From: Ramlibacter agri
GTDB lineage: Bacteria > Pseudomonadota > Gammaproteobacteria > Burkholderiales > Burkholderiaceae_C
Reading direction: 5' to 3'
NCBI RefSeq assembly: GCF_012927085.1
Contig: NZ_JABBFX010000002.1
Coordinates: 434,001-498,000, forward strand
DNA: 64,000 bases
Below, in pieces: positions 1 to 64,000 of the stretch (positions within the stretch are counted from its first letter, which is position 1; every line of letters begins with the position of its first letter). Under the pieces are notes generated by a model. The model made no database searches and was not told the DNA's origin. It saw only the letters and a list, made by a program, of their open reading frames with translations. Made by a program: the position numbers and the translations under genes.

Positions 1-1
1 G

Positions 2-235
2 AGCGGCTGGGAACTGTGCCGGCTCATCCGCGAACAGCCCTGGGGGCACGCAATCGCGATCCACGCCCTTACCGGCTATGGCCAGCCGGACGACCGGCAG
101 CGCTCGCTCGCGGCCGGCTTCGATGGCCACATGACCAAGCCCGTCGACTTCGGCGAGCTGGAACGCGTGCTGGCCGACCGCCCGGAGGAAATGCCATGCC
201 CATTGTCTTCCCCTATGCCGGCGCGCTCGCGCTGA
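2..235 (+). CDS. Response-regulator receiver domain, C-terminal fragment
   Basis: This is the last 77 codons of a protein that begins before the window. The visible part has the late receiver-domain motifs: the ALTGYG strand with the conserved Thr, the AAGFDGHMTKPVD stretch with the invariant Lys-Pro, and the closing helix. The phospho-accepting Asp must lie upstream of the window. It is probably the C-terminal receiver of a hybrid histidine kinase, where 'alTGyg..eDr..a..aGFd.Hl.KPvd' is the usual ending. The stop codon lies 40 bases inside the next gene, so the two may be co-translated. What the full protein senses cannot be seen. Confidence 0.75.
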   Translation, partial: SGWELCRLIREQPWGHAIAIHALTGYGQPDDRQRSLAAGFDGHMTKPVDFGELERVLADRPEEMPCPLSSPMPARSR

Positions 236-585
236 TCTTCGTCGCCCTGAGCGTCCGCACCCTGCTCCTGCGCAGGCGCCTGGGTGTCGCCGTCGGTGAC
301 CGCGGCCACGAAGTGCTGCTGCGGGCCATGCGGGTCCACGCCAATTTCGCGGAGTACGTGCCGTTGGCTTTGCTGCTGCTCTACTTCTCGGAGGCGGCCG
401 GCGCGCGGCCGCTCTTCGTCCATGGGAGCGGCGCGGCCCTGGTGATCGGGCGGCTCTGCCACGCATGGGGCGTGAGCCACGTGGCCGAGAACTATCGTTT
501 CCGCGTCGTCGGCGTCACGCTGACCCTGGCGGTGATCATTTCGGCAGCGCTGCGCCTCCTGGCGCACGCGTCCTTCCTGGCCTGA
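196..585 (+). CDS. MAPEG family membrane protein
   Basis: A 129-residue protein with about four hydrophobic segments and the MAPEG hallmarks: RxxxRVHANFAEYVPLALLLL followed by GRLCHAWGVS. Family members are glutathione-linked membrane enzymes or small integral membrane proteins; bacterial forms of this length mostly have no assigned substrate. The chosen ATG overlaps the end of the upstream receiver protein by 40 bases. A longer in-frame extension from position 16 reads as the shadow of that receiver gene and was dropped. Function is inferred from family only. Confidence 0.85.
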   Translation: MPIVFPYAGALALIFVALSVRTLLLRRRLGVAVGDRGHEVLLRAMRVHANFAEYVPLALLLLYFSEAAGARPLFVHGSGAALVIGRLCHAWGVSHVAENYRFRVVGVTLTLAVIISAALRLLAHASFLA

Positions 586-592
586 GGCGGCG

Positions 593-982
593 TCAGCGCG
601 GCTTGTAAGCCGTCACGTCGATCTCGACCTTCGCGTCGATCATCAGCCGCGACTCCACGGTGGAGCGCGCCGGGCGGTGGTCGCCGAAGCATTCCAGGTA
701 GACGCGGTTGAAGCTGCCGAAGTCGCGGGCGTCGTCCAGCCACACGCTCACCTTGCAGACGTCGGCCAAGGTGCAGCCGGCCAGCGCCAGCGCTTCGCTC
801 AGGCGCTCGAACACGCGGCGCGTCTGCGCCTCGATGCCGCCGGCAATGACCTGGCCCTGGTCGTCGGTGGGCACCTGCCCGGAGACGAACACGAAATCGC
901 CGGCACGCGTGGCGGGCGACAGCGGGCGGGCCAGGCGGTCCGAGGCAATGGGGGACTGGCCCAGCATTTCGACTTTCGACAT
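593..982 (-). CDS. RidA family (YjgF/YER057c) enamine/imine deaminase-like protein
   Basis: A 129-residue RidA-type trimeric hydrolase. It carries the strand FVFVSGQVPTDDQG, the QTRRVFERLSEAL helix and the late R..VE stretch (PARSTVESRLMIDAKVEIDV). RidA proteins hydrolyse reactive enamines and imines released by PLP enzymes such as serine/threonine dehydratases. It is divergent from an operon that contains a PLP-dependent D-amino-acid lyase, which makes removal of that enzyme's enamine product the natural role (inference). The start at 982 is preceded by AAGGAG seven bases upstream. The longer in-frame extension to 1048 lacks this signal and runs into the operator region. Confidence 0.88.
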   Translation of the reverse strand: MSKVEMLGQSPIASDRLARPLSPATRAGDFVFVSGQVPTDDQGQVIAGGIEAQTRRVFERLSEALALAGCTLADVCKVSVWLDDARDFGSFNRVYLECFGDHRPARSTVESRLMIDAKVEIDVTAYKPR

Positions 983-992
983 GGAGACTCCT

Positions 993-1007
993 TGTAAGGT
1001 CATTACA
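993..1007. promoter_or_regulatory. Candidate RpiR-family operator 1
   Basis: TGTAAGGTCATTACA, a 15-base site with 5-base inverted arms TGTAA/TTACA. It lies 11 bases upstream of the RidA start. A second site with the same geometry is 77 bases away in the same divergent intergenic region. HexR-type RpiR regulators recognise TGTA-N-TTACA-like palindromes, and an RpiR gene is in the operon. Confidence 0.5.
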
Positions 1008-1069
1008 TCATCAGGCCCCGTAGAAACCCTGTTTGACTTCGTCCGCACAGGGAAATACGATGCGCCGCA

Positions 1070-1084
1070 TGTAATGTTATTACT
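1070..1084. promoter_or_regulatory. Candidate RpiR-family operator 2
   Basis: TGTAATGTTATTACT, containing the perfect inverted repeat GTAAT-gtt-ATTAC at 1071-1083. It ends 12 bases before the binding-protein start and three bases before its ribosome binding site, so a bound protein should block expression. It matches the site at 993-1007 in arm sequence and spacing. Confidence 0.5.
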
Positions 1085-1096
1085 TCAGGAGATGCC

Positions 1097-2659
1097 ATGC
1101 AATCCGTGACACCGCCATTCGCCCGCCGGCGCACCATCCTCGCCGCGCTGGCCGCCAGCGCCAGCCTGCCCTGGGCATCCGCCCTCCAGGCCGCTCCCAC
1201 GCGCGGTGGCGCGGCCAACCTGGCGATGATCGCGGAGCCGCAAGGCCTGGACCCGATGATCACCACCGCCGACCTGGTGGGCACGATCATGCAGCACGTG
1301 TACGAGCCGCTGTACACCTTCGACGCCAACTGGAACGTCGCGCCGATGCTGGCCGAAAGCCTGCCCACGGTGTCCAAGGACGGCCTCACCTACACGATCC
1401 CGCTGCGCAAGGGCGTCAAGTTCCACAACGGCCGCGAGATGACGGCCGACGACGTGGTCGCTTCGCTGCAGCGCTGGATGGAACTGTCGCCGCGCGGCAA
1501 GTCGGTGGGCGCGCAGCTGGCCTCGCTGACGGCCAAGGACCCGCACACGGTCGAATTCAAGATGAAGGCCATCTACGCGCCGCTGCTTGCGCAGCTGGCG
1601 CTGCCCAGCGGCATGGCCGCCATCATGGCCAGGGAAAGCATCGCGCCGCAGCTGAAGGACTTCACCGGCACCGGCCCCTACAGGTTCAAGGAACGCCGCC
1701 CCGACCAGTACACGGTGCTGGTGCGCTTCGACGGCTACAACCCGCGCAAGGAGCCGGCCAGCGGCTATGCCGGCAAGCGCGAAGCGGTGCTCGACGAGCT
1801 TCGCTTCGTGCCGGTGCCCAACGCCAACACGCGGGTCGAAGGCGCGCTCTCCGGCCAGTTCCACTACGCCGACCTGCTGCCGGTGGAAGCGATGACGCGC
1901 GTCGAGAAGGCCCAGCCGGCCGTGGTGCCCATCGTCACCAGGAACTTCGGCTTCCCCTACATCGTCTTCAACACCAAGGAAGGCCTGCTGGCCTCGGCGC
2001 CGCTGCGCCGCGCGGTGCAGACGGCCGTGGGCTCCGGTGAGCTGATGGCGGCCGGCTTCGGCGACAACCGCTTCTTCACCGCGGAGCCCAACTTCTTTCC
2101 CAAGGGCACGCCTTACTATTCCGCCGCCGGCGACAAGCTGTACAACGAGCGCAACCCGCAGCTCGCCAAGGACCAGGCCGCCAAGGCGGGCTACAACGGC
2201 CAGCCGGTGCGCATCATGGCCAGCCGCCAGTACGAGTTCCACTACAACATGGCGCTCGTGATGGCCGAACAGCTGAAGAAGGCCGGCTTCAAGACCGAGC
2301 TGGTCGTGGTGGACTGGGCCACCCTGGTCCAGCGCCGCAACGACCCCAAGCTGTGGGACGTCTACTTCACGCACTCGGGCCTGTTCCCCGAGCCGATGCT
2401 GTCGCCGCCGCAGCTGGGCGACGGCGCGCCGGGCTGGTGGGAGACGCCCGCCAAGAAGAGCGCGCTGGACGCCTTCAACCAGGAAGCCGTGATCGCCAGG
2501 CGCGGGCCGCTCTGGGGCAAGGTGCAGCAGGTCGTTTACGACGAAGTGCCCTTCATCGAGGTCGGCAAGTTCAACAGCCTGTCCGCGCGCTCGGCCAAGC
2601 TGGAAGGCTACACGCCGGCGATCTGGCCGTTCTTCTGGAACACGGGTCTCGCGAAGTAG
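1097..2659 (+). CDS. ABC transporter substrate-binding protein, family 5 (peptide-type)
   Basis: A 520-residue periplasmic binding protein of the DppA/OppA (SBP_bac_5) family. The N-terminus has RRRTILAALAASASLPW and an ALQA-A cleavage-like site, so export is likely and may be Tat-type given the Arg run. Internal family motifs include MQHVYEPLYTFD, LAESLPTVSKDGLTYTIPLRKGVKFHNG and FTGTGPYRFKE. It is the first gene of the importer operon, with AGGAG five bases before the ATG. Since a D-aminoacylase and a D-amino-acid lyase follow, the ligand is probably an N-acyl-D-amino acid or D-residue-containing peptide (inference); the family alone would suggest dipeptides. Confidence 0.88.
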   Translation: MQSVTPPFARRRTILAALAASASLPWASALQAAPTRGGAANLAMIAEPQGLDPMITTADLVGTIMQHVYEPLYTFDANWNVAPMLAESLPTVSKDGLTYTIPLRKGVKFHNGREMTADDVVASLQRWMELSPRGKSVGAQLASLTAKDPHTVEFKMKAIYAPLLAQLALPSGMAAIMARESIAPQLKDFTGTGPYRFKERRPDQYTVLVRFDGYNPRKEPASGYAGKREAVLDELRFVPVPNANTRVEGALSGQFHYADLLPVEAMTRVEKAQPAVVPIVTRNFGFPYIVFNTKEGLLASAPLRRAVQTAVGSGELMAAGFGDNRFFTAEPNFFPKGTPYYSAAGDKLYNERNPQLAKDQAAKAGYNGQPVRIMASRQYEFHYNMALVMAEQLKKAGFKTELVVVDWATLVQRRNDPKLWDVYFTHSGLFPEPMLSPPQLGDGAPGWWETPAKKSALDAFNQEAVIARRGPLWGKVQQVVYDEVPFIEVGKFNSLSARSAKLEGYTPAIWPFFWNTGLAK

Positions 2660-2675
2660 GGACAGGCCTCGGCTC

Positions 2676-3626
2676 ATGCTGCGCTTGCTGCTTCGCCGCT
2701 TCGCCGGCGCCCTCGTGGTGCTCGCCCTCGTTGCGGTGCTCGTGTTCGTGCTCACGCGCCTCGCCTCGGGCGACCCGGTGGCGCTGCTGCTGGGCGACCA
2801 GGCCACCGCGGCGGACATCGCGCAGGCGCGCATCCGCTACGGCCTGGACAAGCCGCTCACGACGCAGTTCGTGCTGTGGCTGGGCGAGCTGGGGCACGGC
2901 AACCTGGGCCAGTCCATCTTCCTGCAGCAGCCGGTGGCGCAGGCGCTGGTGGACCGGGCGGAGCCGACACTGTTCCTCGCCTTGTTCGCGGTGGCCATCG
3001 CGGCGCTGATCGGCGTGCCCGCCGGCATGGCGGCCGCCATCTGGCGCGGCAGCGCGGCCGACCAGGCCGTGAGCACCGTCGCGATGCTGGGCGCCAGCGT
3101 GCCGAGTTTCTGGCTGGGGCTGATCCTGATCCAGGTGTTCGCCGTGCACCTGGGCTGGTTCCCCGCCTCGGGCTACGGTGACCCCGGCACCGGTTTCGGG
3201 CAGAGGTTGGTGCACCTTGCGCTGCCGGCCGCGGTGCTGGGCCTGCTCAACTCCGCGCTGATCATCCGCTTCACGCGCGCCGCGATGCTGGACATCCTGG
3301 GCGAGGACTACGTGCGCACCGCGCGCGCCAAGGGCCTGGCCGAGCGCACGGTGATGCTGAAGCACGTGCTGCGCAACGCGCTCGTCCCCATCATCACCGT
3401 CATCGGCCTGACCGTGGCGCTGATGATCGGCGGCACCGTCGTCACCGAGACCGTGTTCAACCTGCCGGGCGTGGGCAACCTCGTGGTGCGCGCCGTGCTG
3501 CGGCGCGACTACCCGGTCATCCAGGGCACGCTGCTGGTGATCGCCGCCATCTACGTCCTCATCAACCTGCTGATCGACCTGCTGTACACGGTGGCCGATC
3601 CGCGCATCCGGCTGGAGGGCAAGTGA
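2676..3626 (+). CDS. Peptide-type ABC transporter permease, DppB-like
   Basis: A 316-residue inner-membrane permease with an N-terminal helix (RFAGALVVLALVAVLVFVLTRL) and five more hydrophobic spans. The cytoplasmic EAA loop is seen as ARAKGLAERTVMLKHVLRNALVP at about residues 225-247, which docks on the ATPase subunits. It begins 16 bases after the binding-protein gene and shares four bases with the next permease gene (GTGA overlap), so the two permeases are translationally coupled. It forms the heterodimeric channel with the DppC-like subunit. Confidence 0.92.
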   Translation: MLRLLLRRFAGALVVLALVAVLVFVLTRLASGDPVALLLGDQATAADIAQARIRYGLDKPLTTQFVLWLGELGHGNLGQSIFLQQPVAQALVDRAEPTLFLALFAVAIAALIGVPAGMAAAIWRGSAADQAVSTVAMLGASVPSFWLGLILIQVFAVHLGWFPASGYGDPGTGFGQRLVHLALPAAVLGLLNSALIIRFTRAAMLDILGEDYVRTARAKGLAERTVMLKHVLRNALVPIITVIGLTVALMIGGTVVTETVFNLPGVGNLVVRAVLRRDYPVIQGTLLVIAAIYVLINLLIDLLYTVADPRIRLEGK

Positions 3627-4461
3627 GCCGCTTCGCCAACACCCTGCGGCGCCTGTTCGCCCGCAAGATCGTGCTTGCCGCGGCGCTGGTGCTGCTGCTC
3701 GTGGTGGCCACGGCCATCGTCTTCCCTTTGATCTCTGGCGCCGATCCCAACGAAACCGCAGTGTCGCAACGCCTGCACGCGCCCTCGGCCGAACACTGGG
3801 CCGGCACCGACGAACTGGGACGCGACGTGATGCTGCGCATCGTCCACGGCGCGCGCTACTCGCTGTTGATCGGCGCAGTCACCGCGGCCGGCGCCGTAGC
3901 GGCGGGGACGATCCTCGGCATGCTGGCCGGTTTCTTCCGCGGCCTCGATGGCCCGGTGATGCGCCTGGTCGACGCGATGATGGCCTTCCCGGACATCCTG
4001 CTGGGAATTGCGCTGGTGGCCATCCTCGGCGGCTCGCTGTGGAACGTGATGCTGGCCCTGGCCATCGTCTACACGCCGCGCGTGGCGCGGGTCGTGCGGG
4101 CGGCGACCCTGGTGCTGCGCGAACTGCTGTTCGTCGACGCGGCGCGGGCGCTGGGCGTGCGCACGCATCGCATCCTCGCTTCGCACATCCTGCCCAACCT
4201 GGCTTCACCCATCCTCGTGCAGGTGACCTTCATCTTCGCCTACGCCATCCTCGCCGAGGCGGGCCTGTCCTTCCTGGGCGTCGGCGTGCCGCCCGAGATC
4301 CCGACCTGGGGCACGATGATCGCGGGCAGCCTGGAATACGCGGACCGCGCCTTCTGGACGATCATGACGCCCGGCCTCGCGATCGTGCTGACGGCCTTGT
4401 CGCTGCAGACCCTGGGCGACGGCGTGCGCGACCTGCTGGATCCCAAGCTGAAGAAGGCCTC

Positions 4462-4465
<4 letters not shown>
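3623..4465 (+). CDS. Peptide-type ABC transporter permease, DppC-like
   Basis: A 280-residue permease, second half of the channel. It starts with GTG inside the stop of the upstream permease. Family features are the early periplasmic motif APSAEHWAGTDELGRDVMLRI, six hydrophobic spans, and the EAA loop VDAARALGVRTHRILASHILPN at about residues 170-191. The stop codon overlaps the ATG of the following ATPase gene by four bases, so translation is coupled through the whole transporter. Confidence 0.92.
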
Positions 4466-5477
<1,012 letters not shown>

Positions 5478-5481
<4 letters not shown>

Positions 5482-6437
5482 ACGACCTCATCGAAATCCG
5501 CGGCCTGCGCAAGCACTTCGGCAGCGGCCCGCATCCCGTGCGCGCCGTCGAGGACGTGAGCTTCTCCATCCGCAACGGCGAGACGCTGGGCCTGGTGGGC
5601 GAATCGGGTTCGGGCAAGAGCACGATCGGCCGGCTGCTGACACGCCTGGTGGACCCGACGGCGGGCGAGATGCTGTACCACGCGGACGGCAGGCAGCGCG
5701 ATCTGGCGCAGCTCTCGCAATCGCAGTACCGGCCACTGCGCTCGGACATCCAGATCATCTTCCAGGACCCGTACGCCAGCCTCAACCCGCGCATGCGCAT
5801 CCGCCAGGTGCTGGCCGAGGCGCTGGACACGCATGGCCTGGCCAAGGGCGCGGAGCGGCTGCCGCGCATCCACGAGCTGCTGCAGCAGGTGGGCCTGCGG
5901 CCCGAGCACGCGGAGCGTTTCCCCCATGAGTTCTCCGGCGGCCAGCGCCAGCGCATCGGCATCGCGCGGGCGCTGGCGGTGCAGCCGAAGTTCATCGTCG
6001 CCGACGAACCGCTGTCGGCGCTGGACGTCTCCATCCAGGCGCAGGTGGTCAACCTGCTGGGCGACCTGAAGGAGCAGCTGGGGCTGACCCTGCTGTTCAT
6101 CTCGCACGACCTCGACGTCGTCGAATACCTGTGCGACCGCGTCGTGGTGCTGTACCTGGGCCGCGTGATGGAGATCGCGCCGACCGAAGCGCTGTACGCG
6201 CAGCCCGCGCACCCCTACACCCGCGCGCTGCTGGCCGCCGCGCCCATCCCGGACCCGGCGCAGCGCCGTACCATCCCGCTGCTGCAAGGCGACCTGCCCA
6301 GCCCCGCCAATCCACCGTCCGGCTGCGTCTTCCGCACGCGCTGCCCGCATGCCGTCGATGCCTGCGCCAGCGTGGACGTGCAGCTGCGCCCCGCCGGCGA
6401 AGGCCGCTGGACGGCCTGCTGGCGCACCGACCTGTGA
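5478..6437 (+). CDS. Peptide-type ABC transporter ATP-binding protein, DppF-like
   Basis: A 319-residue second ATPase of the importer. Motifs are Walker [11 protein letters not shown]-loop [14 protein letters not shown], signature [15 protein letters not shown], Walker [13 protein letters not shown] and H-loop SHDLDVV. The C-terminal extension has [16 protein letters not shown]. The start overlaps the DppD-like stop by four bases, so the heterodimer is made in coupled fashion. The stop is seven bases from the next gene, which ties the importer to the D-amino-acid catabolic enzymes. Confidence 0.93.
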
Positions 6438-6444
6438 AAACGAC

Positions 6445-7713
6445 ATGAACGACTTCGTCCTCGATTCCCGCCAGAAGAGTTTTCCGCTGACGGCATCCCC
6501 CGTTGCCACCGGCGAACTCGCGCAACGCGGCTGGCACTTGCTGGCCGACGACCTGCCCTACCCGCTGGCCGTGCTGCGCCGGCCCGCGCTGGAACACAAC
6601 CTGCGCTGGATGCAGGACTTCGCGCAGCGCAAGGGCGTGGACCTGGCGCCGCACGGCAAGACCACGATGGCGCCGGAGCTGTTCGCACGCCAGCTGGCCG
6701 CCGGTGCCTGGGGCCTGACCTTCGCGACCGTGTACCAGGCTTCGGTGGGCGTCGAGGCCGGCGCGCGGCGCATCGTCATCGCCAACCAGGTCGTGTGCGA
6801 TGCCGACCTCGATGGCCTGGACCTGCTGCTGCGCCGCCATGACGGCCTGCGCCTCTGGTTCCTGGTGGACTCGCTCGCGCAGCTGGCATTGATCGAGGAT
6901 TGGGCCGCGCGCCGCAAGAACGCGCGCCGCTTCGACGTGCTGCTGGAAATGGGCGTCCCCGGCCAGCGCACCGGCTGCCGCACCTTGGAAGAAGCGCTGC
7001 CGCTGGCCGAGGCGCTGGCGCGCTCGCCCGCCACGCGGCTGGGCGGCATCGAATGCTACGAAGGCGGCGTGGCCCGCTGCGACAGCGAGCACGACGCCCG
7101 CGAAGTGACGGCGCTGGTGCGCCGCGTGCTGGAAGCGGCGCAGGCCTGCGATACGCGCGGGTTGTTCGCCGACGGCGAGATCCTGCTCACGGCCGGCGGC
7201 TCCGCCGTGTTCGACCTGGTCGTGCCGCTGCTGCGCGCGCAAGGCCTGTCGCGCCCCGTGCGCGGCGTGCTGCGCTCGGGCTGCTACGTGACGCACGACC
7301 ACCTGAACTACGCGCGCTTCCTGAAGAACGTGGAGCAGCGCGAAGGCCTGGACGCATCGCTGCGCCCTGCCCTGGAGGTCTGGGCCATGGTGCAGTCGGT
7401 GCCGGAGCCCGGGCTGGCCCTGCTCACCTGCGGCCGTCGCGATGTCTCCTATGACCTGGAGATGCCGGTGCCCATCGCGCATGCGCCGCGCGGCGCGCGC
7501 CAGGCCCAGCCCGCACCCGACGCTTGGAAGGTCAGCGCGCTGAACGACCAGCACGCCTACCTGCGCTTCGACCCGGCCGGCACCGCGCCGCGCGTGGGCG
7601 ACCGCGTCGGCCTGGGCATCTCGCATCCCTGCACGACCTTCGACAAGTGGCGCTGGCTGCCGCTGGTGGAAGACGACGGCGCCATCACCGGCGCGGTGCA
7701 CACGCGCTTCTGA
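6445..7713 (+). CDS. PLP-dependent D-amino-acid lyase (D-serine dehydratase / D-threonine aldolase-like)
   Basis: A 422-residue fold-type III PLP enzyme with an alanine-racemase-like N-terminal barrel. The PLP lysine sits in the typical APHGKTTMAPEL motif near residue 71. The C-terminal domain has the conserved GISHPCTTFDKW, whose His and Cys are the metal ligands in this family. Relatives either deaminate D-serine-like substrates to keto acids or cleave D-threonine. The substrate is not decided by sequence. The RidA gene nearby argues for a dehydratase giving an enamine intermediate. The gene lies seven bases after the ABC ATPase and 13 before the regulator, all one operon. Confidence 0.85.
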   Translation: MNDFVLDSRQKSFPLTASPVATGELAQRGWHLLADDLPYPLAVLRRPALEHNLRWMQDFAQRKGVDLAPHGKTTMAPELFARQLAAGAWGLTFATVYQASVGVEAGARRIVIANQVVCDADLDGLDLLLRRHDGLRLWFLVDSLAQLALIEDWAARRKNARRFDVLLEMGVPGQRTGCRTLEEALPLAEALARSPATRLGGIECYEGGVARCDSEHDAREVTALVRRVLEAAQACDTRGLFADGEILLTAGGSAVFDLVVPLLRAQGLSRPVRGVLRSGCYVTHDHLNYARFLKNVEQREGLDASLRPALEVWAMVQSVPEPGLALLTCGRRDVSYDLEMPVPIAHAPRGARQAQPAPDAWKVSALNDQHAYLRFDPAGTAPRVGDRVGLGISHPCTTFDKWRWLPLVEDDGAITGAVHTRF

Positions 7714-7726
7714 GGACCGCAGGACG

Positions 7727-8638
7727 ATGAATCCTCCTTCCCCTGGCCTGCTGCGGCAGCTGCGCGAACGCCTGCCCGACCTGCCCGAGGCGCAGCGCGC
7801 GGTGGTGCAGGTGATCCTCGACGACCCGCGCGCCGCCGTCGGCGCGACCGTGGAACAGCTCGCGCGCGCGGCCTTCGTCTCCATGCCCACCATCGTGCGC
7901 ACCTGCCGCAGCTTCGGCCACGACTCGGCGCGCGAATTCATGCTGGCGCTGGCGCAGGACCTGGCGGTGTCCGGGTCCTACCTGCACCGCAGCGTGCTGC
8001 CCGAGGACAGCGCGCAGGACGTGGCCAGCAAGATCACGCAGGCCGCCGTCGCTTCGCTGGCCGAACTGGGCCGCCGCATCGACCCCGAGCTGGTCGACCG
8101 CATCGCCGACAAGCTGGCGCAGGCGCACCGCATCGACTGCTACTCGGTGGGCGCCGCCTCGACCTTCATGGCCAGCGAGCTGCAAAGCCGCTTGTTCCGC
8201 CTGGGCCGGCACGCCAACGCGATCTTCGACGCCCACCAGCAGCTGGTTTCCGCCAGCACGCTGGGCCCGCAGGGCGTGGCCTTCGTCATCTCGCATGTGG
8301 GCCGCATGCCCTACACCTTGGAGGCCGCCCGCTTCGCGCGCTCGCAAGGCGCGACGGTGGTTGCCCTGACGCAGCCGGACACTCCGCTCGCGGAGATCGC
8401 CGACCACCTGATCGCCGTCTCGGTGCCGCAGGACGCCGTGATGCGCGTGGGTACCGAGGCCTATCTGGCGCACCTGGTGGTGATCGAGATCCTGATGGTG
8501 CGGCTGGCCCAGAAGCTGGGCCCGCAGGTGGCGCACGGGCTGCAGCAGTTCAAGCAGCTCCTGCACCGGCACGGCTTCGACAGCGCCGAATATTCCGCCG
8601 CTCGCGACATCCAGGAGGGCCCGCATGGGAACGGCTGA
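7727..8638 (+). CDS. RpiR family transcriptional regulator (HTH + SIS domain)
   Basis: A 303-residue regulator. The N-terminal HTH_6 domain (residues about 1-80) includes RAAFVSMPTIVRTCRSFGHD as recognition region. The C-terminal half is a SIS sugar/ligand-binding domain with YSVGAASTFMASELQSRLFRLG and VIAVSVPQDA. RpiR proteins act as repressors or activators of catabolic operons and often bind TGTA..TACA palindromes. Two such sites are in the intergenic region at 993-1084. The gene sits inside the operon it probably controls and overlaps the D-aminoacylase start by 14 bases. A phosphosugar ligand is usual for the family; here an amino acid derivative seems likelier (inference). Confidence 0.9.
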   Translation: MNPPSPGLLRQLRERLPDLPEAQRAVVQVILDDPRAAVGATVEQLARAAFVSMPTIVRTCRSFGHDSAREFMLALAQDLAVSGSYLHRSVLPEDSAQDVASKITQAAVASLAELGRRIDPELVDRIADKLAQAHRIDCYSVGAASTFMASELQSRLFRLGRHANAIFDAHQQLVSASTLGPQGVAFVISHVGRMPYTLEAARFARSQGATVVALTQPDTPLAEIADHLIAVSVPQDAVMRVGTEAYLAHLVVIEILMVRLAQKLGPQVAHGLQQFKQLLHRHGFDSAEYSAARDIQEGPHGNG

Positions 8639-10085
8639 GACGGTGACCCTGCTGCGCAATGCAACGCTCGTCGACGGCACCGGCGCTCCGGCCCGCGCCG
8701 GCGACCTGCTGCTGGCCGGCGGCCGCATCGTGGCGGTGGCTGAGGTGCCGCGCCACCTGCTGGAGCGGCAGGGCCTGTTGCAGGAATTCGACTGCGCCGG
8801 CCTCGTCGCCGCGCCCGGCTTCATCGACGTGCACACGCACGACGACGCCGCCGTGATCGACAAGGCCGACATGCTGCCCAAGCTGTCGCAGGGCGTCACC
8901 ACGGTGATCGCCGGCAACTGCGGCATCTCGCTGGCGCCGGTGGTGACCGATGCGCCGATCGCACCGCTTTCGCTGCTGGGGGCACAGCAGTTCCGTTATC
9001 CGACGATGGCCGCTTACGCGCAGGCCGTCAACGCGGCCCGGCCCGGCGTCAACGTCGCCGCCCTGCAAGGCCACACGGCCCTGCGGATCAGGCACATGCA
9101 AAGCCTGGACCGGCCGGCCAACGCGGAGGAACGCGCGGCCATGGCAGCGGCCATGCAGGAAGCGATGGATGCCGGCGCCTTGGGCCTGTCGTCCGGCGTG
9201 TTCTACCGCGAGGCCTATGCGGCCGACGCCGAGGAACTGGTCGCGGTGGCGAGCGTCGCCGCCCGCAACGGCGGCGTCTATGCCACGCACATCCGCGACG
9301 AGCTGGCCGGCATCCTGCCCGCGCTGCACGAAGCGGCGCAGACGGCGAAGCAGGCCGGCCTGCCGCTGGTGCTGTCCCACCACAAGTGCGCCGGCCCGGC
9401 CAACTGGGGCCGCACGCGCGAGACGCTGCCGCTGGTGGACGAACTCGCGCGCGGCCAGGAACTGGCGCTCGACGTCTACCCCTACACCGCCGGCTCCACG
9501 GTGCTGCGCGAGGATCTCGTGGACGGCATCATCGACGTGCTGGTCACGGGCAGCCAGCCCTACCCCGAGATGGCGGGCCGCTACATCGCCGACATCGCGC
9601 GCGAATGGAACGTCACGCAGCAGGAAGCCGCGCGCCGCCTGATGCCCGGAGGCGCCTGCTACTTCCAGATGCGCGAGGACGATGTCGAACGCGTGATCCG
9701 CCATCCGCTCGCCATGATCGGCTCCGACGGCCTGCCACATGACGAGCGCCCGCATCCGCGCCTGTGGGGCGCGTTCCCGCGCGTGCTGGCGCGCTACTGG
9801 CGCGAGAAGGGCGTGCTGCAGCTGGAGGAAGCGATCCACAAGATGACCGGCCTGTCGGCCCGCCGCTTCCGCCTGGGCGGCCGCGGCGAGCTGACGGCCG
9901 GCCATGCAGCCGACGTCGTGCTGTTCGACCCGAAGCTGGTGCGCGATGCGGCCACCTTCGAGCAGCCGGCGCAGGTGAGTGAAGGGATCGTCAAGGTGTG
10001 GGTGAATGGGGCGCTGGCGTATACGGCGGAGGATGGGGCTACTGAAGCTCGGGCAGGCAAATTCCTGGCGCGCAGCACTCCCTGA
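8625..10085 (+). CDS. N-acyl-D-amino-acid deacylase (D-aminoacylase), amidohydrolase superfamily
   Basis: A 486-residue zinc amidohydrolase. Metal-binding motifs seen are DVHTHDD (about residues 68-74), the SHHKCAGPANWGRT stretch typical of D-aminoacylases, and GSDGLPHDERPHPRLWGAFPRVL near residue 365, which is diagnostic for this family. It hydrolyses N-acyl-D-amino acids to the acid and free D-amino acid in the cytoplasm. The free D-amino acid would feed the PLP lyase encoded upstream. This gene ends the operon: import, deacylation, deamination and enamine clean-up are all encoded between 593 and 10085. Confidence 0.92.
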   Translation: MGTAETVTLLRNATLVDGTGAPARAGDLLLAGGRIVAVAEVPRHLLERQGLLQEFDCAGLVAAPGFIDVHTHDDAAVIDKADMLPKLSQGVTTVIAGNCGISLAPVVTDAPIAPLSLLGAQQFRYPTMAAYAQAVNAARPGVNVAALQGHTALRIRHMQSLDRPANAEERAAMAAAMQEAMDAGALGLSSGVFYREAYAADAEELVAVASVAARNGGVYATHIRDELAGILPALHEAAQTAKQAGLPLVLSHHKCAGPANWGRTRETLPLVDELARGQELALDVYPYTAGSTVLREDLVDGIIDVLVTGSQPYPEMAGRYIADIAREWNVTQQEAARRLMPGGACYFQMREDDVERVIRHPLAMIGSDGLPHDERPHPRLWGAFPRVLARYWREKGVLQLEEAIHKMTGLSARRFRLGGRGELTAGHAADVVLFDPKLVRDAATFEQPAQVSEGIVKVWVNGALAYTAEDGATEARAGKFLARSTP

Positions 10086-10168
10086 GCTCGGGTTTCCCGG
10101 ATAGCCCTTCGGCGGCGCGACCCCGCCGCATGCCTCACAATGACGCTTTGTCGTCCTTGGGGGCCCAC

Positions 10169-10408
10169 ATGAGCAAAGAATGGACCGCGGCCGTGGCCGC
10201 TGCAGAGGCCGCCGCGGAGCAGAAGCAGTCTGCCGAAGAAGTCGCGCACGAACGCTTCCGCACCACCCGGGCGGAGTTCGAGGCCGCGGGGCGCGGCGAA
10301 AAGGTCATCGAGACCCCCGAGTTCCACGAGTGGATGAACGCCAGGCGCGAATCCGACGAGGCCTGGGGCGCGTGGGCGATGGCCATGGACGCCAAGCCGG
10401 CCTCCTGA
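10169..10408 (+). CDS. Small acidic hypothetical protein
   Basis: A 79-residue, Ala/Glu-rich helical protein with no recognised domain. It has an N-terminal AAVAAAEAAAEQKQ coil and a FHEWMNARRESDEAWGAWAMAMD segment. An alternative in-frame ATG is at 10130; the 10169 ATG follows a G-rich GGGGGCC stretch and was preferred. It precedes the cold-shock gene but is separated from it by a 190-base leader. Codon use matches its neighbours. Function unknown. Confidence 0.6.
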   Translation: MSKEWTAAVAAAEAAAEQKQSAEEVAHERFRTTRAEFEAAGRGEKVIETPEFHEWMNARRESDEAWGAWAMAMDAKPAS

Positions 10409-10429
10409 GCACGAAAGCAGCAAATCGGT

Positions 10430-10599
10430 TAGAATAGAGCGGCCAGACGTTGGAAAGACGTTCATCCCCGGCCTCTCTTCTCCCCTGCAGCTGCCTTCGG
10501 GCCGGCCTGCCGCAGTCGAAATTCCCCGATGCTCCTCTTGGCGTTCTGCACCGCCGGCTTACCATGCCGAGCGGCAAATCTTCCATTGGAGAAATCGAA
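10430..10599 (+). promoter_or_regulatory. Long 5' leader of the cold-shock gene with putative -10 box
   Basis: About 190 bases without a convincing gene separate the small protein from the cold-shock ATG. TAGAAT at 10430-10435 is a plausible -10 element; no strong -35 is visible. A long structured leader ending in GGAG just before the ATG is what cspA-type genes normally carry for temperature-dependent translation. This is an inference from position and family. Confidence 0.4.
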
Positions 10600-10818
10600 A
10601 TGAGCAATCCCACCCAGACCGGCACCGTCAAGTGGTTCAACGAAAGCAAGGGCTACGGCTTCATCGCGCCGGATGACGGCAGCAAGGACCTGTTCGCCCA
10701 CTTCCGCGAGATCCAGGGCAACGGCTTCAAGACGCTGCCCGAAAACGCCCGCGTGCAGTTCGAAACGACGCAAGGCGCCAAGGGCCCGCAAGCGTCCAAC
10801 ATCGTCGTGCTGGCCTGA
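10600..10818 (+). CDS. Cold-shock protein (CspA family)
   Basis: A 72-residue single cold-shock domain. The RNP1 motif [10 protein letters not shown] and RNP2-like LFAHF are intact, preceded by [11 protein letters not shown]. Such proteins bind single-stranded RNA and DNA and act as RNA chaperones during cold or stationary phase. The start follows GGAG eight to nine bases upstream; the in-frame extension back to 10450 is leader sequence. FAHF in place of the more common FVHF, and the [12 protein letters not shown] loop, are typical of betaproteobacterial copies. Confidence 0.95.
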
Positions 10819-11074
10819 TCCCCAACGGGCCGCCGCCCTCCGCGGTGGCCCCTCTCCCCGGGGACCGGAGCCCAGTCTTCCCGTCCCCTCGCCGGCCTCC
10901 CTCGTGACCTTGGCCGGCTGAGGCGCATCGCGCCTCTCTCGCAGGAACCCGTTCCTGCTCTCGCCGCGGCCCGCACACGAGGGGCAGGCCGCCTGTTCTC
11001 CCCGCGCACTTCAACCTGGTCGAAGACCGGCTTCGCCGTTCCCGCACCAGCGCGCGACCATTAGAAAAACAAGC

Positions 11075-11317
11075 ATGCAAGAAAGCATTCATCGCCCGCT
11101 GAACGTGGGCAAATACCTCATCTCCCCGCTGATCAAGGCGCTGGAAAACGGCTGGTACGCCTGCTCGGTGTCGATCCGCTCGGGCTCCGGCCGCGGCACG
11201 ACCGACCGCGTGGTGCGGCTGACGCGGTTGTTCCGCGACCCCCTGGCTGCCGCCGACTACGCGCGCGGCGAAGGGCTGCAGTGGGTCGGCGCGCCGCGCG
11301 CCGTGGCGGCGGTCTGA
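11075..11317 (+). CDS. Small hypothetical protein
   Basis: An 80-residue protein of unknown function. It reads as a small soluble alpha/beta protein with KYLISPLIKALENGWYACSV and SIRSGSGRGTTDRVVRLTRLF stretches. The ATG follows an A-rich TTAGAAAAACAAGC leader and no strong Shine-Dalgarno. It lies 256 bases after the cold-shock gene; that gap is GC-rich with no gene seen. Its 3' end faces the Wadjet operon across a hairpin. The protein composition looks coding and codon use matches the neighbours, but no family was recognised. Confidence 0.6.
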   Translation: MQESIHRPLNVGKYLISPLIKALENGWYACSVSIRSGSGRGTTDRVVRLTRLFRDPLAAADYARGEGLQWVGAPRAVAAV

Positions 11318-11319
11318 CA

Positions 11320-11357
11320 GCGAGGGGCGAAGCCGCGGATCGGGCTTCGCCACTCGC
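11320..11357. terminator. Bidirectional hairpin between convergent genes
   Basis: Perfect 9-base arms GGCGAAGCC (11326-11334) and GGCTTCGCC (11343-11351), extended by GCGAG/CTCGC outside. It fills the gap between the converging small gene and jetD. There is no T-run, so if it terminates transcription it does so only by structure or with Rho. Confidence 0.45.
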
Positions 11358-11365
11358 ACCCTGGC

Positions 11366-12586
11366 CTACAGCCAGCCTTCCTGTTCGGCTTTGCGGCCTT
11401 CGCGCAGCATCGCTTCGCAGATGGAGCGCAGCGCCGACGCCAATCCATCGTCGGCCAGCAGCCGGCCCAGGAGTGCGCGATCGTGGTCATTCAGGGGCCA
11501 GCGCTGTTCGGTGGACTGCCATTCAGGCAGTCCCATGCGATGGGGCTCCCATGACAGGCCGCGTTCCGCCCAGAGCGCGCCCACGCTGCGCGCGATGTCG
11601 ACCCCCGCAGGATCCACATCCGCGCTGATCCAGCCCGGCGCCGGCGCCAGGCGCAGCAGGTGCGACACCGCCTGCCTCCATGCGGTCGAGGGGCGTCCCG
11701 GCATCCAGAGCAAGAACACGCCCGCTGGCAGGCCCCGCGCCTGCCGCTCGAAGCTGGCACGATTCTCGATCAGCCAGTAGCGCGTCACGGATCCGGTGCA
11801 TGCATCGGCACGCAGGATGTCCTGCAAGGGAACACCCAGGCAATGGACCGCTCCGGCATCGAGCCGCCTTGGTCCCCACTGGAGACCGGCGTCACCCGCG
11901 AGCCAGAGCGTCGGCGAGAACTGCTCGATGCGAAGCCGCTCCAGGTCGAAGCTCGCCTCCAGCCAGCGCCAGTCCGCCGCGCCGATCGCCTTGGTCGCGC
12001 CACCGGCCCGCAGGGCGAAGTCGCGGCGCAGGCCTTCGCTGCCGGCGTCGTGCCAGTCGACCAACGCACGCAGCAGTCCCATGCGGGTGCGCAGCGCGTC
12101 CAGCGGCATCGTCCGGTCCGCCCCAAGTTGCTCGAGCGCCGCCGCCAATTCGTCCTGCAGGTCCGGGTCGAGCGCCGCGTCGTCGGCAGCTCTTGCGCGC
12201 AGCCACTCCTGCGCCGTCGACAAGACCTGCTGCCGCTCGGCATCCCGCTGCTGGCGGCCGGCGACACCCAGCACGCGCTGGAGGCCTTCCAGGTCGCGCC
12301 AGGCGATGCCGTGCCACTGCCAGGAGCCACCCTCCAGCCGTTCGCGCCGCTCGATCCAGCCCTCCCGCAGCAGCAGTTCGCAAGCGGCTTCGGCGCGCTC
12401 GATGCCGGCGTCACCGGACTCCTTCAGCAGCGAGGCCCGCGCGGCCTCCTGCCTCTCCTTGCGCACCCACCGCACCAGCAGGTCGCGGTGCTGCAGCAGT
12501 TCGATCGACAGTTCTTCCGGCACCGGCACGCTGGCCCGGCGGCGGCGAGCCGCGCGCCCGGCAGGCGTGTCGAGCCAGGCCGCCAC
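11366..12586 (-). CDS. jetD: Wadjet nuclease subunit JetD-like (TOPRIM, DUF3322/DUF2220-type)
   Basis: A 406-residue protein. The N-terminal half has winged-helix-like segments (EAACELLLREGWIERRERLEGG). The C-terminal half is a topoisomerase-VI-type TOPRIM domain with the catalytic Glu in YWLIENRASFE (about residue 270) and the DxD motif in SADVDPAGVDIARS (about residue 322). In Wadjet/MksBEFG systems this subunit cleaves plasmid DNA after loop extrusion by the SMC complex. It is the last of four linked genes; the GTG start is four bases after the jetC stop. Catalytic residues appear intact. Subunit identity is by motif and operon order, not a database match. Confidence 0.85.
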   Translation of the reverse strand: MAAWLDTPAGRAARRRRASVPVPEELSIELLQHRDLLVRWVRKERQEAARASLLKESGDAGIERAEAACELLLREGWIERRERLEGGSWQWHGIAWRDLEGLQRVLGVAGRQQRDAERQQVLSTAQEWLRARAADDAALDPDLQDELAAALEQLGADRTMPLDALRTRMGLLRALVDWHDAGSEGLRRDFALRAGGATKAIGAADWRWLEASFDLERLRIEQFSPTLWLAGDAGLQWGPRRLDAGAVHCLGVPLQDILRADACTGSVTRYWLIENRASFERQARGLPAGVFLLWMPGRPSTAWRQAVSHLLRLAPAPGWISADVDPAGVDIARSVGALWAERGLSWEPHRMGLPEWQSTEQRWPLNDHDRALLGRLLADDGLASALRSICEAMLREGRKAEQEGWL

Positions 12587-12590
12587 GGCC

Positions 12591-15398
12591 TCAGGCCTCC
12601 ACCCTGCGCTGCAGGATGCCGATCGGCGGCGCCCAGCGCGCCCCCGCCGGCTTCTTGGAAGTCACCAGCGTGATGTCCGCCGGCTCGAACACCTCCACGT
12701 TGTGCGTGATCGGCGTCGTCAGCACGTACTGCGCGCGGGTCGACTTGAGGAAGTGGCCCACCAGCTGGATGTTGCGCACGTCGAGGTGCGCGAAGGGTTC
12801 GTCGATGAAGACGAAGCCGCCGGCCGTCTCGTCGTCCTTCAGCAGGCCCACCAGCAGGATCAGCGACTTGATCACCTGCTGCCCACCTGAAGCCTCGCCG
12901 TCGTTCAGGCCGATCTGGCCCTTGCCGTCGAAGTTGAAGCTGACCTTCAGCTCCGCCTGGCGCAGCACCATGTCGTCGTTGTCCAGGTGCGGCAGGTCCG
13001 CCGAAACCTCGACGCCGGCCAGCTGGCCCAGCTCGACGATGTTCTTGCGGTAGCGGCGCACCGTGGCGCGCAGCACGTCGATGTAGCGCTCGCGCGCATT
13101 GCCCACCGCGACGCGCGCGGCCTCGTTGCTGGCCTTGCGCTGCTCCAGGTCGCCTTGCTGGCCACTCACCGTGGCGCGCATCAGCGTGGCCTTCTCCTCC
13201 ACCGCGCCATCGGTTTCCCACTGGCCTTGCGACAGGTCGCGCTCTATGCCCTCGTGGCGCAGTTTCGCCTGCGTGGCGTTGACGTAGTGGCGGCGCAGCT
13301 CGGACAGCTTGTCGCCCGAAATCCAGCGTGAAGGGAAGCGACGCTTCGCCGCCTGCGATTCCGCGGCCTTCGAGCGTTGCGACTCGTAGCGCTCCTTCCA
13401 TTCACGTTCGTACTTCTCGGCGATCCGCTCGCTGTCGGACAGCCGGTTCTGCGTCTCGCGGTACGCGGCTTCGGCGTTGGTCATCGCACGCACGGCCTGG
13501 TCGCGCGTCGCTTCCAGTTGCTGCCAGCGCCGCGCCGCCTCCACCCGCGCCTGCTTCAAGGCGGGCAGCTGCAGGCGCGCCTGCGCGAAGTCCTCGCTGC
13601 GGCGCGCCAGTTCTTCGGCGGCGCGATGGCCCTTGCTGGCCTCCAGCGCCGCGTTCAGCTGCCGCTGCCCTTCGGACTGCTGTTGCGCCACCTGCGTCAG
13701 CTCGCCATCCAGCTGCGCCAGGCGCTTCTCGATCGACTCGCGCCGCGACGCAATGGCCGCCGCGCCGAACTGGTGGTCCGACGGATCCACCCACACGCTG
13801 CGGCCGCCGCGGCCGTCGCGCCAGTAGGCTTCGGGCGTGATCCATTCGCCGCCGGTCGCGATGCCATCGGCGGTGCTGTCCACACGCCGGATTTGAGAAA
13901 GCTGCTTCAGCAGCCACACCGGTGCGCTGGCCGAGAAGCGCAACACCGCCAGCAGGCTCTGCGGGTCCGGCTTGGAAGGAGCGGCAGAAGCATCCGCGAC
14001 CAGGTAGTGCCGATAACGCTCGCGCTCGGCCAGCGCCATCGCCCGCGCCTCGTCACCCGCGTTCTCCAGCACCACGATCCAGCGCGAGCCGCGCAGCACG
14101 CCTTCGGCGGCGGCGCGCCAGCGCTCCTCGGTGATCTCGATGACGTCGGCCAGCACGTGGTGCCCGATGTTCTCGTTGCGCAGCACGCGCAGGAAGCGCT
14201 GCACCTCCGGCGGCGGCGGCGCCTGGCGCTGGCCCTGCAGCGCGTCCAGCGCGGCCTGCGCCTTCTTGCGCTCGGAGCTCACCTCCTGCCAGCGCCCGGC
14301 CAGTTCGGCCTTGCGCTGTTCGAGTTCGGACACGCGCTGCGCCAGCTGCGCCGCGTCGCCTTCCACGGCGGCCAGCGCCTGCAGTTCGTCGGCCTGCTTC
14401 ACCAGCTGTTCGACCGGCTTTTCCGCGGCACTCGCGGTCGTCAGGGCTTCCTGCGCCGAGCGCTTGTCGGCATCCAGCTGGCGCACCCGCTCGGTGGCTT
14501 CCTGCTGCTCGCGCAGCAGCGCCAGCAGGCGCTGCTTGTACTCGCCGCGCTGGCGCGCTTCGACCGCGTGGTGCACGCGCTGCCTGTGCAGCTCGCGCAG
14601 GCGGTTGGCGACGTCGTGCCGCTCCTCCGCCCAGGACAGTACCGGGATGACCTCGGTGGCCAGCTGCTCGCGTTCGCGCAGCTTGGCCTGGTACTGGCGG
14701 TACAGGTTGACGCGCGCATCCAGCTGCGCAAGTTGCGCCAGCCCATGCGCCAGCTCGCGCTCGGCGGCTTCCACTTCCTCGGTCAGCTGGCGCTGGTGCT
14801 GGCGCGCTTCCTCGTAGCGGTCCAGGACCTCCTGGTCGCCGAACACGTCGAACACCAGGCGCAGCAGTTCCTTGGGCGAGTATTCGCACAGGCGGTCGGT
14901 CTGGCCCTGCTCCAGCGCCAGCACGCGGGCGATGGCGCGCGACAGGCCTGCGCCTTCCAGGCGCTTGCGCCAATGCTCGATGCCCAGCCAGTCCTTTTCC
15001 GGCAGCTCCATCAGCTTCTCGATGGCGATGTTGTCTTCGACCATCACGTAGCGGCGCACCCAGTCGCCGCCGTTGCGCTCGATGCGGCAGGCCAGCGTGA
15101 CCTGGTCCGAGTACAGCAGGTTGCGCGCGAAGGGCCGGCTCGACGCCTGCCGGTTGCGCGGCCGGTTCTCCACCGTGGCGCGCAGCCAGGCCGCGTCGGC
15201 GTTGGCGTGGCGCGCGTAGGTCTTGTAGTTGCGGCCGCCCGAGCACTCCAGGCCCAGCAGCGTGCGCATCGCATCCAGCAGCGTGGTCTTGCCGGAGCCG
15301 TTGGGCCCGGCGACGGTGATGATGGCGCCGTCCAGCGGCAGGCTCAGGCGCTGGCAGTAGTCCCAGTGCAGCAGTTCGAGGCTTTGCAGGTGGAACAT
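12591..15398 (-). CDS. jetC: Wadjet SMC-like ATPase JetC (MukB/MksB-type)
   Basis: A 935-residue SMC-family ATPase. Walker A GPNGSGKTT is at residues 31-39, followed by a long charged, Gln/Arg/Glu-rich coiled-coil region (about 230-780). The C-terminal head has the signature EASGGQQVIKSL near residue 834 and Walker B GFVFIDEPFAHLD near 862. The motor loads on DNA and extrudes loops, sensing small circular molecules. The start at 15398 shares its A with the jetB stop (TGATG); a longer in-frame reading to 15956 is a shadow of jetB. All ATPase motifs are intact. Confidence 0.9.
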   Translation of the reverse strand: MFHLQSLELLHWDYCQRLSLPLDGAIITVAGPNGSGKTTLLDAMRTLLGLECSGGRNYKTYARHANADAAWLRATVENRPRNRQASSRPFARNLLYSDQVTLACRIERNGGDWVRRYVMVEDNIAIEKLMELPEKDWLGIEHWRKRLEGAGLSRAIARVLALEQGQTDRLCEYSPKELLRLVFDVFGDQEVLDRYEEARQHQRQLTEEVEAAERELAHGLAQLAQLDARVNLYRQYQAKLREREQLATEVIPVLSWAEERHDVANRLRELHRQRVHHAVEARQRGEYKQRLLALLREQQEATERVRQLDADKRSAQEALTTASAAEKPVEQLVKQADELQALAAVEGDAAQLAQRVSELEQRKAELAGRWQEVSSERKKAQAALDALQGQRQAPPPPEVQRFLRVLRNENIGHHVLADVIEITEERWRAAAEGVLRGSRWIVVLENAGDEARAMALAERERYRHYLVADASAAPSKPDPQSLLAVLRFSASAPVWLLKQLSQIRRVDSTADGIATGGEWITPEAYWRDGRGGRSVWVDPSDHQFGAAAIASRRESIEKRLAQLDGELTQVAQQQSEGQRQLNAALEASKGHRAAEELARRSEDFAQARLQLPALKQARVEAARRWQQLEATRDQAVRAMTNAEAAYRETQNRLSDSERIAEKYEREWKERYESQRSKAAESQAAKRRFPSRWISGDKLSELRRHYVNATQAKLRHEGIERDLSQGQWETDGAVEEKATLMRATVSGQQGDLEQRKASNEAARVAVGNARERYIDVLRATVRRYRKNIVELGQLAGVEVSADLPHLDNDDMVLRQAELKVSFNFDGKGQIGLNDGEASGGQQVIKSLILLVGLLKDDETAGGFVFIDEPFAHLDVRNIQLVGHFLKSTRAQYVLTTPITHNVEVFEPADITLVTSKKPAGARWAPPIGILQRRVEA

Positions 15399-16066
15399 CA
15401 GGCCTGCTCCTCCGGCGCGGCGTCCTTGCGCGTGCGCGCCAGTACATCGCCCAATGCGCCGTCCAGGATGCGCGGCGCCAGGCTGTCGTAATCCAGCAGC
15501 AGGTCCAGCAGCGGCCCTTCGCCGATGTCGTCGGCACGTCGCGTGATGAAACCGTGCGACTCCAGGCGCTTCAGGTTGTTGTCCAGGCGGACTTTCTTCC
15601 CCAGCTGGTTGCCGAAGTCGGCCAGCAGCGCCTTGTACGAGACGCTGGGGCTGACAGACGCGGCGCTGGGCATGGGCTTCTCGGTGCGGAACATCTCGTC
15701 CTGGCCATCGATTTCGGCGTTGGCCGCGCGCGCGGCCTGGCGCTCGCGCTTGGGCAGCACGATCAGCGACCACAGCACCACCAGCAGCGACACGGCGTCG
15801 CGCGGGAGGTCGATGTTGTTGCTGGCGTTGAGGCCGGCTTCGCCGAAGACGGCGTGTTCGGCGCCGCGCAGCAGCGCCACGGTGACGTGGTCGGCGTGGA
15901 TGTTGTCGACCAGGCGCAGGCCCACCTGGCCCAGGCGTTCCTGCACCGCCTGCCACAGGTCGGCGTCGATCAGGGCGCGCTTCACGCGCGGGTGCTGGCG
16001 GGGCAGCCAGCGGCGCGCAAGCAGTTCGGCCGCCAGGATGGCGGCATCGTCGGGAGCAGTACTCAT
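15398..16066 (-). CDS. jetB: Wadjet kite subunit JetB (MukE/MksE-like, DUF4194-type)
   Basis: A 222-residue protein placed exactly where the kite subunit belongs. It has two winged-helix-like parts, VSLLVVLWSLIVLPKRERQA and the later VSYKALLADFGNQLGKKVRLDNNLKRLESHGFI. Kite proteins bind the kleisin and DNA inside the SMC ring. The ATG overlaps the jetA stop by four bases and its stop overlaps the jetC start by one, so the three ring subunits are translationally coupled. Sequence similarity within this family is low, so assignment rests on context and fold-like features. Confidence 0.82.
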   Translation of the reverse strand: MSTAPDDAAILAAELLARRWLPRQHPRVKRALIDADLWQAVQERLGQVGLRLVDNIHADHVTVALLRGAEHAVFGEAGLNASNNIDLPRDAVSLLVVLWSLIVLPKRERQAARAANAEIDGQDEMFRTEKPMPSAASVSPSVSYKALLADFGNQLGKKVRLDNNLKRLESHGFITRRADDIGEGPLLDLLLDYDSLAPRILDGALGDVLARTRKDAAPEEQA

Positions 16067-17358
16067 CGGGATTCGGGTTCGAGGTGGCCGGCGCTCAGCG
16101 CCACCACGTGGGCATCGTCCACCTTGTCGGTGCCCGGGGTCAACACCGCTCGCCACGGCGAGCGCGCCAGGTCGCCGGTCTGGCCCTTGAGCGTGCGCGC
16201 CTGCGCATCGCCCAGCAGGGGCAGCAGCTGCATGCGGTAGGCGGCCTGCGCGAAGCGGCCTCCCAGCACGGCATCGCGCACGGGGCGCTTGCGCAGTTCC
16301 TCGGCGGCTTCGTTCCAGGAGGCCAGCTTGGTGATCAGGTCGTCCAGTTCGAACGGCATGCGCAGGGTCTCCATGCTGCCCGCGGCGGCTTCGGCCGCCG
16401 GCGGCAGGCCCACGGAGCGCTGCGGGTCGGGCCGGTCGCGCTCGAACTCGCCTTCGGCCACGTCCACCAGGTCATGCTGGCTGACGAACACCGGCCGCAC
16501 GCCGGTGGCGAGCGCGTCGCCCAGCAGCTCGTGCAGCGCAGGGTGCTGCTGCAGCCAGTGGCGCACGTCGGAGCTGGTGATGCCGGTGCTGCCCAGGGTG
16601 ACGCGCTGGCGGTCGGCCTGCTGCAGCGCCCGGGTGAACTGGCTGGCCATGGACAGCAGGCGCGCCTGGCCCTGGCCGAGCGCGCGTGCTTCCTTTTCCA
16701 GCCGGGGGTCTTCGAAATCGCTGCGGATCAAGGCGGTCAGCGCCTCGCCCGCCTTTTCGACCAGCGCCAGCGCGCGGTCGAAGCGAGGCTGGGCAGCGCG
16801 CAGCAGCGCCTCGGAACCGCTGGCGATGGCTTCGGCAAAGTCGTCGTGCAGGCGCGCGAGCTGCGCGTGCAGGTGCTTGATCTGGCTGGCGTCGGCCAGG
16901 CCCAGCGCCTGCGCGCCGGCGACCTGCGCCAGCAGCGTGGCCATGTCGTCGTCTTCGCTGGCGTTGGCGCGCGTCAGCGGCGCCAGCAGGCCGTGCACCT
17001 GCTGCGCCAGCGGGGAAAGGTGGTAATCCTGTGCAGTCGCGTCCCACACCAGCAAGGCCAGGTCGCGCAGGCGCTTCAGCACCATGTCCAGCGCTTCGGG
17101 CTTGAGGACGTGGAACAGGCGGTTGAGGTCGTCGCGCACCAGCCGGCCCTGCGGCTGGCTGGCCAGCTCCATGAAGCACCACAGGCGCAGGCGCGCAGGC
17201 GCCTGCGGCCCGCCAAGCAGGCCGCGGACGGCGTCGATCAGGTCTGTGCGTTGGTGGAGGGCCCAGGCTAGCGGGGATTCCGCGGCCATGGAGGGATCGC
17301 GGAAGTAGGCCTCGTAACTGCTGGATTCCTGCTCTTCGTACGGGATGGGATCCGGCAT
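16063..17358 (-). CDS. jetA: Wadjet kleisin subunit JetA (MukF/MksF-like, DUF3375-type)
   Basis: A 431-residue mostly helical protein, first gene of the jetABCD operon. The N-terminal part has a winged-helix-like segment (LWCFMELASQPQGRLVRDDLNRLF) and a long helical middle. A kleisin-like C-terminal region includes LEFDDL-type contacts seen as MPFELDDLITKLASWNEA. Kleisins bridge the two SMC heads. It starts at an ATG (MPDPIPYEEQ) about 80 bases upstream of the next minus-strand gene end, with no obvious promoter motif. The Wadjet subtype is not certain; the gene order A-B-C-D and the TOPRIM subunit of DUF2220 type fit types I/II better than III. Confidence 0.82.
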   Translation of the reverse strand: MPDPIPYEEQESSSYEAYFRDPSMAAESPLAWALHQRTDLIDAVRGLLGGPQAPARLRLWCFMELASQPQGRLVRDDLNRLFHVLKPEALDMVLKRLRDLALLVWDATAQDYHLSPLAQQVHGLLAPLTRANASEDDDMATLLAQVAGAQALGLADASQIKHLHAQLARLHDDFAEAIASGSEALLRAAQPRFDRALALVEKAGEALTALIRSDFEDPRLEKEARALGQGQARLLSMASQFTRALQQADRQRVTLGSTGITSSDVRHWLQQHPALHELLGDALATGVRPVFVSQHDLVDVAEGEFERDRPDPQRSVGLPPAAEAAAGSMETLRMPFELDDLITKLASWNEAAEELRKRPVRDAVLGGRFAQAAYRMQLLPLLGDAQARTLKGQTGDLARSPWRAVLTPGTDKVDDAHVVALSAGHLEPESR

Positions 17359-17439
17359 CCCCCGATTTTGCCCGAGGCGCGGAGCCGGACTTTCCCTCTA
17401 TTGCAACGGAATGCCAGGCTTAGCGCGCGTCCGCCGGCT

Positions 17440-18420
17440 TCACTGGTCCACCTTGATGTTGGCGTCCTTGACCACCTTGGTCCACTTCTCGGTGTCTTCC
17501 TTCAGGAAGGCGCCGAAATGCTCCGGCGTGTCCGCCACCACTTCCGCGCCCTGCGCCACCAGCTGCTTCTGGATCTCCGGCGTGCGCAGGATCTCCACGA
17601 AGGCGGCGTTCAGCTTCTTCACCACGTCGGGCGGCGTGTGGGCCGGGGCCAGCAGGCCTTGCCAGCTGCCGGTGACGTAGTCCTTCACGCCGCTTTCCAG
17701 CACCGTGGGGATGTTGGGCTCGGCTTCCATGCGGCGCTCGCTGGCGACGGCCAGGGCTTTCAGCCGGCCGTTCTTCAGGTGCGGCATCACCGACAGCAAG
17801 CTGCTCATCATGATGTTGGACTCGCCGCCGGATGTGGCCGTGATCGCCTGCGCGCCGCCCTTGTAAGGCACGATCACCATGTCCATGCCGGTGGCCAGGT
17901 TCAGGCGCGCGGCCGCCAGCCGCGTCGCGTTGCTGGAGGAACCGAAATTGAGCTTGCCGGGGTTGGCCTTGGACCAGGCGACCAGCTCCTTGACGTTGTT
18001 CACCGGCAGGCCCGCGTGCACGGCCACCGCATGCGGGGAGAAGATGACCATGGTCACCGGCGCGAAGTCCGTGCGCGGGTTGTAGGAGAGCTTGGGATAA
18101 AGGCTAGGCCCCATCGTCAGCGTGCTCACGTCCAGCAGCAGCAAGGTGTAGCCATCGGGCGCGGCCTTGGCGGCGAGGTCGGCGCCGACGTTGCTGTCGG
18201 CGCCCGGCCGGTTGTCGATCAGGACCGGCTGGCCCCACTTTTCCGAGAGCTTCTGCCCCAGCAAGCGCGCCAGGATGTCGGACGTGCCGCCCGGCGCGGC
18301 GGCCACGACGATGCGGATCGCCTTGTTCGGGAAGTTCGCCGCCTGCTGCGCCAGGGCGAACAGGGGCGTGGAGGCCAGCGCCGCGCCCAGCAAGGCGCGG
18401 CGGATCGAGGAAGGGGCCAT
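17440..18420 (-). CDS. Bug/TctC-type tripartite tricarboxylate receptor (copy 1)
   Basis: A 326-residue periplasmic binding protein with an N-terminal signal (ALLGAALASTPLFALAQQA). Family motifs are FPNKAIRIVVAAAPGGTSDILARLL, KAAPDGYTLLLL and VDQ at the end. Bug proteins bind carboxylates or amides and feed TTT or other transporters. GGAG is eight bases before the ATG at 18420. It is the last gene of the LacI-controlled operon and follows the Ldh2 dehydrogenase by 29 bases. No TctA/TctB membrane partner is in the window. Ligand unknown. Confidence 0.9.
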   Translation of the reverse strand: MAPSSIRRALLGAALASTPLFALAQQAANFPNKAIRIVVAAAPGGTSDILARLLGQKLSEKWGQPVLIDNRPGADSNVGADLAAKAAPDGYTLLLLDVSTLTMGPSLYPKLSYNPRTDFAPVTMVIFSPHAVAVHAGLPVNNVKELVAWSKANPGKLNFGSSSNATRLAAARLNLATGMDMVIVPYKGGAQAITATSGGESNIMMSSLLSVMPHLKNGRLKALAVASERRMEAEPNIPTVLESGVKDYVTGSWQGLLAPAHTPPDVVKKLNAAFVEILRTPEIQKQLVAQGAEVVADTPEHFGAFLKEDTEKWTKVVKDANIKVDQ

Positions 18421-18449
18421 GATGTCTCCGGATTGAAGGAGCGCGGGCT

Positions 18450-19505
18450 TCAGTGGTCCGCGCGATGGGCGAATGCGGGACACCCGAGGCGCTGGGCCCA
18501 GGCATCGAGTTGCGTCCTGACGTCGTCCGCGATGTCCAGCCCGTCGCGCAGCTGGCTTGCCTTGCGGGCGAGCGCGCGCTCGCCGGGCAGGCGGATGCTG
18601 GCGCCCGGCGCGGGGCGGCTGGCGTGACACTGCCCCACCAGCGCGCTCGTGGAAGCGAGAAAAGCTTGCTTGCCGTGCCCGAAGGCATTGGGTTCGATCA
18701 GCTGCAGGAACACGCCCTGCGCACCGCGCTGCCGCGGCAGCTCGCGGCCATAGCCCGCGAGCGCCAGCGCATAGGCTTCCACCAGCAGGCCGAAGGCGAA
18801 GCCCTTGTAGCCGAAGTCCTCGCCGCCCAGCGGCATGATCGTGCCCGGCGGCTTGGCGCTGAGCGCCTGCGGGTCGTCGCTGGGCTGCCCCTGGTTGTCC
18901 ACCACCCAGTTCCCCGGCAGCTTGCGCCCCGCGGCTGCGTGGTTCGCGATCGCGCCGTTGCTCACCAGCGAAGTGCTGGTGTCGATCAGCAGCGGCTCGC
19001 CCTCGGTAGGAATGCAGGCCGCGATCGGGTTGCTGGTCGTCACCGGGTCGATGCCGCCCGGCGGCGCGACCGAAGCCACGCCCGGGTCGGTCACCATCAA
19101 GGTCGCCAGCAGGCCGCGCCGCGCCGGCGCTTCCAGGTAGGCCTGCAGCGCGCCGACGTGCGAGCAGTTGGCAAGCGTGGCCGTCACCACCGGATGCGAC
19201 TTCACGCGCTGCATCGCTTCCTCGAGCAGGCGTTCCATGGCCCAGGCGCCGGGCAGCCGGTTGGTGCTCCAGCTGAAGGAAGCGCCGTGGTCGGCCAGAA
19301 CCTCGATGCGCCCTTCGCGGGCGATGCGGCCGTCGCCCAGGCGCTCCAGGTAGACGGGCAGCATGCGCAGCCCATGGCTGTTGTGGCCCAGGAGGTCGCC
19401 TTCGACAAGGCGCCGGGCGGTGGCTTGCGCCATCTCCGCTTCCAGGCCGGCGGCCTGCAGCAACTCGGTGGCCGCGGTCTGTGCGGCGTCGACGGCAATC
19501 TTCAT
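18450..19505 (-). CDS. Ldh2 / malate-ureidoglycolate dehydrogenase family oxidoreductase
   Basis: A 351-residue NAD(P)-dependent oxidoreductase of the Ldh_2 family, not the Rossmann type. Characteristic stretches are GHNSHGLRMLPVYLERL, NCSHVGALQAYLEA with the conserved His, and TSNPIAACIP followed by the DTSTSLVSNG turn. Members reduce or oxidise 2-hydroxy/2-keto acids, malate, ureidoglycolate or cyclic imino acids. In this operon it sits beside a DHDPS-like lyase and an enolase-superfamily enzyme, so a sugar-acid or hydroxy-acid pathway is likely. It begins 13 bases after the preceding Bug gene. Confidence 0.88.
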   Translation of the reverse strand: MKIAVDAAQTAATELLQAAGLEAEMAQATARRLVEGDLLGHNSHGLRMLPVYLERLGDGRIAREGRIEVLADHGASFSWSTNRLPGAWAMERLLEEAMQRVKSHPVVTATLANCSHVGALQAYLEAPARRGLLATLMVTDPGVASVAPPGGIDPVTTSNPIAACIPTEGEPLLIDTSTSLVSNGAIANHAAAGRKLPGNWVVDNQGQPSDDPQALSAKPPGTIMPLGGEDFGYKGFAFGLLVEAYALALAGYGRELPRQRGAQGVFLQLIEPNAFGHGKQAFLASTSALVGQCHASRPAPGASIRLPGERALARKASQLRDGLDIADDVRTQLDAWAQRLGCPAFAHRADH

Positions 19506-19518
19506 GTCGGTTTCCTGC

Positions 19519-20487
19519 TCACTGCAGCACGATGCCGGCGTCCTTGATCAGCTTGCCCCAGTGCGCCGTCTCCGACGCCAGCAGCTTGCGCATCGCCTCC
19601 GGGCCGCCCACCTGCGGCTCCGCCCCGAGTTCGGCCAGGCGTTCGCGCATGGGCTTCTCGTTCATCACGGCGTTGACAGCGGCCGCCAGCTTCTGCGTGA
19701 TCGCAGGCGGCGTCTTCGCCGGCGCGAACACGCCGAACCAGCCGATCACCTTGTAGTCGGCGAAGCCCGATTCGATCGCGGTCGGCACGCTGGGCAGCAG
19801 CGGCGAACGCTGCTCGCTCGTCACCGCCAACGCGCGTAGCTGGCCGCTCTTGATGTAGGGCGTGAGCACGGCGACGTTGTCGATGCCGGCCTGCAAGGTG
19901 CCGGACAGCAGGTCCGGCATCAGCGAACCCGTGCCCTTGTACGGCACGTAGACCAGGTCGGTCTGCGTGCTGCGCTTGAACATCTCCCAGGCCAGATGCT
20001 GGCCACCGCCCGGGGAGGACGCGGCGTAGTTCACCTTGCCGGGATTCTTCTTCGCGTAGGCGACGAGCTCCTGCATCGAGTGCACCGGCAGCGAGGGGTG
20101 CACCACCATCACGTAGGGCGTGAAGGCCACCGTCGCGACCGGCTCGAAGTCCCTGGCGGCGTCGAAGGGCACCTTCGGGTACAGCGCCTGGTAGGTGGCC
20201 AGCGTGCTGCTGGAGAACAGCAGCGTGTAGCCGTCGGCCGGCGCCTTCGCCACCGCGTCGGTGCCGATCATCCCGCTGGCGCCGCCGCGGTTGTCGACGA
20301 TGAACTGCTGGCCCAGCTTCTCGCCCAGCCGCGTGGCGACCAGGCGGGCCAGCACGTCGGTCGTGCCGCCCGGCGGGAAGCCGACCACCAGCTTCACCGG
20401 CTTGGTGGGCCAGTCCTGCGCCAGGGCGCTCCCGCCGCAGAGGGCGAGCGCGAGGGCCAGCAGCATGCGGCAGGAGACCTGGCTCAT
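19519..20487 (-). CDS. Bug/TctC-type tripartite tricarboxylate receptor (copy 2)
   Basis: A 322-residue exported binding protein. The signal is MLLALALALCGGSALAQD, then the family core WPTKPVKLVVGFPPGGTTDVL and AKAPADGYTLLFSS. The ATG at 20487 overlaps the stop of the enolase-superfamily gene (ATGA), which gives the start and shows coupling. A Cys in LALCGG is not in a lipobox of normal spacing, so it is probably a soluble periplasmic protein. Ligand unknown; likely the substrate of the neighbouring dehydratase. Confidence 0.9.
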   Translation of the reverse strand: MSQVSCRMLLALALALCGGSALAQDWPTKPVKLVVGFPPGGTTDVLARLVATRLGEKLGQQFIVDNRGGASGMIGTDAVAKAPADGYTLLFSSSTLATYQALYPKVPFDAARDFEPVATVAFTPYVMVVHPSLPVHSMQELVAYAKKNPGKVNYAASSPGGGQHLAWEMFKRSTQTDLVYVPYKGTGSLMPDLLSGTLQAGIDNVAVLTPYIKSGQLRALAVTSEQRSPLLPSVPTAIESGFADYKVIGWFGVFAPAKTPPAITQKLAAAVNAVMNEKPMRERLAELGAEPQVGGPEAMRKLLASETAHWGKLIKDAGIVLQ

Positions 20488-21665
20488 TTCTTCGTCTCGA
20501 AGACGTGCCGCGCCTTGGCGTGCTCGTTGATGAAGTCCCAGTCGTAGCTGACGCCCAGGCCCGGGCCTTCGGGCACGCCCACGGTGCCGTCCTTGTCGAT
20601 GCAGTCGATCTGGTCCGAGTAGCCGCAGGTGTAGACCGGGGGCACGACGTTCGGGCAGTCGGGGCCCACCAGCGCCAGCTCGTACCAGTTGGAGTTGCGG
20701 ATGGCGCCCATCACGTGGCGGTGCGCGGGGCCCACGGCGTGGATCTCGACGTCCAGGCCGAAGGCTTCGGCCATGCGCGCCGTCTTGATGGCGCCGGTGA
20801 TGCCCATGTCGTACTCGGGATCGACACGCACGAAGTCGGTGCCGCCGGCCATGATGAAGTCCGCCTTGGGCTCCAGGCCGCGCACGTGCTCGCCGATCAG
20901 CAGCGGCGTCTTGATCATCTCGCGCAGCTTCTTGTGCGCGAAGGACGAGACGCCGGTGTCGCGATACGGGTCCTCGTACCAGAAGAAGTTGGCGTCGTCG
21001 CAAGCCTTGCCCACGTACAGCGCGTCGGCGAAGGTCTTCAGGTCGCAGCCGCCGTCGTACATCAGGTCCATCCCGGCGCCCACGGCCTTGCGGCAGGCGG
21101 TGATGATGGCGGCCTCGGCCTTCTTGTCGCCGTCGAACCACCCGTGGATCTTGTAGCCCTGGAAGCCCATCTCGCGGCATTGCACGGCGAACTCGCCGAA
21201 CTTCTCGGGGCTGTCGAGGCCGCCGTTGGTGTCGCCGTGGAAGGTGCTGGCATAGGTCTTCAGGCGCTTGCGGTAGCCGCCCAGCATGCGCTGGATCGAG
21301 GCGTTCATGCGCTTGCCTTCCAGGTCCCACAGCGCGATGTCGACCGGGCCGTAGCCCATGTGGTCGAAGTGGTGCAGCAGGCGCTTGAAGTCGTCGTAGA
21401 TGTCTTCGCGCATGGCCGGGTCGCGGCCCAGCAGGCTGGGCGCCAGCATGATGGACTGCGCCAGCGCCGGGCGCGTGCCGCCCCACATGGTGACGTACTC
21501 GCCGCGCGAGCCGTCGTCGGCCTGGATGACCACGGCGTACTTGCGCATGTTCATCTTCGCGCCCTTCTTGTAGGCGACGTGGTTGTGCGTGTGCTCGGTG
21601 GCGGCTGCCAGGTTCCTGACTTCGTATTCGAAGTCGATGATTTCCACTCGGTTGATCTTGCTCAT
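20484..21665 (-). CDS. Mandelate racemase/muconate lactonizing (enolase) superfamily enzyme A
   Basis: A 393-residue enolase-superfamily protein. A K-x-H motif is seen in GYKIHGWF. Metal ligands are Asp in LMYDGGCD, Glu in WYEDPYRD and Glu in LIGEHVRG. The C-terminal base region has VRVDPEYDMG and EIHAVGPAHRH. This points to a dehydratase or racemase acting on a sugar acid or related hydroxy acid. It overlaps the following Bug gene and is seven bases after the preceding one. Substrate cannot be named from sequence. Confidence 0.87.
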   Translation of the reverse strand: MSKINRVEIIDFEYEVRNLAAATEHTHNHVAYKKGAKMNMRKYAVVIQADDGSRGEYVTMWGGTRPALAQSIMLAPSLLGRDPAMREDIYDDFKRLLHHFDHMGYGPVDIALWDLEGKRMNASIQRMLGGYRKRLKTYASTFHGDTNGGLDSPEKFGEFAVQCREMGFQGYKIHGWFDGDKKAEAAIITACRKAVGAGMDLMYDGGCDLKTFADALYVGKACDDANFFWYEDPYRDTGVSSFAHKKLREMIKTPLLIGEHVRGLEPKADFIMAGGTDFVRVDPEYDMGITGAIKTARMAEAFGLDVEIHAVGPAHRHVMGAIRNSNWYELALVGPDCPNVVPPVYTCGYSDQIDCIDKDGTVGVPEGPGLGVSYDWDFINEHAKARHVFETKK

Positions 21666-21672
21666 AAGGGTC

Positions 21673-22641
21673 TCACTCGGCCTTGATGCCTGCGGTTTCG
21701 ATGACGGTTTTCCAGCGGTTGATTTCGGCGTTCAGTTCGGTCGCGGCCTGGGCGGGCGTCATGCTCACCATCTCGAAGCCTGCGTCCTCCAGGGACTTGC
21801 GCGCTTGCGGGTCCTTCATGGCGTCGTTGAGGGAGGCGACGATCCTGGTGCGCACGGCGGGCGGCAAGCCCTTGGGTGCGGCGACGCCTTGCCAGGAATA
21901 GATCTCCAGGCCCTTCAGGCCCAGTTCGGTCAGCGTGGGCACATCGGGCAGTTCCGGCACGCGCTTCGCAGAGGTCACGGCCAGCGCCTTCAGCTTGCCC
22001 GCCTTGATGTGCGGGGTGAGCACGCCGAGGTTGGTGATCAGCACGTTGGAGTGGTTGCCCATCACGTCGGTGATGGCTGCGCCGCCACCCTTGTAGGGCA
22101 CGTGCACGCCCTGCGTGCCGGTCTTCTGCCACAGCAGCAAGGCGCTGAGGTGGTCGGTGGAGCCCGTGCCTGCGCTTGCGAAGGACACCTGCCCCGGATG
22201 CTTCTTCATGTACTCGACCAGCTCCGCGATGGTGTTGGCCGGGAAGCTGGGCGCGACCACGACGACGTTGGGCGTGCGCACCGGCATCGCCAGCATGTCG
22301 AGGTCCTTGCGCGCGTCCCAGGTCACGCTCTTCAGCAGCTGCGGAGAGATGGCGTAGGTACCGACGGAGCCGATCAACAGCGTGTAGCCATCGGGCTGCG
22401 CACGCACGACCAGGCCGGCGCCCAGCGTGCCGTTGGCGCCCGGCTTGTTGTCCAACACCACCGACTGGCCCAGGCTCTCGCCCATCCTGGCCGACAGCGT
22501 GCGCATGGTGGTGTCTGAGGAACCACCGGGCACGAAGGGCACGACGACGATCACGGGCCGCTGCGGGTAGGCCTGCGCGAAGGCGCTGGCGGCGAGCACG
22601 AGGCTGGCGGCGGCCGCCGCGATGAACCGGCCGAACTGCAT
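21673..22641 (-). CDS. Bug/TctC-type tripartite tricarboxylate receptor (copy 3)
   Basis: A 322-residue periplasmic receptor with signal FIAAAAASLVLAASAFAQA. The core motif is YPQRPVIVVVPFVPGGSSDTTM, followed by VLDNKPGANGTLG and VRAQPDGYTLLIGS. It lies 28 bases after the DHDPS-like gene and seven before the enolase-superfamily gene, in the same operon. With copies 1 and 2 it makes three receptors in one six-gene unit, which is unusual and suggests related ligands or redundancy. Confidence 0.9.
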   Translation of the reverse strand: MQFGRFIAAAAASLVLAASAFAQAYPQRPVIVVVPFVPGGSSDTTMRTLSARMGESLGQSVVLDNKPGANGTLGAGLVVRAQPDGYTLLIGSVGTYAISPQLLKSVTWDARKDLDMLAMPVRTPNVVVVAPSFPANTIAELVEYMKKHPGQVSFASAGTGSTDHLSALLLWQKTGTQGVHVPYKGGGAAITDVMGNHSNVLITNLGVLTPHIKAGKLKALAVTSAKRVPELPDVPTLTELGLKGLEIYSWQGVAAPKGLPPAVRTRIVASLNDAMKDPQARKSLEDAGFEMVSMTPAQAATELNAEINRWKTVIETAGIKAE

Positions 22642-22669
22642 GTGGGTCTCCTTTGTGGGTGGGTTGGGC

Positions 22670-23608
22670 TCAGCGCCGCGCGGCGAGCGCGCGATCGAGG
22701 CGTGACAGCAGGAAATCGATTTCCGCGTGGTCCGTGGGCGTGAGCACCGGGCCCGGGCTGCGCATGACGGCGCTCTTGATCGCGCCGCGGCGGCGCAGGA
22801 TCTCCTTGCGCACGGCCACGCCCCACTGGCTCTGGTTCTCGTAGCTCAGGAGCGGGAGGTAGGTGTCGAACAGCTCGTGCGCCTCCTGCACCCTGCCGGC
22901 GGTGTACAGCTCGTACACGCCAGAGAGCATTTCCGGGTGGGAGAAGCCCGCCATCGGCCCGTCGATGCCGCGGCCCATTTCCAGCGGCAGGAACATCGCG
23001 TTGTTGCCGGTGAGGATGCCGACGCGGCGGCCGGTGCCGGCGCGCAGCCTGGTGATCTTGGTGATGCTCGGGAGGTCTTCCTCCTTGATCACGCGGATCT
23101 GCGGGTGCCGCTCGATCAGGGTGAGCATGCTGGCTACCGACATCCAGGTGCCCGTGGAAAAGGGGAAGTCCTGCAGCACCACCGGCACGTCGCCGATGCG
23201 CTTGAAGACGGCGGCGAAATACGAGAACAGTTCTTCCTCGGTCTTCAGGCCGCCGGGCGGCGCGATCATCACGCCGGCCGCGCCGCGGTCCATGACCTGC
23301 GCGGTGAGCTCCGCCAGTTGCGCCACGCCGGCGTTGCTGACGCCCACGATGATGGGGCGGCCCTGCGCCGCGCGGATGTAGCGCTCGGCGACGGCCAGCG
23401 ATTCATCCTGCGTGAGCTTGGGCGCTTCGCCCGCGACGCCCAGCACGGTGAGCGCGGCGGCGCCGTGCTTGAAGTAGAACTCGGCCAGCGTGTCGACGCT
23501 CTTCAGGTCGACCGCGCCCTCGGCGTCGAAGGGGGTCTGCGCGACGACGCAAAGGCCGCGCAGCGCGTCCAGCGCGCCGTAGCCGGACTTGGATGATATC
23601 GATGTCAT
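22670..23608 (-). CDS. Dihydrodipicolinate synthase/N-acetylneuraminate lyase family protein
   Basis: A 312-residue class I aldolase of the DapA family. Seen are the GVAGEAPKLTQDE region (the family's G-x-x-GE motif), the conserved Tyr position region VLQDFPFS, and the Schiff-base Lys in RVIKEEDLPS. Members act on 2-keto acids: pyruvate-dependent aldolases or decarboxylating dehydratases such as 5-keto-4-deoxyglucarate dehydratase. The ATG at 23608 lies within operator 2; an in-frame ATG at 23632 is also possible, and neither has a strong Shine-Dalgarno. It is first in the operon behind the LacI regulator. Confidence 0.85.
   Translation of the reverse strand: MTSISSKSGYGALDALRGLCVVAQTPFDAEGAVDLKSVDTLAEFYFKHGAAALTVLGVAGEAPKLTQDESLAVAERYIRAAQGRPIIVGVSNAGVAQLAELTAQVMDRGAAGVMIAPPGGLKTEEELFSYFAAVFKRIGDVPVVLQDFPFSTGTWMSVASMLTLIERHPQIRVIKEEDLPSITKITRLRAGTGRRVGILTGNNAMFLPLEMGRGIDGPMAGFSHPEMLSGVYELYTAGRVQEAHELFDTYLPLLSYENQSQWGVAVRKEILRRRGAIKSAVMRSPGPVLTPTDHAEIDFLLSRLDRALAARR
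23593..23608. promoter_or_regulatory. LacI-type operator 2
   Basis: ATGATATCGATGTCAT, a 16-base palindrome with 14 of 16 symmetric positions. It overlaps the chosen start codon of the DHDPS-like gene. It shares the TGATATCG half with the stronger site 24 bases away (centre to centre). Confidence 0.55.
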
Positions 23609-23614
23609 GGAGGC

Positions 23615-23634
23615 AAATGATATCGGTATCATTT
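23615..23634. promoter_or_regulatory. LacI-type operator 1
   Basis: AAATGATATCGGTATCATTT, a 20-base palindrome with perfect 8-base arms. It sits in the 66-base gap between the lacI-type gene and the operon it precedes. This is the most AT-rich patch in the neighbourhood and has the even-symmetry, central CG layout usual for LacI-family sites. Confidence 0.65.
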
Positions 23635-23674
23635 GCCGCGCGTCAAGCGCGAAATCCAGAAATCCGATGAGGGT

Positions 23675-24721
23675 TTACGCGGTACCGCGTTCGATGACCT
23701 GGAAGCCGAGGTCGACGACCTGGCCTGGCTCGGCGGTGCCTTCGATGCGCGCCATCAGCATCTCGGCGGCGCGCCGGCCCAGCGCCACGCTGTCCACGCG
23801 CACGGTGGTGAGCGGCGGGTCGGTGTCGACGGCGAAGTCCGCGTCACCGAAGCCGACGATCGCCAGCTGCTGCGGCACTTCGATGCCGCGCGCCCGCGCT
23901 TCGGTCAGCACGCCTAGCGCGATGAGGTCGGTGGAGCAATAGACGGCATCGAGCTCGGGCTGCTGCTGCAGCAGGTTCGCCAGCCCTTCGCGCCCATGCC
24001 GCATGCGCGAAGGGGCGGCGAAGCGCCACGTGGGCAGCTCCGTGCCTTTGTCGACCAGGCCGAGGCGGCGCGCCGTTTCCAGGAAGCCCTGCCCCCGCTG
24101 CGCGCCGCGTGGCTCGCCGGTGGTGATGACGCCCAGCCGCTTGCGGCCCTTCTGATGAAGGTAGCGCGCCGTGGCCGCACCCACCTTGCGGTGCGAGAAG
24201 CCGACCATCGTGTCCACCGGTTCGCCGGAGATGTCCCAGGCCTCCACCAGCGGAATCCCGGTGGACTGCAGGCGGCGGCGCGCCGCATCCGAGCGCACAG
24301 TGCCCATGAGCACCAGGCCGTCGGGGCGGCGGGCGAGCAGCGCTTCGACCAGCTGTTCTTCCTGCGAGACGTCGTAGCCGCGCTGGCCCAGGATCACCTG
24401 GTAGCCGGCCGCCTTGAGCACCTCGGTCAGCGACTGCACGGCGTCCATGAACACCGAGCCCGAACCGATGGTGGGGACGAGGCAGGCGATGAGCCGCGTG
24501 CGCTGCGAGCGCAGCGCGCCGGCCAGCATGTTGGGCACGTAGCCGGTCTGCACCACGGCGTCCTGCACCCGCTTGCGCGTCTCGGCCGAGACGATGTCGG
24601 GGTTCGCGAGCGCGCGCGAGGCGGTGATCTTGGAGACGCCGGCGACCTTCGCCACGTCGGCAAGGGTCACGCTGGTCGACGCCGGCGCGCGCGTGGAAAG
24701 GGGACGGGATGCAGGGGCCAC
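23675..24721 (-). CDS. LacI family transcriptional regulator
   Basis: A 348-residue regulator. The N-terminal HTH is TLADVAKVAGVSKITASRAL, with the hinge helix NMLAGALRSQRTRLIACLVP, and then a periplasmic-binding-protein-like sensor domain. It contains the family stretch YCSTDLIALGVLTEARARGI. It is encoded just upstream of, and in the same direction as, the six-gene operon. The palindromes at 23593-23634 are the obvious targets. Such regulators bind a catabolite of the pathway; GntR-like gluconate repressors are close relatives in this family. The ligand is not known. Confidence 0.92.
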   Translation of the reverse strand: MAPASRPLSTRAPASTSVTLADVAKVAGVSKITASRALANPDIVSAETRKRVQDAVVQTGYVPNMLAGALRSQRTRLIACLVPTIGSGSVFMDAVQSLTEVLKAAGYQVILGQRGYDVSQEEQLVEALLARRPDGLVLMGTVRSDAARRRLQSTGIPLVEAWDISGEPVDTMVGFSHRKVGAATARYLHQKGRKRLGVITTGEPRGAQRGQGFLETARRLGLVDKGTELPTWRFAAPSRMRHGREGLANLLQQQPELDAVYCSTDLIALGVLTEARARGIEVPQQLAIVGFGDADFAVDTDPPLTTVRVDSVALGRRAAEMLMARIEGTAEPGQVVDLGFQVIERGTA

Positions 24722-24744
24722 TGCCGCCGCATCTTACGCGAGGG

Positions 24745-26232
24745 CTATTGGCGCCGCAGCTTCGCGAAGTCCCGGTCGAGACTGCTGGACGCCGTCGCCA
24801 GCTTGCCCTTGGTGGCAAGCACCCAGGCCACGTCCTGTTCCAGCTGCTGCTTCTGCGCGGCCAGCATGCGCGCCACTTCGGCCGGCTGCGGGCCGCCCAC
24901 GCCCTGGCTGGCTTGCACCATGTTTTCGGCGGTCAGCGCCTTGCGGAACGCGGCTTCGTCCAGCGGCAGTTTGGGATCGGTATTGAACTCGCGCGCCGAC
25001 TCCGCGTAGATGCGCTGCGCATCCGCATACGGGATCTGCGTGGGCCGCAGATTGTGCGAACGGCCGAAGGTGACGACGTTGGACGCGAAGTGGTGGCCGA
25101 CGCGAAAGGGCACGTCGGCCACGCGCTGCAGCGTGTCGGCGAGCTCCGTGGTCGTCGAGTAGTCCGCATTGACCTCGTCGAGCGCCCGCGCGGCGTCGAA
25201 GCGCAGCGCGCCCATCACGCCGGTGGCCTGCGTGAGCACGCGCGTGGCCAGCCGCAGCGTGGGGTCGGGCTCGGTGAGCTTGTAGTCGGTCATGCCGGCC
25301 TGCACGTTGTGCGCGCGCAGTGCGTAGGTCTGCGCACTGCCGATCACTTCACTCGCCAGGCTGCGGGTGTAGACGATGGAAGACGGATTGCGCTTCTGCG
25401 GCATGATGCTGCTGACGCCCGTCTGCTCGCCTTCGGTGAGGATGAACCAGGGCTTGGTCTGGCCGTACTGCGCGGTGACGTCGGCCAGCATCATGCCTAC
25501 AGTCAAGGCCACCGAGCTCGCCGTGGCGCCACTCTCCATGCGCATGTCCACCGGCGCGATCTGGATCGCGTCCAGCGAGTTCTCCACCACGCCGTCGAAA
25601 CCGAGCAGCGCCGCCAGCCGCGCGCGATTCACCGGGAAACTGGACGTGCCCAGCGCCGCGGAGCCGAGCGGCGACTTGTTCAGGCGGGCCCACTCCTGGC
25701 GCAGGCGCTCGCCGTCGCGGGACAGCGCCTGGCCGTAAGCAGCGAGGTAGTGGCCGTAGGTGATGGGTTGCGCCTGCACGCCCCAGGTGTAGGCCGGCAT
25801 GATCGCATCGGGATTCGCCTGCGCCATCTTCAGCAACGCGCCGCGGTATGCGTTCAGCGCGGTGAAGAAATCGAGCACGTCGGTGCGCAGGAACAGGCGC
25901 TCCGAGGTGGCGGCCAGGTCCTGCCGGCTGCGGCCCGAATGCACGCGGGTGACGTCCGGCCCGCCGATGGCGATGAGGTCCTTCTCCACCACCAGGTAGT
26001 CGCGCGAGCGCGTGGCGCCCGGCTTGTCGCCGTTGGCGATGACCTGCGAGATCGCGCGCGCGATGCGGTCACCCAGCTCCGGCGGCACGATGCCCTGCTC
26101 CACCACCATGACGGCGGAGGCCTTGTTCATCTCGTTGAGCCAGTAGAACTGGTCCGGCGGCGCGGCGGAGGCGTGGGTCATGAAGAAGACGGCGGCGCTG
26201 GCCGCGGCGGCGAGGGGACGGCGTAAATTCAT
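24745..26232 (-). CDS. Exported argininosuccinate-lyase-like (fumarase/aspartase superfamily) protein
   Basis: A 495-residue member of the fumarase/aspartase superfamily. Conserved blocks are TRVHSGRSRQD, TWGVQAQPITYGHYL and the signature GVSSIMPQKRNPSS near residue 275, so the active site appears intact. Unlike biosynthetic ArgH, it begins with a signal peptide (AAAASAAVFFMTHASAAPP). It is therefore predicted to work outside the cytoplasm. Members of this branch can cleave C-N bonds of aminopolycarboxylates such as EDDS. It is followed by lacI and preceded, 19 bases away, by a Bug receptor gene. Substrate not known. Confidence 0.82.
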   Translation of the reverse strand: MNLRRPLAAAASAAVFFMTHASAAPPDQFYWLNEMNKASAVMVVEQGIVPPELGDRIARAISQVIANGDKPGATRSRDYLVVEKDLIAIGGPDVTRVHSGRSRQDLAATSERLFLRTDVLDFFTALNAYRGALLKMAQANPDAIMPAYTWGVQAQPITYGHYLAAYGQALSRDGERLRQEWARLNKSPLGSAALGTSSFPVNRARLAALLGFDGVVENSLDAIQIAPVDMRMESGATASSVALTVGMMLADVTAQYGQTKPWFILTEGEQTGVSSIMPQKRNPSSIVYTRSLASEVIGSAQTYALRAHNVQAGMTDYKLTEPDPTLRLATRVLTQATGVMGALRFDAARALDEVNADYSTTTELADTLQRVADVPFRVGHHFASNVVTFGRSHNLRPTQIPYADAQRIYAESAREFNTDPKLPLDEAAFRKALTAENMVQASQGVGGPQPAEVARMLAAQKQQLEQDVAWVLATKGKLATASSSLDRDFAKLRRQ

Positions 26233-26251
26233 GGGGCCGTAGTATGGCCCC

Positions 26252-27205
26252 TTACTTCTTCAGGCCGATCACCTGCATCAGGCCGGCTAGCTGCACGTCC
26301 TCTTTCGCGATCAGCTCGCCGAATTCGGTGGCGCTCAGGTAAGCGGGATGCACGCCCAGGCGCTCGCACGCCGCGGCGAACTCCGGGCTCTCCACGGTCC
26401 TGCGGATGGCCATCTGCAGCGCGAACACCACCTGCGGCGGCGTGCCCCTGGGCACGGCGATGCCGCGCCAGGCGTCCAGCGCGACGTCCACGCCCTGCTC
26501 GCGCGCGGTGGGCACATCGGGCAGCGCGGGGTCGCGCCGTTCCACCAGTGCCGCCAGCACGCGCACCTGCCCCGACTTCACCAGGGTCGCCAGCGCAGCG
26601 GGCAGTTGCATCACGGCATCGATGTGGCCACCCAGCAGGCTGGGCATCACCTGCGCGGCCGGATACGGCACGTCCACCACGCCGACACCCGCCATCTTGA
26701 ACAGCGCCACCGAGGAGATGTGCGTGTGGCTGCCGAGCCCCGAGTTGCCCACCGTCAGCTGGTTCGGGTGCGCCTTCGCGTCCGCCAGGAAATCCGCCAG
26801 CGTCTTCCAGCGTGCATCGCCGCGCACGGCCAGCACCGGCGATTCCACCAGCACGCGCGCCACCGGGTCGAAGGCGTGGTAATCGAAGGGCAGCTGGCCC
26901 GAGTGGTAGGTGGTGGAGATCGAGTTGGAATTCCAGACCAGCGTGTAGCCGTCCGGCTTCTGGCCGGCCACGTGGCGGTAGCCCACCGCGCCGCCGGCGC
27001 CGGGCCGGTTGACGACGACCACGGTGGCCGAGAGCTGGCGGGCGATGCCGTCGGCGAGCAGCCGCGCAGTGATGTCGGCCGACGAACCGGCGGGGAACAG
27101 CACCGTCAGCTCGATGGGGCCGCGCTGCGGGAAAGGCGCCTCCTGGGCAAAGCTGGCCAGCGCGCAGGCTGCGAGCCAGGCGCCGACGATCCAGCGGGTC
27201 AGCAT
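26252..27205 (-). CDS. Bug/TctC-type tripartite tricarboxylate receptor (copy 4)
   Basis: A 317-residue exported receptor. The signal is IVGAWLAACALASFAQEA. The core differs slightly from the others: ELTVLFPAGSSADITARLL and AGQKPDGYTLVWNS. It starts two bases after the stop of the Gfo/Idh/MocA gene and ends 19 before the exported lyase, so the three genes are one transcription unit. The receptor and the exported lyase may meet the same compound in the periplasm (inference). Confidence 0.88.
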   Translation of the reverse strand: MLTRWIVGAWLAACALASFAQEAPFPQRGPIELTVLFPAGSSADITARLLADGIARQLSATVVVVNRPGAGGAVGYRHVAGQKPDGYTLVWNSNSISTTYHSGQLPFDYHAFDPVARVLVESPVLAVRGDARWKTLADFLADAKAHPNQLTVGNSGLGSHTHISSVALFKMAGVGVVDVPYPAAQVMPSLLGGHIDAVMQLPAALATLVKSGQVRVLAALVERRDPALPDVPTAREQGVDVALDAWRGIAVPRGTPPQVVFALQMAIRRTVESPEFAAACERLGVHPAYLSATEFGELIAKEDVQLAGLMQVIGLKK

Positions 27206-27207
27206 GT

Positions 27208-28218
27208 TCAGCCCTCCTCGGTGAGGATCTCCGCGACCTCGACCCGGCGCCGCTCGCGCGCGGAGCGGAGGCCGGCGCGGATGACGGCCAGCGATGCCGT
27301 CGCCGCATCGCCGCCCATCTCCGGCCTGGCCTCGCCGCGCACGGCGGCGGCGAACTCCTCGAGTTCTTCCGCCAGCGGGTCGTTCTTCACGCACGGCACC
27401 GGCTCGACGCCCTGCACCCCGCGCCTCAGGACGCGCAGGCCGCCATGCAGGTCGTAGTACGCCGTCGCGTCCTTGCCGTACACGTTGAGCAGGTAGTACT
27501 CGGACGCGGACGCGTAGCTCGCGTTCAGCGTGGACAGCGCGCCGCTCTCGTGTTCCAGCAGCAGGCTGGCGACGTCGGGGTTGTCGCCGGGCAGCACCAG
27601 TTGCGCGAGCTGGCCACTGACGGCTTTCACCGGCCCGAGCAGGTAGGTGAGAACGTCCGCATAGTGCACGCCGATCTGCAGCATCACGCCGCCGGGCATG
27701 CCTTCGGCCTGGTAGCGCCAGGAAGACAGGTCGATCTTGCCGAGGCGGTCGCGGCTGATGTTGGCCTCGGCGTTGACCAGCTTGCCGAAGGCGCCGGCCT
27801 CGATCTCGCGGCGGACCCAGCGGAAGTGGCTCTCGCGCCGGCGCTGGTAGCCCACGGAGAGCACCACGCCGGCGGCGCGGCAGGCCTGCGTGATCGCACA
27901 CGCGTCGGCGATGGTGTTGGCGATGGGCTTGTCCAGGAAGACATGCTTGCCGGCGGCTGCAGCGGCGCGGGTGGTCTCCAGATGGACGTTGTTCGGCGTG
28001 GTGTTGACGACGGCCTCGATGGACGCGTCTTCCAGGACCGCTTCGTAGCTGGCCTCGGCGCGGCAGCCGTATTTCGCCGCGAAGGCTTCACGCTTGTCGG
28101 CGGAGCGCGAATAGCAGGCGACGATGCGCAACTGGTCCGAGCGCTGCATCGCGTCGGCCAGCACGTCCGACCACCAGCCCATGCCGATGCAGGCGACACG
28201 CAGGGGTTCGAAAGCCAT
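27208..28218 (-). CDS. Gfo/Idh/MocA family oxidoreductase
   Basis: A 336-residue NAD(P)-dependent dehydrogenase. The N-terminal Rossmann motif is VACIGMGWWSDVLADAM, an unusual form of GxGxxG. The nucleotide domain continues with VNTTPNNVHLETTRAAAAAGKHVFLDKPIANT, carrying the conserved Lys-Pro of the EKP motif as DKP. The substrate domain has the His-containing MLQIGVHYADVLTYLLG. Members act on sugars, inositols and related polyols. It begins five bases after the GlcG-like gene. Confidence 0.87.
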   Translation of the reverse strand: MAFEPLRVACIGMGWWSDVLADAMQRSDQLRIVACYSRSADKREAFAAKYGCRAEASYEAVLEDASIEAVVNTTPNNVHLETTRAAAAAGKHVFLDKPIANTIADACAITQACRAAGVVLSVGYQRRRESHFRWVRREIEAGAFGKLVNAEANISRDRLGKIDLSSWRYQAEGMPGGVMLQIGVHYADVLTYLLGPVKAVSGQLAQLVLPGDNPDVASLLLEHESGALSTLNASYASASEYYLLNVYGKDATAYYDLHGGLRVLRRGVQGVEPVPCVKNDPLAEELEEFAAAVRGEARPEMGGDAATASLAVIRAGLRSARERRRVEVAEILTEEG

Positions 28219-28223
28219 GGCGC

Positions 28224-28661
28224 CTACCGGTTGGCGACGACGACGTCGACCGCTTCGCGGGCGATGCGCTCGTCCAGTTCGAAGCTGCCGCCCGCGACGC
28301 CGACGCCGCCGATGCAGTCGCCACCGACGATGATGGGGCAGCCGCCTTCCATGGCGGTCCAGCGCTCGGCGCCCGCAGCCAGTGCGAGCCCGATCGCGTG
28401 GGCGGTGTCGAGAGGCTGCCCTTGCGCGCCGTTGGGCCCGGTAGGCCGGCGGTTCGACGCGGCGCAGACGGCCTTGACGGTCGCGGAGTGCACGGTGTGG
28501 AAGCGGCCGCCGTCCATGCGTTCGAGCAGCAGCGGATGCCCGCCTGCATCGACGACGGCGACCGAGATCGTGATGCCCGCCTGCTCGGCGCGGGCCGTGG
28601 CCGCGGCCACGATCTTCCTGGCGCCGGCGAGCGTCAGGCGCTGGGTGCTGGCAAAGTCCAT
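28224..28661 (-). CDS. GlcG/HbpS family heme-degrading-type domain protein
   Basis: A 145-residue single-domain protein of the GlcG/HbpS/PduO C-terminal fold. Family features are VAVVDAGGHPLLLERMDG, VVGGDCIGGVGVAGGS and a closing EAVDVVV helix. GlcG accompanies glycolate oxidase in other bacteria and related proteins bind heme or corrinoids. Here it leads the unit with a Gfo/Idh/MocA dehydrogenase, so an accessory role in that oxidation is possible. The start is an ATG preceded by AGGAGGGGC. Confidence 0.85.
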   Translation of the reverse strand: MDFASTQRLTLAGARKIVAAATARAEQAGITISVAVVDAGGHPLLLERMDGGRFHTVHSATVKAVCAASNRRPTGPNGAQGQPLDTAHAIGLALAAGAERWTAMEGGCPIIVGGDCIGGVGVAGGSFELDERIAREAVDVVVANR

Positions 28662-28724
28662 GGCGGCCCCTCCTTGTTGCCGCTGCGGGAGGCAGCGGTG
28701 GCGCGCGCGGCCATTGTGCGGCGC

Positions 28725-29219
28725 TCAGCCCGGCCGTGCAACTCCCTGGTCGGTCCAGCCCGGCACCCGGCCCAGGCGCACCGCCTCCTGCCAGGCGAAA
28801 TTCAGCTCGATCTTGATGCCGTTGACCGGCTCGCGCATGAACAGCTGGTACAGGTTGGAGCCGTGCGCCTTGCGTTCGGAGAACTCCACGCCGTTGGCGC
28901 GCAGGCGTTCGATGAATTCGTCCATACCCTCGCAGTTGAGGCACACGTGGTCGATGCGCCCCGAGCCGGGCGCACCGGCGGCGCTGTAGTCCACGCCTTC
29001 CTTGTCGCCCGCGGCCTTCAGGTACTGGTCCTGGTGCTGCGAGTGCCGCGCCTGGCCGATGTGGATGACGTCCTGCTCGCCGATGTAAAGCCAGTGCACC
29101 GGAAAGCCGAAATCCGGATGCGGCCCTGCCCTGAACCCCAGGCAATTCACGAACCAGTCGCGCGTGGCGTCCGGGTCGTGGGTGAGGATCAGGATGTGTT
29201 CCAGGAAACGCAGTCCCAT
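28725..29219 (-). CDS. Glyoxalase/VOC superfamily protein
   Basis: A 164-residue vicinal-oxygen-chelate protein with two beta-alpha-beta-beta-beta units. Metal-ligand-like residues are His in LEHILILTHD, His in DHVCLNCEGMD and Glu at the end of NGIKIELNFAW. The HIGQARHSQHQDQY insert is distinctive. Substrate could be a diol, dioxygenation product or lactoyl-type ligand. The start at 29219 has AAGGAG eight bases upstream; the longer reading to 29543 overlaps the next gene and was rejected. Confidence 0.82.
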   Translation of the reverse strand: MGLRFLEHILILTHDPDATRDWFVNCLGFRAGPHPDFGFPVHWLYIGEQDVIHIGQARHSQHQDQYLKAAGDKEGVDYSAAGAPGSGRIDHVCLNCEGMDEFIERLRANGVEFSERKAHGSNLYQLFMREPVNGIKIELNFAWQEAVRLGRVPGWTDQGVARPG

Positions 29220-29278
29220 GGGGGCTCCTTGGCGGAGGCTGCATGGTGCGCCCGCTTGGCGGGGTGGCGCAAGAGGAC

Positions 29279-29812
29279 TCAGCCCAGGCGATGGCCCGCC
29301 AGGGGAGCTTCGGCCAGGACTTCGAACCTGCCATCCCGGACCGCGCCCAGGCTCAACGCCAGCAGGGTTCCCTGCATCGGCAAACCGATGCGACTCGCCC
29401 GGTGCAGGGCCTCGTGCGCCTGCGCTCGATGCGGCGTCTTGCACACCGTGAGGTGGGGCGTGAACTCCTCGCTGTGCTCTTCGCACCCTGCGTCCAGTCT
29501 CCGGTGCAGTTCCAGCATTTCCGCGCAGCCCTGGCCGGGGCACAGGAACACGTACTGCAAGCCACCGTGCTCGGACAGGCGTGCGGCGGACAGGCTGAAT
29601 TCGATGGTCGCCACTTGGGCTGCAACCGCGCGCATTGCGGCTTCCGCCGCCTCCGGACTCACGGTGGCGCAGCCGAACACGAAGGTGAAGTGCGCCTTCA
29701 GCAGGCTATGTCCGGCTGGATCATGGTCGGCCCGAAGCGCCTCGATGCGACTCGCGTCGTCCGGAGACAGGGTGGGAAACGCGAGGACGTAAAGCGCCGA
29801 TCTCTCAGGCAT
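29279..29812 (-). CDS. 2'-5' RNA ligase / 2H phosphoesterase superfamily protein
   Basis: A 177-residue protein with the two H-x-T/S-x tetrapeptides of the 2H superfamily, HFTF (about residue 41) and HLTV (about residue 120), set symmetrically in the sequence. Enzymes of this fold open 2',3'-cyclic phosphates or 2'-5' linkages in RNA or nucleotides. The start is the MPERSALYVLAFP methionine. It has no obvious functional link with the glyoxalase gene downstream. It is a possible RNA-end-processing enzyme, but distant from the RNA-repair remnant at 59.7 kb. Confidence 0.8.
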   Translation of the reverse strand: MPERSALYVLAFPTLSPDDASRIEALRADHDPAGHSLLKAHFTFVFGCATVSPEAAEAAMRAVAAQVATIEFSLSAARLSEHGGLQYVFLCPGQGCAEMLELHRRLDAGCEEHSEEFTPHLTVCKTPHRAQAHEALHRASRIGLPMQGTLLALSLGAVRDGRFEVLAEAPLAGHRLG

Positions 29813-29861
29813 CAGGCGCTCCTCTGTCCCATACCGGCCGGATGCTCGGGAGCCACTCGGT

Positions 29862-30848
29862 CTAACCGGCTTGCCGCAACTGGTTCCACGTCGTCCCGAA
29901 CGCCCATTTGATGCTCTGGATGCCTCGCTCCATGGCGCCACCCAGCATCGAGATCTTCGCGTCCTCCACGTTGGCGCCGAGCAGCGTGGGATCGAGAATC
30001 GCGAACCTGCGGCTGCCTTGGGTCGGCTGGTAGGGAAAGGCGATCTTCAGCCGCAACGGCGACGCGCCGTAGGTGTACAGCATCACCATCACCGCATCGA
30101 CGCGCCCCCTTCGAAGGTCGGCAATGCCGTCGTAGCTGAGGACCTGCCAGGCGGCGCCTTCGCGGTTGTCCTCCATGGCTTGCCCGGCCCTCTGCAGCGA
30201 CTCCTTGGCGTCTGCTCCCATCAGCATCTCGAAGGTCTTCGGGGCGGCAGACGTCAGGCGCGCCGGTTGCACCGTGCCACCATCGGCGGCCATCATCATC
30301 TGCCACGAAGCCAGCTGCCCCACGGCGTGCATGCCCGTCCACCAGACGACCGGGCCATCGCGCTCGACCTGGGCGACGAGGCCGGCGACATAGTCGTCCA
30401 CGCGGGTCTGCTGGTCCTCTCCGAGCACCCTCGCTTCGATCCAGCCCAGCGGCATGAACGCCGCGCCCTGGTCAGGCACGTTTGCGATCAGGCGTGTGAG
30501 GGGGGCGTCCGGCAATTGGGTGCCCGCGGGAAAGACACGCAGCGCCGCCGCCCGGTCCAGCCAATCCACGCTCGCACCCGTCCGGCGTTGCACGACCTCG
30601 ATCAGGTAGTACGCCAGCAGGGAGCAGAAGTTGCGGCCCTTCGGCGTCTCCTGCAGCGCCTCACGCGACGGCTTCGCGCGCTCCCGGATGGCCGAGAGCA
30701 GCTGCTCGAGCCGCGACAGGCTCTTGTCCGAATAATCGAGCTGCGCCTGCTGCAATGCCTTGGCAAACAACCATCCGCCGTCGACTTCGCCGCCCTTGGC
30801 GCAGGTGGCGAGGAAGTGCTGTGCGATCTCGTTCATGTCGATGCCCAC
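29862..30848 (-). CDS. Hypothetical protein, 328 residues
   Basis: No family was recognised. The N-terminal third is helical (FAKALQQAQLDYSDKSLSRLEQLLSAIRERAK); the rest is mixed, with WWTGMHAVGQLASWQMMMAADGG and YDGIADLRRGRVDAVMVMLYTYG. It looks like a soluble cytoplasmic protein with no signal peptide. A GTG start is chosen because AGGAGG lies three bases before it; an ATG four codons later (30836) is the alternative. Codon use is slightly less biased than in neighbours, which might hint at acquisition. Confidence 0.65.
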   Translation of the reverse strand: MGIDMNEIAQHFLATCAKGGEVDGGWLFAKALQQAQLDYSDKSLSRLEQLLSAIRERAKPSREALQETPKGRNFCSLLAYYLIEVVQRRTGASVDWLDRAAALRVFPAGTQLPDAPLTRLIANVPDQGAAFMPLGWIEARVLGEDQQTRVDDYVAGLVAQVERDGPVVWWTGMHAVGQLASWQMMMAADGGTVQPARLTSAAPKTFEMLMGADAKESLQRAGQAMEDNREGAAWQVLSYDGIADLRRGRVDAVMVMLYTYGASPLRLKIAFPYQPTQGSRRFAILDPTLLGANVEDAKISMLGGAMERGIQSIKWAFGTTWNQLRQAG

Positions 30849-30908
30849 TATCCTCCTCGGGCGAGACTACACGAGCGGGTGTCGTCTTGGCAAAGCAGTG
30901 ATCACGCG

Positions 30909-32705
30909 TCATGGGGTAAACGCCACAGGTGCGGCGATCCACTCCTCCACCACCCGCTCCAGCAAATCCAGCGGCAACTGCCCCTGGTCCAGGACAGCCA
31001 TGTGGAACTTCCGGATGTCGAAGCGCGCGCCCAGCGCCGTGCGCGCCTTCTCGCGCAGCTCGATGAACTTCAACTCGCCGATCATGTAAGCCAACGCCTG
31101 CCCGGGCGCCGAGATGTAGCGGTCCACCTCGAACTCGACGCGATTGCGCTCCATGCCCGTGCCGGCGGCCATCACTTCCAGGGCCCGCTGGCGCGTCCAG
31201 CCCCTGGCGTGGATGCCCGTGTCCACCACCAGCCGCGCGGCGCGCCAGGCCTGGTTGGCGTAGAAGCCGTAGCGGCTGTAGGGGTCCTGGTAAAGCCCCA
31301 GTTCGGGGCCCAGCGTCTCCGCATACAGGCCCCAGCCCTCGGCGAAGGCCGTGAAGCCCTGCGCCCGGCGGAAGGTGGGCAACGCCGTCAGTTCGGCGGC
31401 GCGGGCAATCTGCAGGTGGTGGCCCGGCACGGCCTCGTGCAGCGCGATGGCCTCCATGCCCCAGGTCGGGCGCACGGCATAGGCCGCCGCATTGGCGTTG
31501 AACCAGCCCGGGCGGGCTCCGTCCAGCGAAGGCCCGTCATAGGACTCGACCGCGCCGGTGCCCATGAAGGCCGGCAGCGCGCGCACGCCCACCGGCGCGC
31601 GCGGCAATTGCGCGAACAGGCGCGGCAACTCCGGCTCCACGCGCTTGATGATGTCGCGGTAGCCGGCCAGCACCTCCTCGCCGCTGTGCTTGAAGAAGCG
31701 CGGGTCGGTGTTCAGGAAGCGGCGGAAGGCCTCCATGTCGCCGGCGAAGCCCACCTCGCGCCGCACCGCCTCCATGCCTTGCTGCGCGCGCGCCAGCTGG
31801 TCCAGGCCGATGGCATGGATCTCGTCTGGCGTGAGGTTCGTCGTCGTCTGGCTGCGCACCACCTTTGCGTACACGGCGGCGCCATCGGGATAGCGCACCA
31901 GTCCGCCCTCCCGCGGCGCGCGGGCGATGTAGTCGCCAGCCACGAAGTCGCGCAGGCGCTGCAGCGCCGGCAGCACCTGCTGGTCCACCGCGGCCGCGCC
32001 CTCGGCGCGCAGCTGTTCGCGCGTGGCCTCGGGAACGTCCGAGCCCGGGCGCTTGAAGGGTTCGAAGTAGATGCTCGCACTGCCATGCTGCGCCAGCTGC
32101 GTGTCCAGCTGCTGCAGCGCGATCTCCAGCGCGTGCCGCGGTGGCACCCAGCCCGCGGCCATGCCAGTGCGCAGCTTCGCGATCTCCTGCTCCACGCGCC
32201 CCGGGTAGGCGGCCATGCGTGCCAGCACCTGGCGCGCCTGCGGCTCGCTGGCCATGGGCACCGCGTTCAGCAGGTCGTGGAAGCCGGCCTGGAAGGGCCA
32301 GGGCGAAGCGTTCACCGTCATCGACGCGAAGCCCTCGTGCGGCTCCATCGCCAGCGAGTAGTCCAGGCGGCGGGTCAGCACGTCCACCGAGAGCCGGTCC
32401 TGCGCATCCAGCTGCGCCCGCGGCAGCGCCTGCAGCCGCGCCTTCAGCTCGCGCACCAGCGCGTACCAGCGCTCGCGCGCCCCCGGCGAGCCGTCGTCCA
32501 GGCGGTCGCCGAAGCGGTGGTCGCCGCGGTAGCTGGCCCACTCGGGAAACATGACGGCGGTGCGCTCCCAGTACTCGTCGAAGAGCGCCGCGGCCTGCGC
32601 GTGGGCCGAAGACTGCGCCGATGCGCCCGCGCACCGCAAAGCGACGGCCAGGCCGAGCCCCAGCACGCCGCGGCGGCGCAATCGGGGGAGTTCGGCCAGC
32701 GCCAT
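30909..32705 (-). CDS. Exported DUF885 family metallopeptidase-like protein
   Basis: A 598-residue DUF885 protein. It has an N-terminal RLRRRGVLGLGLAVALRCAGASAQ signal, possibly Tat-type. The zinc-binding HEAVPGHHLQ motif is at about residue 422, with the downstream EGWGLYAE helix supplying the third ligand. Family members are related to M32/M3-like carboxypeptidases and are predicted to be periplasmic or lipoprotein peptidases. Length is normal for the family. It ends a minus-strand cluster, four bases from the enolase-superfamily gene upstream, so they may be co-transcribed. Confidence 0.88.
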   Translation of the reverse strand: MALAELPRLRRRGVLGLGLAVALRCAGASAQSSAHAQAAALFDEYWERTAVMFPEWASYRGDHRFGDRLDDGSPGARERWYALVRELKARLQALPRAQLDAQDRLSVDVLTRRLDYSLAMEPHEGFASMTVNASPWPFQAGFHDLLNAVPMASEPQARQVLARMAAYPGRVEQEIAKLRTGMAAGWVPPRHALEIALQQLDTQLAQHGSASIYFEPFKRPGSDVPEATREQLRAEGAAAVDQQVLPALQRLRDFVAGDYIARAPREGGLVRYPDGAAVYAKVVRSQTTTNLTPDEIHAIGLDQLARAQQGMEAVRREVGFAGDMEAFRRFLNTDPRFFKHSGEEVLAGYRDIIKRVEPELPRLFAQLPRAPVGVRALPAFMGTGAVESYDGPSLDGARPGWFNANAAAYAVRPTWGMEAIALHEAVPGHHLQIARAAELTALPTFRRAQGFTAFAEGWGLYAETLGPELGLYQDPYSRYGFYANQAWRAARLVVDTGIHARGWTRQRALEVMAAGTGMERNRVEFEVDRYISAPGQALAYMIGELKFIELREKARTALGARFDIRKFHMAVLDQGQLPLDLLERVVEEWIAAPVAFTP

Positions 32706-32708
32706 GCG

Positions 32709-33887
32709 TCAAGGATGCAGCCGCATCCCCTCCTCGTCCGGCACCACGCCCCAGCCCGGCCCTTCCGGCACGACGGCGCAGCCTTCGCGGATTTCCACCT
32801 TGCCCTGGAACAGGCTGTCGTGCCAGGGCACGCGGTCCAGGTCCACTTCCATGATGCGCAGGTTCGGCACCACGGCGCAGAAGTGGGCGGCCATCGCCGT
32901 CGCCAGCCCGCCGCTGAACAGGTGCGAAGCGACGTTGACGTTGAAAGCATCGGCCAGCATCGCCATGCGCACCGACTCGCCCAGCCCGTTCCACATCGGG
33001 TCGATGATGGCGACGTCGACGGCGCGCGCTTCAAGGTAAGGCAGCAGGCCGGCGCGCCCGTACACCGCTTCCAGCGATGCGATGGGCGTGGAGATGCTGG
33101 CACGCAGCGCCGCCAGCGTGGGCGGGTCGATGCCGTCCACCTCCAACCACTCCAGCCCCAGCGGGTCCAGCGCTGCCGCCAGGCGCCGCACGCCTTCCGG
33201 CTTGAAATTGAAGTTCAGGTCCAGCATCACGCCCATGCCGGCGCCGCCGCCCGCGCGCAGCTGCTCCACCAGCGCGGCGGCGTCGTCCGCCAGCGCGCGC
33301 GTCGCGTTGAGCGCCGGGTCGGGCGCGCTGCCGCGCGCGAAGCCGGGCATGTGCACGCGCGGCGTGCCGTCGGCGGCGAAGGACAGCAGGTTGGTCTTCA
33401 GCGCGCCCACGCCGCGCGCGGCCACTTCCGCGCCCAGGGTCGCCATGTCCTCCATGCGGCGCGGCACGAAGGCGCCAGCGGCGCGGAACAGGTCCGGATT
33501 GCGCATGCGGTACATGCCCGTATGCGAGGCATAGACGGGGATGCGCTTGCGCACCGCGCCGCCGAACAGCTCGTACACCGGGACGCCCAGCGCGCGCGCC
33601 TTCAGGTCCAGCAAGGCGTTCTCGATGGCGGCCGCGGCCTGCGCGTTGACGCCGCCCGCGGAAGGACGCGCACGCGCGTTCAGCTCGTACATCAGCGCGG
33701 GAATCTCGCGCGGGTCGCGCCCGACGAGCCCCTGCGCCTGCGCGCGGATGACGGCCGTCAGGCCCGGCGTGAAACCCTCGGAGAACTCGGACCAGCCGGC
33801 CTGCCCGTCGCTCGCCGTGAGCTTCAGGAAGGACAGCACCTGCCAGCCGCCATGGGCCTGCAGCAGGTCGACCCGCTCGATCTTCAC
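32709..33887 (-). CDS. Mandelate racemase/muconate lactonizing superfamily enzyme B
   Basis: A 392-residue enolase-superfamily member. Candidate residues are K in GALKTNLLSF, Asp in MLDLNFNF, Glu in WLEVDG, Glu in IASLEAVYG and the base region IIDPMWNGLGES. The motifs differ from those of copies A and C, so it has a separate substrate. It starts with GTG overlapping the stop of the 2-hydroxyacid dehydrogenase gene (GTGA), which fixes the start and shows coupling. Probable sugar-acid dehydratase or lactone isomerase. Confidence 0.85.
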   Translation of the reverse strand: MKIERVDLLQAHGGWQVLSFLKLTASDGQAGWSEFSEGFTPGLTAVIRAQAQGLVGRDPREIPALMYELNARARPSAGGVNAQAAAAIENALLDLKARALGVPVYELFGGAVRKRIPVYASHTGMYRMRNPDLFRAAGAFVPRRMEDMATLGAEVAARGVGALKTNLLSFAADGTPRVHMPGFARGSAPDPALNATRALADDAAALVEQLRAGGGAGMGVMLDLNFNFKPEGVRRLAAALDPLGLEWLEVDGIDPPTLAALRASISTPIASLEAVYGRAGLLPYLEARAVDVAIIDPMWNGLGESVRMAMLADAFNVNVASHLFSGGLATAMAAHFCAVVPNLRIMEVDLDRVPWHDSLFQGKVEIREGCAVVPEGPGWGVVPDEEGMRLHP

Positions 33888-34864
33888 GCCAGCTCCACCC
33901 GGTGCTGCAGCTCTGCGCCGGCGCGGAAGCGGCGCACGTTGTCCAGCACCAGCGCGCCCAGGCGCTGCAGGCCGGCGGTGCTGCCGCCACCGCCGATGTG
34001 CGGCGTGATCAGCGCGCCCGGTGCGGTCCACAAAGGATGGCCGTCCGGCAGCGGCTCGGGGTCGGTCACATCGAGACCGGCGCCCGCGATGTGCCCGCTG
34101 TGCAGCGCGCCCACCAGCGCATCGGTGTCGACGGTGGCACCGCGTCCCACGTTCACGACCAGCGCGCCCTTCCTGCAAGCAGCCCACTCGCCCACGCCGA
34201 ACAGGCTGCGCGTGTCGTCCGTCAGCGGAAAGGAAATCGCGACGGCATCCGACTGCGCCAGCGCCTCGCGCAACTGCGACACGGGGTACACCGTGTCGGC
34301 CAGCTCCGGCGCATCGTTGCGGCCGCTGCGGTTGACCGCGATGCAGCGCATGCCGAAGGCCTGCGCGCGCTTGGCGATCTCCTTGCCGATGCGGCCATAG
34401 CCGGCCAGGCACAAGGTCATGCCTTCCAGCGAGGTGATGCGCGCAGCGAGCGCGCGGTCCCAGCGCCCGCGCTGGCCGTTGACGGCCGCTTCGCCGATGC
34501 GGCGGCCCAGCGCCAGCAGCAAGGCCATCGCATGCTCCGCCACCACGGCCGCGGAGCTGTTGCCGACGCCGGTGACGGTGACCTGCTGCGGCACGCCGCG
34601 CTGCTCAAGCGCCTCCTGGCCCGTGGACAGCAGCTGCAGCCAGCGCAGGCGCGGCGCCGCGTGCACCGCTTGCGCCAGCGCGGCGCTGTAGCCGTTGCCG
34701 ACACCGGCCAGCAGCATCGCATCGGCGCGCGCCAGCCCCTCGATCGCCTCGGCCTCGCTGGCGGCTGCCACCAGTTCGAAGTCCGGCTGCTCGCGCAGCA
34801 CTTCATGCACGGCCGACTGGTGGCTGGCCCAGGGCGTCCACAACAGCACGCAGGGTTTGTTCAT
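33884..34864 (-). CDS. D-2-hydroxyacid dehydrogenase family protein
   Basis: A 326-residue NAD-dependent dehydrogenase. The nucleotide-binding motif is LAGYGRIGKEIAKRAQAFGM; the catalytic set is Arg in VNVGRGATVD, Glu in DPEPLPDG and His in ITPHIGG. Members reduce glyoxylate, hydroxypyruvate or longer keto acids. The ATG at 34864 was chosen; an ATG at 34876 overlapping the Bug stop is possible but has no spacing for a Shine-Dalgarno. It is coupled to the downstream enolase-superfamily gene. Confidence 0.9.
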   Translation of the reverse strand: MNKPCVLLWTPWASHQSAVHEVLREQPDFELVAAASEAEAIEGLARADAMLLAGVGNGYSAALAQAVHAAPRLRWLQLLSTGQEALEQRGVPQQVTVTGVGNSSAAVVAEHAMALLLALGRRIGEAAVNGQRGRWDRALAARITSLEGMTLCLAGYGRIGKEIAKRAQAFGMRCIAVNRSGRNDAPELADTVYPVSQLREALAQSDAVAISFPLTDDTRSLFGVGEWAACRKGALVVNVGRGATVDTDALVGALHSGHIAGAGLDVTDPEPLPDGHPLWTAPGALITPHIGGGGSTAGLQRLGALVLDNVRRFRAGAELQHRVELA

Positions 34865-34872
34865 GTCTTGCT

Positions 34873-35850
34873 TCATTCCTTGGGGATGCCGGCGGCTTCG
34901 ATCATGTTGCCCCACAGCTTGTACTGCTCGTTGGTGAAGTTCGCGAATTCGGCCGGCGTCGAGCCCTCCACGCCGAAGCCCAGGCCTTCCAGCCGCGCGG
35001 CGATGTCCGGCTGCTTCAGCACTTCCGCCATGTCCGCCGACAGCTTGGCCACCACTGCCTTGGGCGTGCCCGCCGGCACGTAGGCGCCGATCCAGGCCGC
35101 GGCGTCGAAACCACTGTAGCCCTGCTCGCGGAAGGTCGCCACCGTGGGGAAGTCCTTGTGCCGCGCCTGGCCCGTGATCGCCAGCACCTTGATCTTGCCG
35201 GCCTGCGACTGGATCTTGGCGTTGCCGTTGGCCATGAAGGCCGTGTCCAGCGAGCCGCCGATGACGTCGGCCATCTCCGCCAGCTCGCCGCCCTTGTAGG
35301 GCACGTGCACCATGGTGACCTTGGCCTGGTTCTTCATCTGCTCGCCCAGCAGGTGGCCGCCGGAACCGATGCCCCAGCTGCCGAAGCTGATGCCCTTGGG
35401 CTGCTTCTTCGCATAGGCCACCAGTTCCGAAAGGTTGTTGTAGGGCGCGTTGGGCGCGGCCACCAGCGCCACCTGGCCCGTCAGCAGCAGCGACACCGGC
35501 TCGAAGTCGCGGCGCGCATCGAAGGGCAGCTTGGCCCGCACGAAGGCGGTGTTGATCTGCGCCGTCGGCGTCGTGAACAGCACCGTGTAGCCGTCCGGCC
35601 TGGCCTTGGCCACGTAGTCGGTGGCGATGATGCCGCTGGCGCCGGTGCGGTTCTCGGCCACCACGGGCTGCTTCCACTTCTGCGCCAGGCGCTCGCCCAC
35701 CAGGCGCATGGCCACGTCGATGTTGCCGCCGGGCGAGGACCAGGTCACGAAGTTCACTTGCCGTTCGGGCCATGCGCCCTGCGCCGACGCGCCCAGCGTG
35801 AGAAGGGACAGGCCGCCCAGCAGCAGGCAGCGGCGCGCGAAAGTAGCCAT
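34873..35850 (-). CDS. Bug/TctC-type tripartite tricarboxylate receptor (copy 5)
   Basis: A 325-residue exported receptor. The signal is CLLLGGLSLLTLGASAQGA and the core is WPERQVNFVTWSSPGGNIDVAMRL, a less canonical Bug start. It is first in a unit with a 2-hydroxyacid dehydrogenase, an enolase-superfamily enzyme and the DUF885 peptidase. The MarR-type regulator gene lies 38 bases upstream in the same direction. No membrane partner is present. Ligand unknown. Confidence 0.9.
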   Translation of the reverse strand: MATFARRCLLLGGLSLLTLGASAQGAWPERQVNFVTWSSPGGNIDVAMRLVGERLAQKWKQPVVAENRTGASGIIATDYVAKARPDGYTVLFTTPTAQINTAFVRAKLPFDARRDFEPVSLLLTGQVALVAAPNAPYNNLSELVAYAKKQPKGISFGSWGIGSGGHLLGEQMKNQAKVTMVHVPYKGGELAEMADVIGGSLDTAFMANGNAKIQSQAGKIKVLAITGQARHKDFPTVATFREQGYSGFDAAAWIGAYVPAGTPKAVVAKLSADMAEVLKQPDIAARLEGLGFGVEGSTPAEFANFTNEQYKLWGNMIEAAGIPKE

Positions 35851-35888
35851 GGTATGTCTCCGTTGTTGCATTCTTTGCTGGCCCGCCG

Positions 35889-36338
35889 CTACCCGCGCAG
35901 CTGGCGGTGGACGCCCGCTTCCAGCTTGTCGAGGATGGCGTAGAGCGACTTGCGTTCGGCCTCCGTCAGTTCGGAGGTGATCTTCGCCTGCATGGTGTTC
36001 GCCAGGTCGTCGATGTCGGCATGGATCCTGGCGCCCTTGGGCGTGACGCTCAGCACGGCGCGGCGGCCGTCGTGCGGGTCGGGCAGGCGCTCCACCAGCC
36101 CCTGATCCACCAGCGTGCCGACGGCGCGCGCGATCTTGGGCGAGTCGGTGGCGGTGCGCGTGCCCAGTTCGCTGGGCGAGATCGGCTGGTAATGCGCGAT
36201 GACCGACAGGATTTTCATCGCCGCCGCGTTCAAGCGGTACTTGCCGCGCATCTTCGCGGCGACCACCGCGCTCCACCCATGGGCGATGAGGTTGAGGCGG
36301 TAGTTGATGCGCTTGTCCAGGGGCTGCTGGGTCGGCAT
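35889..36338 (-). CDS. MarR family transcriptional regulator
   Basis: A 149-residue winged-helix regulator. The recognition part is ISPSELGTRTATDSPKIARAVGTLVDQGLVERLPD, and the wing is HDGRRAVLSVTPKG. MarR proteins bind palindromes as dimers and are released by aromatic or other small-molecule ligands. A perfect palindrome at 36370-36388 lies between this gene and the divergent enolase-superfamily gene. The start at 36338 has AAGG seven bases upstream; longer in-frame readings are not needed. Confidence 0.92.
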   Translation of the reverse strand: MPTQQPLDKRINYRLNLIAHGWSAVVAAKMRGKYRLNAAAMKILSVIAHYQPISPSELGTRTATDSPKIARAVGTLVDQGLVERLPDPHDGRRAVLSVTPKGARIHADIDDLANTMQAKITSELTEAERKSLYAILDKLEAGVHRQLRG

Positions 36339-36369
36339 TTGAGCCTTGGCGATTGACTGCCGGGCATTA

Positions 36370-36388
36370 TGCCTGCAACATGCAGGCA
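36370..36388. promoter_or_regulatory. Perfect palindromic operator, MarR-type
   Basis: TGCCTGCAACATGCAGGCA: 8-base perfect arms around ACA. It lies 31 bases upstream of the marR start and 10 bases before the divergent enolase-superfamily ATG, in a 60-base intergenic region. Its size and position fit a MarR dimer site controlling both directions. Confidence 0.65.
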
Positions 36389-36398
36389 ATTGACAAGC

Positions 36399-37484
36399 AT
36401 GAAGATCACCGCACTCGAACAAAGGACGCTCAGCGTTCCCACCGGCACCGCCGTCAGCGCATCCATCGGCAGCTTCGATGCCGTCAGCTACCTGGTGCTC
36501 ACCCTGCACACCGACAGCGGCCTGGCCGGCAGCAGCCACATCCAGGTGCCGGGGCGTTTCGGGGTGCAGGCGCTGCGCGCGCTGGTGGACGACTTCGCAG
36601 GCCTCGTCGTCGGCCGCGATCCGTGCGACACGGCCGGCTTCGCCGAGCTCTCGTGGAAGCGGGCTTTCTGGCTCGGGCAATCCGGCTTGTGGGCCTTCGC
36701 TACTTCGGCGCTGGACGTCGCCATGTGGGACATCGCGGGCCAGGCCGCCGGCCAGCCGCTGTGGCGGCTTTGGGGCGGGAAACGCGATGGAGTGGACGTG
36801 TACGGCAGCGGCCGCATGTGGCTGGCGCAACCGCTCGATTCCATCGTGGCCGAAGCGCGCGACTTCGTGGCACAAGGCTTTCGCGCCATCAAGATGCGCG
36901 TGGCCAGCCCGGAGCTGCAGCGCGACGTGCAACGTGTGGCGGCCGTGCGCGAGGCCATCGGCCCCGGCGTGCGCCTGATGGTCGACTGCAACCAGGGCCT
37001 CGACCTCGAACGCGCCGTGCAACTGGCCGCGGCCCTGCGCCCCTACGACATCGCCTGGATCGAGGAGCCGCTGCCCTTCCACGACGTCGCCGGCCATGCC
37101 GAACTGCGCCGCCGCATCGACATCCCGATTGCCACCGGCGAGAACCTGTACCTGCCGCAGGAGTTCGAGGCCTTCCTGGCGCAGGGCGCGGTGGACGTGC
37201 TGATGCCGGACCTGCAGCGCTGCGGCGGCTACACCGGCATGAACCGCATCGCCCAAGCTTGCGCTGCCGCCGGCGTGCGCTTCTCGCCCCACGCCTATGC
37301 CTGGCATTCGACGCACAGCGTCGCGGCCTGCTCCGGCGGCGGCCTGGTGGAATACATGCCGCGCGGCGACCAGATGTTCGGCCGCCGTTCCGTGTTGCAC
37401 GATGGCCTGCTGCAAGTGCCGCAGGAAGCCGGCACGGGCCTGCGCTACGACCCTCCATGGCTGGAGCAATACCGCGATGCCTGA
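36399..37484 (+). CDS. Mandelate racemase/muconate lactonizing superfamily enzyme C
   Basis: A 361-residue enolase-superfamily enzyme. Candidate catalytic residues are K in AIKMRV, Asp in LMVDCNQG, Glu in WIEEPLPF and Glu in ATGENLYL, then Asp in MPDLQRCGG and His in FSPHAYAWHS. This is the full set for a mandelate-racemase-subgroup enzyme, probably an acid-sugar dehydratase. It is divergent from the MarR gene and overlaps the following gene by eight bases. The start at 36399 directly follows the operator; the in-frame ATG at 36369 would begin inside it. Confidence 0.88.
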   Translation: MKITALEQRTLSVPTGTAVSASIGSFDAVSYLVLTLHTDSGLAGSSHIQVPGRFGVQALRALVDDFAGLVVGRDPCDTAGFAELSWKRAFWLGQSGLWAFATSALDVAMWDIAGQAAGQPLWRLWGGKRDGVDVYGSGRMWLAQPLDSIVAEARDFVAQGFRAIKMRVASPELQRDVQRVAAVREAIGPGVRLMVDCNQGLDLERAVQLAAALRPYDIAWIEEPLPFHDVAGHAELRRRIDIPIATGENLYLPQEFEAFLAQGAVDVLMPDLQRCGGYTGMNRIAQACAAAGVRFSPHAYAWHSTHSVAACSGGGLVEYMPRGDQMFGRRSVLHDGLLQVPQEAGTGLRYDPPWLEQYRDA

Positions 37485-39102
37485 ATTCCAGGTCCTCAAC
37501 CCGCGCGGCGAGCCGCATCCCGTCACCTTGAGGCCGCTCGCGCCGCGGCCCGCCAGCCTGGACGGCCTGCAACTCGGGCTGGTGAACTCGTGGCCCGGCG
37601 CCGACTCCGGCTTCGCGCCGCTGTTCGAGGCCATTCGCGCGCGGGTCGCACAACGCTTTCCGCGCGCCCGCATCGTCGCGCTCGACAAGCCCTCGGCCTA
37701 TTCGATCGACGACGCGGCCTTCTGGGACCGCATCGTCGCCAGCTGCGACGCCTTCGTCTACGCTGCAGCGCCCTCCGCGTCGACCACGCACTACGCCGTG
37801 CACTACACGGCGCGGCTCGAAACGCGCGGCCGCCCCGGCGCGGTGGCCGTGTACGACACGCTGCGGGAGGACGCGCGCAACAGCGTGCACGGCTGCGGCA
37901 GCGAAGTGCGCTGGACCGGCGCGCCCTACCCGCTCGCGCAGGCCGCGCCCGCAGTCCTCGCCGCGCTGGCCGATCGCCTGCTGGACCAGCTGGCCACGCC
38001 ACTGCGCGAGCACGAGCAGCGCAGCGGCACCCGCCCGCCGCCGCAGCAAGCACGCATCGCCTTCGAAGGCGACTACGACGCGGTCCAGGAGTTCTTCCAC
38101 GCGCAACGCTGGAGCGACGGCCTGCCCGTGACGCCGCCGACGCCGGCCGCGGTGGCGCGCATGCTGCAAGGCACCAGCGCCTCGCCGCAGGCCGTGGTCA
38201 CCGAAGCCATGGGCCCGGAGAACTGGCGCGTGACGGTGGAGAAGGTCGCCACGGTCGCCGTGATGGCCGGCTGCACGCCGGCCTGCCTGCCCGTCGTGCT
38301 GGGCGCGGTGCAGGCCTTCAGCGCGGGCGCCAACGGCCTGCCCAGCGCGTATTCGACGCCGATGCGCGCCACCAATTCCTTCGCGCTGATGCAGGTGGTG
38401 AACGGCCCGATCCGCCACGCCGCCGGCATGAACGCCGGCCTCAACGCACTGGGCCCCGGCAACCGCGCCAACGCCAGCATCGGCCGGGCGCTGCGGTTGG
38501 CCCTGGTCAACCTGGGCGGGCTGGACATCGGCAGCAACGCGCTGCCGGTGCAAGGCAACCCCGCGGCCTACACGCTGGCCTTTGCCGAGAACGAGGAAGC
38601 CTCGCCCTGGCCCAGCCTGGCGCAGCGGCGCGGCTTCGGCGCGCAGGAGAGCGTGCTGACCTTGATGGTGGGCGGCTGGAGCCACGTGGGCAACTACATC
38701 GCCGAAGGCCTGGAGCGGCTGGCGCGCGACGTCACGACGCTGGAGTACCCCAGCGGCCTCGCCCTGCTGCTGTCGCCGGAGCGCGCTCGCCTGCTGGCCG
38801 CGCAGGGCCTGGACGCTGCCGGCGTGGAAGATTTCGTCTGGCAGCGCGCGGCGCTGCCGGCGCGCGAGGTGCGCAGCGGCATCTACTGGACGACCTTGAT
38901 CGCCCCCAACCTGCGCGGCGACGCAGCGCGGCGGCTGTGGGATGCATCGCTGCTCACTGCGCCGGACGAGCAGCCGGTGCCGGTCTACCCGCGCGCGCAG
39001 GTGACGAGCCTCGTCGTCGGCGGCGACGTCAGCCCGATGATGCAGGCCTGGAAGATGCAGTACCCGGTGTCGGTGTCGCTGGAGCGCTGGCTGCCCCGCT
39101 AG
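37477..39102 (+). CDS. UGSC-like domain fused to a UGSC-associated C-terminal domain
   Basis: A 541-residue two-part protein. Residues about 1-170 resemble the UGSC (seleno)protein family: GLQLGLVNSWPGADSGFAPL, ALDKPSAY, and CDAFVYAAAP then HYTARLETRGRPGAV. At the place where UGSC proteins have the redox U/C-G-S-C motif, this copy reads APSASTTHY, without Cys or Sec. The remainder (about 190-541) has FFHAQRWSDGLPVTPPTP, VMAGCTPACLPVVLGAV and VGGWSHVGNYIAEGLE. Function unknown. It is translationally coupled to an enolase-superfamily enzyme. Its 3' end overlaps the convergent kinase gene by 74 bases. Confidence 0.7.
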   Translation: MPEFQVLNPRGEPHPVTLRPLAPRPASLDGLQLGLVNSWPGADSGFAPLFEAIRARVAQRFPRARIVALDKPSAYSIDDAAFWDRIVASCDAFVYAAAPSASTTHYAVHYTARLETRGRPGAVAVYDTLREDARNSVHGCGSEVRWTGAPYPLAQAAPAVLAALADRLLDQLATPLREHEQRSGTRPPPQQARIAFEGDYDAVQEFFHAQRWSDGLPVTPPTPAAVARMLQGTSASPQAVVTEAMGPENWRVTVEKVATVAVMAGCTPACLPVVLGAVQAFSAGANGLPSAYSTPMRATNSFALMQVVNGPIRHAAGMNAGLNALGPGNRANASIGRALRLALVNLGGLDIGSNALPVQGNPAAYTLAFAENEEASPWPSLAQRRGFGAQESVLTLMVGGWSHVGNYIAEGLERLARDVTTLEYPSGLALLLSPERARLLAAQGLDAAGVEDFVWQRAALPAREVRSGIYWTTLIAPNLRGDAARRLWDASLLTAPDEQPVPVYPRAQVTSLVVGGDVSPMMQAWKMQYPVSVSLERWLPR

Positions 39103-40183
39103 CGCGCGGCAGCACCATGCGGAAGGTCGTTCCCCCCGGCGGCGAATCCACCTCCAGCCCGCCGCCGTGGGCCTCGGCGATGGCCTTGGCGATGAACAGC
39201 CCCAGCCCCAGCCCTTCGCCGCGGCCGCCGTGTTGGCGCCCGGAGCCGAAGGGTTCGAAGATGCGCGGCAGGACCTCGGCGGGAATCTCGCCCTCGTTGT
39301 GCACCTCCAGCGCCACGCGCTGCGCATCGCCCGTCAGGCGCAGCCCCACCGGCGAGCCGGGCGTGCCGTGCTGCACGGCGTTGGAGGCCAGGTTGGACAG
39401 CGCCTGCAGGATGCGCTGCTCGTCCCAGGCGCCGCGCCCATCGACCTCGCAGTCGAAGCTGATCGGCCGGTCGACGGCCAAGGCCCGCAGCTCGTCGATG
39501 ATGTGCTGGCACAGAGCGCGCAGGTCCGTGGGCTGGGGGTCCACCGCGATGCCGGCGCCTTCGCGCTCGCGCGACAGGTCGAGCAGGTCGCCCACGATGT
39601 GCCGGATGCGGCCCACGGCCCGCGTGATCACCTCGGCCTGCTTCTGCCCGGGCGCCGCGGCCGCGCCGGTCCGGGCCAGCACCTGCGCGGCCAGCCCGAT
39701 GGCGTTCAGCGGGTCGCGGATGTCGTGGCTGACGATGGCCAGGATCCACTTCTCGAAGTCGCGCGCCAGCTCCAGCTGTTCGCGGGCTTGCCGCTGCTGC
39801 GCGTCCTCGCCCTGGCGGCGCTCGTCGACGTCGATGCAGCTGCCGATGAAGCCGGCGAACACGCCGCTGTCGTCCGTGAAGGGCACGCCCCGGTCGAAGA
39901 TCCACCGGTAGGCGCCGTCGTGGCGGCGCAGCCGGTATTCCATCTCGAAGGCCTGGCGCCGGTGGAAATAATCGAGGTAATACGCGACGCAGCGCTGCAG
40001 GTCGTCCGGGTGCACGCCCCCGGCCCAGCCGTCGCCCAGCTCCTGCGCCATGCTGCGGCCGGTGAAGGCGAGCCAGGTCTCATTGAAGTAGTCGCACTTC
40101 GCGTCGAGGCCCGCGCGCCACAGCAGCACCGGCGAGTGCTCGACAAGCAGTCGGTATTCGGTGGACGTCAGCGGCCGGTCCAT
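39029..40183 (-). CDS. PAS domain sensor histidine kinase
   Basis: A 384-residue cytoplasmic kinase without membrane segments. A PAS fold occupies about residues 12-125 (LLVEHSPVLLWRAGLDAKCDYFNETWLAFTG, and the PAC stretch SCIDVDERRQ). The H-box is IVSHDIRDPLNAIG, and the ATPase domain has NLASNAVQHG, a G-box in GRGEGLGLGLFIAKAIAE. No partner regulator is adjacent. The C-terminal tail is Ala/Pro/Ser rich and overlaps the convergent gene by 74 bases, so the last 25 codons may be dispensable or a sequencing-sensitive extension. Confidence 0.9.
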   Translation of the reverse strand: MDRPLTSTEYRLLVEHSPVLLWRAGLDAKCDYFNETWLAFTGRSMAQELGDGWAGGVHPDDLQRCVAYYLDYFHRRQAFEMEYRLRRHDGAYRWIFDRGVPFTDDSGVFAGFIGSCIDVDERRQGEDAQQRQAREQLELARDFEKWILAIVSHDIRDPLNAIGLAAQVLARTGAAAAPGQKQAEVITRAVGRIRHIVGDLLDLSREREGAGIAVDPQPTDLRALCQHIIDELRALAVDRPISFDCEVDGRGAWDEQRILQALSNLASNAVQHGTPGSPVGLRLTGDAQRVALEVHNEGEIPAEVLPRIFEPFGSGRQHGGRGEGLGLGLFIAKAIAEAHGGGLEVDSPPGGTTFRMVLPRASGAASAPATPTPGTASSRPASSG

Positions 40184-40232
40184 CCGGCCAATATGCCCCA
40201 CCGGTGCCCGCGCGACAACGAATTTGAAGGAT

Positions 40233-40541
40233 TTAGGCCTTCTTGGTCCAGGCGCTGCACCAGCCGCCGCCGGCCACCAGCTTGCCGCCGAAGATGGCGC
40301 AGGGGCCGCTCGCGTCCGAGGGCTTGCCCTGGAAGAGCTGGCAGTTGTCGCACTTCTGGTCGGGCGCGTGCTTGGGGAATTTCTTGCTGTCGGCCCGCTT
40401 GGTGTCTTCGACGTAGCCCAGGGCGACGGCCTGGGGATCCTTCTCGCTGACCTTTGCTGGCTGGGCCTGGCTCGCCACGGTGGCCAGCGCGGAACCCGCG
40501 GCGGCGACCCTGAGCATGAACACACGGCGATTGGCTGGCAT
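40233..40541 (-). CDS. High-potential iron-sulfur protein (HiPIP)
   Basis: A 102-residue exported protein with an N-terminal NRRVFMLRVAAAGSALA signal of Tat type. The four cluster-binding Cys are in CDNCQLFQG (C-x2-C), GPCAIFGG and GGGWCSAW, the standard HiPIP arrangement. It is a periplasmic [4Fe-4S] electron carrier, in non-phototrophs often a donor to terminal oxidases or used in thiosulfate oxidation. GGAGG precedes the ATG at suitable distance. No redox partner genes are in the neighbourhood. Confidence 0.93.
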   Translation of the reverse strand: MPANRRVFMLRVAAAGSALATVASQAQPAKVSEKDPQAVALGYVEDTKRADSKKFPKHAPDQKCDNCQLFQGKPSDASGPCAIFGGKLVAGGGWCSAWTKKA

Positions 40542-40650
40542 GGAAACCTCCCGGATCGGACGGTGCTGCACTGTACTCCGCGGGGCCGCCCGCTTGCCAG
40601 TGCCCCTGCACCTGCATGAGCTTGCGCCGGGCGGTACGATCGCGCGCTTC

Positions 40651-41874
40651 ATGCCGAAGTCCCGTTCCTGGCCGCCCTTCTTCTGGATCTCCTACGCCAT
40701 GTGCGTGGGGGTGATGGGCACCGCCCTCGCCAGCCCGCTCTATCCCCTGTACCAGTCCGCCTGGAACCTGCGGGCGAGCGACATCACCCACATCTTCGTC
40801 GTCTACATGTTCGGCGTGCTGGTCAGCCTGCTGTTCATGGGCCGGCTGACGGCGCGCTTCGGCTTCCTGGCCATCCTGCGGATCGGCCTGGTGCTCATGA
40901 CCTTCGGCGTGGCGCTGTCCGCCGTGGTCGGGGGCGTGCCCTCCTTCATGTTCGCGCGCCTGGTCATCGGCATCGCCTCCGGGATGATCAGCACGTCGGC
41001 GGCGACCGGCATGGTGCAGGTCGGGACCGGGCGCGACCCGCGGCGGCTGTCGGCCATCACCACGATGGCGATGACGCTGGGCTTCGGCATGGGCCCGCTG
41101 GTGGGCGGCCTGATCGCCCAGTGGGTGCCGCACCCGCTGCAGACGGCCTATGTGCCTTCGGCCTTGATGGGCCTGCTGGCGGTGTACGCGCTGTTCCAGC
41201 TGTCCGTGCCGGTGCCGGTGCACGAAGCGCCGCACGGTGGCTCCTGGCGCTCGGCGATCAAGCAGTGGCTGCCTTCGATCGCCATGCCGCCGCGCATGGG
41301 GCGGCGCCATTTCTGGATCGCCAGCCTCGGCGCCTTCAGTGCCTTCGGCATGTTCAGCCTCTATGCGTCGCTAGCGCCGAGCTTCATGCGCGAGCTGGTG
41401 CCCTGGCACGGGCCGGCCGTCAGCGGCGGCACCATCGCCGCCATCCTGTTCCTGTCCTCCGCCTTCCAGTTCATGGTGCGCCAGTGGCGCACGAAGACGA
41501 TCGTCGTGGTCAGCGGCTTCGCGCTGGCCGCTGCCAACCTGCTGCTCGCCTGGACCACCTTCGGCCGCACCGCGCTGCTGTTCGCGGCCAGCGTGCTGGT
41601 GACGTCCTTCGGCCACGCCCTCGCCAACGTGGCCGGCATGTCCGTGATCGGCAAGCTGACGCACCCGGGCCACCGCTCGGGGCTGCTGGCCTCGTACATG
41701 ATCGTCGGCTACCTGGGCACCATCGTGCCTATCCTGGCCGTGGGCTGGCTGGCCGACCACCTGGGGCTGAGCCAGGCGGTGGCGCTGTTCTCGTACGCGA
41801 TCGCGGCGCTGACGGCAGCGGTGGCGGTGTGGGCGGCGCGGACGAAGGAACTGCCGGTGCCGGACGGCGCTTAG
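40651..41874 (+). CDS. MFS transporter
   Basis: A 407-residue membrane protein with about 12 hydrophobic spans. The loop motif is GRLTARFGFLAILRIG after helix 2 (motif A-like). Helices include SYAMCVGVMGTALASPLY and MVGYLGTIVPILAVGWLADHLG-type stretches. It resembles the small-solute or drug efflux branch of the superfamily. The ATG at 40651 is chosen because the protein then begins just before helix 1. It is divergent from the HiPIP gene and convergent with the DUF2325 gene. Substrate unknown. Confidence 0.85.
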   Translation: MPKSRSWPPFFWISYAMCVGVMGTALASPLYPLYQSAWNLRASDITHIFVVYMFGVLVSLLFMGRLTARFGFLAILRIGLVLMTFGVALSAVVGGVPSFMFARLVIGIASGMISTSAATGMVQVGTGRDPRRLSAITTMAMTLGFGMGPLVGGLIAQWVPHPLQTAYVPSALMGLLAVYALFQLSVPVPVHEAPHGGSWRSAIKQWLPSIAMPPRMGRRHFWIASLGAFSAFGMFSLYASLAPSFMRELVPWHGPAVSGGTIAAILFLSSAFQFMVRQWRTKTIVVVSGFALAAANLLLAWTTFGRTALLFAASVLVTSFGHALANVAGMSVIGKLTHPGHRSGLLASYMIVGYLGTIVPILAVGWLADHLGLSQAVALFSYAIAALTAAVAVWAARTKELPVPDGA

Positions 41875-41880
41875 GCGCCT

Positions 41881-43149
41881 TCAGCCATGCCGCCGGCACG
41901 GACCGGCGCACGTCTGCGCAGCGTTCACCGGCGCGGCGAGCGTGGTGACCGCCGCCGCCAGGCTGGCGACGCTGGCCGTGCGCAGCGGCAGGAACCGCTT
42001 GCCGCGCTGCAGGCAGGCCTTCTTCAGCGCCAGCGCGGAATCGTGGTCGATGCAATCCACGGGGAAGGCCACGACTTCCGCCCAGCCCAGCGCGGAAGCG
42101 AGCAGCCCCTTGCGGTCCTCGAGCCCGCCGTCGTGGTGCCGGAATTCGGCGCCCAGGCGCGCGGCAAAACCGCGGATGGCCGCACTGGAACTCGGGCGTC
42201 CGCCTACATAGAGCAGCCGCCGCCCCGCAAGCGCGCCGGCCGGCGGCGCTGGCGCATCTTCGGCGACCCGCCGCAGTTCGGCCTCGGCCGCGGCCAGTTC
42301 GCGCGCCAGTTCCTCGCCATGCGCGCGCGCATGGTCCTTTTCCTCCCGCAGCAGCGTGGTTTCGCCGGCCAGCGCGAGGGCCCGCGCCTCGGCCGCCTCG
42401 CGCCGCCGCGTGTGCAGCGCCACGGCCCGCGCCAGCGCGTCGGCGGACGACTCCGAGCCGCTTTCCGGCTGCGGCGCCTCCCGCGCGGCCAACAGCCGCT
42501 CCAGCTCCTGGACCCGCAGGCGCAGCTCGTCGCAGGCCTGTTGCGCCGTGTCGCGCTCGCCGGCGATCTCGGCCAGCCTTTGCTGCTGCCGTTCGCTGCG
42601 CTCCCGCCATTCGGCGTTGTCCTTCTCGATCGCCACCAGGCGGCGGATGTCGGCGCGGTTCGCCGCCCCCATCAGGTGCGACAGCATGTGCACCTCGCCG
42701 AAGGCCTGTTGGCGCAATTCCACGGACGCGCGGCGATGCGTGAGCACCGCCCAATAGGCGCCGGGCACTTCGCCCGACTTCAGCGAATCGGCCCACAACG
42801 CCGCCAGGGCGCTGTCGTCGCGGGCGCGCGTGAAGCGCTGCACGGTGCCTTCGTGCCGGCGGTCCAGGGCCCGGTGCAAGGTGCGCGCGACTTCCGAGTC
42901 CTGGCTGGCCAGCCGCACCGCCTCGTGGTGCACGTCGAGGTCGCTCGTGCCCGCCACGCCGATGAACTTCGCCATCAGCTTGCGCAGCTCGGGCGCGGAC
43001 AGGCAGGTGCCGATCACCGAGCAGTGCAGGTGCGGGTCCATCTCGCCGAGGCGCATGCGTTCCGGATGCGCGTCCTGCAGCGGGGCGGCGCCCTGCCAGG
43101 TTTGCGCGGACGGCGACCAGGCGGCCGGTCGAAAGGGCGGCTGTTCCAT
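41881..43149 (-). CDS. DUF2325 protein with His/Cys-rich N-terminal domain and coiled coil
   Basis: A 422-residue, three-part protein. Residues about 35-170 hold conserved-looking His and Cys: MDPHLHCSVIGTCLS, DLDVHHEAV and GEVHMLSHLMGAANRADIRRL, which could form a metal site. About 170-310 is an Arg/Glu/Gln-rich coiled coil. The C-terminal part (about 315-415) is a DUF2325 Rossmann-like domain with RRLLYVGGRPSS and HHDGG. Function is undetermined. The promoter region has two Mo-box-like sites and a divergent ModE-like gene, so expression probably responds to molybdate. The first in-frame ATG (43149) is used. Confidence 0.78.
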   Translation of the reverse strand: MEQPPFRPAAWSPSAQTWQGAAPLQDAHPERMRLGEMDPHLHCSVIGTCLSAPELRKLMAKFIGVAGTSDLDVHHEAVRLASQDSEVARTLHRALDRRHEGTVQRFTRARDDSALAALWADSLKSGEVPGAYWAVLTHRRASVELRQQAFGEVHMLSHLMGAANRADIRRLVAIEKDNAEWRERSERQQQRLAEIAGERDTAQQACDELRLRVQELERLLAAREAPQPESGSESSADALARAVALHTRRREAAEARALALAGETTLLREEKDHARAHGEELARELAAAEAELRRVAEDAPAPPAGALAGRRLLYVGGRPSSSAAIRGFAARLGAEFRHHDGGLEDRKGLLASALGWAEVVAFPVDCIDHDSALALKKACLQRGKRFLPLRTASVASLAAAVTTLAAPVNAAQTCAGPCRRHG

Positions 43150-43153
43150 CGTT

Positions 43154-43177
43154 CGTGATATCTAGTTAGACATAGCG
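43154..43177. promoter_or_regulatory. Weak Mo-box-like site next to the DUF2325 start
   Basis: CGTGATAT, eight bases, then ACATAGCG. It has the same 24-base geometry as the better site at 43259-43282 (5 of 8 arm positions symmetric). It starts five bases upstream of the DUF2325 ATG, overlapping its leader. Confidence 0.4.
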
Positions 43178-43258
43178 TTGACGCGGTCAGCGCTGCCGGC
43201 GGCGAGGGATAGCAGGGCCCCGCTTCGCCAATCGGCGAAAGCACGATCTTCTCTTCAT

Positions 43259-43282
43259 CGCTATATTCTGCTGGAAATAGCG
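43259..43282. promoter_or_regulatory. Mo-box-like ModE operator
   Basis: CGCTATAT, eight bases, then AAATAGCG: 7 of 8 arm positions are symmetric. This matches the ModE/MopA Mo-box layout (CGnTATAT-N8-ATATAnCG). It lies 57 bases before the ModE-like ATG and 110 before the divergent DUF2325 gene. Confidence 0.65.
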
Positions 43283-43339
43283 GAAAGCGAACAGGGGCCG
43301 GTCGCGCGGTCGCCGGAGCACGGCCTGCAACAATGGCGC

Positions 43340-43687
43340 ATGAGCCAACGCGTCCAATTCCGCCTGCGCATCTACCGGGACGACGTCGTCGCCATCGGCC
43401 CGGGCAAGGTCGCCCTGCTGGAGGCCATCGCCGAAACCGGTTCGATCTCGGGCGCCGCGCGGCAGCTGGAGATGTCCTACCGCCGGGCCTGGGTGCTGGT
43501 CGACGAGATGAACCAGTCGCTGGCTTCGCCCGCCGTGGCCACGGCGGCCGGCGGCGCGCACGGCGGCGGCGCTTCGCTCACGCCGACCGGCCAGGAGATC
43601 GTCTTGCGCTACCGCGCCATCGAGAACACGGCGCGCCTGGCCGCCGCCGCGGAGATCGCGGCCCTGACGCGGCTGGTCGCCGCCTGA
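43340..43687 (+). CDS. ModE-like N-terminal winged-helix regulator (HTH only)
   Basis: A 115-residue LysR/ModE-type winged-helix protein: ALLEAIAETGSISGAARQLEMSYRRAWVLVDEMN is the typical ModE N-terminal domain. The two molybdate-binding Mop domains of full ModE (about 260 residues) are absent. Such short forms may act without a bound ligand or through a partner. It is divergent from the DUF2325 gene across a Mo-box-like region. Two Gly/Ala-rich stretches follow the wing (ATAAGGAHGGGA). The start at 43340 gives the usual N-terminus; the ORF extends further upstream without a signal. Confidence 0.85.
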   Translation: MSQRVQFRLRIYRDDVVAIGPGKVALLEAIAETGSISGAARQLEMSYRRAWVLVDEMNQSLASPAVATAAGGAHGGGASLTPTGQEIVLRYRAIENTARLAAAAEIAALTRLVAA

Positions 43688-43693
43688 GCCTCC

Positions 43694-44470
43694 CTAAGGC
43701 CGACCGCGGTCGTGCACCAGCCGCCCGGTCCGCAAGGTATCGACGTCGGTCAAGGTCAGCTCGGTCACGATCCGGCTGCGCTCCGGGCTCGTCCACACCG
43801 TGAGGTGTTCGATCGGTCGCGCATCGCGCCCGTGCATCAGGCGCACCAGTTGCAGCACCGGCGCGCCGGGCTCGGTCGCCAGGTGCTGCGCCTGCTCGGG
43901 GGACGCGGCGACCGCCGTGATCTCCTGCACCACGCGGCCCAGGGTCACGCCCTGCGCCTGCACGATTTCGTACAAGGCCTGGCGGCGCAGCGCCAGCGCG
44001 GTGACGTGCTGCCCCAGGTCCAGCGGGACCCAGGCTTCGGTCAGCATCACCGGCTGGCCCTCGAGGCGGCGCAGGCGCCGCACGTGCACGGCCTTGTCGG
44101 CCGGCTGCAGGCCGAGGAAGGCCGCGATGTCCGCAGGCGGAACCACCCGCTCCAGCCCCAGCACCGTCACCTTGGTTTCGGCGGCGCGCTGGCGCAGGCT
44201 TTCGACATAGTCCAGGCTGGCCTGCTCGCGCTGCACCCGCGCACCGGCCTGGACGAAGCTGCCCACGCCATGCCGGCGCTCGACCAGGCCTTGCGCCGTG
44301 AGGTCGGCCAGCGCCCGGCGCACGGTGATGCGCGAGACGCCGAACTGTTCGCACAGCTCTCCCTCCGTGGGCAGCGGCGACGCCGCCGGCAACGCGCCGC
44401 TGACGATGCGGTCCCGCAGCACCAGGAAGACCTGGCGGTGCAGCGACACTCCCGGCATCGACGACCGCAT
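43694..44470 (-). CDS. GntR family regulator (HutC/FarR type, UTRA domain)
   Basis: A 258-residue regulator with an N-terminal wHTH (LPTEGELCEQFGVSRITVRRALADLTAQGLVERRHGVGSFV) and a C-terminal UTRA ligand-binding domain (VHVRRLRRLEGQPVMLTEAWVPL). It begins two bases after the stop of the DHA2-type exporter gene and probably represses that gene. A matching palindrome lies directly before the exporter start. Ligand unknown; UTRA domains bind small metabolites such as sugar phosphates or urocanate. Confidence 0.92.
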   Translation of the reverse strand: MRSSMPGVSLHRQVFLVLRDRIVSGALPAASPLPTEGELCEQFGVSRITVRRALADLTAQGLVERRHGVGSFVQAGARVQREQASLDYVESLRQRAAETKVTVLGLERVVPPADIAAFLGLQPADKAVHVRRLRRLEGQPVMLTEAWVPLDLGQHVTALALRRQALYEIVQAQGVTLGRVVQEITAVAASPEQAQHLATEPGAPVLQLVRLMHGRDARPIEHLTVWTSPERSRIVTELTLTDVDTLRTGRLVHDRGRP

Positions 44471-44472
44471 GC

Positions 44473-45966
44473 CTAGCCCTGTTCGTCCGCGCCGCGATGC
44501 GCGGCCAGCGGCTTCTCCGGCAGCCAGCGCACCGCCACCAGCGCCAGCGCGATCACGCCCACGCCGGTGCTGAACACCGCGGCGATGGCGGAGCGATACG
44601 CAGGCAGCAGGTCGGCGGACGCCGCAGCGACGTGCAGGCCCTCGCCCGCCGGCCCCGGGGCCAGTCCCGCGTTCTGCAGCAGGTTGTTGAGGATCGCGCC
44701 GGCGCCGGCGACGCCGACCAGCCCGCCCAGCGAGCGGAAGAAGGCCAGCGTGGCCGTGCCGACGCCCAGATGGCGCATCGGCAGCGCGTTCTGCACGGCG
44801 ATGGTCATGTTCGGCATCACCAGCCCCAGGCCCAGCCCCAGGAAAAAGATGGGCGGCTCCAGCACGCCGAAGCCGCGCGAGGTGGCCACGGCCCAGGCGA
44901 GCACAGCGAAAGCCAGGACGGCGATGGACAGCCCGACCACCTGCGTCGGCTTGTAGCGCCCGGTGCGCGGCAGGATCACGCGGCCGTTGACGATCGCCGC
45001 GATGACGATGCCGATCATCAGCGGCCCCGTGAGGAAGCCCGAATGCGAAGGCGTCACGCCCATCACGGTCTGGAAGAACAGCGGGAAGAACAGGGCCGAG
45101 CCCTGCATGCCCATGATCGTCAGCGCGAGCACCAGGCAGGCCACCAGGAACACGCGGTTGCCGAACAGGGCCGGCGGCAGCACGGGCTCCGGCGCGCGGT
45201 GCAGGTGCCACACCAGCACCGCCGTCAGCACGCCGCCCGCCAGCAGGCCCAGGCCCGTGGGCAGCGACCACCAGGGCCATTCGGTGCCGCCCAGGGTCAG
45301 AACCAGCAGGAAGGCCATGGTGGCGGCGGTCAGCAGGGCCGCGCCGGCGAAGTCGATCTGGCGCTCGCGCAAGGTGTTGGTGTTGTGGAGCGTGCGGGCG
45401 ATGACGTAGAAGGACAAAGCGCCCACCGGCACGTTCACCAGGAAGATCCAGTGCCACGACAGCAGGTCGGTGATGACGCCGCCCAGCACCGGCCCCAGCA
45501 CGCTGCAGACGGCGAAGATCGCGACCACGTTGCCCTGCCGGCGCCCGCGCCGTGCGGGCGGCACGAGGTCGCCGATGATGATCTGCGCCAGCGGCAGCAG
45601 CCCGCCCGCGCCCAGGCCCTGCACGGCGCGGAAGACGATCAGCTGCAGCAGCGTCTGCGCCAGCGCGCAGAGCATGGAGCCGACCAGGAACAGCGCGATC
45701 GCCGTGTAAAGCACCGGCTTGCGGCCGTACTGGTCGGACAGCTTGCCGTACAGCGGCATCACCGCGGTGGACGCCAGGATGTAGGCGGTGACGACCCAGG
45801 ACAGGTGCTGCACGCCCCCGAGCTCGCCCACGATGCGCGGCAGCGCGGTGGCGACGATGCTCTGGTCCAGCGCGGCCAGGGCCATGACGAGCATGAGGGC
45901 CCGGATGACGCGGCGGATGTCGCGGGAGGCGGCTTCGCCGGCCGCAGGTTCGGGATTGCTTGTCAT
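44473..45966 (-). CDS. MFS transporter, DHA2 (EmrB/QacA) drug-efflux family
   Basis: A 497-residue protein with 14 predicted membrane spans. Motif A-like GKLSDQYGRKPVL follows helix 2, motif C-like GPVLGGVITDLLSWHWIFLVNVPVG lies in helix 5, and an early ALDQSIVATALP is the DHA2 signature. It is a proton-driven exporter of hydrophobic compounds. The GntR gene is two bases downstream, and the palindrome at 45967-45991 touches the start codon. No membrane-fusion or outer-membrane partner is next to it. Confidence 0.93.
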   Translation of the reverse strand: MTSNPEPAAGEAASRDIRRVIRALMLVMALAALDQSIVATALPRIVGELGGVQHLSWVVTAYILASTAVMPLYGKLSDQYGRKPVLYTAIALFLVGSMLCALAQTLLQLIVFRAVQGLGAGGLLPLAQIIIGDLVPPARRGRRQGNVVAIFAVCSVLGPVLGGVITDLLSWHWIFLVNVPVGALSFYVIARTLHNTNTLRERQIDFAGAALLTAATMAFLLVLTLGGTEWPWWSLPTGLGLLAGGVLTAVLVWHLHRAPEPVLPPALFGNRVFLVACLVLALTIMGMQGSALFFPLFFQTVMGVTPSHSGFLTGPLMIGIVIAAIVNGRVILPRTGRYKPTQVVGLSIAVLAFAVLAWAVATSRGFGVLEPPIFFLGLGLGLVMPNMTIAVQNALPMRHLGVGTATLAFFRSLGGLVGVAGAGAILNNLLQNAGLAPGPAGEGLHVAAASADLLPAYRSAIAAVFSTGVGVIALALVAVRWLPEKPLAAHRGADEQG

Positions 45967-45991
45967 GTTGTCATAATTCTAAGATAACAAC
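45967..45991. promoter_or_regulatory. GntR-type operator in front of the exporter gene
   Basis: GTTGTCAT, nine bases, ATAACAAC: arms match at 7 of 8 positions. The AT-rich site abuts the exporter ATG (45966), so binding would block both transcription and translation initiation. The GntR/UTRA regulator encoded by the next gene is the expected ligand. Confidence 0.6.
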
Positions 45992-46081
45992 GGCAGGTGG
46001 GACCAAAGTCCAATGCGCCGCCGGGCAGCGCCGGGGATGATCCTGCCCAGGCGCACAGCGCGCCCGGAAGGAGTTCGTGCC

Positions 46082-46435
46082 ATGACTGTTCCCCGCGCCC
46101 TCCTGCTCGCCCTCGCCGCCCTCGCCCTCGCCGGCTGCTACTACCCGCCCGCCGGGCCGGTGATGTCGCAGTCCTACCAGTTCGACAAGCATCCCGGCGT
46201 CTACATGGAAACCTGGATGCAATACGACTACTACGGCGTCGGTTCCCCGAGCACCATCGTGATCAACCGCAGCAACATGCCCAAGTGCGCCTGGACCGAG
46301 GCCCTCGACAGCCGCCTGCTGCGTCCCGGCGAAAGCTGGAAGGTGAGCCAGGGCGGCTCGCCCGGCAACATCGGCGTGTCCAACGTCGTCGCGACCGACC
46401 CCGGCTGCGCCAACGCCAAGCGCGACTACCACTGA
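46082..46435 (+). CDS. Small putative lipoprotein
   Basis: A 117-residue exported protein. The signal ALLLALAALALAGC ends in a lipobox (LAGC) and continues with YYPPAGPVMSQSYQFDK. The mature part has two Cys (KCAW, GCAN) that could form a disulfide. It is probably anchored in the outer membrane. No family recognised. It stands alone, diverging from the exporter gene. Confidence 0.75.
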   Translation: MTVPRALLLALAALALAGCYYPPAGPVMSQSYQFDKHPGVYMETWMQYDYYGVGSPSTIVINRSNMPKCAWTEALDSRLLRPGESWKVSQGGSPGNIGVSNVVATDPGCANAKRDYH

Positions 46436-46450
46436 GGCGCCGGGCGGCGC

Positions 46451-46897
46451 TCAGAAGTCCGCGGCGAATTCGTCCGGCGGTACCAGGTTCGTCAGGGCCC
46501 GGAAGGCGCCGACCACCAGCAGCGCTTCCGCCGCGATGAACAGCGGCAGCGGCCGCAAGAACGCGAGCACGCCCGGCACGCTGGCCCAGGGGCCCTCGGC
46601 TTCGATCGGCAGCATGCCGGCGGCGCGCGCCAGCAGTCCGGAGATGACGGCCAGGCCCAGGGCGTAGGCGGCGATCCCCGCCAGCAGCAGGCGCAGCCCG
46701 CGCCGCGGGAACAGCATGCGCCGGTGCAGGCTGCTGCGCCGCGCGAAGAAAGCCACCGCCGCCAGCGACAACGCCAGCTCCGTCATCCAGCGCTGCACGC
46801 CGGCGCGCGCGACGAAGCGGTGCACGGCATCCAGCTGGTCCAGCGAAGTCAGGAAGGCCATCAGCAGCAGCGTGAGGCCGATGTACAGCCGCTTCAT
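46451..46897 (-). CDS. Small membrane protein, 148 residues
   Basis: A polytopic protein with about four hydrophobic segments (LYIGLTLLLMAFLTSL, ALSLAAVAFFA, LLLAGIAAYALGLAVIS, LPLFIAAEALLVVGAF). No family recognised. The ATG overlaps the stop of the next upstream membrane-protein gene (ATGA), so the two may form one membrane unit. It ends in an acidic PDEFAADF tail. Confidence 0.7.
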   Translation of the reverse strand: MKRLYIGLTLLLMAFLTSLDQLDAVHRFVARAGVQRWMTELALSLAAVAFFARRSSLHRRMLFPRRGLRLLLAGIAAYALGLAVISGLLARAAGMLPIEAEGPWASVPGVLAFLRPLPLFIAAEALLVVGAFRALTNLVPPDEFAADF

Positions 46898-47343
46898 CGC
46901 TGCTTCCTCCGGCGCCGCGCGATGGGCGCTTCGGCCACGGCATGCAGGTTCACGAGGACGCCCGCCATGCACACCAGCACGCCGAGCTCGCTCGCCAGCT
47001 CCGCGCCCTTCAGCGTCAGGCGCTGCGAACCGAACGCCTCGCGCAGCCAGTCCGCCAGCAGTTCGTGCGTCCAGTGCACGTGCAGCAGCAGGAACAGCAG
47101 CGTGAACAAGGCCAGCGACGCCAGCCATGGCGTCCAGCGCGAGACGCGTTCCTCGAGGCGGCCGTGCCGGTACAGCGCCGTCGAAGGCAGCACCGCGAAC
47201 AGCATGCCGATGCCGGCGAGGTCGATGCCCTGCACCGGGAAGGCGCGCGGGTCGACCCCGCCCTCCTTCAGCGCCAGCTGGAACGGGAACAGCAGGGACA
47301 GCAGGATCGCCAGTCCCAGCAGAACGGATGCCCTCTGCAGCAT
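46894..47343 (-). CDS. Small membrane protein, 149 residues
   Basis: A protein with three to four hydrophobic segments (ASVLLGLAILLSLLFPF, LAGIGMLFAVL, WLASLALFTLLFLLLHV, ELGVLVCMAGVLVNL) and a strongly basic C-terminus RRRRKQR. GGAGG seven bases before 47343 supports that start over 47361. It pairs with the following gene by a four-base overlap. Function unknown; the pair resembles uncharacterised inner-membrane partners. Confidence 0.7.
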   Translation of the reverse strand: MLQRASVLLGLAILLSLLFPFQLALKEGGVDPRAFPVQGIDLAGIGMLFAVLPSTALYRHGRLEERVSRWTPWLASLALFTLLFLLLHVHWTHELLADWLREAFGSQRLTLKGAELASELGVLVCMAGVLVNLHAVAEAPIARRRRKQR

Positions 47344-47479
47344 GTCGCGCCCTCCGCGCATCGTTTCGGTCCGTTATACCCGGCAGGGTCGCGCGCACGG
47401 AGCGCCGTGCCCGCCGCGCGGTCCCGCGCGGGCGACGAGCGTGGTTACAAGACGCTACGACGGCGCGCCGAAGCGACGC

Positions 47480-47923
47480 TCAGCCCGCCACCGGCTCGTG
47501 CGCCCAATGCATCCGGACGCGCACCGTGCGTCCCGGCGCGAGCACCGCACTGCCGGTGATGGCGTTGCGCCCCGCCTGCGCGAGGATGCGGTAGCTGCCG
47601 GCCGGCAGTTGCACGTCGGTGTTCGGGCCGGCATCCCGCAGCGTGAACACGTCCTTGCCCGAGGCATCGAAGATGTCCAGCTTCACGTCGCCAAGCTGCG
47701 CCTGCCGCCAGCCCTCGGAAAAGCGGATGCGCAGGTCGTAGCCGTCGCGGTGCCGCGCGAGGTCCAGCCACGATGCCTGCCGGCCGGTCTGGTACGCGTA
47801 GCCGTCGACGCTGCCCCGCTCGGGCGGCGGGGGCGCGTGCATGTGCGCCCACAGCAGCGTGGCCGGCACCGCGACCGGGACCGCCGCCAGCACCACCGCG
47901 AAGCGCCAGGCGGCGTGGATCAC
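47480..47923 (-). CDS. Exported hypothetical protein
   Basis: A 147-residue protein with an N-terminal hydrophobic segment (FAVVLAAVPVAVPATLLWA) that is either a signal peptide or an anchor. The rest is a beta-rich domain (LDIFDASGKDVFTL, VQLPAGSYRILAQAG) that looks like a small Ig-like or PEGA-type fold. The GTG start overlaps the stop of the upstream gene (GTGA). No family recognised. Confidence 0.65.
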   Translation of the reverse strand: MIHAAWRFAVVLAAVPVAVPATLLWAHMHAPPPPERGSVDGYAYQTGRQASWLDLARHRDGYDLRIRFSEGWRQAQLGDVKLDIFDASGKDVFTLRDAGPNTDVQLPAGSYRILAQAGRNAITGSAVLAPGRTVRVRMHWAHEPVAG

Positions 47924-48249
47924 GACAAGGTCTCCAGGCTGGCCAGCGCGCGCTCCAGCGCGTCCTGCGCCGGGCCGAACTGCCGTCGCCGCACCAGCCA
48001 ATTGGCCTGCTCCAGCCTGGCCAGCGTCTCGCCGCACAAGGGCCCGGGACGCTGCCGCAGATGGGTGCAGGCCGCCCGGATGTCGTTGATGGCGCTGTCG
48101 CGGTGGTCGCAATACAGCTCGACCCGCGCATGGCGGATCTCCGCGCGCACCTCGTCGGGCACGCTCGCCGGCAGTTGCGGCACCTCGGCGGCGACATAGG
48201 CCGTGGCGCCGATCAATGCGCCGAACAGCGAACCCAGGGGATTGGACAT
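47920..48249 (-). CDS. Hypothetical helical protein
   Basis: A 109-residue protein. It begins with a short hydrophobic or glycine-rich stretch (SLFGALIGATAYVAA), then helical repeats (AEIRHARVELYCDHRDSAINDIRAAC and LERALASLETLS). It may be tetratricopeptide-like. The gene is translationally coupled to the exported protein that follows. Function unknown. Confidence 0.65.
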   Translation of the reverse strand: MSNPLGSLFGALIGATAYVAAEVPQLPASVPDEVRAEIRHARVELYCDHRDSAINDIRAACTHLRQRPGPLCGETLARLEQANWLVRRRQFGPAQDALERALASLETLS

Positions 48250-48411
48250 GTTTCGTTTCCTTTCGGTCCGCACCAGTGTGGCCGGCACCTGTGAACCGGC
48301 GGTTGCGCCTGGAGCGCCTCGCATTGCATCGGTAACGGAACGCGCCCCGGCCCGCAACACGCCCTTCGCGGCGAGCACCGACAGTGGCTGGACGCACTCC
48401 CTAGGACCTCC

Positions 48412-48936
48412 ATGGAACATGAAAGCCACACCGTCGCCCTGTTCGCCGACATGCTGCAGCTGCAGCGTGGCCTGTCGGTGTTGCGCGAAGCCGGCTTCGA
48501 CACCCGGAACCTGTCGGTGATCGGCAAGAACCAGCACCGCGAAGCCGACGTCACCGGCCTGCTGGTCAGCGGCAGCGGCACCCGCTGCTGGGGCCGCTTC
48601 GGCCTGCTGGCGCGCAGCCGCTGGTGGCCCGATGGCGCCACCGCGCTGCTTCTCTTCCCGGGCGTCGGCCAGGTGGTGATCGTCGGGCCGCTGGTGCACG
48701 CGCTGGGCGACGTGCTCGAAGGCGCGGCCGACTCGGCGCTGGGCAGCACGCTCGCTTCGCTCGGCCTGCCGGAGGACGTGGCGCAGCACTACGACGCCGC
48801 CATCCGCGCCGGCCGCCTCGCGCTGGTCGCGCATGGCGCCGCCGGTGCGGCCGCCTCTGCCCGGCGCCTGCTGGTCGCCACCAGCGCGCTCGAAGTCCGC
48901 GCGCATGCCGCCGCGTCCCATGACGCGGCCTGGTGA
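48412..48936 (+). CDS. DUF1269-like general stress membrane protein
   Basis: A 174-residue protein. The opening TVALFADMLQLQRGLSVLREAGFDTRNLSVIGK resembles the DUF1269 / general-stress protein fold, which starts with a ferredoxin-like strand-helix pair. The middle has LLLFPGVGQVVIVGPLVHALGDVLEG, a hydrophobic glycine-rich region that could be membrane-associated. Length is typical. It is divergent from 48249. Function unknown. Confidence 0.7.
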   Translation: MEHESHTVALFADMLQLQRGLSVLREAGFDTRNLSVIGKNQHREADVTGLLVSGSGTRCWGRFGLLARSRWWPDGATALLLFPGVGQVVIVGPLVHALGDVLEGAADSALGSTLASLGLPEDVAQHYDAAIRAGRLALVAHGAAGAAASARRLLVATSALEVRAHAAASHDAAW

Positions 48937-48946
48937 AGCGATGCGC

Positions 48947-49672
48947 TCAGAGCACCTGCACCGGCACGGCGAACATGTAGCCGGTGCCGCGTTCGGTGAC
49001 GATGAAGCGCGGCTGCGCGGGATCGGCCTCGATCTTGCGGCGCAGCCGCAGGATCTGCACGTCGATCGAGCGGTCGTAGACCTCGTCGTCGTACAGGTGC
49101 GACTGCTCGATCAGCTGCCCGCGGCTCAGCACGCGCTGCGGCGAGGACAGCAGCGCCGTCAGCAGGCTGAACTCGCCGTTGGGCAAGGCCATCACCTTGC
49201 CGTCCGGGCTCTTCAGGCGGCGCAGCCGCAGGTTCAGCTCCCAACCTTCGAAGCGGTAGGCGCGCAACTTGCCCACTTCGTCGGCCAGGGTCGCGTGCAG
49301 CTTCACGCGGCGCAGCAGCGCACGGATGCGCGCCAGCAGTTCACGCAGCGAGAAAGGCTTGGTCAGGTAGTCGTCGGCGCCGAGCTCCAGGCCCATGACG
49401 CGATCCACCTCGTCGCTGCGGCCGGTGACCATCAGGATGGGAATGCTGCTGTGCCCGCGCAGCCGGTGGGCGATGGCCAGGCCGTCCTCGCCGGGCAGCT
49501 TCAGGTCCAGCAGCAGGCAATCGAACACTTCCTTCTCCATCGCCCGGTCCATCTCGGCGCCGGAGGCGACCGCCGTCACACGCAGCTCGTTCTGGCTCAG
49601 GTATTGCGCGATGACGCTGCGCAGGTCGGCATCGTCGTCGACGGCGAGCACGTGGGGAAGGACGGCGGGCAT
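48947..49672 (-). CDS. OmpR/PhoB family response regulator
   Basis: A 241-residue regulator. The receiver domain has acidic DDD in LAVDDDADLRS, the phospho-Asp in CLLLDLKLPGEDG (about residue 56), Thr in LMVTGRSD and Lys in YLTKPFSL. The winged-helix domain has SLLTALLSSPQRVLSRGQLIEQ and VYDRSIDVQILRLRRKIE. No cognate kinase is in the same orientation; the kinase at 50216-52789 has its own receiver and faces away. The start at 49672 follows an unremarkable GGAGAACACGCC leader. Confidence 0.92.
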   Translation of the reverse strand: MPAVLPHVLAVDDDADLRSVIAQYLSQNELRVTAVASGAEMDRAMEKEVFDCLLLDLKLPGEDGLAIAHRLRGHSSIPILMVTGRSDEVDRVMGLELGADDYLTKPFSLRELLARIRALLRRVKLHATLADEVGKLRAYRFEGWELNLRLRRLKSPDGKVMALPNGEFSLLTALLSSPQRVLSRGQLIEQSHLYDDEVYDRSIDVQILRLRRKIEADPAQPRFIVTERGTGYMFAVPVQVL

Positions 49673-49839
49673 GGCGTGTTCTCCGCCGCGCGGCCGCGGC
49701 GTGGGGGCCACCATAGCACCGCGCACCGGGGCCTTCAATGCGCAGCCCACCGCCGCGTTACAGCGGTAATGCGCAAGTCCGCAGCCGCGCTTGCGGCCCT
49801 CCGGCCCCTGCGGCCCAATCCAACCTGGAAGACCACGCC

Positions 49840-50229
49840 ATGAACGACGGACACCGCGCGCTCGCCATCGACATCGACGGCCCCTTCCAGCAGGTGCTGG
49901 CGGCCTGGCTGGGCGAGCGCGGCTACGAAGTGGTCTTCACCGACCTGCCTTACGTGGACGCCGGCGGCGGCCCGGTGGAGCTGGTGGTCTGCGAACTGGC
50001 CGAGCCCAAGCGCACCGGCAGCGAGACCCTGCGCCTGCTGGCCCGCGTGCACCCCGGCGCGCTGCTGGTCGCCATCTCCACCCGCTTCGTCGACGGCGAG
50101 CGGCGCGGCGCGCTCGCCCGCCAGCTCGGCGCCGACGCCGCACTGGCCAAGCCCTTCCCGCGCGCCGAGCTCTACGCGGCGCTCGAAGCCGCCAGCAGCC
50201 GGCGCGGCGTGCACGATGGCTGTACGTAG
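49840..50229 (+). CDS. Degenerate receiver-domain protein (Asp to Glu)
   Basis: A 129-residue single receiver-like domain. It follows the receiver layout: ALAIDIDGPF, VVCELAEPKRTGSETL, LLVAISTRF and AALAKPFPRAELYAALEAA. At the phospho-accepting position the usual Asp is replaced by Glu (CEL for xDL). The early acidic pair is IDID. Switch Ser/Thr and the Lys-Pro are kept. Such proteins may be constitutively active or act as scaffolds. It overlaps the kinase start by 14 bases, suggesting it works with that kinase. Confidence 0.72.
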   Translation: MNDGHRALAIDIDGPFQQVLAAWLGERGYEVVFTDLPYVDAGGGPVELVVCELAEPKRTGSETLRLLARVHPGALLVAISTRFVDGERRGALARQLGADAALAKPFPRAELYAALEAASSRRGVHDGCT

Positions 50230-52789
50230 CCCGGAGCGCCAGAACGAACTGCGGCGGCGCTGGCTGGGCGCCGCCGGCGTGCTCTTCATCGCCGCCATGC
50301 TCGCGAGCACGGCGCACGGCCTGTGGACCGACCGCCACGCCATGGAGCGCCGGGCCAGCGAGGAGATGGCCGTGCTGGCCCGCGTGCTGGCTGAACAGGC
50401 CCGGCGCTCTTTGCAGACCGTGGAGGTGATGCTGCTCGGGATCGCCGACGACGAGCGCAGCGGCGACCTGCGCGGCCTCGACGCCGCCCAATTGCAGGCC
50501 TACGTGGAGCGGCAGCGCGACGAAGTCAGCGACGTCGCCGTCGTCTTCCTCACCGATGCCGAGGGCCGCCTGCGCGCGAGCAGCGGACCGTTGCCGGCGC
50601 CACTGGACCGCATGGCCGGGCGTCCCGCCTTCCAGCAGCTGAAGGCCGGCGCGGCGACCGCTTTCGACGGCATCACCCGGCTGCCGGACCAGCAACGCTG
50701 GGTCTTGCCCATCCTGCACCGCGTGGTGGACCGCGACGGCCACTTCGTCGGCAGCGCTGGAGCGCTGATCGATGCGGGCTATTTCGAGCGCTTCTATGCC
50801 GACCTGCCGCTGGGCTTCGCCAGCGTCATCGCGCTGCGCGCGGGCGATGGCGCACTGCTCGCCCGCCATCCGCCCAGCGAAAGCGCGATGGGCCAGGCGG
50901 CCCCGGATGGCTGGCACCCGGCGCTGGCCCTGCCGCCCGGCCAGGCGCCGCGGGTGCAGCGCTTCACCGGCCTGCGCGACCAGGTGGACCGGCTCGGCAT
51001 CCTGCAGCCGGTGCCGGGCTATCCGGTGCACGTGGTGGTCACGCGCGACCTCGACAAGGTCTTCGCGCCCTGGCGCGAGGCGGCCGTGGGCAGCATCGCC
51101 CGCACGCTGCTGTTGTGCGCCGCGGCCATCGGCCTGCTGGCCGTGGTGTTGCGCCAGCTGCGCGGACTGGAGACGGGCCGCGCTTCCATCGCCCGCTCGG
51201 AACTCGCGCTGCGCGCCTCGCAGGAGCGCTATGCGCTGGCGGTGGCCGGCTCCAACGAAGGCCTGTGGGACTGGGACCTGGCGAGCGACGAGGTGTTCTT
51301 CTCCGGCCGCGCGCAGCAGGTGTGCGGCCTGGCCGCGAGCGAGCCGCTGCGGCCGCGGCGTGCGTGGCTGGAGCGCCTGCGCTACCACCCGCAGGACCGC
51401 GCGCGCGTGCGCGACACGCTGGTCGCTCACCTGCGTGGCCGCGCGCCGCAGTTCGACGTGGAGATGCGGGTGGCCGCCGCCGGCAGCGCGGGGCGCCCGG
51501 AGGAAGCCCAGGACTGGAACTGGGTGCGCCAGCGCGGCCTGCTGGTGCGCGACGAGCAGGGCCGGCCGAGGCGCATGGCCGGCTCCATCGAGGACATCAC
51601 CCCGCGCAAGCGCGCCGAGGCGCAGCGCGAGCAGCTGGAGGTGCGCCTGCGCACCGCGCAGAAGCTGGAGGCCATGGGCACGCTGGCCGGCGGCATCGCC
51701 CACGACTTCAACAACATCCTGGGCGCCATCCTGGGCTACGCGGAACTGGCGCGCGGCCACGCCCAGGCGGGCAGCGCCCTGCAGCAGCAGCTGGATGGCG
51801 TGATGGGCGCGGGGCTGCGCGCCCGCTCGCTGGTGCAGCGCATCCTGGCCTTCAGCCGCAGCGGCCTCGGCGACAAGCTGCCGGTGCACGTGGAGTCCGC
51901 GGTGGCCGAGGCGCTGGACCTGCTGGAGGGCGCGCCGCCGCCCGGCCTGCGGCTCGCGCGCGAGCTGCACGCGGACGACGCTGCCATCGTCGGCGACCCG
52001 GCGCAGGTGCACCAGGTCGTGATGAACCTCGTCACCAATGCCATCCAGGCCAGCCACGCCCCCGGCACGGTGGCCGTGCGGCTGGCGCCGCTGATGCTGG
52101 AGGCGCCGCGCCAGTGCACCAGCGGCGAGCTCGCGGCCGGCCGCTACCTGGAGCTGCTGGTGGCGGACGAAGGCGCCGGCATGGCGCCACAGGAGGTGGA
52201 GCGCATCTTCGATCCCTTCTACACGACCAAGGACGTAGGCGTGGGAACCGGCCTCGGGCTGTCGCTGGTGCATGGCATCGTGGCCGAACTGCACGGCGCC
52301 ATCGACGTGCGCAGCGAGCCCGGACGGGGCAGCAGCTTCACCGTGCTGCTGCCCTGGTCCGGCGAGACCACGCAGCGCACGGAATCCGATCCCGGCGACG
52401 CGGCGCTGCCGCGCGGCGAAGGCGAACGCATCCTGCTGGTGGACGATGAAGCCCCGCTGGTGGCGCTGGGCGAGGAGACGCTCGCGGCGCTGGGTTATGA
52501 GCCGGTCGGATTCACTTCCAGCGTCGCTGCGCTGCAGGCTCTCGAGAACGCGCCAGCTCAATTCGACGCGTTGCTCAGTGACGAGGCGATGCCGCGCCTG
52601 ACCGGGACGGAACTGGCAGCAGCCGCGCGCCGCTTGCGCCCGGACCTGCCGGTCCTCCTGATGACGGGCTATCTGGGCCCTGCGCTCGCGGCCCGCGCGC
52701 AGGCGGCCGGCGTGCAGGAGGTGCTGGCCAAGCCGCTGGTGGCGGCGGACATTGCCCGCGCGCTGGCGCGCATCCTGCCGCGCGCCTGA
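50216..52789 (+). CDS. Hybrid sensor histidine kinase with PAS and receiver domains
   Basis: An 857-residue membrane kinase. Transmembrane segments flank a periplasmic sensor (about residues 45-280; VLFIAAMLASTAHGLW and LLLCAAAIGLLAVVLRQL). A PAS domain with PAC (RAEAQREQLEV) precedes the H-box GGIAHDFNNILGAILGYAE (about 495), the ATPase domain (NLVTNAIQAS, GVGTGLGLSLVHG) and a C-terminal receiver (LLVDDEAPLV, LLSDEAMPRLTG with Asp near 788, KPL). The AHDFNN H-box is typical of hybrid kinases. Sensor ligand unknown. It is transcribed with the pseudo-receiver. Confidence 0.92.
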   Translation: MAVRSPERQNELRRRWLGAAGVLFIAAMLASTAHGLWTDRHAMERRASEEMAVLARVLAEQARRSLQTVEVMLLGIADDERSGDLRGLDAAQLQAYVERQRDEVSDVAVVFLTDAEGRLRASSGPLPAPLDRMAGRPAFQQLKAGAATAFDGITRLPDQQRWVLPILHRVVDRDGHFVGSAGALIDAGYFERFYADLPLGFASVIALRAGDGALLARHPPSESAMGQAAPDGWHPALALPPGQAPRVQRFTGLRDQVDRLGILQPVPGYPVHVVVTRDLDKVFAPWREAAVGSIARTLLLCAAAIGLLAVVLRQLRGLETGRASIARSELALRASQERYALAVAGSNEGLWDWDLASDEVFFSGRAQQVCGLAASEPLRPRRAWLERLRYHPQDRARVRDTLVAHLRGRAPQFDVEMRVAAAGSAGRPEEAQDWNWVRQRGLLVRDEQGRPRRMAGSIEDITPRKRAEAQREQLEVRLRTAQKLEAMGTLAGGIAHDFNNILGAILGYAELARGHAQAGSALQQQLDGVMGAGLRARSLVQRILAFSRSGLGDKLPVHVESAVAEALDLLEGAPPPGLRLARELHADDAAIVGDPAQVHQVVMNLVTNAIQASHAPGTVAVRLAPLMLEAPRQCTSGELAAGRYLELLVADEGAGMAPQEVERIFDPFYTTKDVGVGTGLGLSLVHGIVAELHGAIDVRSEPGRGSSFTVLLPWSGETTQRTESDPGDAALPRGEGERILLVDDEAPLVALGEETLAALGYEPVGFTSSVAALQALENAPAQFDALLSDEAMPRLTGTELAAAARRLRPDLPVLLMTGYLGPALAARAQAAGVQEVLAKPLVAADIARALARILPRA

Positions 52790-52795
52790 GCCACC

Positions 52796-53443
52796 TCAGA
52801 ACTTCCCGAACTCCAGGTAAGCCTGCTGCGGGTCGACGCCGCGCAGGATGGCGCTGCGCACCTTGTTTTCGGTGGCGATCGCTGCCTCGGCCTGCTCCAG
52901 CACCTCGGCCGCCAGCGCCTGCGGCACGCGCACCATGCCGTCGCGGTCGCCCAGCAGGTAGTCGCCCGGCGCGATGATGACGTCGCCGATGCGGATGTCG
53001 ACCTCGATCGCCCGCGGTAGCCAGTAGCCGACGATGTCGCGCGGGGTGAAGCCGCGCGACCAGGTCTGGAAGCCCATCTCGATGAGGAAGTCGACGTCGC
53101 GCACGTAGCCGTCGGCGACGCAACCCAGCACGCCCTTGTTCTTCAAGGTCTCGGCCGACAGCTCGCCCATGTGGGCGACCACGCGGTCATTGGGCTGGCA
53201 CACCCACAGGTGGCCGGGCTTCGCCTTCGACAGCAGGCCGGTCCAGGCCAGCAGCGTCTCGTGCGCGTCGGCCCGCGGGTCGACGCGGCCGTCGATGGTG
53301 AAGGCCGGGCCGGCGAGGCGCCGCTGCGGAAACAGCGGCCGCAACTCTGGCGGCAAGGTGAAATCGCGCAGGCCCATCGCGCGCATGACGTCGTGCACGA
53401 CGCCGGTGTAGCACTGGGCCAGCCGTTCGCTCGTTCGGTCCAT
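52796..53443 (-). CDS. RraA-family (4-hydroxy-4-methyl-2-oxoglutarate aldolase-like) protein
   Basis: A 215-residue RraA/HMG-aldolase family protein. The metal-binding region GCVADGYVRDVDFL has the G-x-x-D/R-D motif, and IAPGDYLLGDRDGMVRVP matches the family's GDxxxGDxDGVVVVP. Catabolic members cleave pyruvate-releasing 4-hydroxy-4-methyl-2-oxoglutarate or decarboxylate oxaloacetate; the same fold includes the RNase E inhibitor RraA. The start at 53443 lies in the divergent 63-base region before the DUF1439 gene. Confidence 0.9.
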   Translation of the reverse strand: MDRTSERLAQCYTGVVHDVMRAMGLRDFTLPPELRPLFPQRRLAGPAFTIDGRVDPRADAHETLLAWTGLLSKAKPGHLWVCQPNDRVVAHMGELSAETLKNKGVLGCVADGYVRDVDFLIEMGFQTWSRGFTPRDIVGYWLPRAIEVDIRIGDVIIAPGDYLLGDRDGMVRVPQALAAEVLEQAEAAIATENKVRSAILRGVDPQQAYLEFGKF

Positions 53444-53506
53444 GCGCCTGTGTATGCGAACGTGCAAAGCCGGGCCATCGTGGTTTTCCTTGAGACACAA
53501 TGGGCC

Positions 53507-54067
53507 ATGCAACGCCGCCTGCTGTTCTCGGCCCTCGCCTGCTGGCCCTTGACGCGCCTGCTGGCCCAGGAGCAGGCCGAGCGGCCGCGGCTGAAGATTT
53601 CGGCCGCGGAACTGCACAAGACCTTGTCGGCCCGCTTCCCCGTGCGGCTGGACCTCGCCGGCTTGCTGCAGCTGCGGCTGGACGCCCCGGCCCTGCTGCT
53701 CTTGCCCGCGCGCCAGAAGCTCGGCGCCACGCTGCAGCTGCGCGCCACCGACGTGCAGTCGCGCCAGGTGCAGGCCGGCGAGATGGATGTGGCCTTTCGC
53801 CTGCGTTACGAAGCCTCCGACCGCACGCTGCGCGCGCGCCAGCTGGAAGTGCTGGACCTGCGCTGGCCCGGCATGCCGCCGGAGACCGTGGCCTTCATCC
53901 AGGCCTTTGCGCCCGCGGCCGCGGCCAATGCGCTGGGCGAGATCGTGCTGCACCAGTTCGCGCCCGGCGACCTGGCGCTGGCCGACACCATGGGCCTGCA
54001 GCCCGAGCAGATCACCGTGGCCGAGGACGGCATCGTGATCTGGTTGGGGAACAAGCCCGTTCAGTAG
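53507..54067 (+). CDS. DUF1439 (YceB-like) exported protein
   Basis: A 186-residue protein with an N-terminal signal (LLFSALACWPLTRLLAQEQ) that contains a Cys but no proper lipobox. The mature domain is amphipathic beta-rich (LLQLRLDAPALLLLPARQKLGATLQLRATDVQS), as in the lipid-binding DUF1439 family. It could be a periplasmic lipid or envelope protein. It is divergent from the RraA gene and overlaps the ggt 3' end by seven bases. Confidence 0.75.
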   Translation: MQRRLLFSALACWPLTRLLAQEQAERPRLKISAAELHKTLSARFPVRLDLAGLLQLRLDAPALLLLPARQKLGATLQLRATDVQSRQVQAGEMDVAFRLRYEASDRTLRARQLEVLDLRWPGMPPETVAFIQAFAPAAAANALGEIVLHQFAPGDLALADTMGLQPEQITVAEDGIVIWLGNKPVQ

Positions 54068-55797
54068 CCCAGCGCGAGCCCCGTGTTGCGACGCGGGTCG
54101 GTGGCGCCGTAGAAGCGGTTCGCGCCCACCGGCTTGCCGCGCAAGGACGGTGCGCCGATGAGGATGGCCACCACGTGCCGCGACACGTCGCCGGACACGA
54201 ACTGCTGGCCCTTCGCCTCCAGCAGTGCGCGCGTGTCGGGGCTCAGCGCGAAGCGCTCCACGATCGTCGTCAGGGGCAGCCACTGCTGGTGGAAGCGCGG
54301 CGCGTCGACGGCCTCCTGGACATCCATGTCGTAGTCGATCACGTTCAGGATCGTGTGCAGCACCGCGGTGGGAATGCGGCTACCGCCCGCCGTCCCCACC
54401 ACCATCACCGGCTTGCCGTCGCGGCTGACGATGGTGGGCGACATCGACGACAGCGGCGTCTTGCCGGGCGCGATGGCGTTGGCCTCGCCCTGCACCAGCC
54501 CGTACAGGTTGGGCACGCCCGGCTTCGAGGTGAAGTCGTCCATCTCGTCGTTCAGCAGCACGCCGGTGCCGGCCGCGGTGACGCGCGCGCCGAACCAGTC
54601 GTTGAGCGTGTAGGTCACGCTGACCGCGTTGCCGTCCTGGTCGGCGATCGAATAGTGCGTGGTGTTGGTGCCCTCGTGCGGCGGCACGCCCGGCTTGATC
54701 TCCGCGGACACGCCGGCCTTGCTGGCATCGATCGCCTGCCGCAGGGCGGCGGCATAGTTGCGATCGAGCAGGCGGCCGACCGGGTTCGTCACGAAGTCGG
54801 GGTCGCCCAGGTAGCTGTTGCGGTCCATGTAGGCATGGCGCATGGCCTCGATCTGGTAGTGCACCGCCTGCGCCGAGCGGAAGCCCAGGTCGCGCATGGG
54901 GTAGCCCTCCAGCACGTTGAGGATCTCGCAGAGGACCACCCCACCCGAGCTGGGCGGCGGCGCCGAAACCACGTGGTAGCCGCGGTAGTCGCACTCGATC
55001 GGCGCCAGTTCGCGCACCTTGTAGCGGGCCAGGTCGGCCTGCGTGACGATGCCGCCGCCCGCCTGGCTGGAAGCCGCGATCGCGGCGGCCACGGGGCCGG
55101 CATAGAAGCCTGGCGCGCCGTGCCGCGCAACCTGGCGCAGCGTCTTCGCCAGGTCCTTCTGCACCAGCCGCTGGCCCGGCTGCCAGGGTTGCCCCTGGTC
55201 GAGGAAGATGGCGGCCGTCGCCGGGTCCTTGCGGAAACCCTCGGTGGCCAATCGCATCAGGTCCACGTCGCCCTGGTCGAGCACGAAGCCGCGCTCCGCC
55301 AGCGCGATGGCCGGCGCGATGAGCTCGCCGCGCTTGCGGGTGCCGTACTTCGCCAGCGCGTATTCCATGCCGGCAACGGAGCCGGGCACGGCGACGCCCA
55401 GGTGGCCGTAGGTGCTGGCGCCCTTCCTCACGTTGCCGGCGGCGTCGAGGTACATGTCGGCCCTGGCCGCCAGCGGCGCCTTCTCGCGGAAGTCGATGAA
55501 GGTCTTGCGGCCGTCGGCCAGCTGGATGGTCATGAAGCCGCCACCGCCGAGGTTGCCGGCCGCCGGGTACACCACGGCCAGCGCGTAGCCGACTGCCACG
55601 GCCGCATCGACCGCGTTGCCGCCCTTGCGCAGCACATCGACGCCGACCTGGCTGGCCAGGTGCTGGGCCGTGACGACCATGCCATGCTGCGCCGCCACCG
55701 GCGCCATCGAGGCGCCATGCGCCGCGGTGAAGGCCACCGCAACGCCGAGGCCGAGCGCGAACTTGCGGAACGGCGGAATGCCATCGAACAGGCGCAT
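54061..55797 (-). CDS. ggt: Gamma-glutamyltransferase (glutathione hydrolase)
   Basis: A 578-residue Ntn hydrolase precursor with a signal segment (FALGLGVAVAFTAAHG). The large-subunit part has SQVGVDVLRKGGNAVDAAVAVGYALAVVYP. The self-cleaving junction is EGTNTTHYSIAD (about residue 380), where the first Thr of TTH becomes the nucleophile. The small subunit carries PLSSMSPTIV and VVGTAGGSRIPT. The enzyme hydrolyses periplasmic glutathione and gamma-glutamyl compounds. Length is normal for the family and key residues are intact. Confidence 0.94.
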   Translation of the reverse strand: MRLFDGIPPFRKFALGLGVAVAFTAAHGASMAPVAAQHGMVVTAQHLASQVGVDVLRKGGNAVDAAVAVGYALAVVYPAAGNLGGGGFMTIQLADGRKTFIDFREKAPLAARADMYLDAAGNVRKGASTYGHLGVAVPGSVAGMEYALAKYGTRKRGELIAPAIALAERGFVLDQGDVDLMRLATEGFRKDPATAAIFLDQGQPWQPGQRLVQKDLAKTLRQVARHGAPGFYAGPVAAAIAASSQAGGGIVTQADLARYKVRELAPIECDYRGYHVVSAPPPSSGGVVLCEILNVLEGYPMRDLGFRSAQAVHYQIEAMRHAYMDRNSYLGDPDFVTNPVGRLLDRNYAAALRQAIDASKAGVSAEIKPGVPPHEGTNTTHYSIADQDGNAVSVTYTLNDWFGARVTAAGTGVLLNDEMDDFTSKPGVPNLYGLVQGEANAIAPGKTPLSSMSPTIVSRDGKPVMVVGTAGGSRIPTAVLHTILNVIDYDMDVQEAVDAPRFHQQWLPLTTIVERFALSPDTRALLEAKGQQFVSGDVSRHVVAILIGAPSLRGKPVGANRFYGATDPRRNTGLALGY

Positions 55798-55972
55798 TGT
55801 GTTTTTCCAGGTTGGCCCAAAGCCGCAATGCTAGGGCTTCGCCAAAGGGCGGTCCCGGCGTGGAAAATCCAGTGCCGGGCGCCGGCAGCGGGACGATAAT
55901 TCTGGCCTCGGGACTCCAAGCGGAGGGCCTGCATGAACGGTGATGCGCCAGCGGCCTCAGGAGCGGACTTCC

Positions 55973-56230
55973 ATGCCGAACCTGGCCAGTGAACGGCAGG
56001 CCCTGTCGATGGCCGACGCCCACCTGCTGGAGGCCCGGCGGCGCATCGCGCGGCTGGAACAGATGACGGAGGGCTCCGGGCACGCGGGCTCCGAGGCGAC
56101 CGCCGGCGCGCTCGCGGCGCTGAGGGATGGGCTGGCCGCGATGGAGGACCACCGGCGCATCATCCTGCAGATGATCGCCGACCTCGAGTCGGGGCGCCTC
56201 AAGGACCGCGGGCCGCTCGGGCTGCGCTGA
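55973..56230 (+). CDS. Small helical hypothetical protein
   Basis: An 85-residue protein predicted to be two helices: [22 protein letters not shown] and [28 protein letters not shown]. The start at 55973 has AGGAG ten bases upstream; 55940 is an alternative. It lies 74 bases before the chemoreceptor gene. No family recognised; it could be a small coiled-coil adaptor. Confidence 0.65.
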
Positions 56231-56304
56231 GCGCTCAAGTTCGGCCGCCCGCTGCCGAAACAGGACATGGGCCGTCGTTGCACGGCCAGGAATCCAGAAT
56301 CCCC

Positions 56305-57852
56305 ATGTCCCTGAACAACTTTTCCATCGGCAAGCGCCTGGCCCTGGTGCTGGGCATCATCCTCACCCTGTTCCTCGCCAGCACGGCCATCGTGGCCATG
56401 AAGCTGCGCACGCTCGGCGCCGAGCTCGACGCCATGGGCGACAACAGCGTCCGCGTGGAGCGCGCCGGCGCCGAATGGCTGCGCAACACCGAGTCCGGCC
56501 TGCAGCGCGCCGCCGCCATCGCCAAGAGCGGCGATGCGAGCCTGGTCGCCTACTTCGCCCCCTTCTCCGCGGCAGCCATCCAGGAAACCAACGAGCTGCA
56601 GAAGTTCATCGAGACGAAGATGGACACGCCCGAGGAGCGCCAGGCCTTCGACGACGTGGGCGTGAAGCGCAAGAAGTACCTCGCCGTGCGCGAAGAGGTG
56701 AACCGGCTGAAGAAGGCCGGCGACATGCCCGGCGCCGCCAGGCTGTTCGAGGCCGAGTTCGAGCCGAACGCCAAGCAGTACCTGGCCGGCGTGCGCCGGA
56801 TCGTCGAGATCCAGCGCAGGCAGCTGGACGAATCCGCCGTCCACGTGCAGGCGCTGCGCGGCGAGGCCGTGACGGTGCTGGTGGGCTGCGCCGCCGCCTC
56901 GCTGGTGCTGGGCGTGCTGCTGGCCTGGGTGCTGGTGCGCAGCATCACGGGCCCCCTGCAACGCGCCGTGGCCGTGGCCCAGGACGTTGCCGGCGGCAAC
57001 CTCGCCGTGCGCATCGACGCCAGGGGCGACGACGAGACGGGCCAGCTGCTGAAGGCACTGGACACGATGTCAGCCAGCCTGGTGAAGATCGTCGGCGAAG
57101 TGCGCATGGGCACGAACTCGATCGCCACCGCCTCGACGCAGATCGCCTCGGGCAACCAGGACCTGTCCTCGCGCACCGAGCAGCAGGCCAGCTCGCTGCA
57201 GGAGACCGCCGCTTCGATGGAGCAGCTGACGACCACCGTGAAGTCCAACGCCGAGAACGCGCGCCACGCGAGCACGCTGGCCAATGCGGCCGCCGAACTG
57301 GCCACCAAGGGCGGCAGCGTGGTGGCGCAAGTGGTGGACACCATGGGCAACATCGAGGCCTCGTCCCGCAAGATCGCCGACATCACCGGCGTGATCGACG
57401 GCATCGCCTTCCAGACCAACATCCTGGCGCTGAACGCCGCCGTGGAAGCGGCGCGCGCCGGCGAGCAAGGCCGCGGCTTCGCGGTGGTGGCGTCCGAGGT
57501 GCGCAGCCTCGCGCAGCGCTCCGCCGATGCCGCGCGCGAGATCAAGACGCTGATCACCGCCTCGGCGGGCACCGTCGCCTCCGGCACGCAGCTGGTGGAC
57601 ACGGCCGGCCAGACCATGGGCGAGATCGTGACGGAGGTGCGCCGCGTCTCCGACATCATTGCCGGCATCACCACGGCCAGCCTCGAGCAGAGCGCCGGCA
57701 TCGCACAGGTCAACCAGGCCATCGCGCTGATGGACCAGGCCACGCAACAGAACGCGGCGCTGGTGGAAGAAGCGGCCGCGGCAGCCGGCGCGCTGCAGCG
57801 CCAGGCCGACGGTCTGGTGCAGGCGGTGGAGGTTTTCCGGCTCGCCGCCTGA
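56305..57852 (+). CDS. Methyl-accepting chemotaxis protein (Tar-like)
   Basis: A 515-residue receptor. Two membrane spans ([20 protein letters not shown] and [21 protein letters not shown]) enclose a four-helix periplasmic domain (about residues 32-190). A HAMP domain follows, then the signalling domain with the conserved tip [37 protein letters not shown] (about 370-405) and [21 protein letters not shown] methylation regions. It detects a small ligand and controls the chemotaxis kinase. No che genes are in the window, and there is no C-terminal NWETF-type CheR-tethering peptide. Confidence 0.94.
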
Positions 57853-57854
57853 GC

Positions 57855-58232
57855 CTAGGGTGGCGGCGAAGGCCAGGCCTTCAGCAAGCGCGTGAGCTCG
57901 CGCTTCTGCTTCGCATTCGATTGACGCCAGGCGTTCCTGGCCAGCGCGAGGAAGCGGTCCTCGGCCGGATCGGCCGCGGGCCCTTCCTCGCGTTCTTCGT
58001 CCAGCCAGCCGGCGGCCTGGCCGGCATGCTGCTCGATCTGGCGCGCCAGCTTGTCGCCGATGGGGCGCGCGGACTTGATCTGCGACCAGGTGCTCGGTGA
58101 AATTTCGAGAGTTGCCGCGAAGGCCTGCTCGAGGCCCTTGGCACTGGCGCCCTGCGCGAGCTGCTGCCGCGCGTAGCCTTGGTACAGCGCCTGCATGTTG
58201 CGGCGCCGGGTAACGGTCACGTTCTCTGTCAC
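57855..58232 (-). CDS. Putative small DNA-binding protein
   Basis: A 125-residue hydrophilic protein. The middle QGASAKGLEQAFAATLEISPSTWSQIKSARPIGDKLARQIEQHAG resembles a lambda-type helix-turn-helix. The C-terminus is basic (NAKQKRELTRLLKAW). The start is uncertain: GTG at 58232 is used, TTG at 58250 or ATG at 58196 are alternatives, and none has a clear Shine-Dalgarno. It is convergent with the chemoreceptor gene with two bases between stops. A regulator of the nearby sRNA region is possible. Confidence 0.65.
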   Translation of the reverse strand: MTENVTVTRRRNMQALYQGYARQQLAQGASAKGLEQAFAATLEISPSTWSQIKSARPIGDKLARQIEQHAGQAAGWLDEEREEGPAADPAEDRFLALARNAWRQSNAKQKRELTRLLKAWPSPPP

Positions 58233-58277
58233 TGTGTTCAATTCGCGCAACGGCGCAAGAAAAGATTGTGCACCCGC

Positions 58278-58306
58278 TTGCGCGACTTGTTAAGACTCTT
58301 TATAGT
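58278..58306 (+). promoter_or_regulatory. Sigma-70-type promoter for a putative small RNA
   Basis: TTGCGC (58278-58283), a 17-base spacer, then TATAGT (58301-58306). Start of transcription would be near 58313. It points to a terminator 190 bases further on. Confidence 0.5.
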
Positions 58307-58312
58307 CGCGTC

Positions 58313-58539
58313 CCTCGCCTCCCCTGAGGCATGCAACCAAGCTTTCCAAGGACCCATCGTGCTATCGAACCGACCCACCACAGCAGCCATGACCCGCATC
58401 GCGGGGCAGCGGCCGTATGCGTGCGGCCATGAGGATAGCTGCGGCAGTCCGGGAGCGGGAGACGTGTAGGCGCGTCCCGCATCAACCTCTTTCACCAGAG
58501 GCCCGGACTCCGCAAGGAATCCGGGCCTTTCTGTTTTTT
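58313..58539 (+). ncRNA. Candidate small RNA, promoter to terminator
   Basis: About 225 bases between a good promoter and an intrinsic terminator with no convincing gene. A 26-codon reading frame (58389-58469, MTRIAGQRPYACGHEDSCG...) could be a leader peptide, but it lacks a ribosome binding site and any run of a regulatory amino acid. The sequence upstream of the terminator is hairpin-rich. It is either a trans-acting RNA or an attenuated leader for the gene at 58825. Confidence 0.4.
58499..58539 (+). terminator. Intrinsic terminator
   Basis: 13-base arms AGGCCCGGACTCC and GGAATCCGGGCCT around a GCAA tetraloop, with one mismatch, then TTCTGTTTTTT. It is a strong Rho-independent terminator on the plus strand. 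Confidence 0.9.
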
Positions 58540-58773
58540 CTTTCCCCTGTGCCGCATCGACGACCCCGGGTGTGTTCCTTGACAACTTGCCGCGAGGCAG
58601 CGCCGGCACTGGCCGGCCGCTGCTTCGCACCTTTTCACTTCGGGTGTGCCCAGGCACCACCGTCCGCGCGCAGCCGCGGGAACGGCAGGACGGGATGTGC
58701 ACGGGGTCGCTCCCCATGTGCAGCGAGGGCCCCGGGCCGGCATGCCGGCCGCTCGCGCCTGGACACAGCCGAA

Positions 58774-58793
58774 GTGGAAAGCCGCTTTTCCAC
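58774..58793. repeat. Short hairpin before the small ORF
   Basis: GTGGAAA (58774-58780) and TTTCCAC (58787-58793) are perfect inverted arms around a six-base loop, 31 bases before the ATG at 58825. The 285 bases between the terminator and this ORF show nothing else recognisable. It may be a leader structure. Confidence 0.4.
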
Positions 58794-58824
58794 CGCCATT
58801 CAACCAACTCACCTGGGAGCCATC

Positions 58825-58980
58825 ATGATCCTCACGCTTTGCCAGATTGCGGCCACTGTGATCGCACGATGGCTGTCCACCTGGAGGCATTCGCGCCGTG
58901 TGCGTGTGCAGCCGGTTCCGCCCGAACCACTCGATGAAGAAGACGTCGCCCAGCGCGTGCGCCTGAGCGGCGAGTGGTGA
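58825..58980 (+). CDS. Putative small peptide, 51 residues
   Basis: Reads MILTLCQIAATVIARWLSTW then a basic Arg-rich patch and an acidic C-terminus (EPLDEEDVAQRVRLSGEW). The N-terminal part could be a short amphipathic or membrane helix. GGGAG lies five bases before the ATG. It ends ten bases from the convergent chalcone-isomerase-like gene. No family is recognised, so it may be spurious. Confidence 0.45.
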   Translation: MILTLCQIAATVIARWLSTWRHSRRVRVQPVPPEPLDEEDVAQRVRLSGEW

Positions 58981-58989
58981 CGCCCTTTG

Positions 58990-59586
58990 CTACTGGTCGA
59001 GCGCCAGCAAGGCCTTCTTCAACAGATGGTCCGCCGGCGCATCGCCCACCCAGATCTTCAGGATCATGCCGAAGAACTCGGCGTCGCCGACCGGCGCGCC
59101 CTGCGGCTGGTCCTGGATGAAGAACTGCGTGCCCTTGCCGGGGACGTACTCCATGGCGAAGGTGTCGCCCGGCACCAGCTTGGACTTGCCCGAAAAGATC
59201 TCGATCAGGCGGTTGCTGGAAACCGCGTGCTTCTGGACCTTGTCCTTCGGCGAGTTCTCCTGCAGCCCCTTGATGAACAGCAGGCCCAGGTCCGTACCCG
59301 GGAGTTCGCGCAGCGCCGTGAACTGCAGGCGCATCGGGCCCGCCTGCTTCAGGAGGGTGTCGGGCGAACTGGCCTTCGCCGCCGTGTACAGGCCGAGGTC
59401 GTAGACCTTGAAGACCGCCTTGTACCGCGTGCCGGCGCCATTCAGCTGCAGCCGGGTGCCTGCCACCTGGATCTCGGACGGGAAGTTCGTCTGGGTGGGG
59501 GCGGCAACGGCAAGGGTCGAAGCCACGAGCGCAAGAGCCGCCAGGCTCGAGGGAATCACGCGGCGGACAGGGGGAACGCGAGGCAT
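58990..59586 (-). CDS. Exported chalcone-isomerase-like protein
   Basis: A 198-residue protein with a signal (SSLAALALVASTLAVAAPT) and a chalcone-isomerase-like (chalcone_3) domain. Typical parts are LNGAGTRYKAVFKVYDLGLYTA, MRLQFTALRELPGTDLGLLFIKGLQ and FFGMILKIWVGDAPADHLLKKALL. It is probably a periplasmic small-ligand (fatty-acid-like) binding protein rather than a flavonoid enzyme. It is divergent from the RNA-repair remnant. Confidence 0.87.
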   Translation of the reverse strand: MPRVPPVRRVIPSSLAALALVASTLAVAAPTQTNFPSEIQVAGTRLQLNGAGTRYKAVFKVYDLGLYTAAKASSPDTLLKQAGPMRLQFTALRELPGTDLGLLFIKGLQENSPKDKVQKHAVSSNRLIEIFSGKSKLVPGDTFAMEYVPGKGTQFFIQDQPQGAPVGDAEFFGMILKIWVGDAPADHLLKKALLALDQ

Positions 59587-59679
59587 GAGGTCTCCGAAGC
59601 TTAAGTGGAAGGCCTTCTGAAGCTTAGGGGAAATGCCCGGACCGCAACCCCAGGCTGTGGGTTTGCCGTCACAGCCCAT

Positions 59680-59695
59680 TGGCCGATCCCTCGCG
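59680..59695 (+). promoter_or_regulatory. Possible sigma-54 promoter of the RNA-repair locus
   Basis: TGGCCGA, four bases, TCGCG: GG (59681-59682) and GC (59693-59694) are ten bases apart, as at -24/-12 of sigma-54 promoters. The match to TGGCACG-N4-TTGCW is only partial. RtcR-controlled rtcB operons use such promoters. It overlaps the start of the hairpin at 59686-59709. Confidence 0.3.
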
Positions 59696-59709
59696 AAAGC
59701 GTGAGGGAT
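59686..59709. repeat. Hairpin in the leader of the rtcB remnant
   Basis: ATCCCTC and GAGGGAT are perfect 7-base arms; the inside has GC-gaaa-GC, giving a GNRA-like tip. It lies 34 bases before the remnant's ATG and could protect the 5' end of the transcript or mark an attenuation or protein-binding site. Confidence 0.4.
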
Positions 59710-59742
59710 TGCGCAACGAACAACAACGACAAGGAGCGTCCC

Positions 59743-59810
59743 ATGGAACTCATGCCGACCTGGTCGACGTCGTGCACACGCTGAAGCAGGTGCTCTGCGT
59801 GAAGGGCTGA
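59743..59810 (+). pseudogene. rtcB: Remnant of rtcB (3'-5' RNA ligase), C-terminal codons only
   Basis: The frame 59754-59810 reads ADLVDVVHTLKQVLCVKG and then a stop. This is the invariant C-terminus of RtcB RNA ligases (E. coli RtcB ends SDLVEVIYTLRQVVCVKG). The rest of the about 400-residue enzyme is missing. Just upstream is a strong AAGGAG Shine-Dalgarno and ATGGAACTC, but that ATG is out of frame with the remnant. An internal deletion therefore joined the gene's start to its last codons. The downstream HNH, tRNA-like and slipin genes were presumably rtcB neighbours. Confidence 0.75.
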
Positions 59811-59865
59811 TGCGGGAGGGGGCCCGCGCGGCCCCGTCTTCATCCACCCCGAGCAAGGAGAACCC

Positions 59866-60426
59866 ATGCATTCCGTCCTGCAACTGGACATCCAGGGCAC
59901 CCCGCAGGCGTGGATCGGCCTCGAGGAGGCCGCCCTGCACTACGCCGCCGGCTCGGTGGTGTGGGAAGACGGCGCCGGCCCGCTGGCCACGCTGCGCGGC
60001 GGCTGGAACGCCGTCACGGGCCGGCAGTCGCGCATCGACGTCGCGCCCATCGTGGCGCTCCGTGGCCACGCCAGGCTGAACCTGTTCGACGTCGTGCCCG
60101 GCGTGACCAAGGCCAAGCTGCTTCGCCGCGACCGCCACACCTGCGCCTACTGCGGCGAGGTGTTCGCGGAGCGCGAGCTGCAGGCCGAGCACATCGTGCC
60201 GGACTCGTGCGGCGGCGCCTACAGCTGGATGAACCTGGTCACCGCCTGCGCGGCATGCAACGCGCGCAAGGCGAACCGGACGCCGGAAGAAGCCGGCATG
60301 CCGCTGCTGTACCTGCCGTACGTGCCGACGCGCTTCGAATCCTTCCTGCTGGAAGGACGCCGCATCCGCGCCGACGTGCACGAATGGCTGGCCGCGAGGC
60401 TGCCGAAGCATTCGCGCCTGCACTGA
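59866..60426 (+). CDS. HNH endonuclease
   Basis: A 186-residue nuclease. The C-terminal half has a zinc-bound HNH/beta-beta-alpha-Me fold: CAYCGE, the catalytic H in QAEHIVPDS, NLVTACAACN with Asn and the second C-x2-C pair, then KANRTPEEAGMP. The N-terminal half (WIGLEEAALHYAAGSVVWEDG) resembles the substrate-binding part of RtcB-linked HNH proteins and has no known motif. AAGGAG is five bases before the ATG. It sits between the rtcB remnant and a tRNA-shaped RNA, which might be its target. All HNH residues are intact. Confidence 0.88.
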   Translation: MHSVLQLDIQGTPQAWIGLEEAALHYAAGSVVWEDGAGPLATLRGGWNAVTGRQSRIDVAPIVALRGHARLNLFDVVPGVTKAKLLRRDRHTCAYCGEVFAERELQAEHIVPDSCGGAYSWMNLVTACAACNARKANRTPEEAGMPLLYLPYVPTRFESFLLEGRRIRADVHEWLAARLPKHSRLH

Positions 60427-60582
60427 TTCCAGTGCGGGCGCAACGAGTCTTTCGTGGAAGCGCATGCGCTCACAGGTCGGGGTTCACCAGCCCCGCCGGC
60501 GTGCAGCGGCCGGGAATCCCGTCGCCGCGGCACGTGCCGCCATGCAGGGACGCGAGGGAACGGGTGACTCGATCACCCTCCA

Positions 60583-60656
60583 CTGTTGATAGCTCAGTCT
60601 GGTAGAGCAACGCGCTGCTAACGCGTCTGTCGCAGGTTCGATTCCTGCTCACATCG
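60583..60656 (+). ncRNA. tRNA-like RNA with GCU anticodon and defective acceptor stem
   Basis: A cloverleaf is clear: D arm GCTC-AGTCTGGTA-GAGC (60592-60608), anticodon stem ACGCG/CGCGT around CTGCTAA (60610-60626; anticodon GCT at 60617-60619), variable region CTGTC, T arm GCAGG-TTCGATT-CCTGC (60632-60648). The acceptor arms CTGTTGA and TCACATC pair at only three positions next to the body, or five with a bulged T. It also lacks the long variable arm of true tRNA-Ser. It is probably not aminoacylated. RtcB operons in other bacteria contain tRNA-like RNAs, and this fits that context. Confidence 0.72.
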
Positions 60657-60673
60657 ATTGGAAATCGACAGCA

Positions 60674-60723
60674 AACCCCGGCCGCGCCAGCGGCACGGTC
60701 CTGCGCGGACGGCAAGCGGGGTT
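60674..60723 (+). repeat. Hairpin following the tRNA-like RNA
   Basis: Perfect arms AACCCCG (60674-60680) and CGGGGTT (60717-60723) enclose a GC-rich, further-structured loop. It could be a 3' extension of the tRNA-like transcript. There is no T-run after it, so it is not an intrinsic terminator. The 130 bases to the slipin ATG show nothing else. Confidence 0.4.
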
Positions 60724-60853
60724 CCGCGTACACGGCCAGCCAGCTGCCCCGCGGGGCGGCGGCGCACTGTGCACCCGGGCCCAGGCACCGCCCGCCCGCC
60801 GTGCCCCTGAACCGGCCCCCTCTTCATCAACGCACGCACACAAGGAGAACAAG

Positions 60854-61990
60854 ATGCAATTCAAGCGTGTGACCATCCGCAAGAGCGAGCGCGGCCTGCT
60901 GCTGCGCAACGGCGACTTCGAGCGCGTCCTGCGCCCGGGCAAGCACCGGCTCGCGAGTTTCGCCGACGACCTGCAGGTACAGGTCTTTTCGCTGGGCGAG
61001 CCCGGCTTCGCGCACCCGCTCACCGAGTACCTGCTGGCCGAGGAGCCCGATGTGGTCGAAAGCGAATTCGAACGCGTCGAGCTCGGCCCCGACCAGGTCG
61101 GCCTGCGCCACGAGAACGGCGTGCTGGTCGAGATCCTGCCGCCCGGCTCGCGCAAGCTGTACTGGCGCGGCCTAATCACGGTGCAGGTGGAAGTGATCGA
61201 CATCGCCGCCGCGCCCGAGGTGCCGGCCGAACTGCTGCCGCGCCTGCTGCAGGTGCAGCTGCGCCCGCGTGCCGTCGCCGGCCTGGCCGGCGTGCTGCTG
61301 GTGCAGGTGCCCGAGCTCGGCGCCGGCCTCGTCTACGTGGACGGCAAGATCGTCCGCCGCATCGGTCCGGGCGCGTACGGCTTCTGGCGCTTCAACCACA
61401 ACGTCGCGGTCGAAGTGCTGGACCTGCGCATGCAGGCGCTGGAAGTGACGGGCCAGGAGATCCTGACCCGCGACAAGGTGAGCCTGCGCCTGAACCTCGC
61501 GGCCACCTGGCGCTACACCGACCCGCTGAAGGCGTACGAGCAGCTGGCCAAGCCCGCGGACCACCTGTACCGCGAGCTGCAGTTCGGCCTGCGCGCCGCC
61601 GTCGGCACGCGCTCGCTCGACGAGCTGCTGGAGAACAAGACCGTCATCGACGACGTCGTGTCCGCGCACGCGCGCGCCAAGCTCTCGCCTTTCGGCGTGG
61701 AAGTCGACAGCGTGGGGGTGAAGGACATCGTGCTGCCCGGCGAGATGAAGACCATCCTGGCGCAGGTGGTCGAAGCGGGCAAGGCGGCCGAAGCCAACGT
61801 GATCCGCCGCCGCGAGGAGACCGCGGCGACGCGTTCCCTGCTGAACACGGCCAAGGTGATGGAGGACAACCCCACCGCCCTGCGCCTGAAGGAGCTGGAA
61901 ACGCTGGAACGCGTGGCGGAACGCATCGACCGCATCTCGGTGTTCGGCGGCCTCGACCAGGTGCTCAACGGGCTGGTGAAGCTGCGTTGA
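60854..61990 (+). CDS. Slipin (SPFH/stomatin-like) protein
   Basis: A 378-residue SPFH/Band-7 protein. The N-terminus (RKSERGLLLRNGDFERVLRPGKHRLASF) and central SPFH domain (DLRMQALEVTGQEILTRDKVSLRLNLAATWRYTDP and SPFGVEVDSVGVKDIVLPGEM) are typical. It is longer than common 250-residue slipins and resembles the RtcB-linked form. It has no obvious N-terminal membrane helix. AAGGAG is six bases before the ATG. It is separated from the tRNA-like RNA by 197 bases and ended by a strong terminator. In RNA-repair operons slipin is a recurrent partner of RtcB; its role there is not established. Confidence 0.9.
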   Translation: MQFKRVTIRKSERGLLLRNGDFERVLRPGKHRLASFADDLQVQVFSLGEPGFAHPLTEYLLAEEPDVVESEFERVELGPDQVGLRHENGVLVEILPPGSRKLYWRGLITVQVEVIDIAAAPEVPAELLPRLLQVQLRPRAVAGLAGVLLVQVPELGAGLVYVDGKIVRRIGPGAYGFWRFNHNVAVEVLDLRMQALEVTGQEILTRDKVSLRLNLAATWRYTDPLKAYEQLAKPADHLYRELQFGLRAAVGTRSLDELLENKTVIDDVVSAHARAKLSPFGVEVDSVGVKDIVLPGEMKTILAQVVEAGKAAEANVIRRREETAATRSLLNTAKVMEDNPTALRLKELETLERVAERIDRISVFGGLDQVLNGLVKLR

Positions 61991-62002
61991 GCGGTGCCCT
62001 TG

Positions 62003-62038
62003 AAAGCCCCACGCCTGGCCGGCGTGGGGCTTTTTTTT
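62003..62038 (+). terminator. Intrinsic terminator after slipin
   Basis: AAAGCCCCACGCC and GGCGTGGGGCTTT, perfect 13-base arms with a TGGCC loop, followed by T8. It is a strong Rho-independent terminator on the plus strand. Confidence 0.95.
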
Positions 62039-62041
62039 GGC

Positions 62042-63091
62042 TCACGGCAAGCCGAGGAACTTGAAGGGCGGCGACGCCACGAAATCCTTGAGCGCATTGC
62101 CTGCGAAAGTGTTGCGCTGCTCGGGCCCGAGGTCCAGCTTCTTGACCTGGGCGCCCGGGCTGAAATCCACCTGCTTCAGGTCGACCCAGAACACGTTGGG
62201 CGTCAGCGCCGATTCGAAGAAATAGAGCTTGCGCTTGTGGTCGGCAAGGGTGCGCCAGCGCGTCGACGAGATGTTGGGCTGGCCGGGCGTGGTGATGCCG
62301 AAGGGCACCGACGCGTTGCGGATCACGCTGAACATGCCGGCCACCGCAACCACGGGGTCCTCGCTCTTGGGAATGGCGTTCACGTAGAAGGAAGCGCGCG
62401 CAAAGCGGTCGGCCGAGCGGTTGGTGCCGGGGAGCATCACCGTGCCGCCGATCTCCTTCCAGTAGGCATTCAGCGCGAGCTGGTCGTCGAACCTCGGCGA
62501 ATTGGTCATCACCTGGTACTTGCGATCGTGGTGGATCACCTGCTTGCCGCCTATGTATTCGACGATCGCGCTGTCGCCGCTCGCGTCGGACATGGACAGG
62601 TGCACCGTCGCCAGCCGGTCCTGCCCCGGCACCTTGTCGGTGACGAGGACGAAGGGCTCGCGGCGCAGCGCATCGACCGCCTCCTTCACCGTGGCGAAGT
62701 TGTCGAGAACGTACTGCGCCCACAGCGAGATCGCGAGCCCGGGCTGTGAACCGTCGAACTTGGGATATTCCGACTCCACCAGCCAAAGAAGATTGGCCGC
62801 AAGCCCGGCCTCGTTCATGCCGTCCGTCGTCGACACTTCGTAGCCGGAAGCGATCACGCTGCCGTAGCGGGACGTCCACTGCACCGAGCTCGGGCCCACC
62901 TCGCCGTTGCGCGCCATGCCCCGGGGAAAGATCCAGAGATTGGTCTCGATGTCGGCGTTCCAGTCCATCGAACGCGCCGTGATCACGTCGTTGTCGTTGC
63001 CGAGGTAGACGATGCGCGTGCAGGCGTCCACCGCGCCGGACGCAAGCGCCCATGCGAGGGCGACGGCGATCGCCTTTCCCCACTTGGACAT
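62042..63091 (-). CDS. Linear-amide C-N hydrolase (choloylglycine hydrolase/penicillin V acylase family)
   Basis: A 349-residue Ntn hydrolase. The signal peptide (IAVALAWALASGAVDA) leads to CTRIVYL, so cleavage exposes Cys24 as the nucleophile. Further conserved parts are ARSMDWN (Arg and Asp), MNEAGLAANLLWL and NSPRFDDQLALN. Members hydrolyse bile-salt amides, penicillin V, N-acylhomoserine lactones or other N-acyl amides. The start at 63091 has AAGGAGG six bases upstream. Convergent with the slipin gene across the terminator. Exported location suggests a role in amide scavenging or quorum quenching (inference). Confidence 0.9.
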   Translation of the reverse strand: MSKWGKAIAVALAWALASGAVDACTRIVYLGNDNDVITARSMDWNADIETNLWIFPRGMARNGEVGPSSVQWTSRYGSVIASGYEVSTTDGMNEAGLAANLLWLVESEYPKFDGSQPGLAISLWAQYVLDNFATVKEAVDALRREPFVLVTDKVPGQDRLATVHLSMSDASGDSAIVEYIGGKQVIHHDRKYQVMTNSPRFDDQLALNAYWKEIGGTVMLPGTNRSADRFARASFYVNAIPKSEDPVVAVAGMFSVIRNASVPFGITTPGQPNISSTRWRTLADHKRKLYFFESALTPNVFWVDLKQVDFSPGAQVKKLDLGPEQRNTFAGNALKDFVASPPFKFLGLP

Positions 63092-63188
63092 GAGGGCCTC
63101 CTTGAAGTGCCGATCTGCCGTGCAATCTACAGGGATTCGGCGAACGCGGCGTGGCGCTGCGCGTAAAGGGCAATCGCTACTCGTGCTC

Positions 63189-63258
63189 GTAGCGTGCGCA
63201 CCTTGCTGCGCACCGCGTGAAACACCTCGTGCGGTGCGCAGCAAGCTGTGCACCCTAC
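63189..63258. repeat. REP-like imperfect palindrome, 70 bases
   Basis: GTAGCGTGCGCACC... and ...GGTGCGCAGCAAGCTGTGCACCCTAC form a long imperfect inverted repeat around GTGAAACACCTCGT. The arms align over more than 20 positions. The GTAGGGTGC-type ends resemble REP/BIME-style elements of Comamonadaceae intergenic regions. It lies upstream of the amidohydrolase gene and may be one copy of a genome-wide repeat. Confidence 0.55.
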
Positions 63259-63268
63259 ACGCCGCCCG

Positions 63269-63517
63269 TCAATCCTCCTCGCGACCGCCGGTGCGAACCA
63301 GCCGCGCCAGCGCGACCTTCTCGGCGCGCCGAAGCGCGCCGGCGCTGCGCACGTGGCGCCCCGCCGCGTTGGACGAGGCCCGCAATGCGGCGGCGCGAGC
63401 CACGTGGTTGCGGGGTTCGACAGCGAGACGAATCTGCAGGGTGATCGGCTGCTTCATGCGTTGCAGCTTCTTCACCTGCCCTTGCGCGAATCCGCGCGAC
63501 AAAACCTTGGCGGACAT
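63269..63517 (-). CDS. Small basic hypothetical protein
   Basis: An 82-residue, Arg/Ala-rich basic protein (VKKLQRMKQPITLQIRLAVEPRNHVARAAALRASSNAA). It is predicted helical and could bind nucleic acid. GGAGG lies seven bases before the ATG at 63517. A longer in-frame reading to 63661 has no such signal. Function unknown. Confidence 0.6.
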   Translation of the reverse strand: MSAKVLSRGFAQGQVKKLQRMKQPITLQIRLAVEPRNHVARAAALRASSNAAGRHVRSAGALRRAEKVALARLVRTGGREED

Positions 63518-63594
63518 CAGGATCCTCCGCGCAGAGCGCTCCGGTATTCGCCCTTGGGGCGGCCCGGCGGGCTCATCTGCGCCCTCCATCAAGC

Positions 63595-63630
63595 AAAAGC
63601 CCCGGCTGAAATGGCATTCGGGCCGGGGCT
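63595..63630 (-). terminator. Minus-strand intrinsic terminator
   Basis: AGCCCCGGC (63598-63606) and GCCGGGGCT (63622-63630) are perfect 9-base arms. On the minus strand the stem is followed by TTTT, so it could end transcription from the epimerase gene at 63819. The 300 bases between the small gene and the epimerase contain nothing else I recognise. Confidence 0.6.
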
Positions 63631-63818
63631 GCGTTGCCGCGCGCCGGCTGGAGTGACGCACACATCCAGCCAGGGCGGCAGATGGGCGGTCTTTAGGTCA
63701 GGACAAGAAAGAGTGTCATGGCTTCACCGGCTCGGTTGGGGCCGCGCGGAATGCGCGGCGGCAAGCAGGAAGGATGCGGATTGTGGTGGGATTCGCAGGC
63801 GCTTGCAATTCGGGACGC

Positions 63819-63998
63819 TCAGTCCTGTTGCATCCGCGCCGAAACTTCGTCGAAGCAGGTGACCAGGTGGTACGGCGTGCTGGCCGGCATGTCGGTGCGC
63901 AGCACCGTGCCGTCGTCCGCGATCACCTCGTACCAGCCCTTCGCGTGCAGGAAGCGCGCTTGCAGCGCTTGCGCCGCCGTGGCGAAGAGGACTTCATC
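63819..63998 (-). CDS. AGE-family epimerase/isomerase, C-terminal fragment
   Basis: The last 59 codons of a gene entering from beyond the right edge. The end LFATAAQALQARFLHAKGWYEVIADDG followed by PYHLVTCFDEVSARM is typical of N-acylglucosamine 2-epimerase / mannose-6-phosphate isomerase-like (alpha/alpha)6-barrel enzymes. The reaction cannot be decided without the rest. Confidence 0.75.
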   Translation of the reverse strand, partial: DEVLFATAAQALQARFLHAKGWYEVIADDGTVLRTDMPASTPYHLVTCFDEVSARMQQD

Positions 63999-64000
63999 CA

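Follow-up and report, generated by a model that had tools for sequence, protein, structure and literature searches.

The window analysed here is a 64-kb stretch of DNA from the 7.2-Mb genome of the soil bacterium Ramlibacter agri. It carries a small divergent gene, a candidate promoter and operator, a candidate leader ORF, a candidate terminator and a conserved structured RNA (denoted rnaA), followed by the remains of an rtcB gene, an HNH endonuclease gene, a tRNA-like RNA and a slipin gene (Table 1). The divergent gene gave no Pfam family above the cut-off, and the Pfam scan showed no RHH family. An Rfam scan of 58200-62100 returned the tRNA-like RNA as its only match above gathering score. 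ARAGORN found no array tRNA in the window module; its lone tRNA call in the window (63279-63368, minus strand) is outside the module and lacks a proper anticodon. Compared with Caenimonas koreensis, the slipin shows a dN of about 0.18 and a dS of about 0.62. Between rnaA and the rtcB remains, a chalcone-isomerase-like gene (58990-59589, minus strand) lies antisense; its best other match in the 60 genomes of the genus is 46% identical.

Table 1. Features of the locus, in window positions.
Feature	Position	Strand	Basis or remark
Small divergent gene, 131 aa, candidate repressor, HTH-like by eye only	57855-58250	-	tblastn relatives in related loci
Candidate promoter: -35 TTGCGC, 17-nt spacer, -10 TATAGT	58278-58306	+	alignment with 13 relatives
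Candidate operator, imperfect inverted repeat GTTAAGACTCTTTAT	58289-58303	+	symmetric at 5 of 7 arm positions
Candidate leader peptide ORF of 36 aa with 17 of the 20 amino acids, starting at GTG behind AAGGA	58359-58469	+	
Candidate intrinsic terminator (attenuator)	58498-58540	+	-24.9 kcal/mol, T-rich tail
Conserved structured RNA rnaA	58636-58778	+	nhmmer, covariation, no Rfam match
Place of the array in Caenimonas koreensis (11 of the 12 tRNAs preceding its rtcB)	58779-59730		no tRNA here in the window
Shine-Dalgarno sequence AAGGAG of the former rtcB	59731-59736	+	as in Caenimonas koreensis
Former rtcB, codons 1-4 (MELM)	59743-59754	+	same sequence as in Caenimonas koreensis rtcB
3' end of the former rtcB, in another reading frame than the start	59755-59810	+	DLVDVVHTLKQVLCVKG-stop at 59757-59810
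HNH endonuclease, tRNA-array type, open frame of 186 aa	59866-60426	+	Pfam HNH_5/HNH; 83% to Caenimonas koreensis
tRNA-like RNA, degenerate acceptor stem	60587-60651	+	Rfam tRNA, 52.7 bits
Slipin (Band_7/SPFH), open frame of 378 aa	60854-61990	+	Pfam PF01145

A relic of rtcB in front of the HNH gene

A sequence-only reading had taken 18 codons that match the RtcB C-terminus, with AAGGAG and an out-of-frame ATG before them, for what an internal deletion left of an rtcB gene, and had found no RtcB body in the window. Each of these points was borne out. When three RtcB proteins were compared with the whole window by tblastn, the scar was the top match for all three (E values of 2e-5, 1.5e-4 and 4.7e-5); the remaining matches, with E values of at least 0.011, were chance-like. 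No RtcB catalytic body is present within the 64-kb window, and the scar represents a deleted gene. The tail frame at its end translates as DLVDVVHTLKQVLCVKG-stop, and reading from the ATG at 59743 yields MELMPTW..., out of frame with it.

Caenimonas koreensis carries an intact rtcB (L023 3212-4414) directly before the HNH gene, the tRNA-like RNA and the slipin. This gene starts, after AAGGAG, with ATGGAACTCATG and ends with GTGAAGGGCTGA. The window likewise holds ATGGAACTCATG after AAGGAG, the exact 5' end of the Caenimonas koreensis gene. Alignment with this relative showed that both gene ends match in order: the start region is matched by window 59730-59754 and the last 60 nt by window 59751-59810. 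Thus 68 of 1203 nt are retained (the first 12 and the last 56), and the 1135 nt missing break the reading frame; the joint itself can be placed only to within a few nucleotides, because 59751-59754 partly fits both sides.

Over the last 54 nt, the relic differs from the Caenimonas koreensis gene at 8 positions, all 8 of them third codon positions. In this comparison, which spans only 17 codons, pS is 0.545 and pN 0.026, as against 0.474 and 0.122 for the HNH gene and 0.421 and 0.157 for the slipin. Differences confined to third positions, together with the low pN, indicate that selection maintained rtcB for most of the period since the two lineages split and that the deletion is recent. The scar is therefore the relic of a Caenimonas koreensis-type rtcB that suffered a recent internal deletion of 1135 nt; our label rtcB2 denotes this type, not the published RtcB2-PrfH family. 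Taken by itself it is a recent pseudogene, and ordinary pseudogenisation. The earlier statement that the remaining genes stayed intact holds for HNH and slipin, whose frames are open, and only in part for the RNA component: the array is gone, the acceptor stem of the tRNA-like RNA is paired at 3 of 7 positions and the -35 box is deviant.

The module in related loci

A search of genome contigs with the slipin yielded 262 relatives, and the best 80 by similarity to the query, which are not a random sample, were examined. With the window they make up 81 loci, 23 of HNH type (HNH match above 50 bits) and 58 without. We counted rtcB at a match above 200 bits in the locus, and as tRNAs every ARAGORN call on the plus strand of the stretch retrieved, including the one between HNH and slipin. 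Three genomes appear under two labels each: Caenimonas koreensis DSM 17982 (L038, L023), Ramlibacter sp. WS9 (L030, L025) and Caenimonas soli (L034, L122).

The gene order in Caenimonas koreensis is tRNA array, rtcB, HNH, tRNA-like RNA, slipin. A tblastn relative of the divergent gene is found in 20 of the 23 HNH-type loci, the window included, compared with 4 of the 58 others; the contig extends little or not at all upstream in the three HNH-type loci lacking it (L033, L049, L071). rnaA is present in 19 of 23 and at least five tRNA calls in 11 of 23, with up to 20 calls in a locus. Seventeen of the 23 keep rtcB intact, after the slipin in 15 and before HNH in two (L038, Caenimonas koreensis, and L049, in which the contig cuts the rtcB start). 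The remaining six have no rtcB in the locus: the window, L032, L040, L046, L048 and L071, the contig of the last stopping 698 nt past the slipin. Among the HNH-less loci of the best 80 of 262 slipin relatives, rtcB was found in the locus in 58 of 58.

Partial HNH matches occur in L041 (9368-9478, residues 148-184) and L053 (9363-9488, residues 4-45), both fragments, and in L037 (9021-9478), which has lost residues 24-51; all three keep rtcB. The L028 HNH has an internal gap. Fragments of HNH beside a kept rtcB indicate that HNH as well as rtcB is lost piecemeal. Within the genus the slipin occurs in 4 of 60 genomes. Some HNH match is found in 54 of 59 Ramlibacter genomes, mostly a paralog of 55-59%, and the operon type (at least 77%) in 4. 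We conclude that the module is a Burkholderiales unit of divergent regulator-like gene, candidate operator, leader ORF and terminator, rnaA, tRNA array, HNH, tRNA mimic, slipin and RtcB, that it erodes piece by piece across relatives, and that the window holds a reduced copy, which has lost the ligase and every array tRNA.

In 14 aligned loci, the interval between the divergent gene and rnaA contains a -35 box, which reads TTGAC except in L043 (TTGAA) and the window (TTGCGC), an inverted repeat that covers the spacer and -10 region, a small ORF and a T-tailed hairpin rich in GC. Of the 7 arm positions of this inverted repeat, 4 to 7 are symmetric in the 9 relatives measured. The terminator hairpin pattern was matched in 21 of 25 rows; the five that were folded gave -23 to -28 kcal/mol. 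A generic promoter and terminator scan listed neither the module promoter nor the leader terminator; it listed a promoter-like site at 58293-58265 and a terminator-like site at 60690-60678, both on the minus strand.

The predicted leader peptides have 36-74 residues and use 17-20 kinds of amino acids, with a mean of 18.8 kinds versus 16.6 in same-length protein pieces of the same loci. Nineteen of 20 exceed their own background mean (L048 is below it) and 7 of 20 lie beyond their own 5% tail; by entropy, a measure of evenness, 18 of 20 stand above background, the exceptions being L076 and L048. As relatives of one another, the leaders do not amount to 20 independent trials, so that this richness is a lead and not proof. 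The test used 20 of the 25 rows, leaving out L122, which repeats the L034 genome, and L074, L036, L031 and L046, in which the terminator pattern was unmatched; in the alignment L046 shows a variant terminator. Where starts had no Shine-Dalgarno flag, they were set by alignment (L043, L045, L032, L040) or by likeness to L045 (L047). A leader peptide using nearly all amino acids would be the boldest feature of the module, and it is unproven.

rnaA gave 28 nhmmer hit rows, including one repeat of the L034 genome and one partial hit (the L038 copy is at 1985-2131), and lies inside or just before the tRNA array. In 25 sequences, 11 of its 28 pairs changed on both sides, compared with 5.7 +- 1.1 in shuffles, none of 500 shuffles reaching 11, in a structure derived from the same alignment, which favours covariation. 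As a control, sliding the partners gave at most 3 pairs with two-sided changes. Further pair types were not unusual (20 versus 17.8, reached by 64 of 500 shuffles). The tRNA-like elements before the slipin, of which 71 are listed, some loci twice, have a conserved D- and T-arm, a very variable anticodon arm, often with a tetraloop, and a short acceptor. Pseudomonas loci L089, L090 and L102 carry two tRNA-like elements in tandem upstream of the slipin.

The HNH type also occurs on plasmids. A tblastn search with HNH matched 42 plasmid records, and in all six that were chosen (Polaromonas, Methylibium, two Variovorax, two Nostoc) it stands beside 19-27 tRNA genes. Compared with such tRNA array units, the window module has an HNH of the array type and arrays in related loci, but no tRNA of its own by ARAGORN. 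Plasmid 3 of Variovorax sp. RA8 carries an annotated RNA ligase family protein (L135 3656-4717) within a 23-tRNA array that adjoins an HNH of this type; different enzymes may fill the ligase slot of the array module. On plasmid 2 of Variovorax sp. SRS16, a release-factor-like protein (L136 9814-10332) is encoded near a 25-tRNA array with HNH.

The second ligase and the state of the window copy

The sequence-only reading had predicted either another RtcB copy that serves the module or a value of the module without its ligase. The genome search revealed one intact RtcB in Ramlibacter agri, denoted RtcB1 (420 aa, contig C1 490566-491687), about 57% identical to the Caenimonas koreensis type. Its gene lies between an NAD-GDH gene and SPFH and spermidine-synthase-like genes. 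RtcB is present in 18 of 60 genomes of the genus; at least one of the RtcB1 neighbours is common to 6 of 10 other Ramlibacter RtcB loci examined (G008, G001, G026, G023, G022, G058), and none occurs at G052:C19, G007, G009 or G002, the last a short contig. In Caenimonas soli, the divergent gene, the slipin and rtcB1 adjoin the same SPFH and synthase-like genes, as do HNH and rtcB1 in G052. RtcB1 as the relocated window gene is ruled out by the identity of about 57% and by a site common to relatives. With RtcB1 on contig C1 and HNH, tRNA mimic and slipin on C2, the genome holds complementary halves, and RtcB1 may serve the window module in trans.

The other branch of the prediction also found support, since four of the five rtcB-less HNH-type relatives belong to genomes in which no RtcB was detected (three of them MAGs). 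We give somewhat less than an even chance to the reading that the module works without ligase, with HNH, tRNA mimic and slipin having a job of their own and rtcB being dispensable and lost several times. Six of 23 HNH-type loci have no rtcB in the locus, and no RtcB match was found in the genomes of L032, L046 and L071 (all MAGs) or L040 (Roseateles saccharophilus DSM 654). L032 and the rtcB-bearing L045 and L047 are collinear as far as the end of the slipin, and collinearity resumes immediately behind the rtcB of the latter two. The slipins of L032 and L040 are open, with a dN of 0.064 versus a dS of 0.255, and that of L046 is also open to its end. Yet 17 of 23 HNH-type loci keep rtcB, the L048 genome carries RtcB on another contig, and the three MAGs are possibly incomplete. 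Moreover, the slipin dN/dS spans time before the ligase losses too, and the loss in the window is too recent to judge the value of the module without ligase.

The window copy may instead be dying, the tRNA array, ligase, -35 box and tRNA-like acceptor having gone first, with HNH and slipin to follow; this too we regard as a serious contender that falls a little short of probable. No array tRNA is left, the acceptor pairs at 3 of 7 positions, the -35 box reads TTGCGC where the 13 aligned relatives have TTGAC or TTGAA, the chalcone-isomerase-like gene sits antisense within the operon, and relatives have fragmentary HNH genes. The deviant -35 box and the poor acceptor imply that the locus may be dead. 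Against this, HNH, slipin, leader ORF, terminator and rnaA are all whole in the window, whose -10 box TATAGT is nearer the consensus than the -10 of relatives.

That the joint is an assembly artefact, with reads over an intact rtcB collapsed, is very improbable. The assembly does consist of 13 contigs with 4.65% contamination, but the joint is internal to a contig of 1,274,194 bases, and the likeness of the relic to the other RtcB gene of the genome is confined to 52 nt (90%) at the end of that gene. The repeat finder detected no direct repeat spanning the joint; within 58200-62100 the longest repeat has 31 nt (74%), and the relic is touched by three, of 18 nt (94%), 27 nt (74%) and 23 nt (74%). 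A chance match, or a short conserved element (peptide or RNA) without relation to rtcB, has nothing but the short length in its favour and is ruled out for practical purposes by both ends of one gene standing in order at the syntenic place with third-position changes only.

We therefore hold with good confidence that the scar is the relic of a recently deleted rtcB in a module that probably responds to damage to tRNAs or translation, the duty of the ligase possibly falling to RtcB1 in trans. In the full form, a repressor-like protein bound to the operator at the -10 box would hold the operon off, and a translated leader ahead of the terminator would tie its transcription to translation. Once tRNAs are cut or translation stalls, spare tRNAs, tRNA mimic, ligase, HNH protein and membrane slipin would be made to replace or repair tRNAs. 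In Ramlibacter agri, the ligase duty may have passed to RtcB1, and the window copy would be a reduced, perhaps decaying, remainder.

A bolder version, which we put forward tentatively and think rather less probable than its negation, sees the full module as a general tRNA-damage alarm and rescue kit, with a leader that senses the loss of almost any tRNA. A ribosome starved of almost any single tRNA would stall on the leader and thereby prevent the downstream terminator. Readthrough would yield the spare tRNA set, the structured RNA, the tRNA mimic, HNH protein, slipin and RtcB, and the fast-changing anticodon arm of the mimic might act as bait or sensor for anticodon nucleases. Because such a switch needs no RtcB, unlike that of RtcR operons, the module could let its ligase go, as the scar records.

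The value of the scar is that it marks a module with a separable ligase; through it, an operon with a candidate switch coupled to translation came to light. This one operon in ordinary environmental bacteria links the literatures on Rtc RNA repair, tRNA arrays and SPFH/slipin proteins. It also offers a natural experiment on which part matters, ligase or HNH having been lost in some lineages and the ligase in 0 of the 58 HNH-less loci examined. Two further leads are a conserved RNA with no Rfam match and a possible attenuator that would respond when almost any tRNA runs short.

Comparison with known RNA repair and tRNA array systems

The sequence-only reading had placed the cluster in an RtcR/sigma-54 context, which did not hold. 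The Ramlibacter agri genome has no match to RtcA or to TROVE (Rsr), and its lone RtcR match, on contig C4, is borderline (23.9 bits at a cut-off of 23.1; as protein 22.3 bits, below the cut-off). Among 20 genomes examined, RtcR was matched in 1 of the 14 whose loci carry the divergent gene (L035; 13 of these loci have an HNH match and L034 does not), and in 6 of 6 with HNH-less loci lacking that gene (two Acidovorax, two Pseudomonas, Rhizobacter, Formivibrio). Going by coordinates, the slipin and RtcR genes are no more than about 1.5 kb apart in all 7 cases. Matches to the sigma-54 consensus with at most 2 mismatches number 30 in the window versus 36.3 expected by chance; one lies at 58180-58195, inside the divergent gene, and none was found from there to 61440 by this consensus scan, which weak sites may escape. 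Control of the module by RtcR is rejected, there being no RtcA, no convincing RtcR in the genome and few RtcR genes among relatives with the divergent gene. The borderline match is a sigma-54 activator with a CARF-like N-terminus (L027 6978-8543). RtcAB is reportedly required for RtcR activation (PMC9650030). On our interpretation, such a need would explain why RtcR-type loci, unlike the other type, were not seen lacking RtcB.

The RtcR/sigma-54 operons, rsr-yrlBA-rtcBA of Salmonella and the rtc locus of P. aeruginosa, likewise bring together RtcB, a slipin and a tRNA-like RNA; the slipin PaFlo8 is reported within the rtc locus of P. aeruginosa PA14 (PMC13086221). Unlike them, the module has a small divergent gene, a leader with terminator, an HNH gene and a tRNA array. 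The Y RNA YrlA is described as carrying a tRNA-like domain (PMC7790460); the window RNA has a tRNA-like domain, in a genome that has no TROVE match. A second RtcB with a dedicated partner is reported for the RtcB2-PrfH operon (PMC9223846).

Among the matches listed from the open-licence literature, we found the Burkholderiales cluster nowhere described as a unit, nor any tRNA-array attenuator. The array units of Mycobacterium, phages and plasmids reportedly combine dense tRNA arrays with HNH, as the module does. An XRE regulator and HNH are given for about 87% of the tRNA array G2 group (PMC5966550), and in M. avium one HNH is reported as conserved in four array types, with a proposed antidefence role (PMC12803027). 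As far as the main texts of these two array papers go, RtcB is absent from them; the module joins array, ligase and slipin in one cluster. A further likeness, by annotation and regulation, is to the reported TrcR regulon of Anabaena (PMC10272220). There TrcR is the one repressor of a 26-tRNA operon, an HNH gene, rtcB and a slipin, whose expression increases with chloramphenicol, a translational stress. According to that account, the Anabaena regulon is scattered over the genome and has an RHH repressor, whereas the Burkholderiales module is one cluster with a different divergent gene and an attenuator-like leader.
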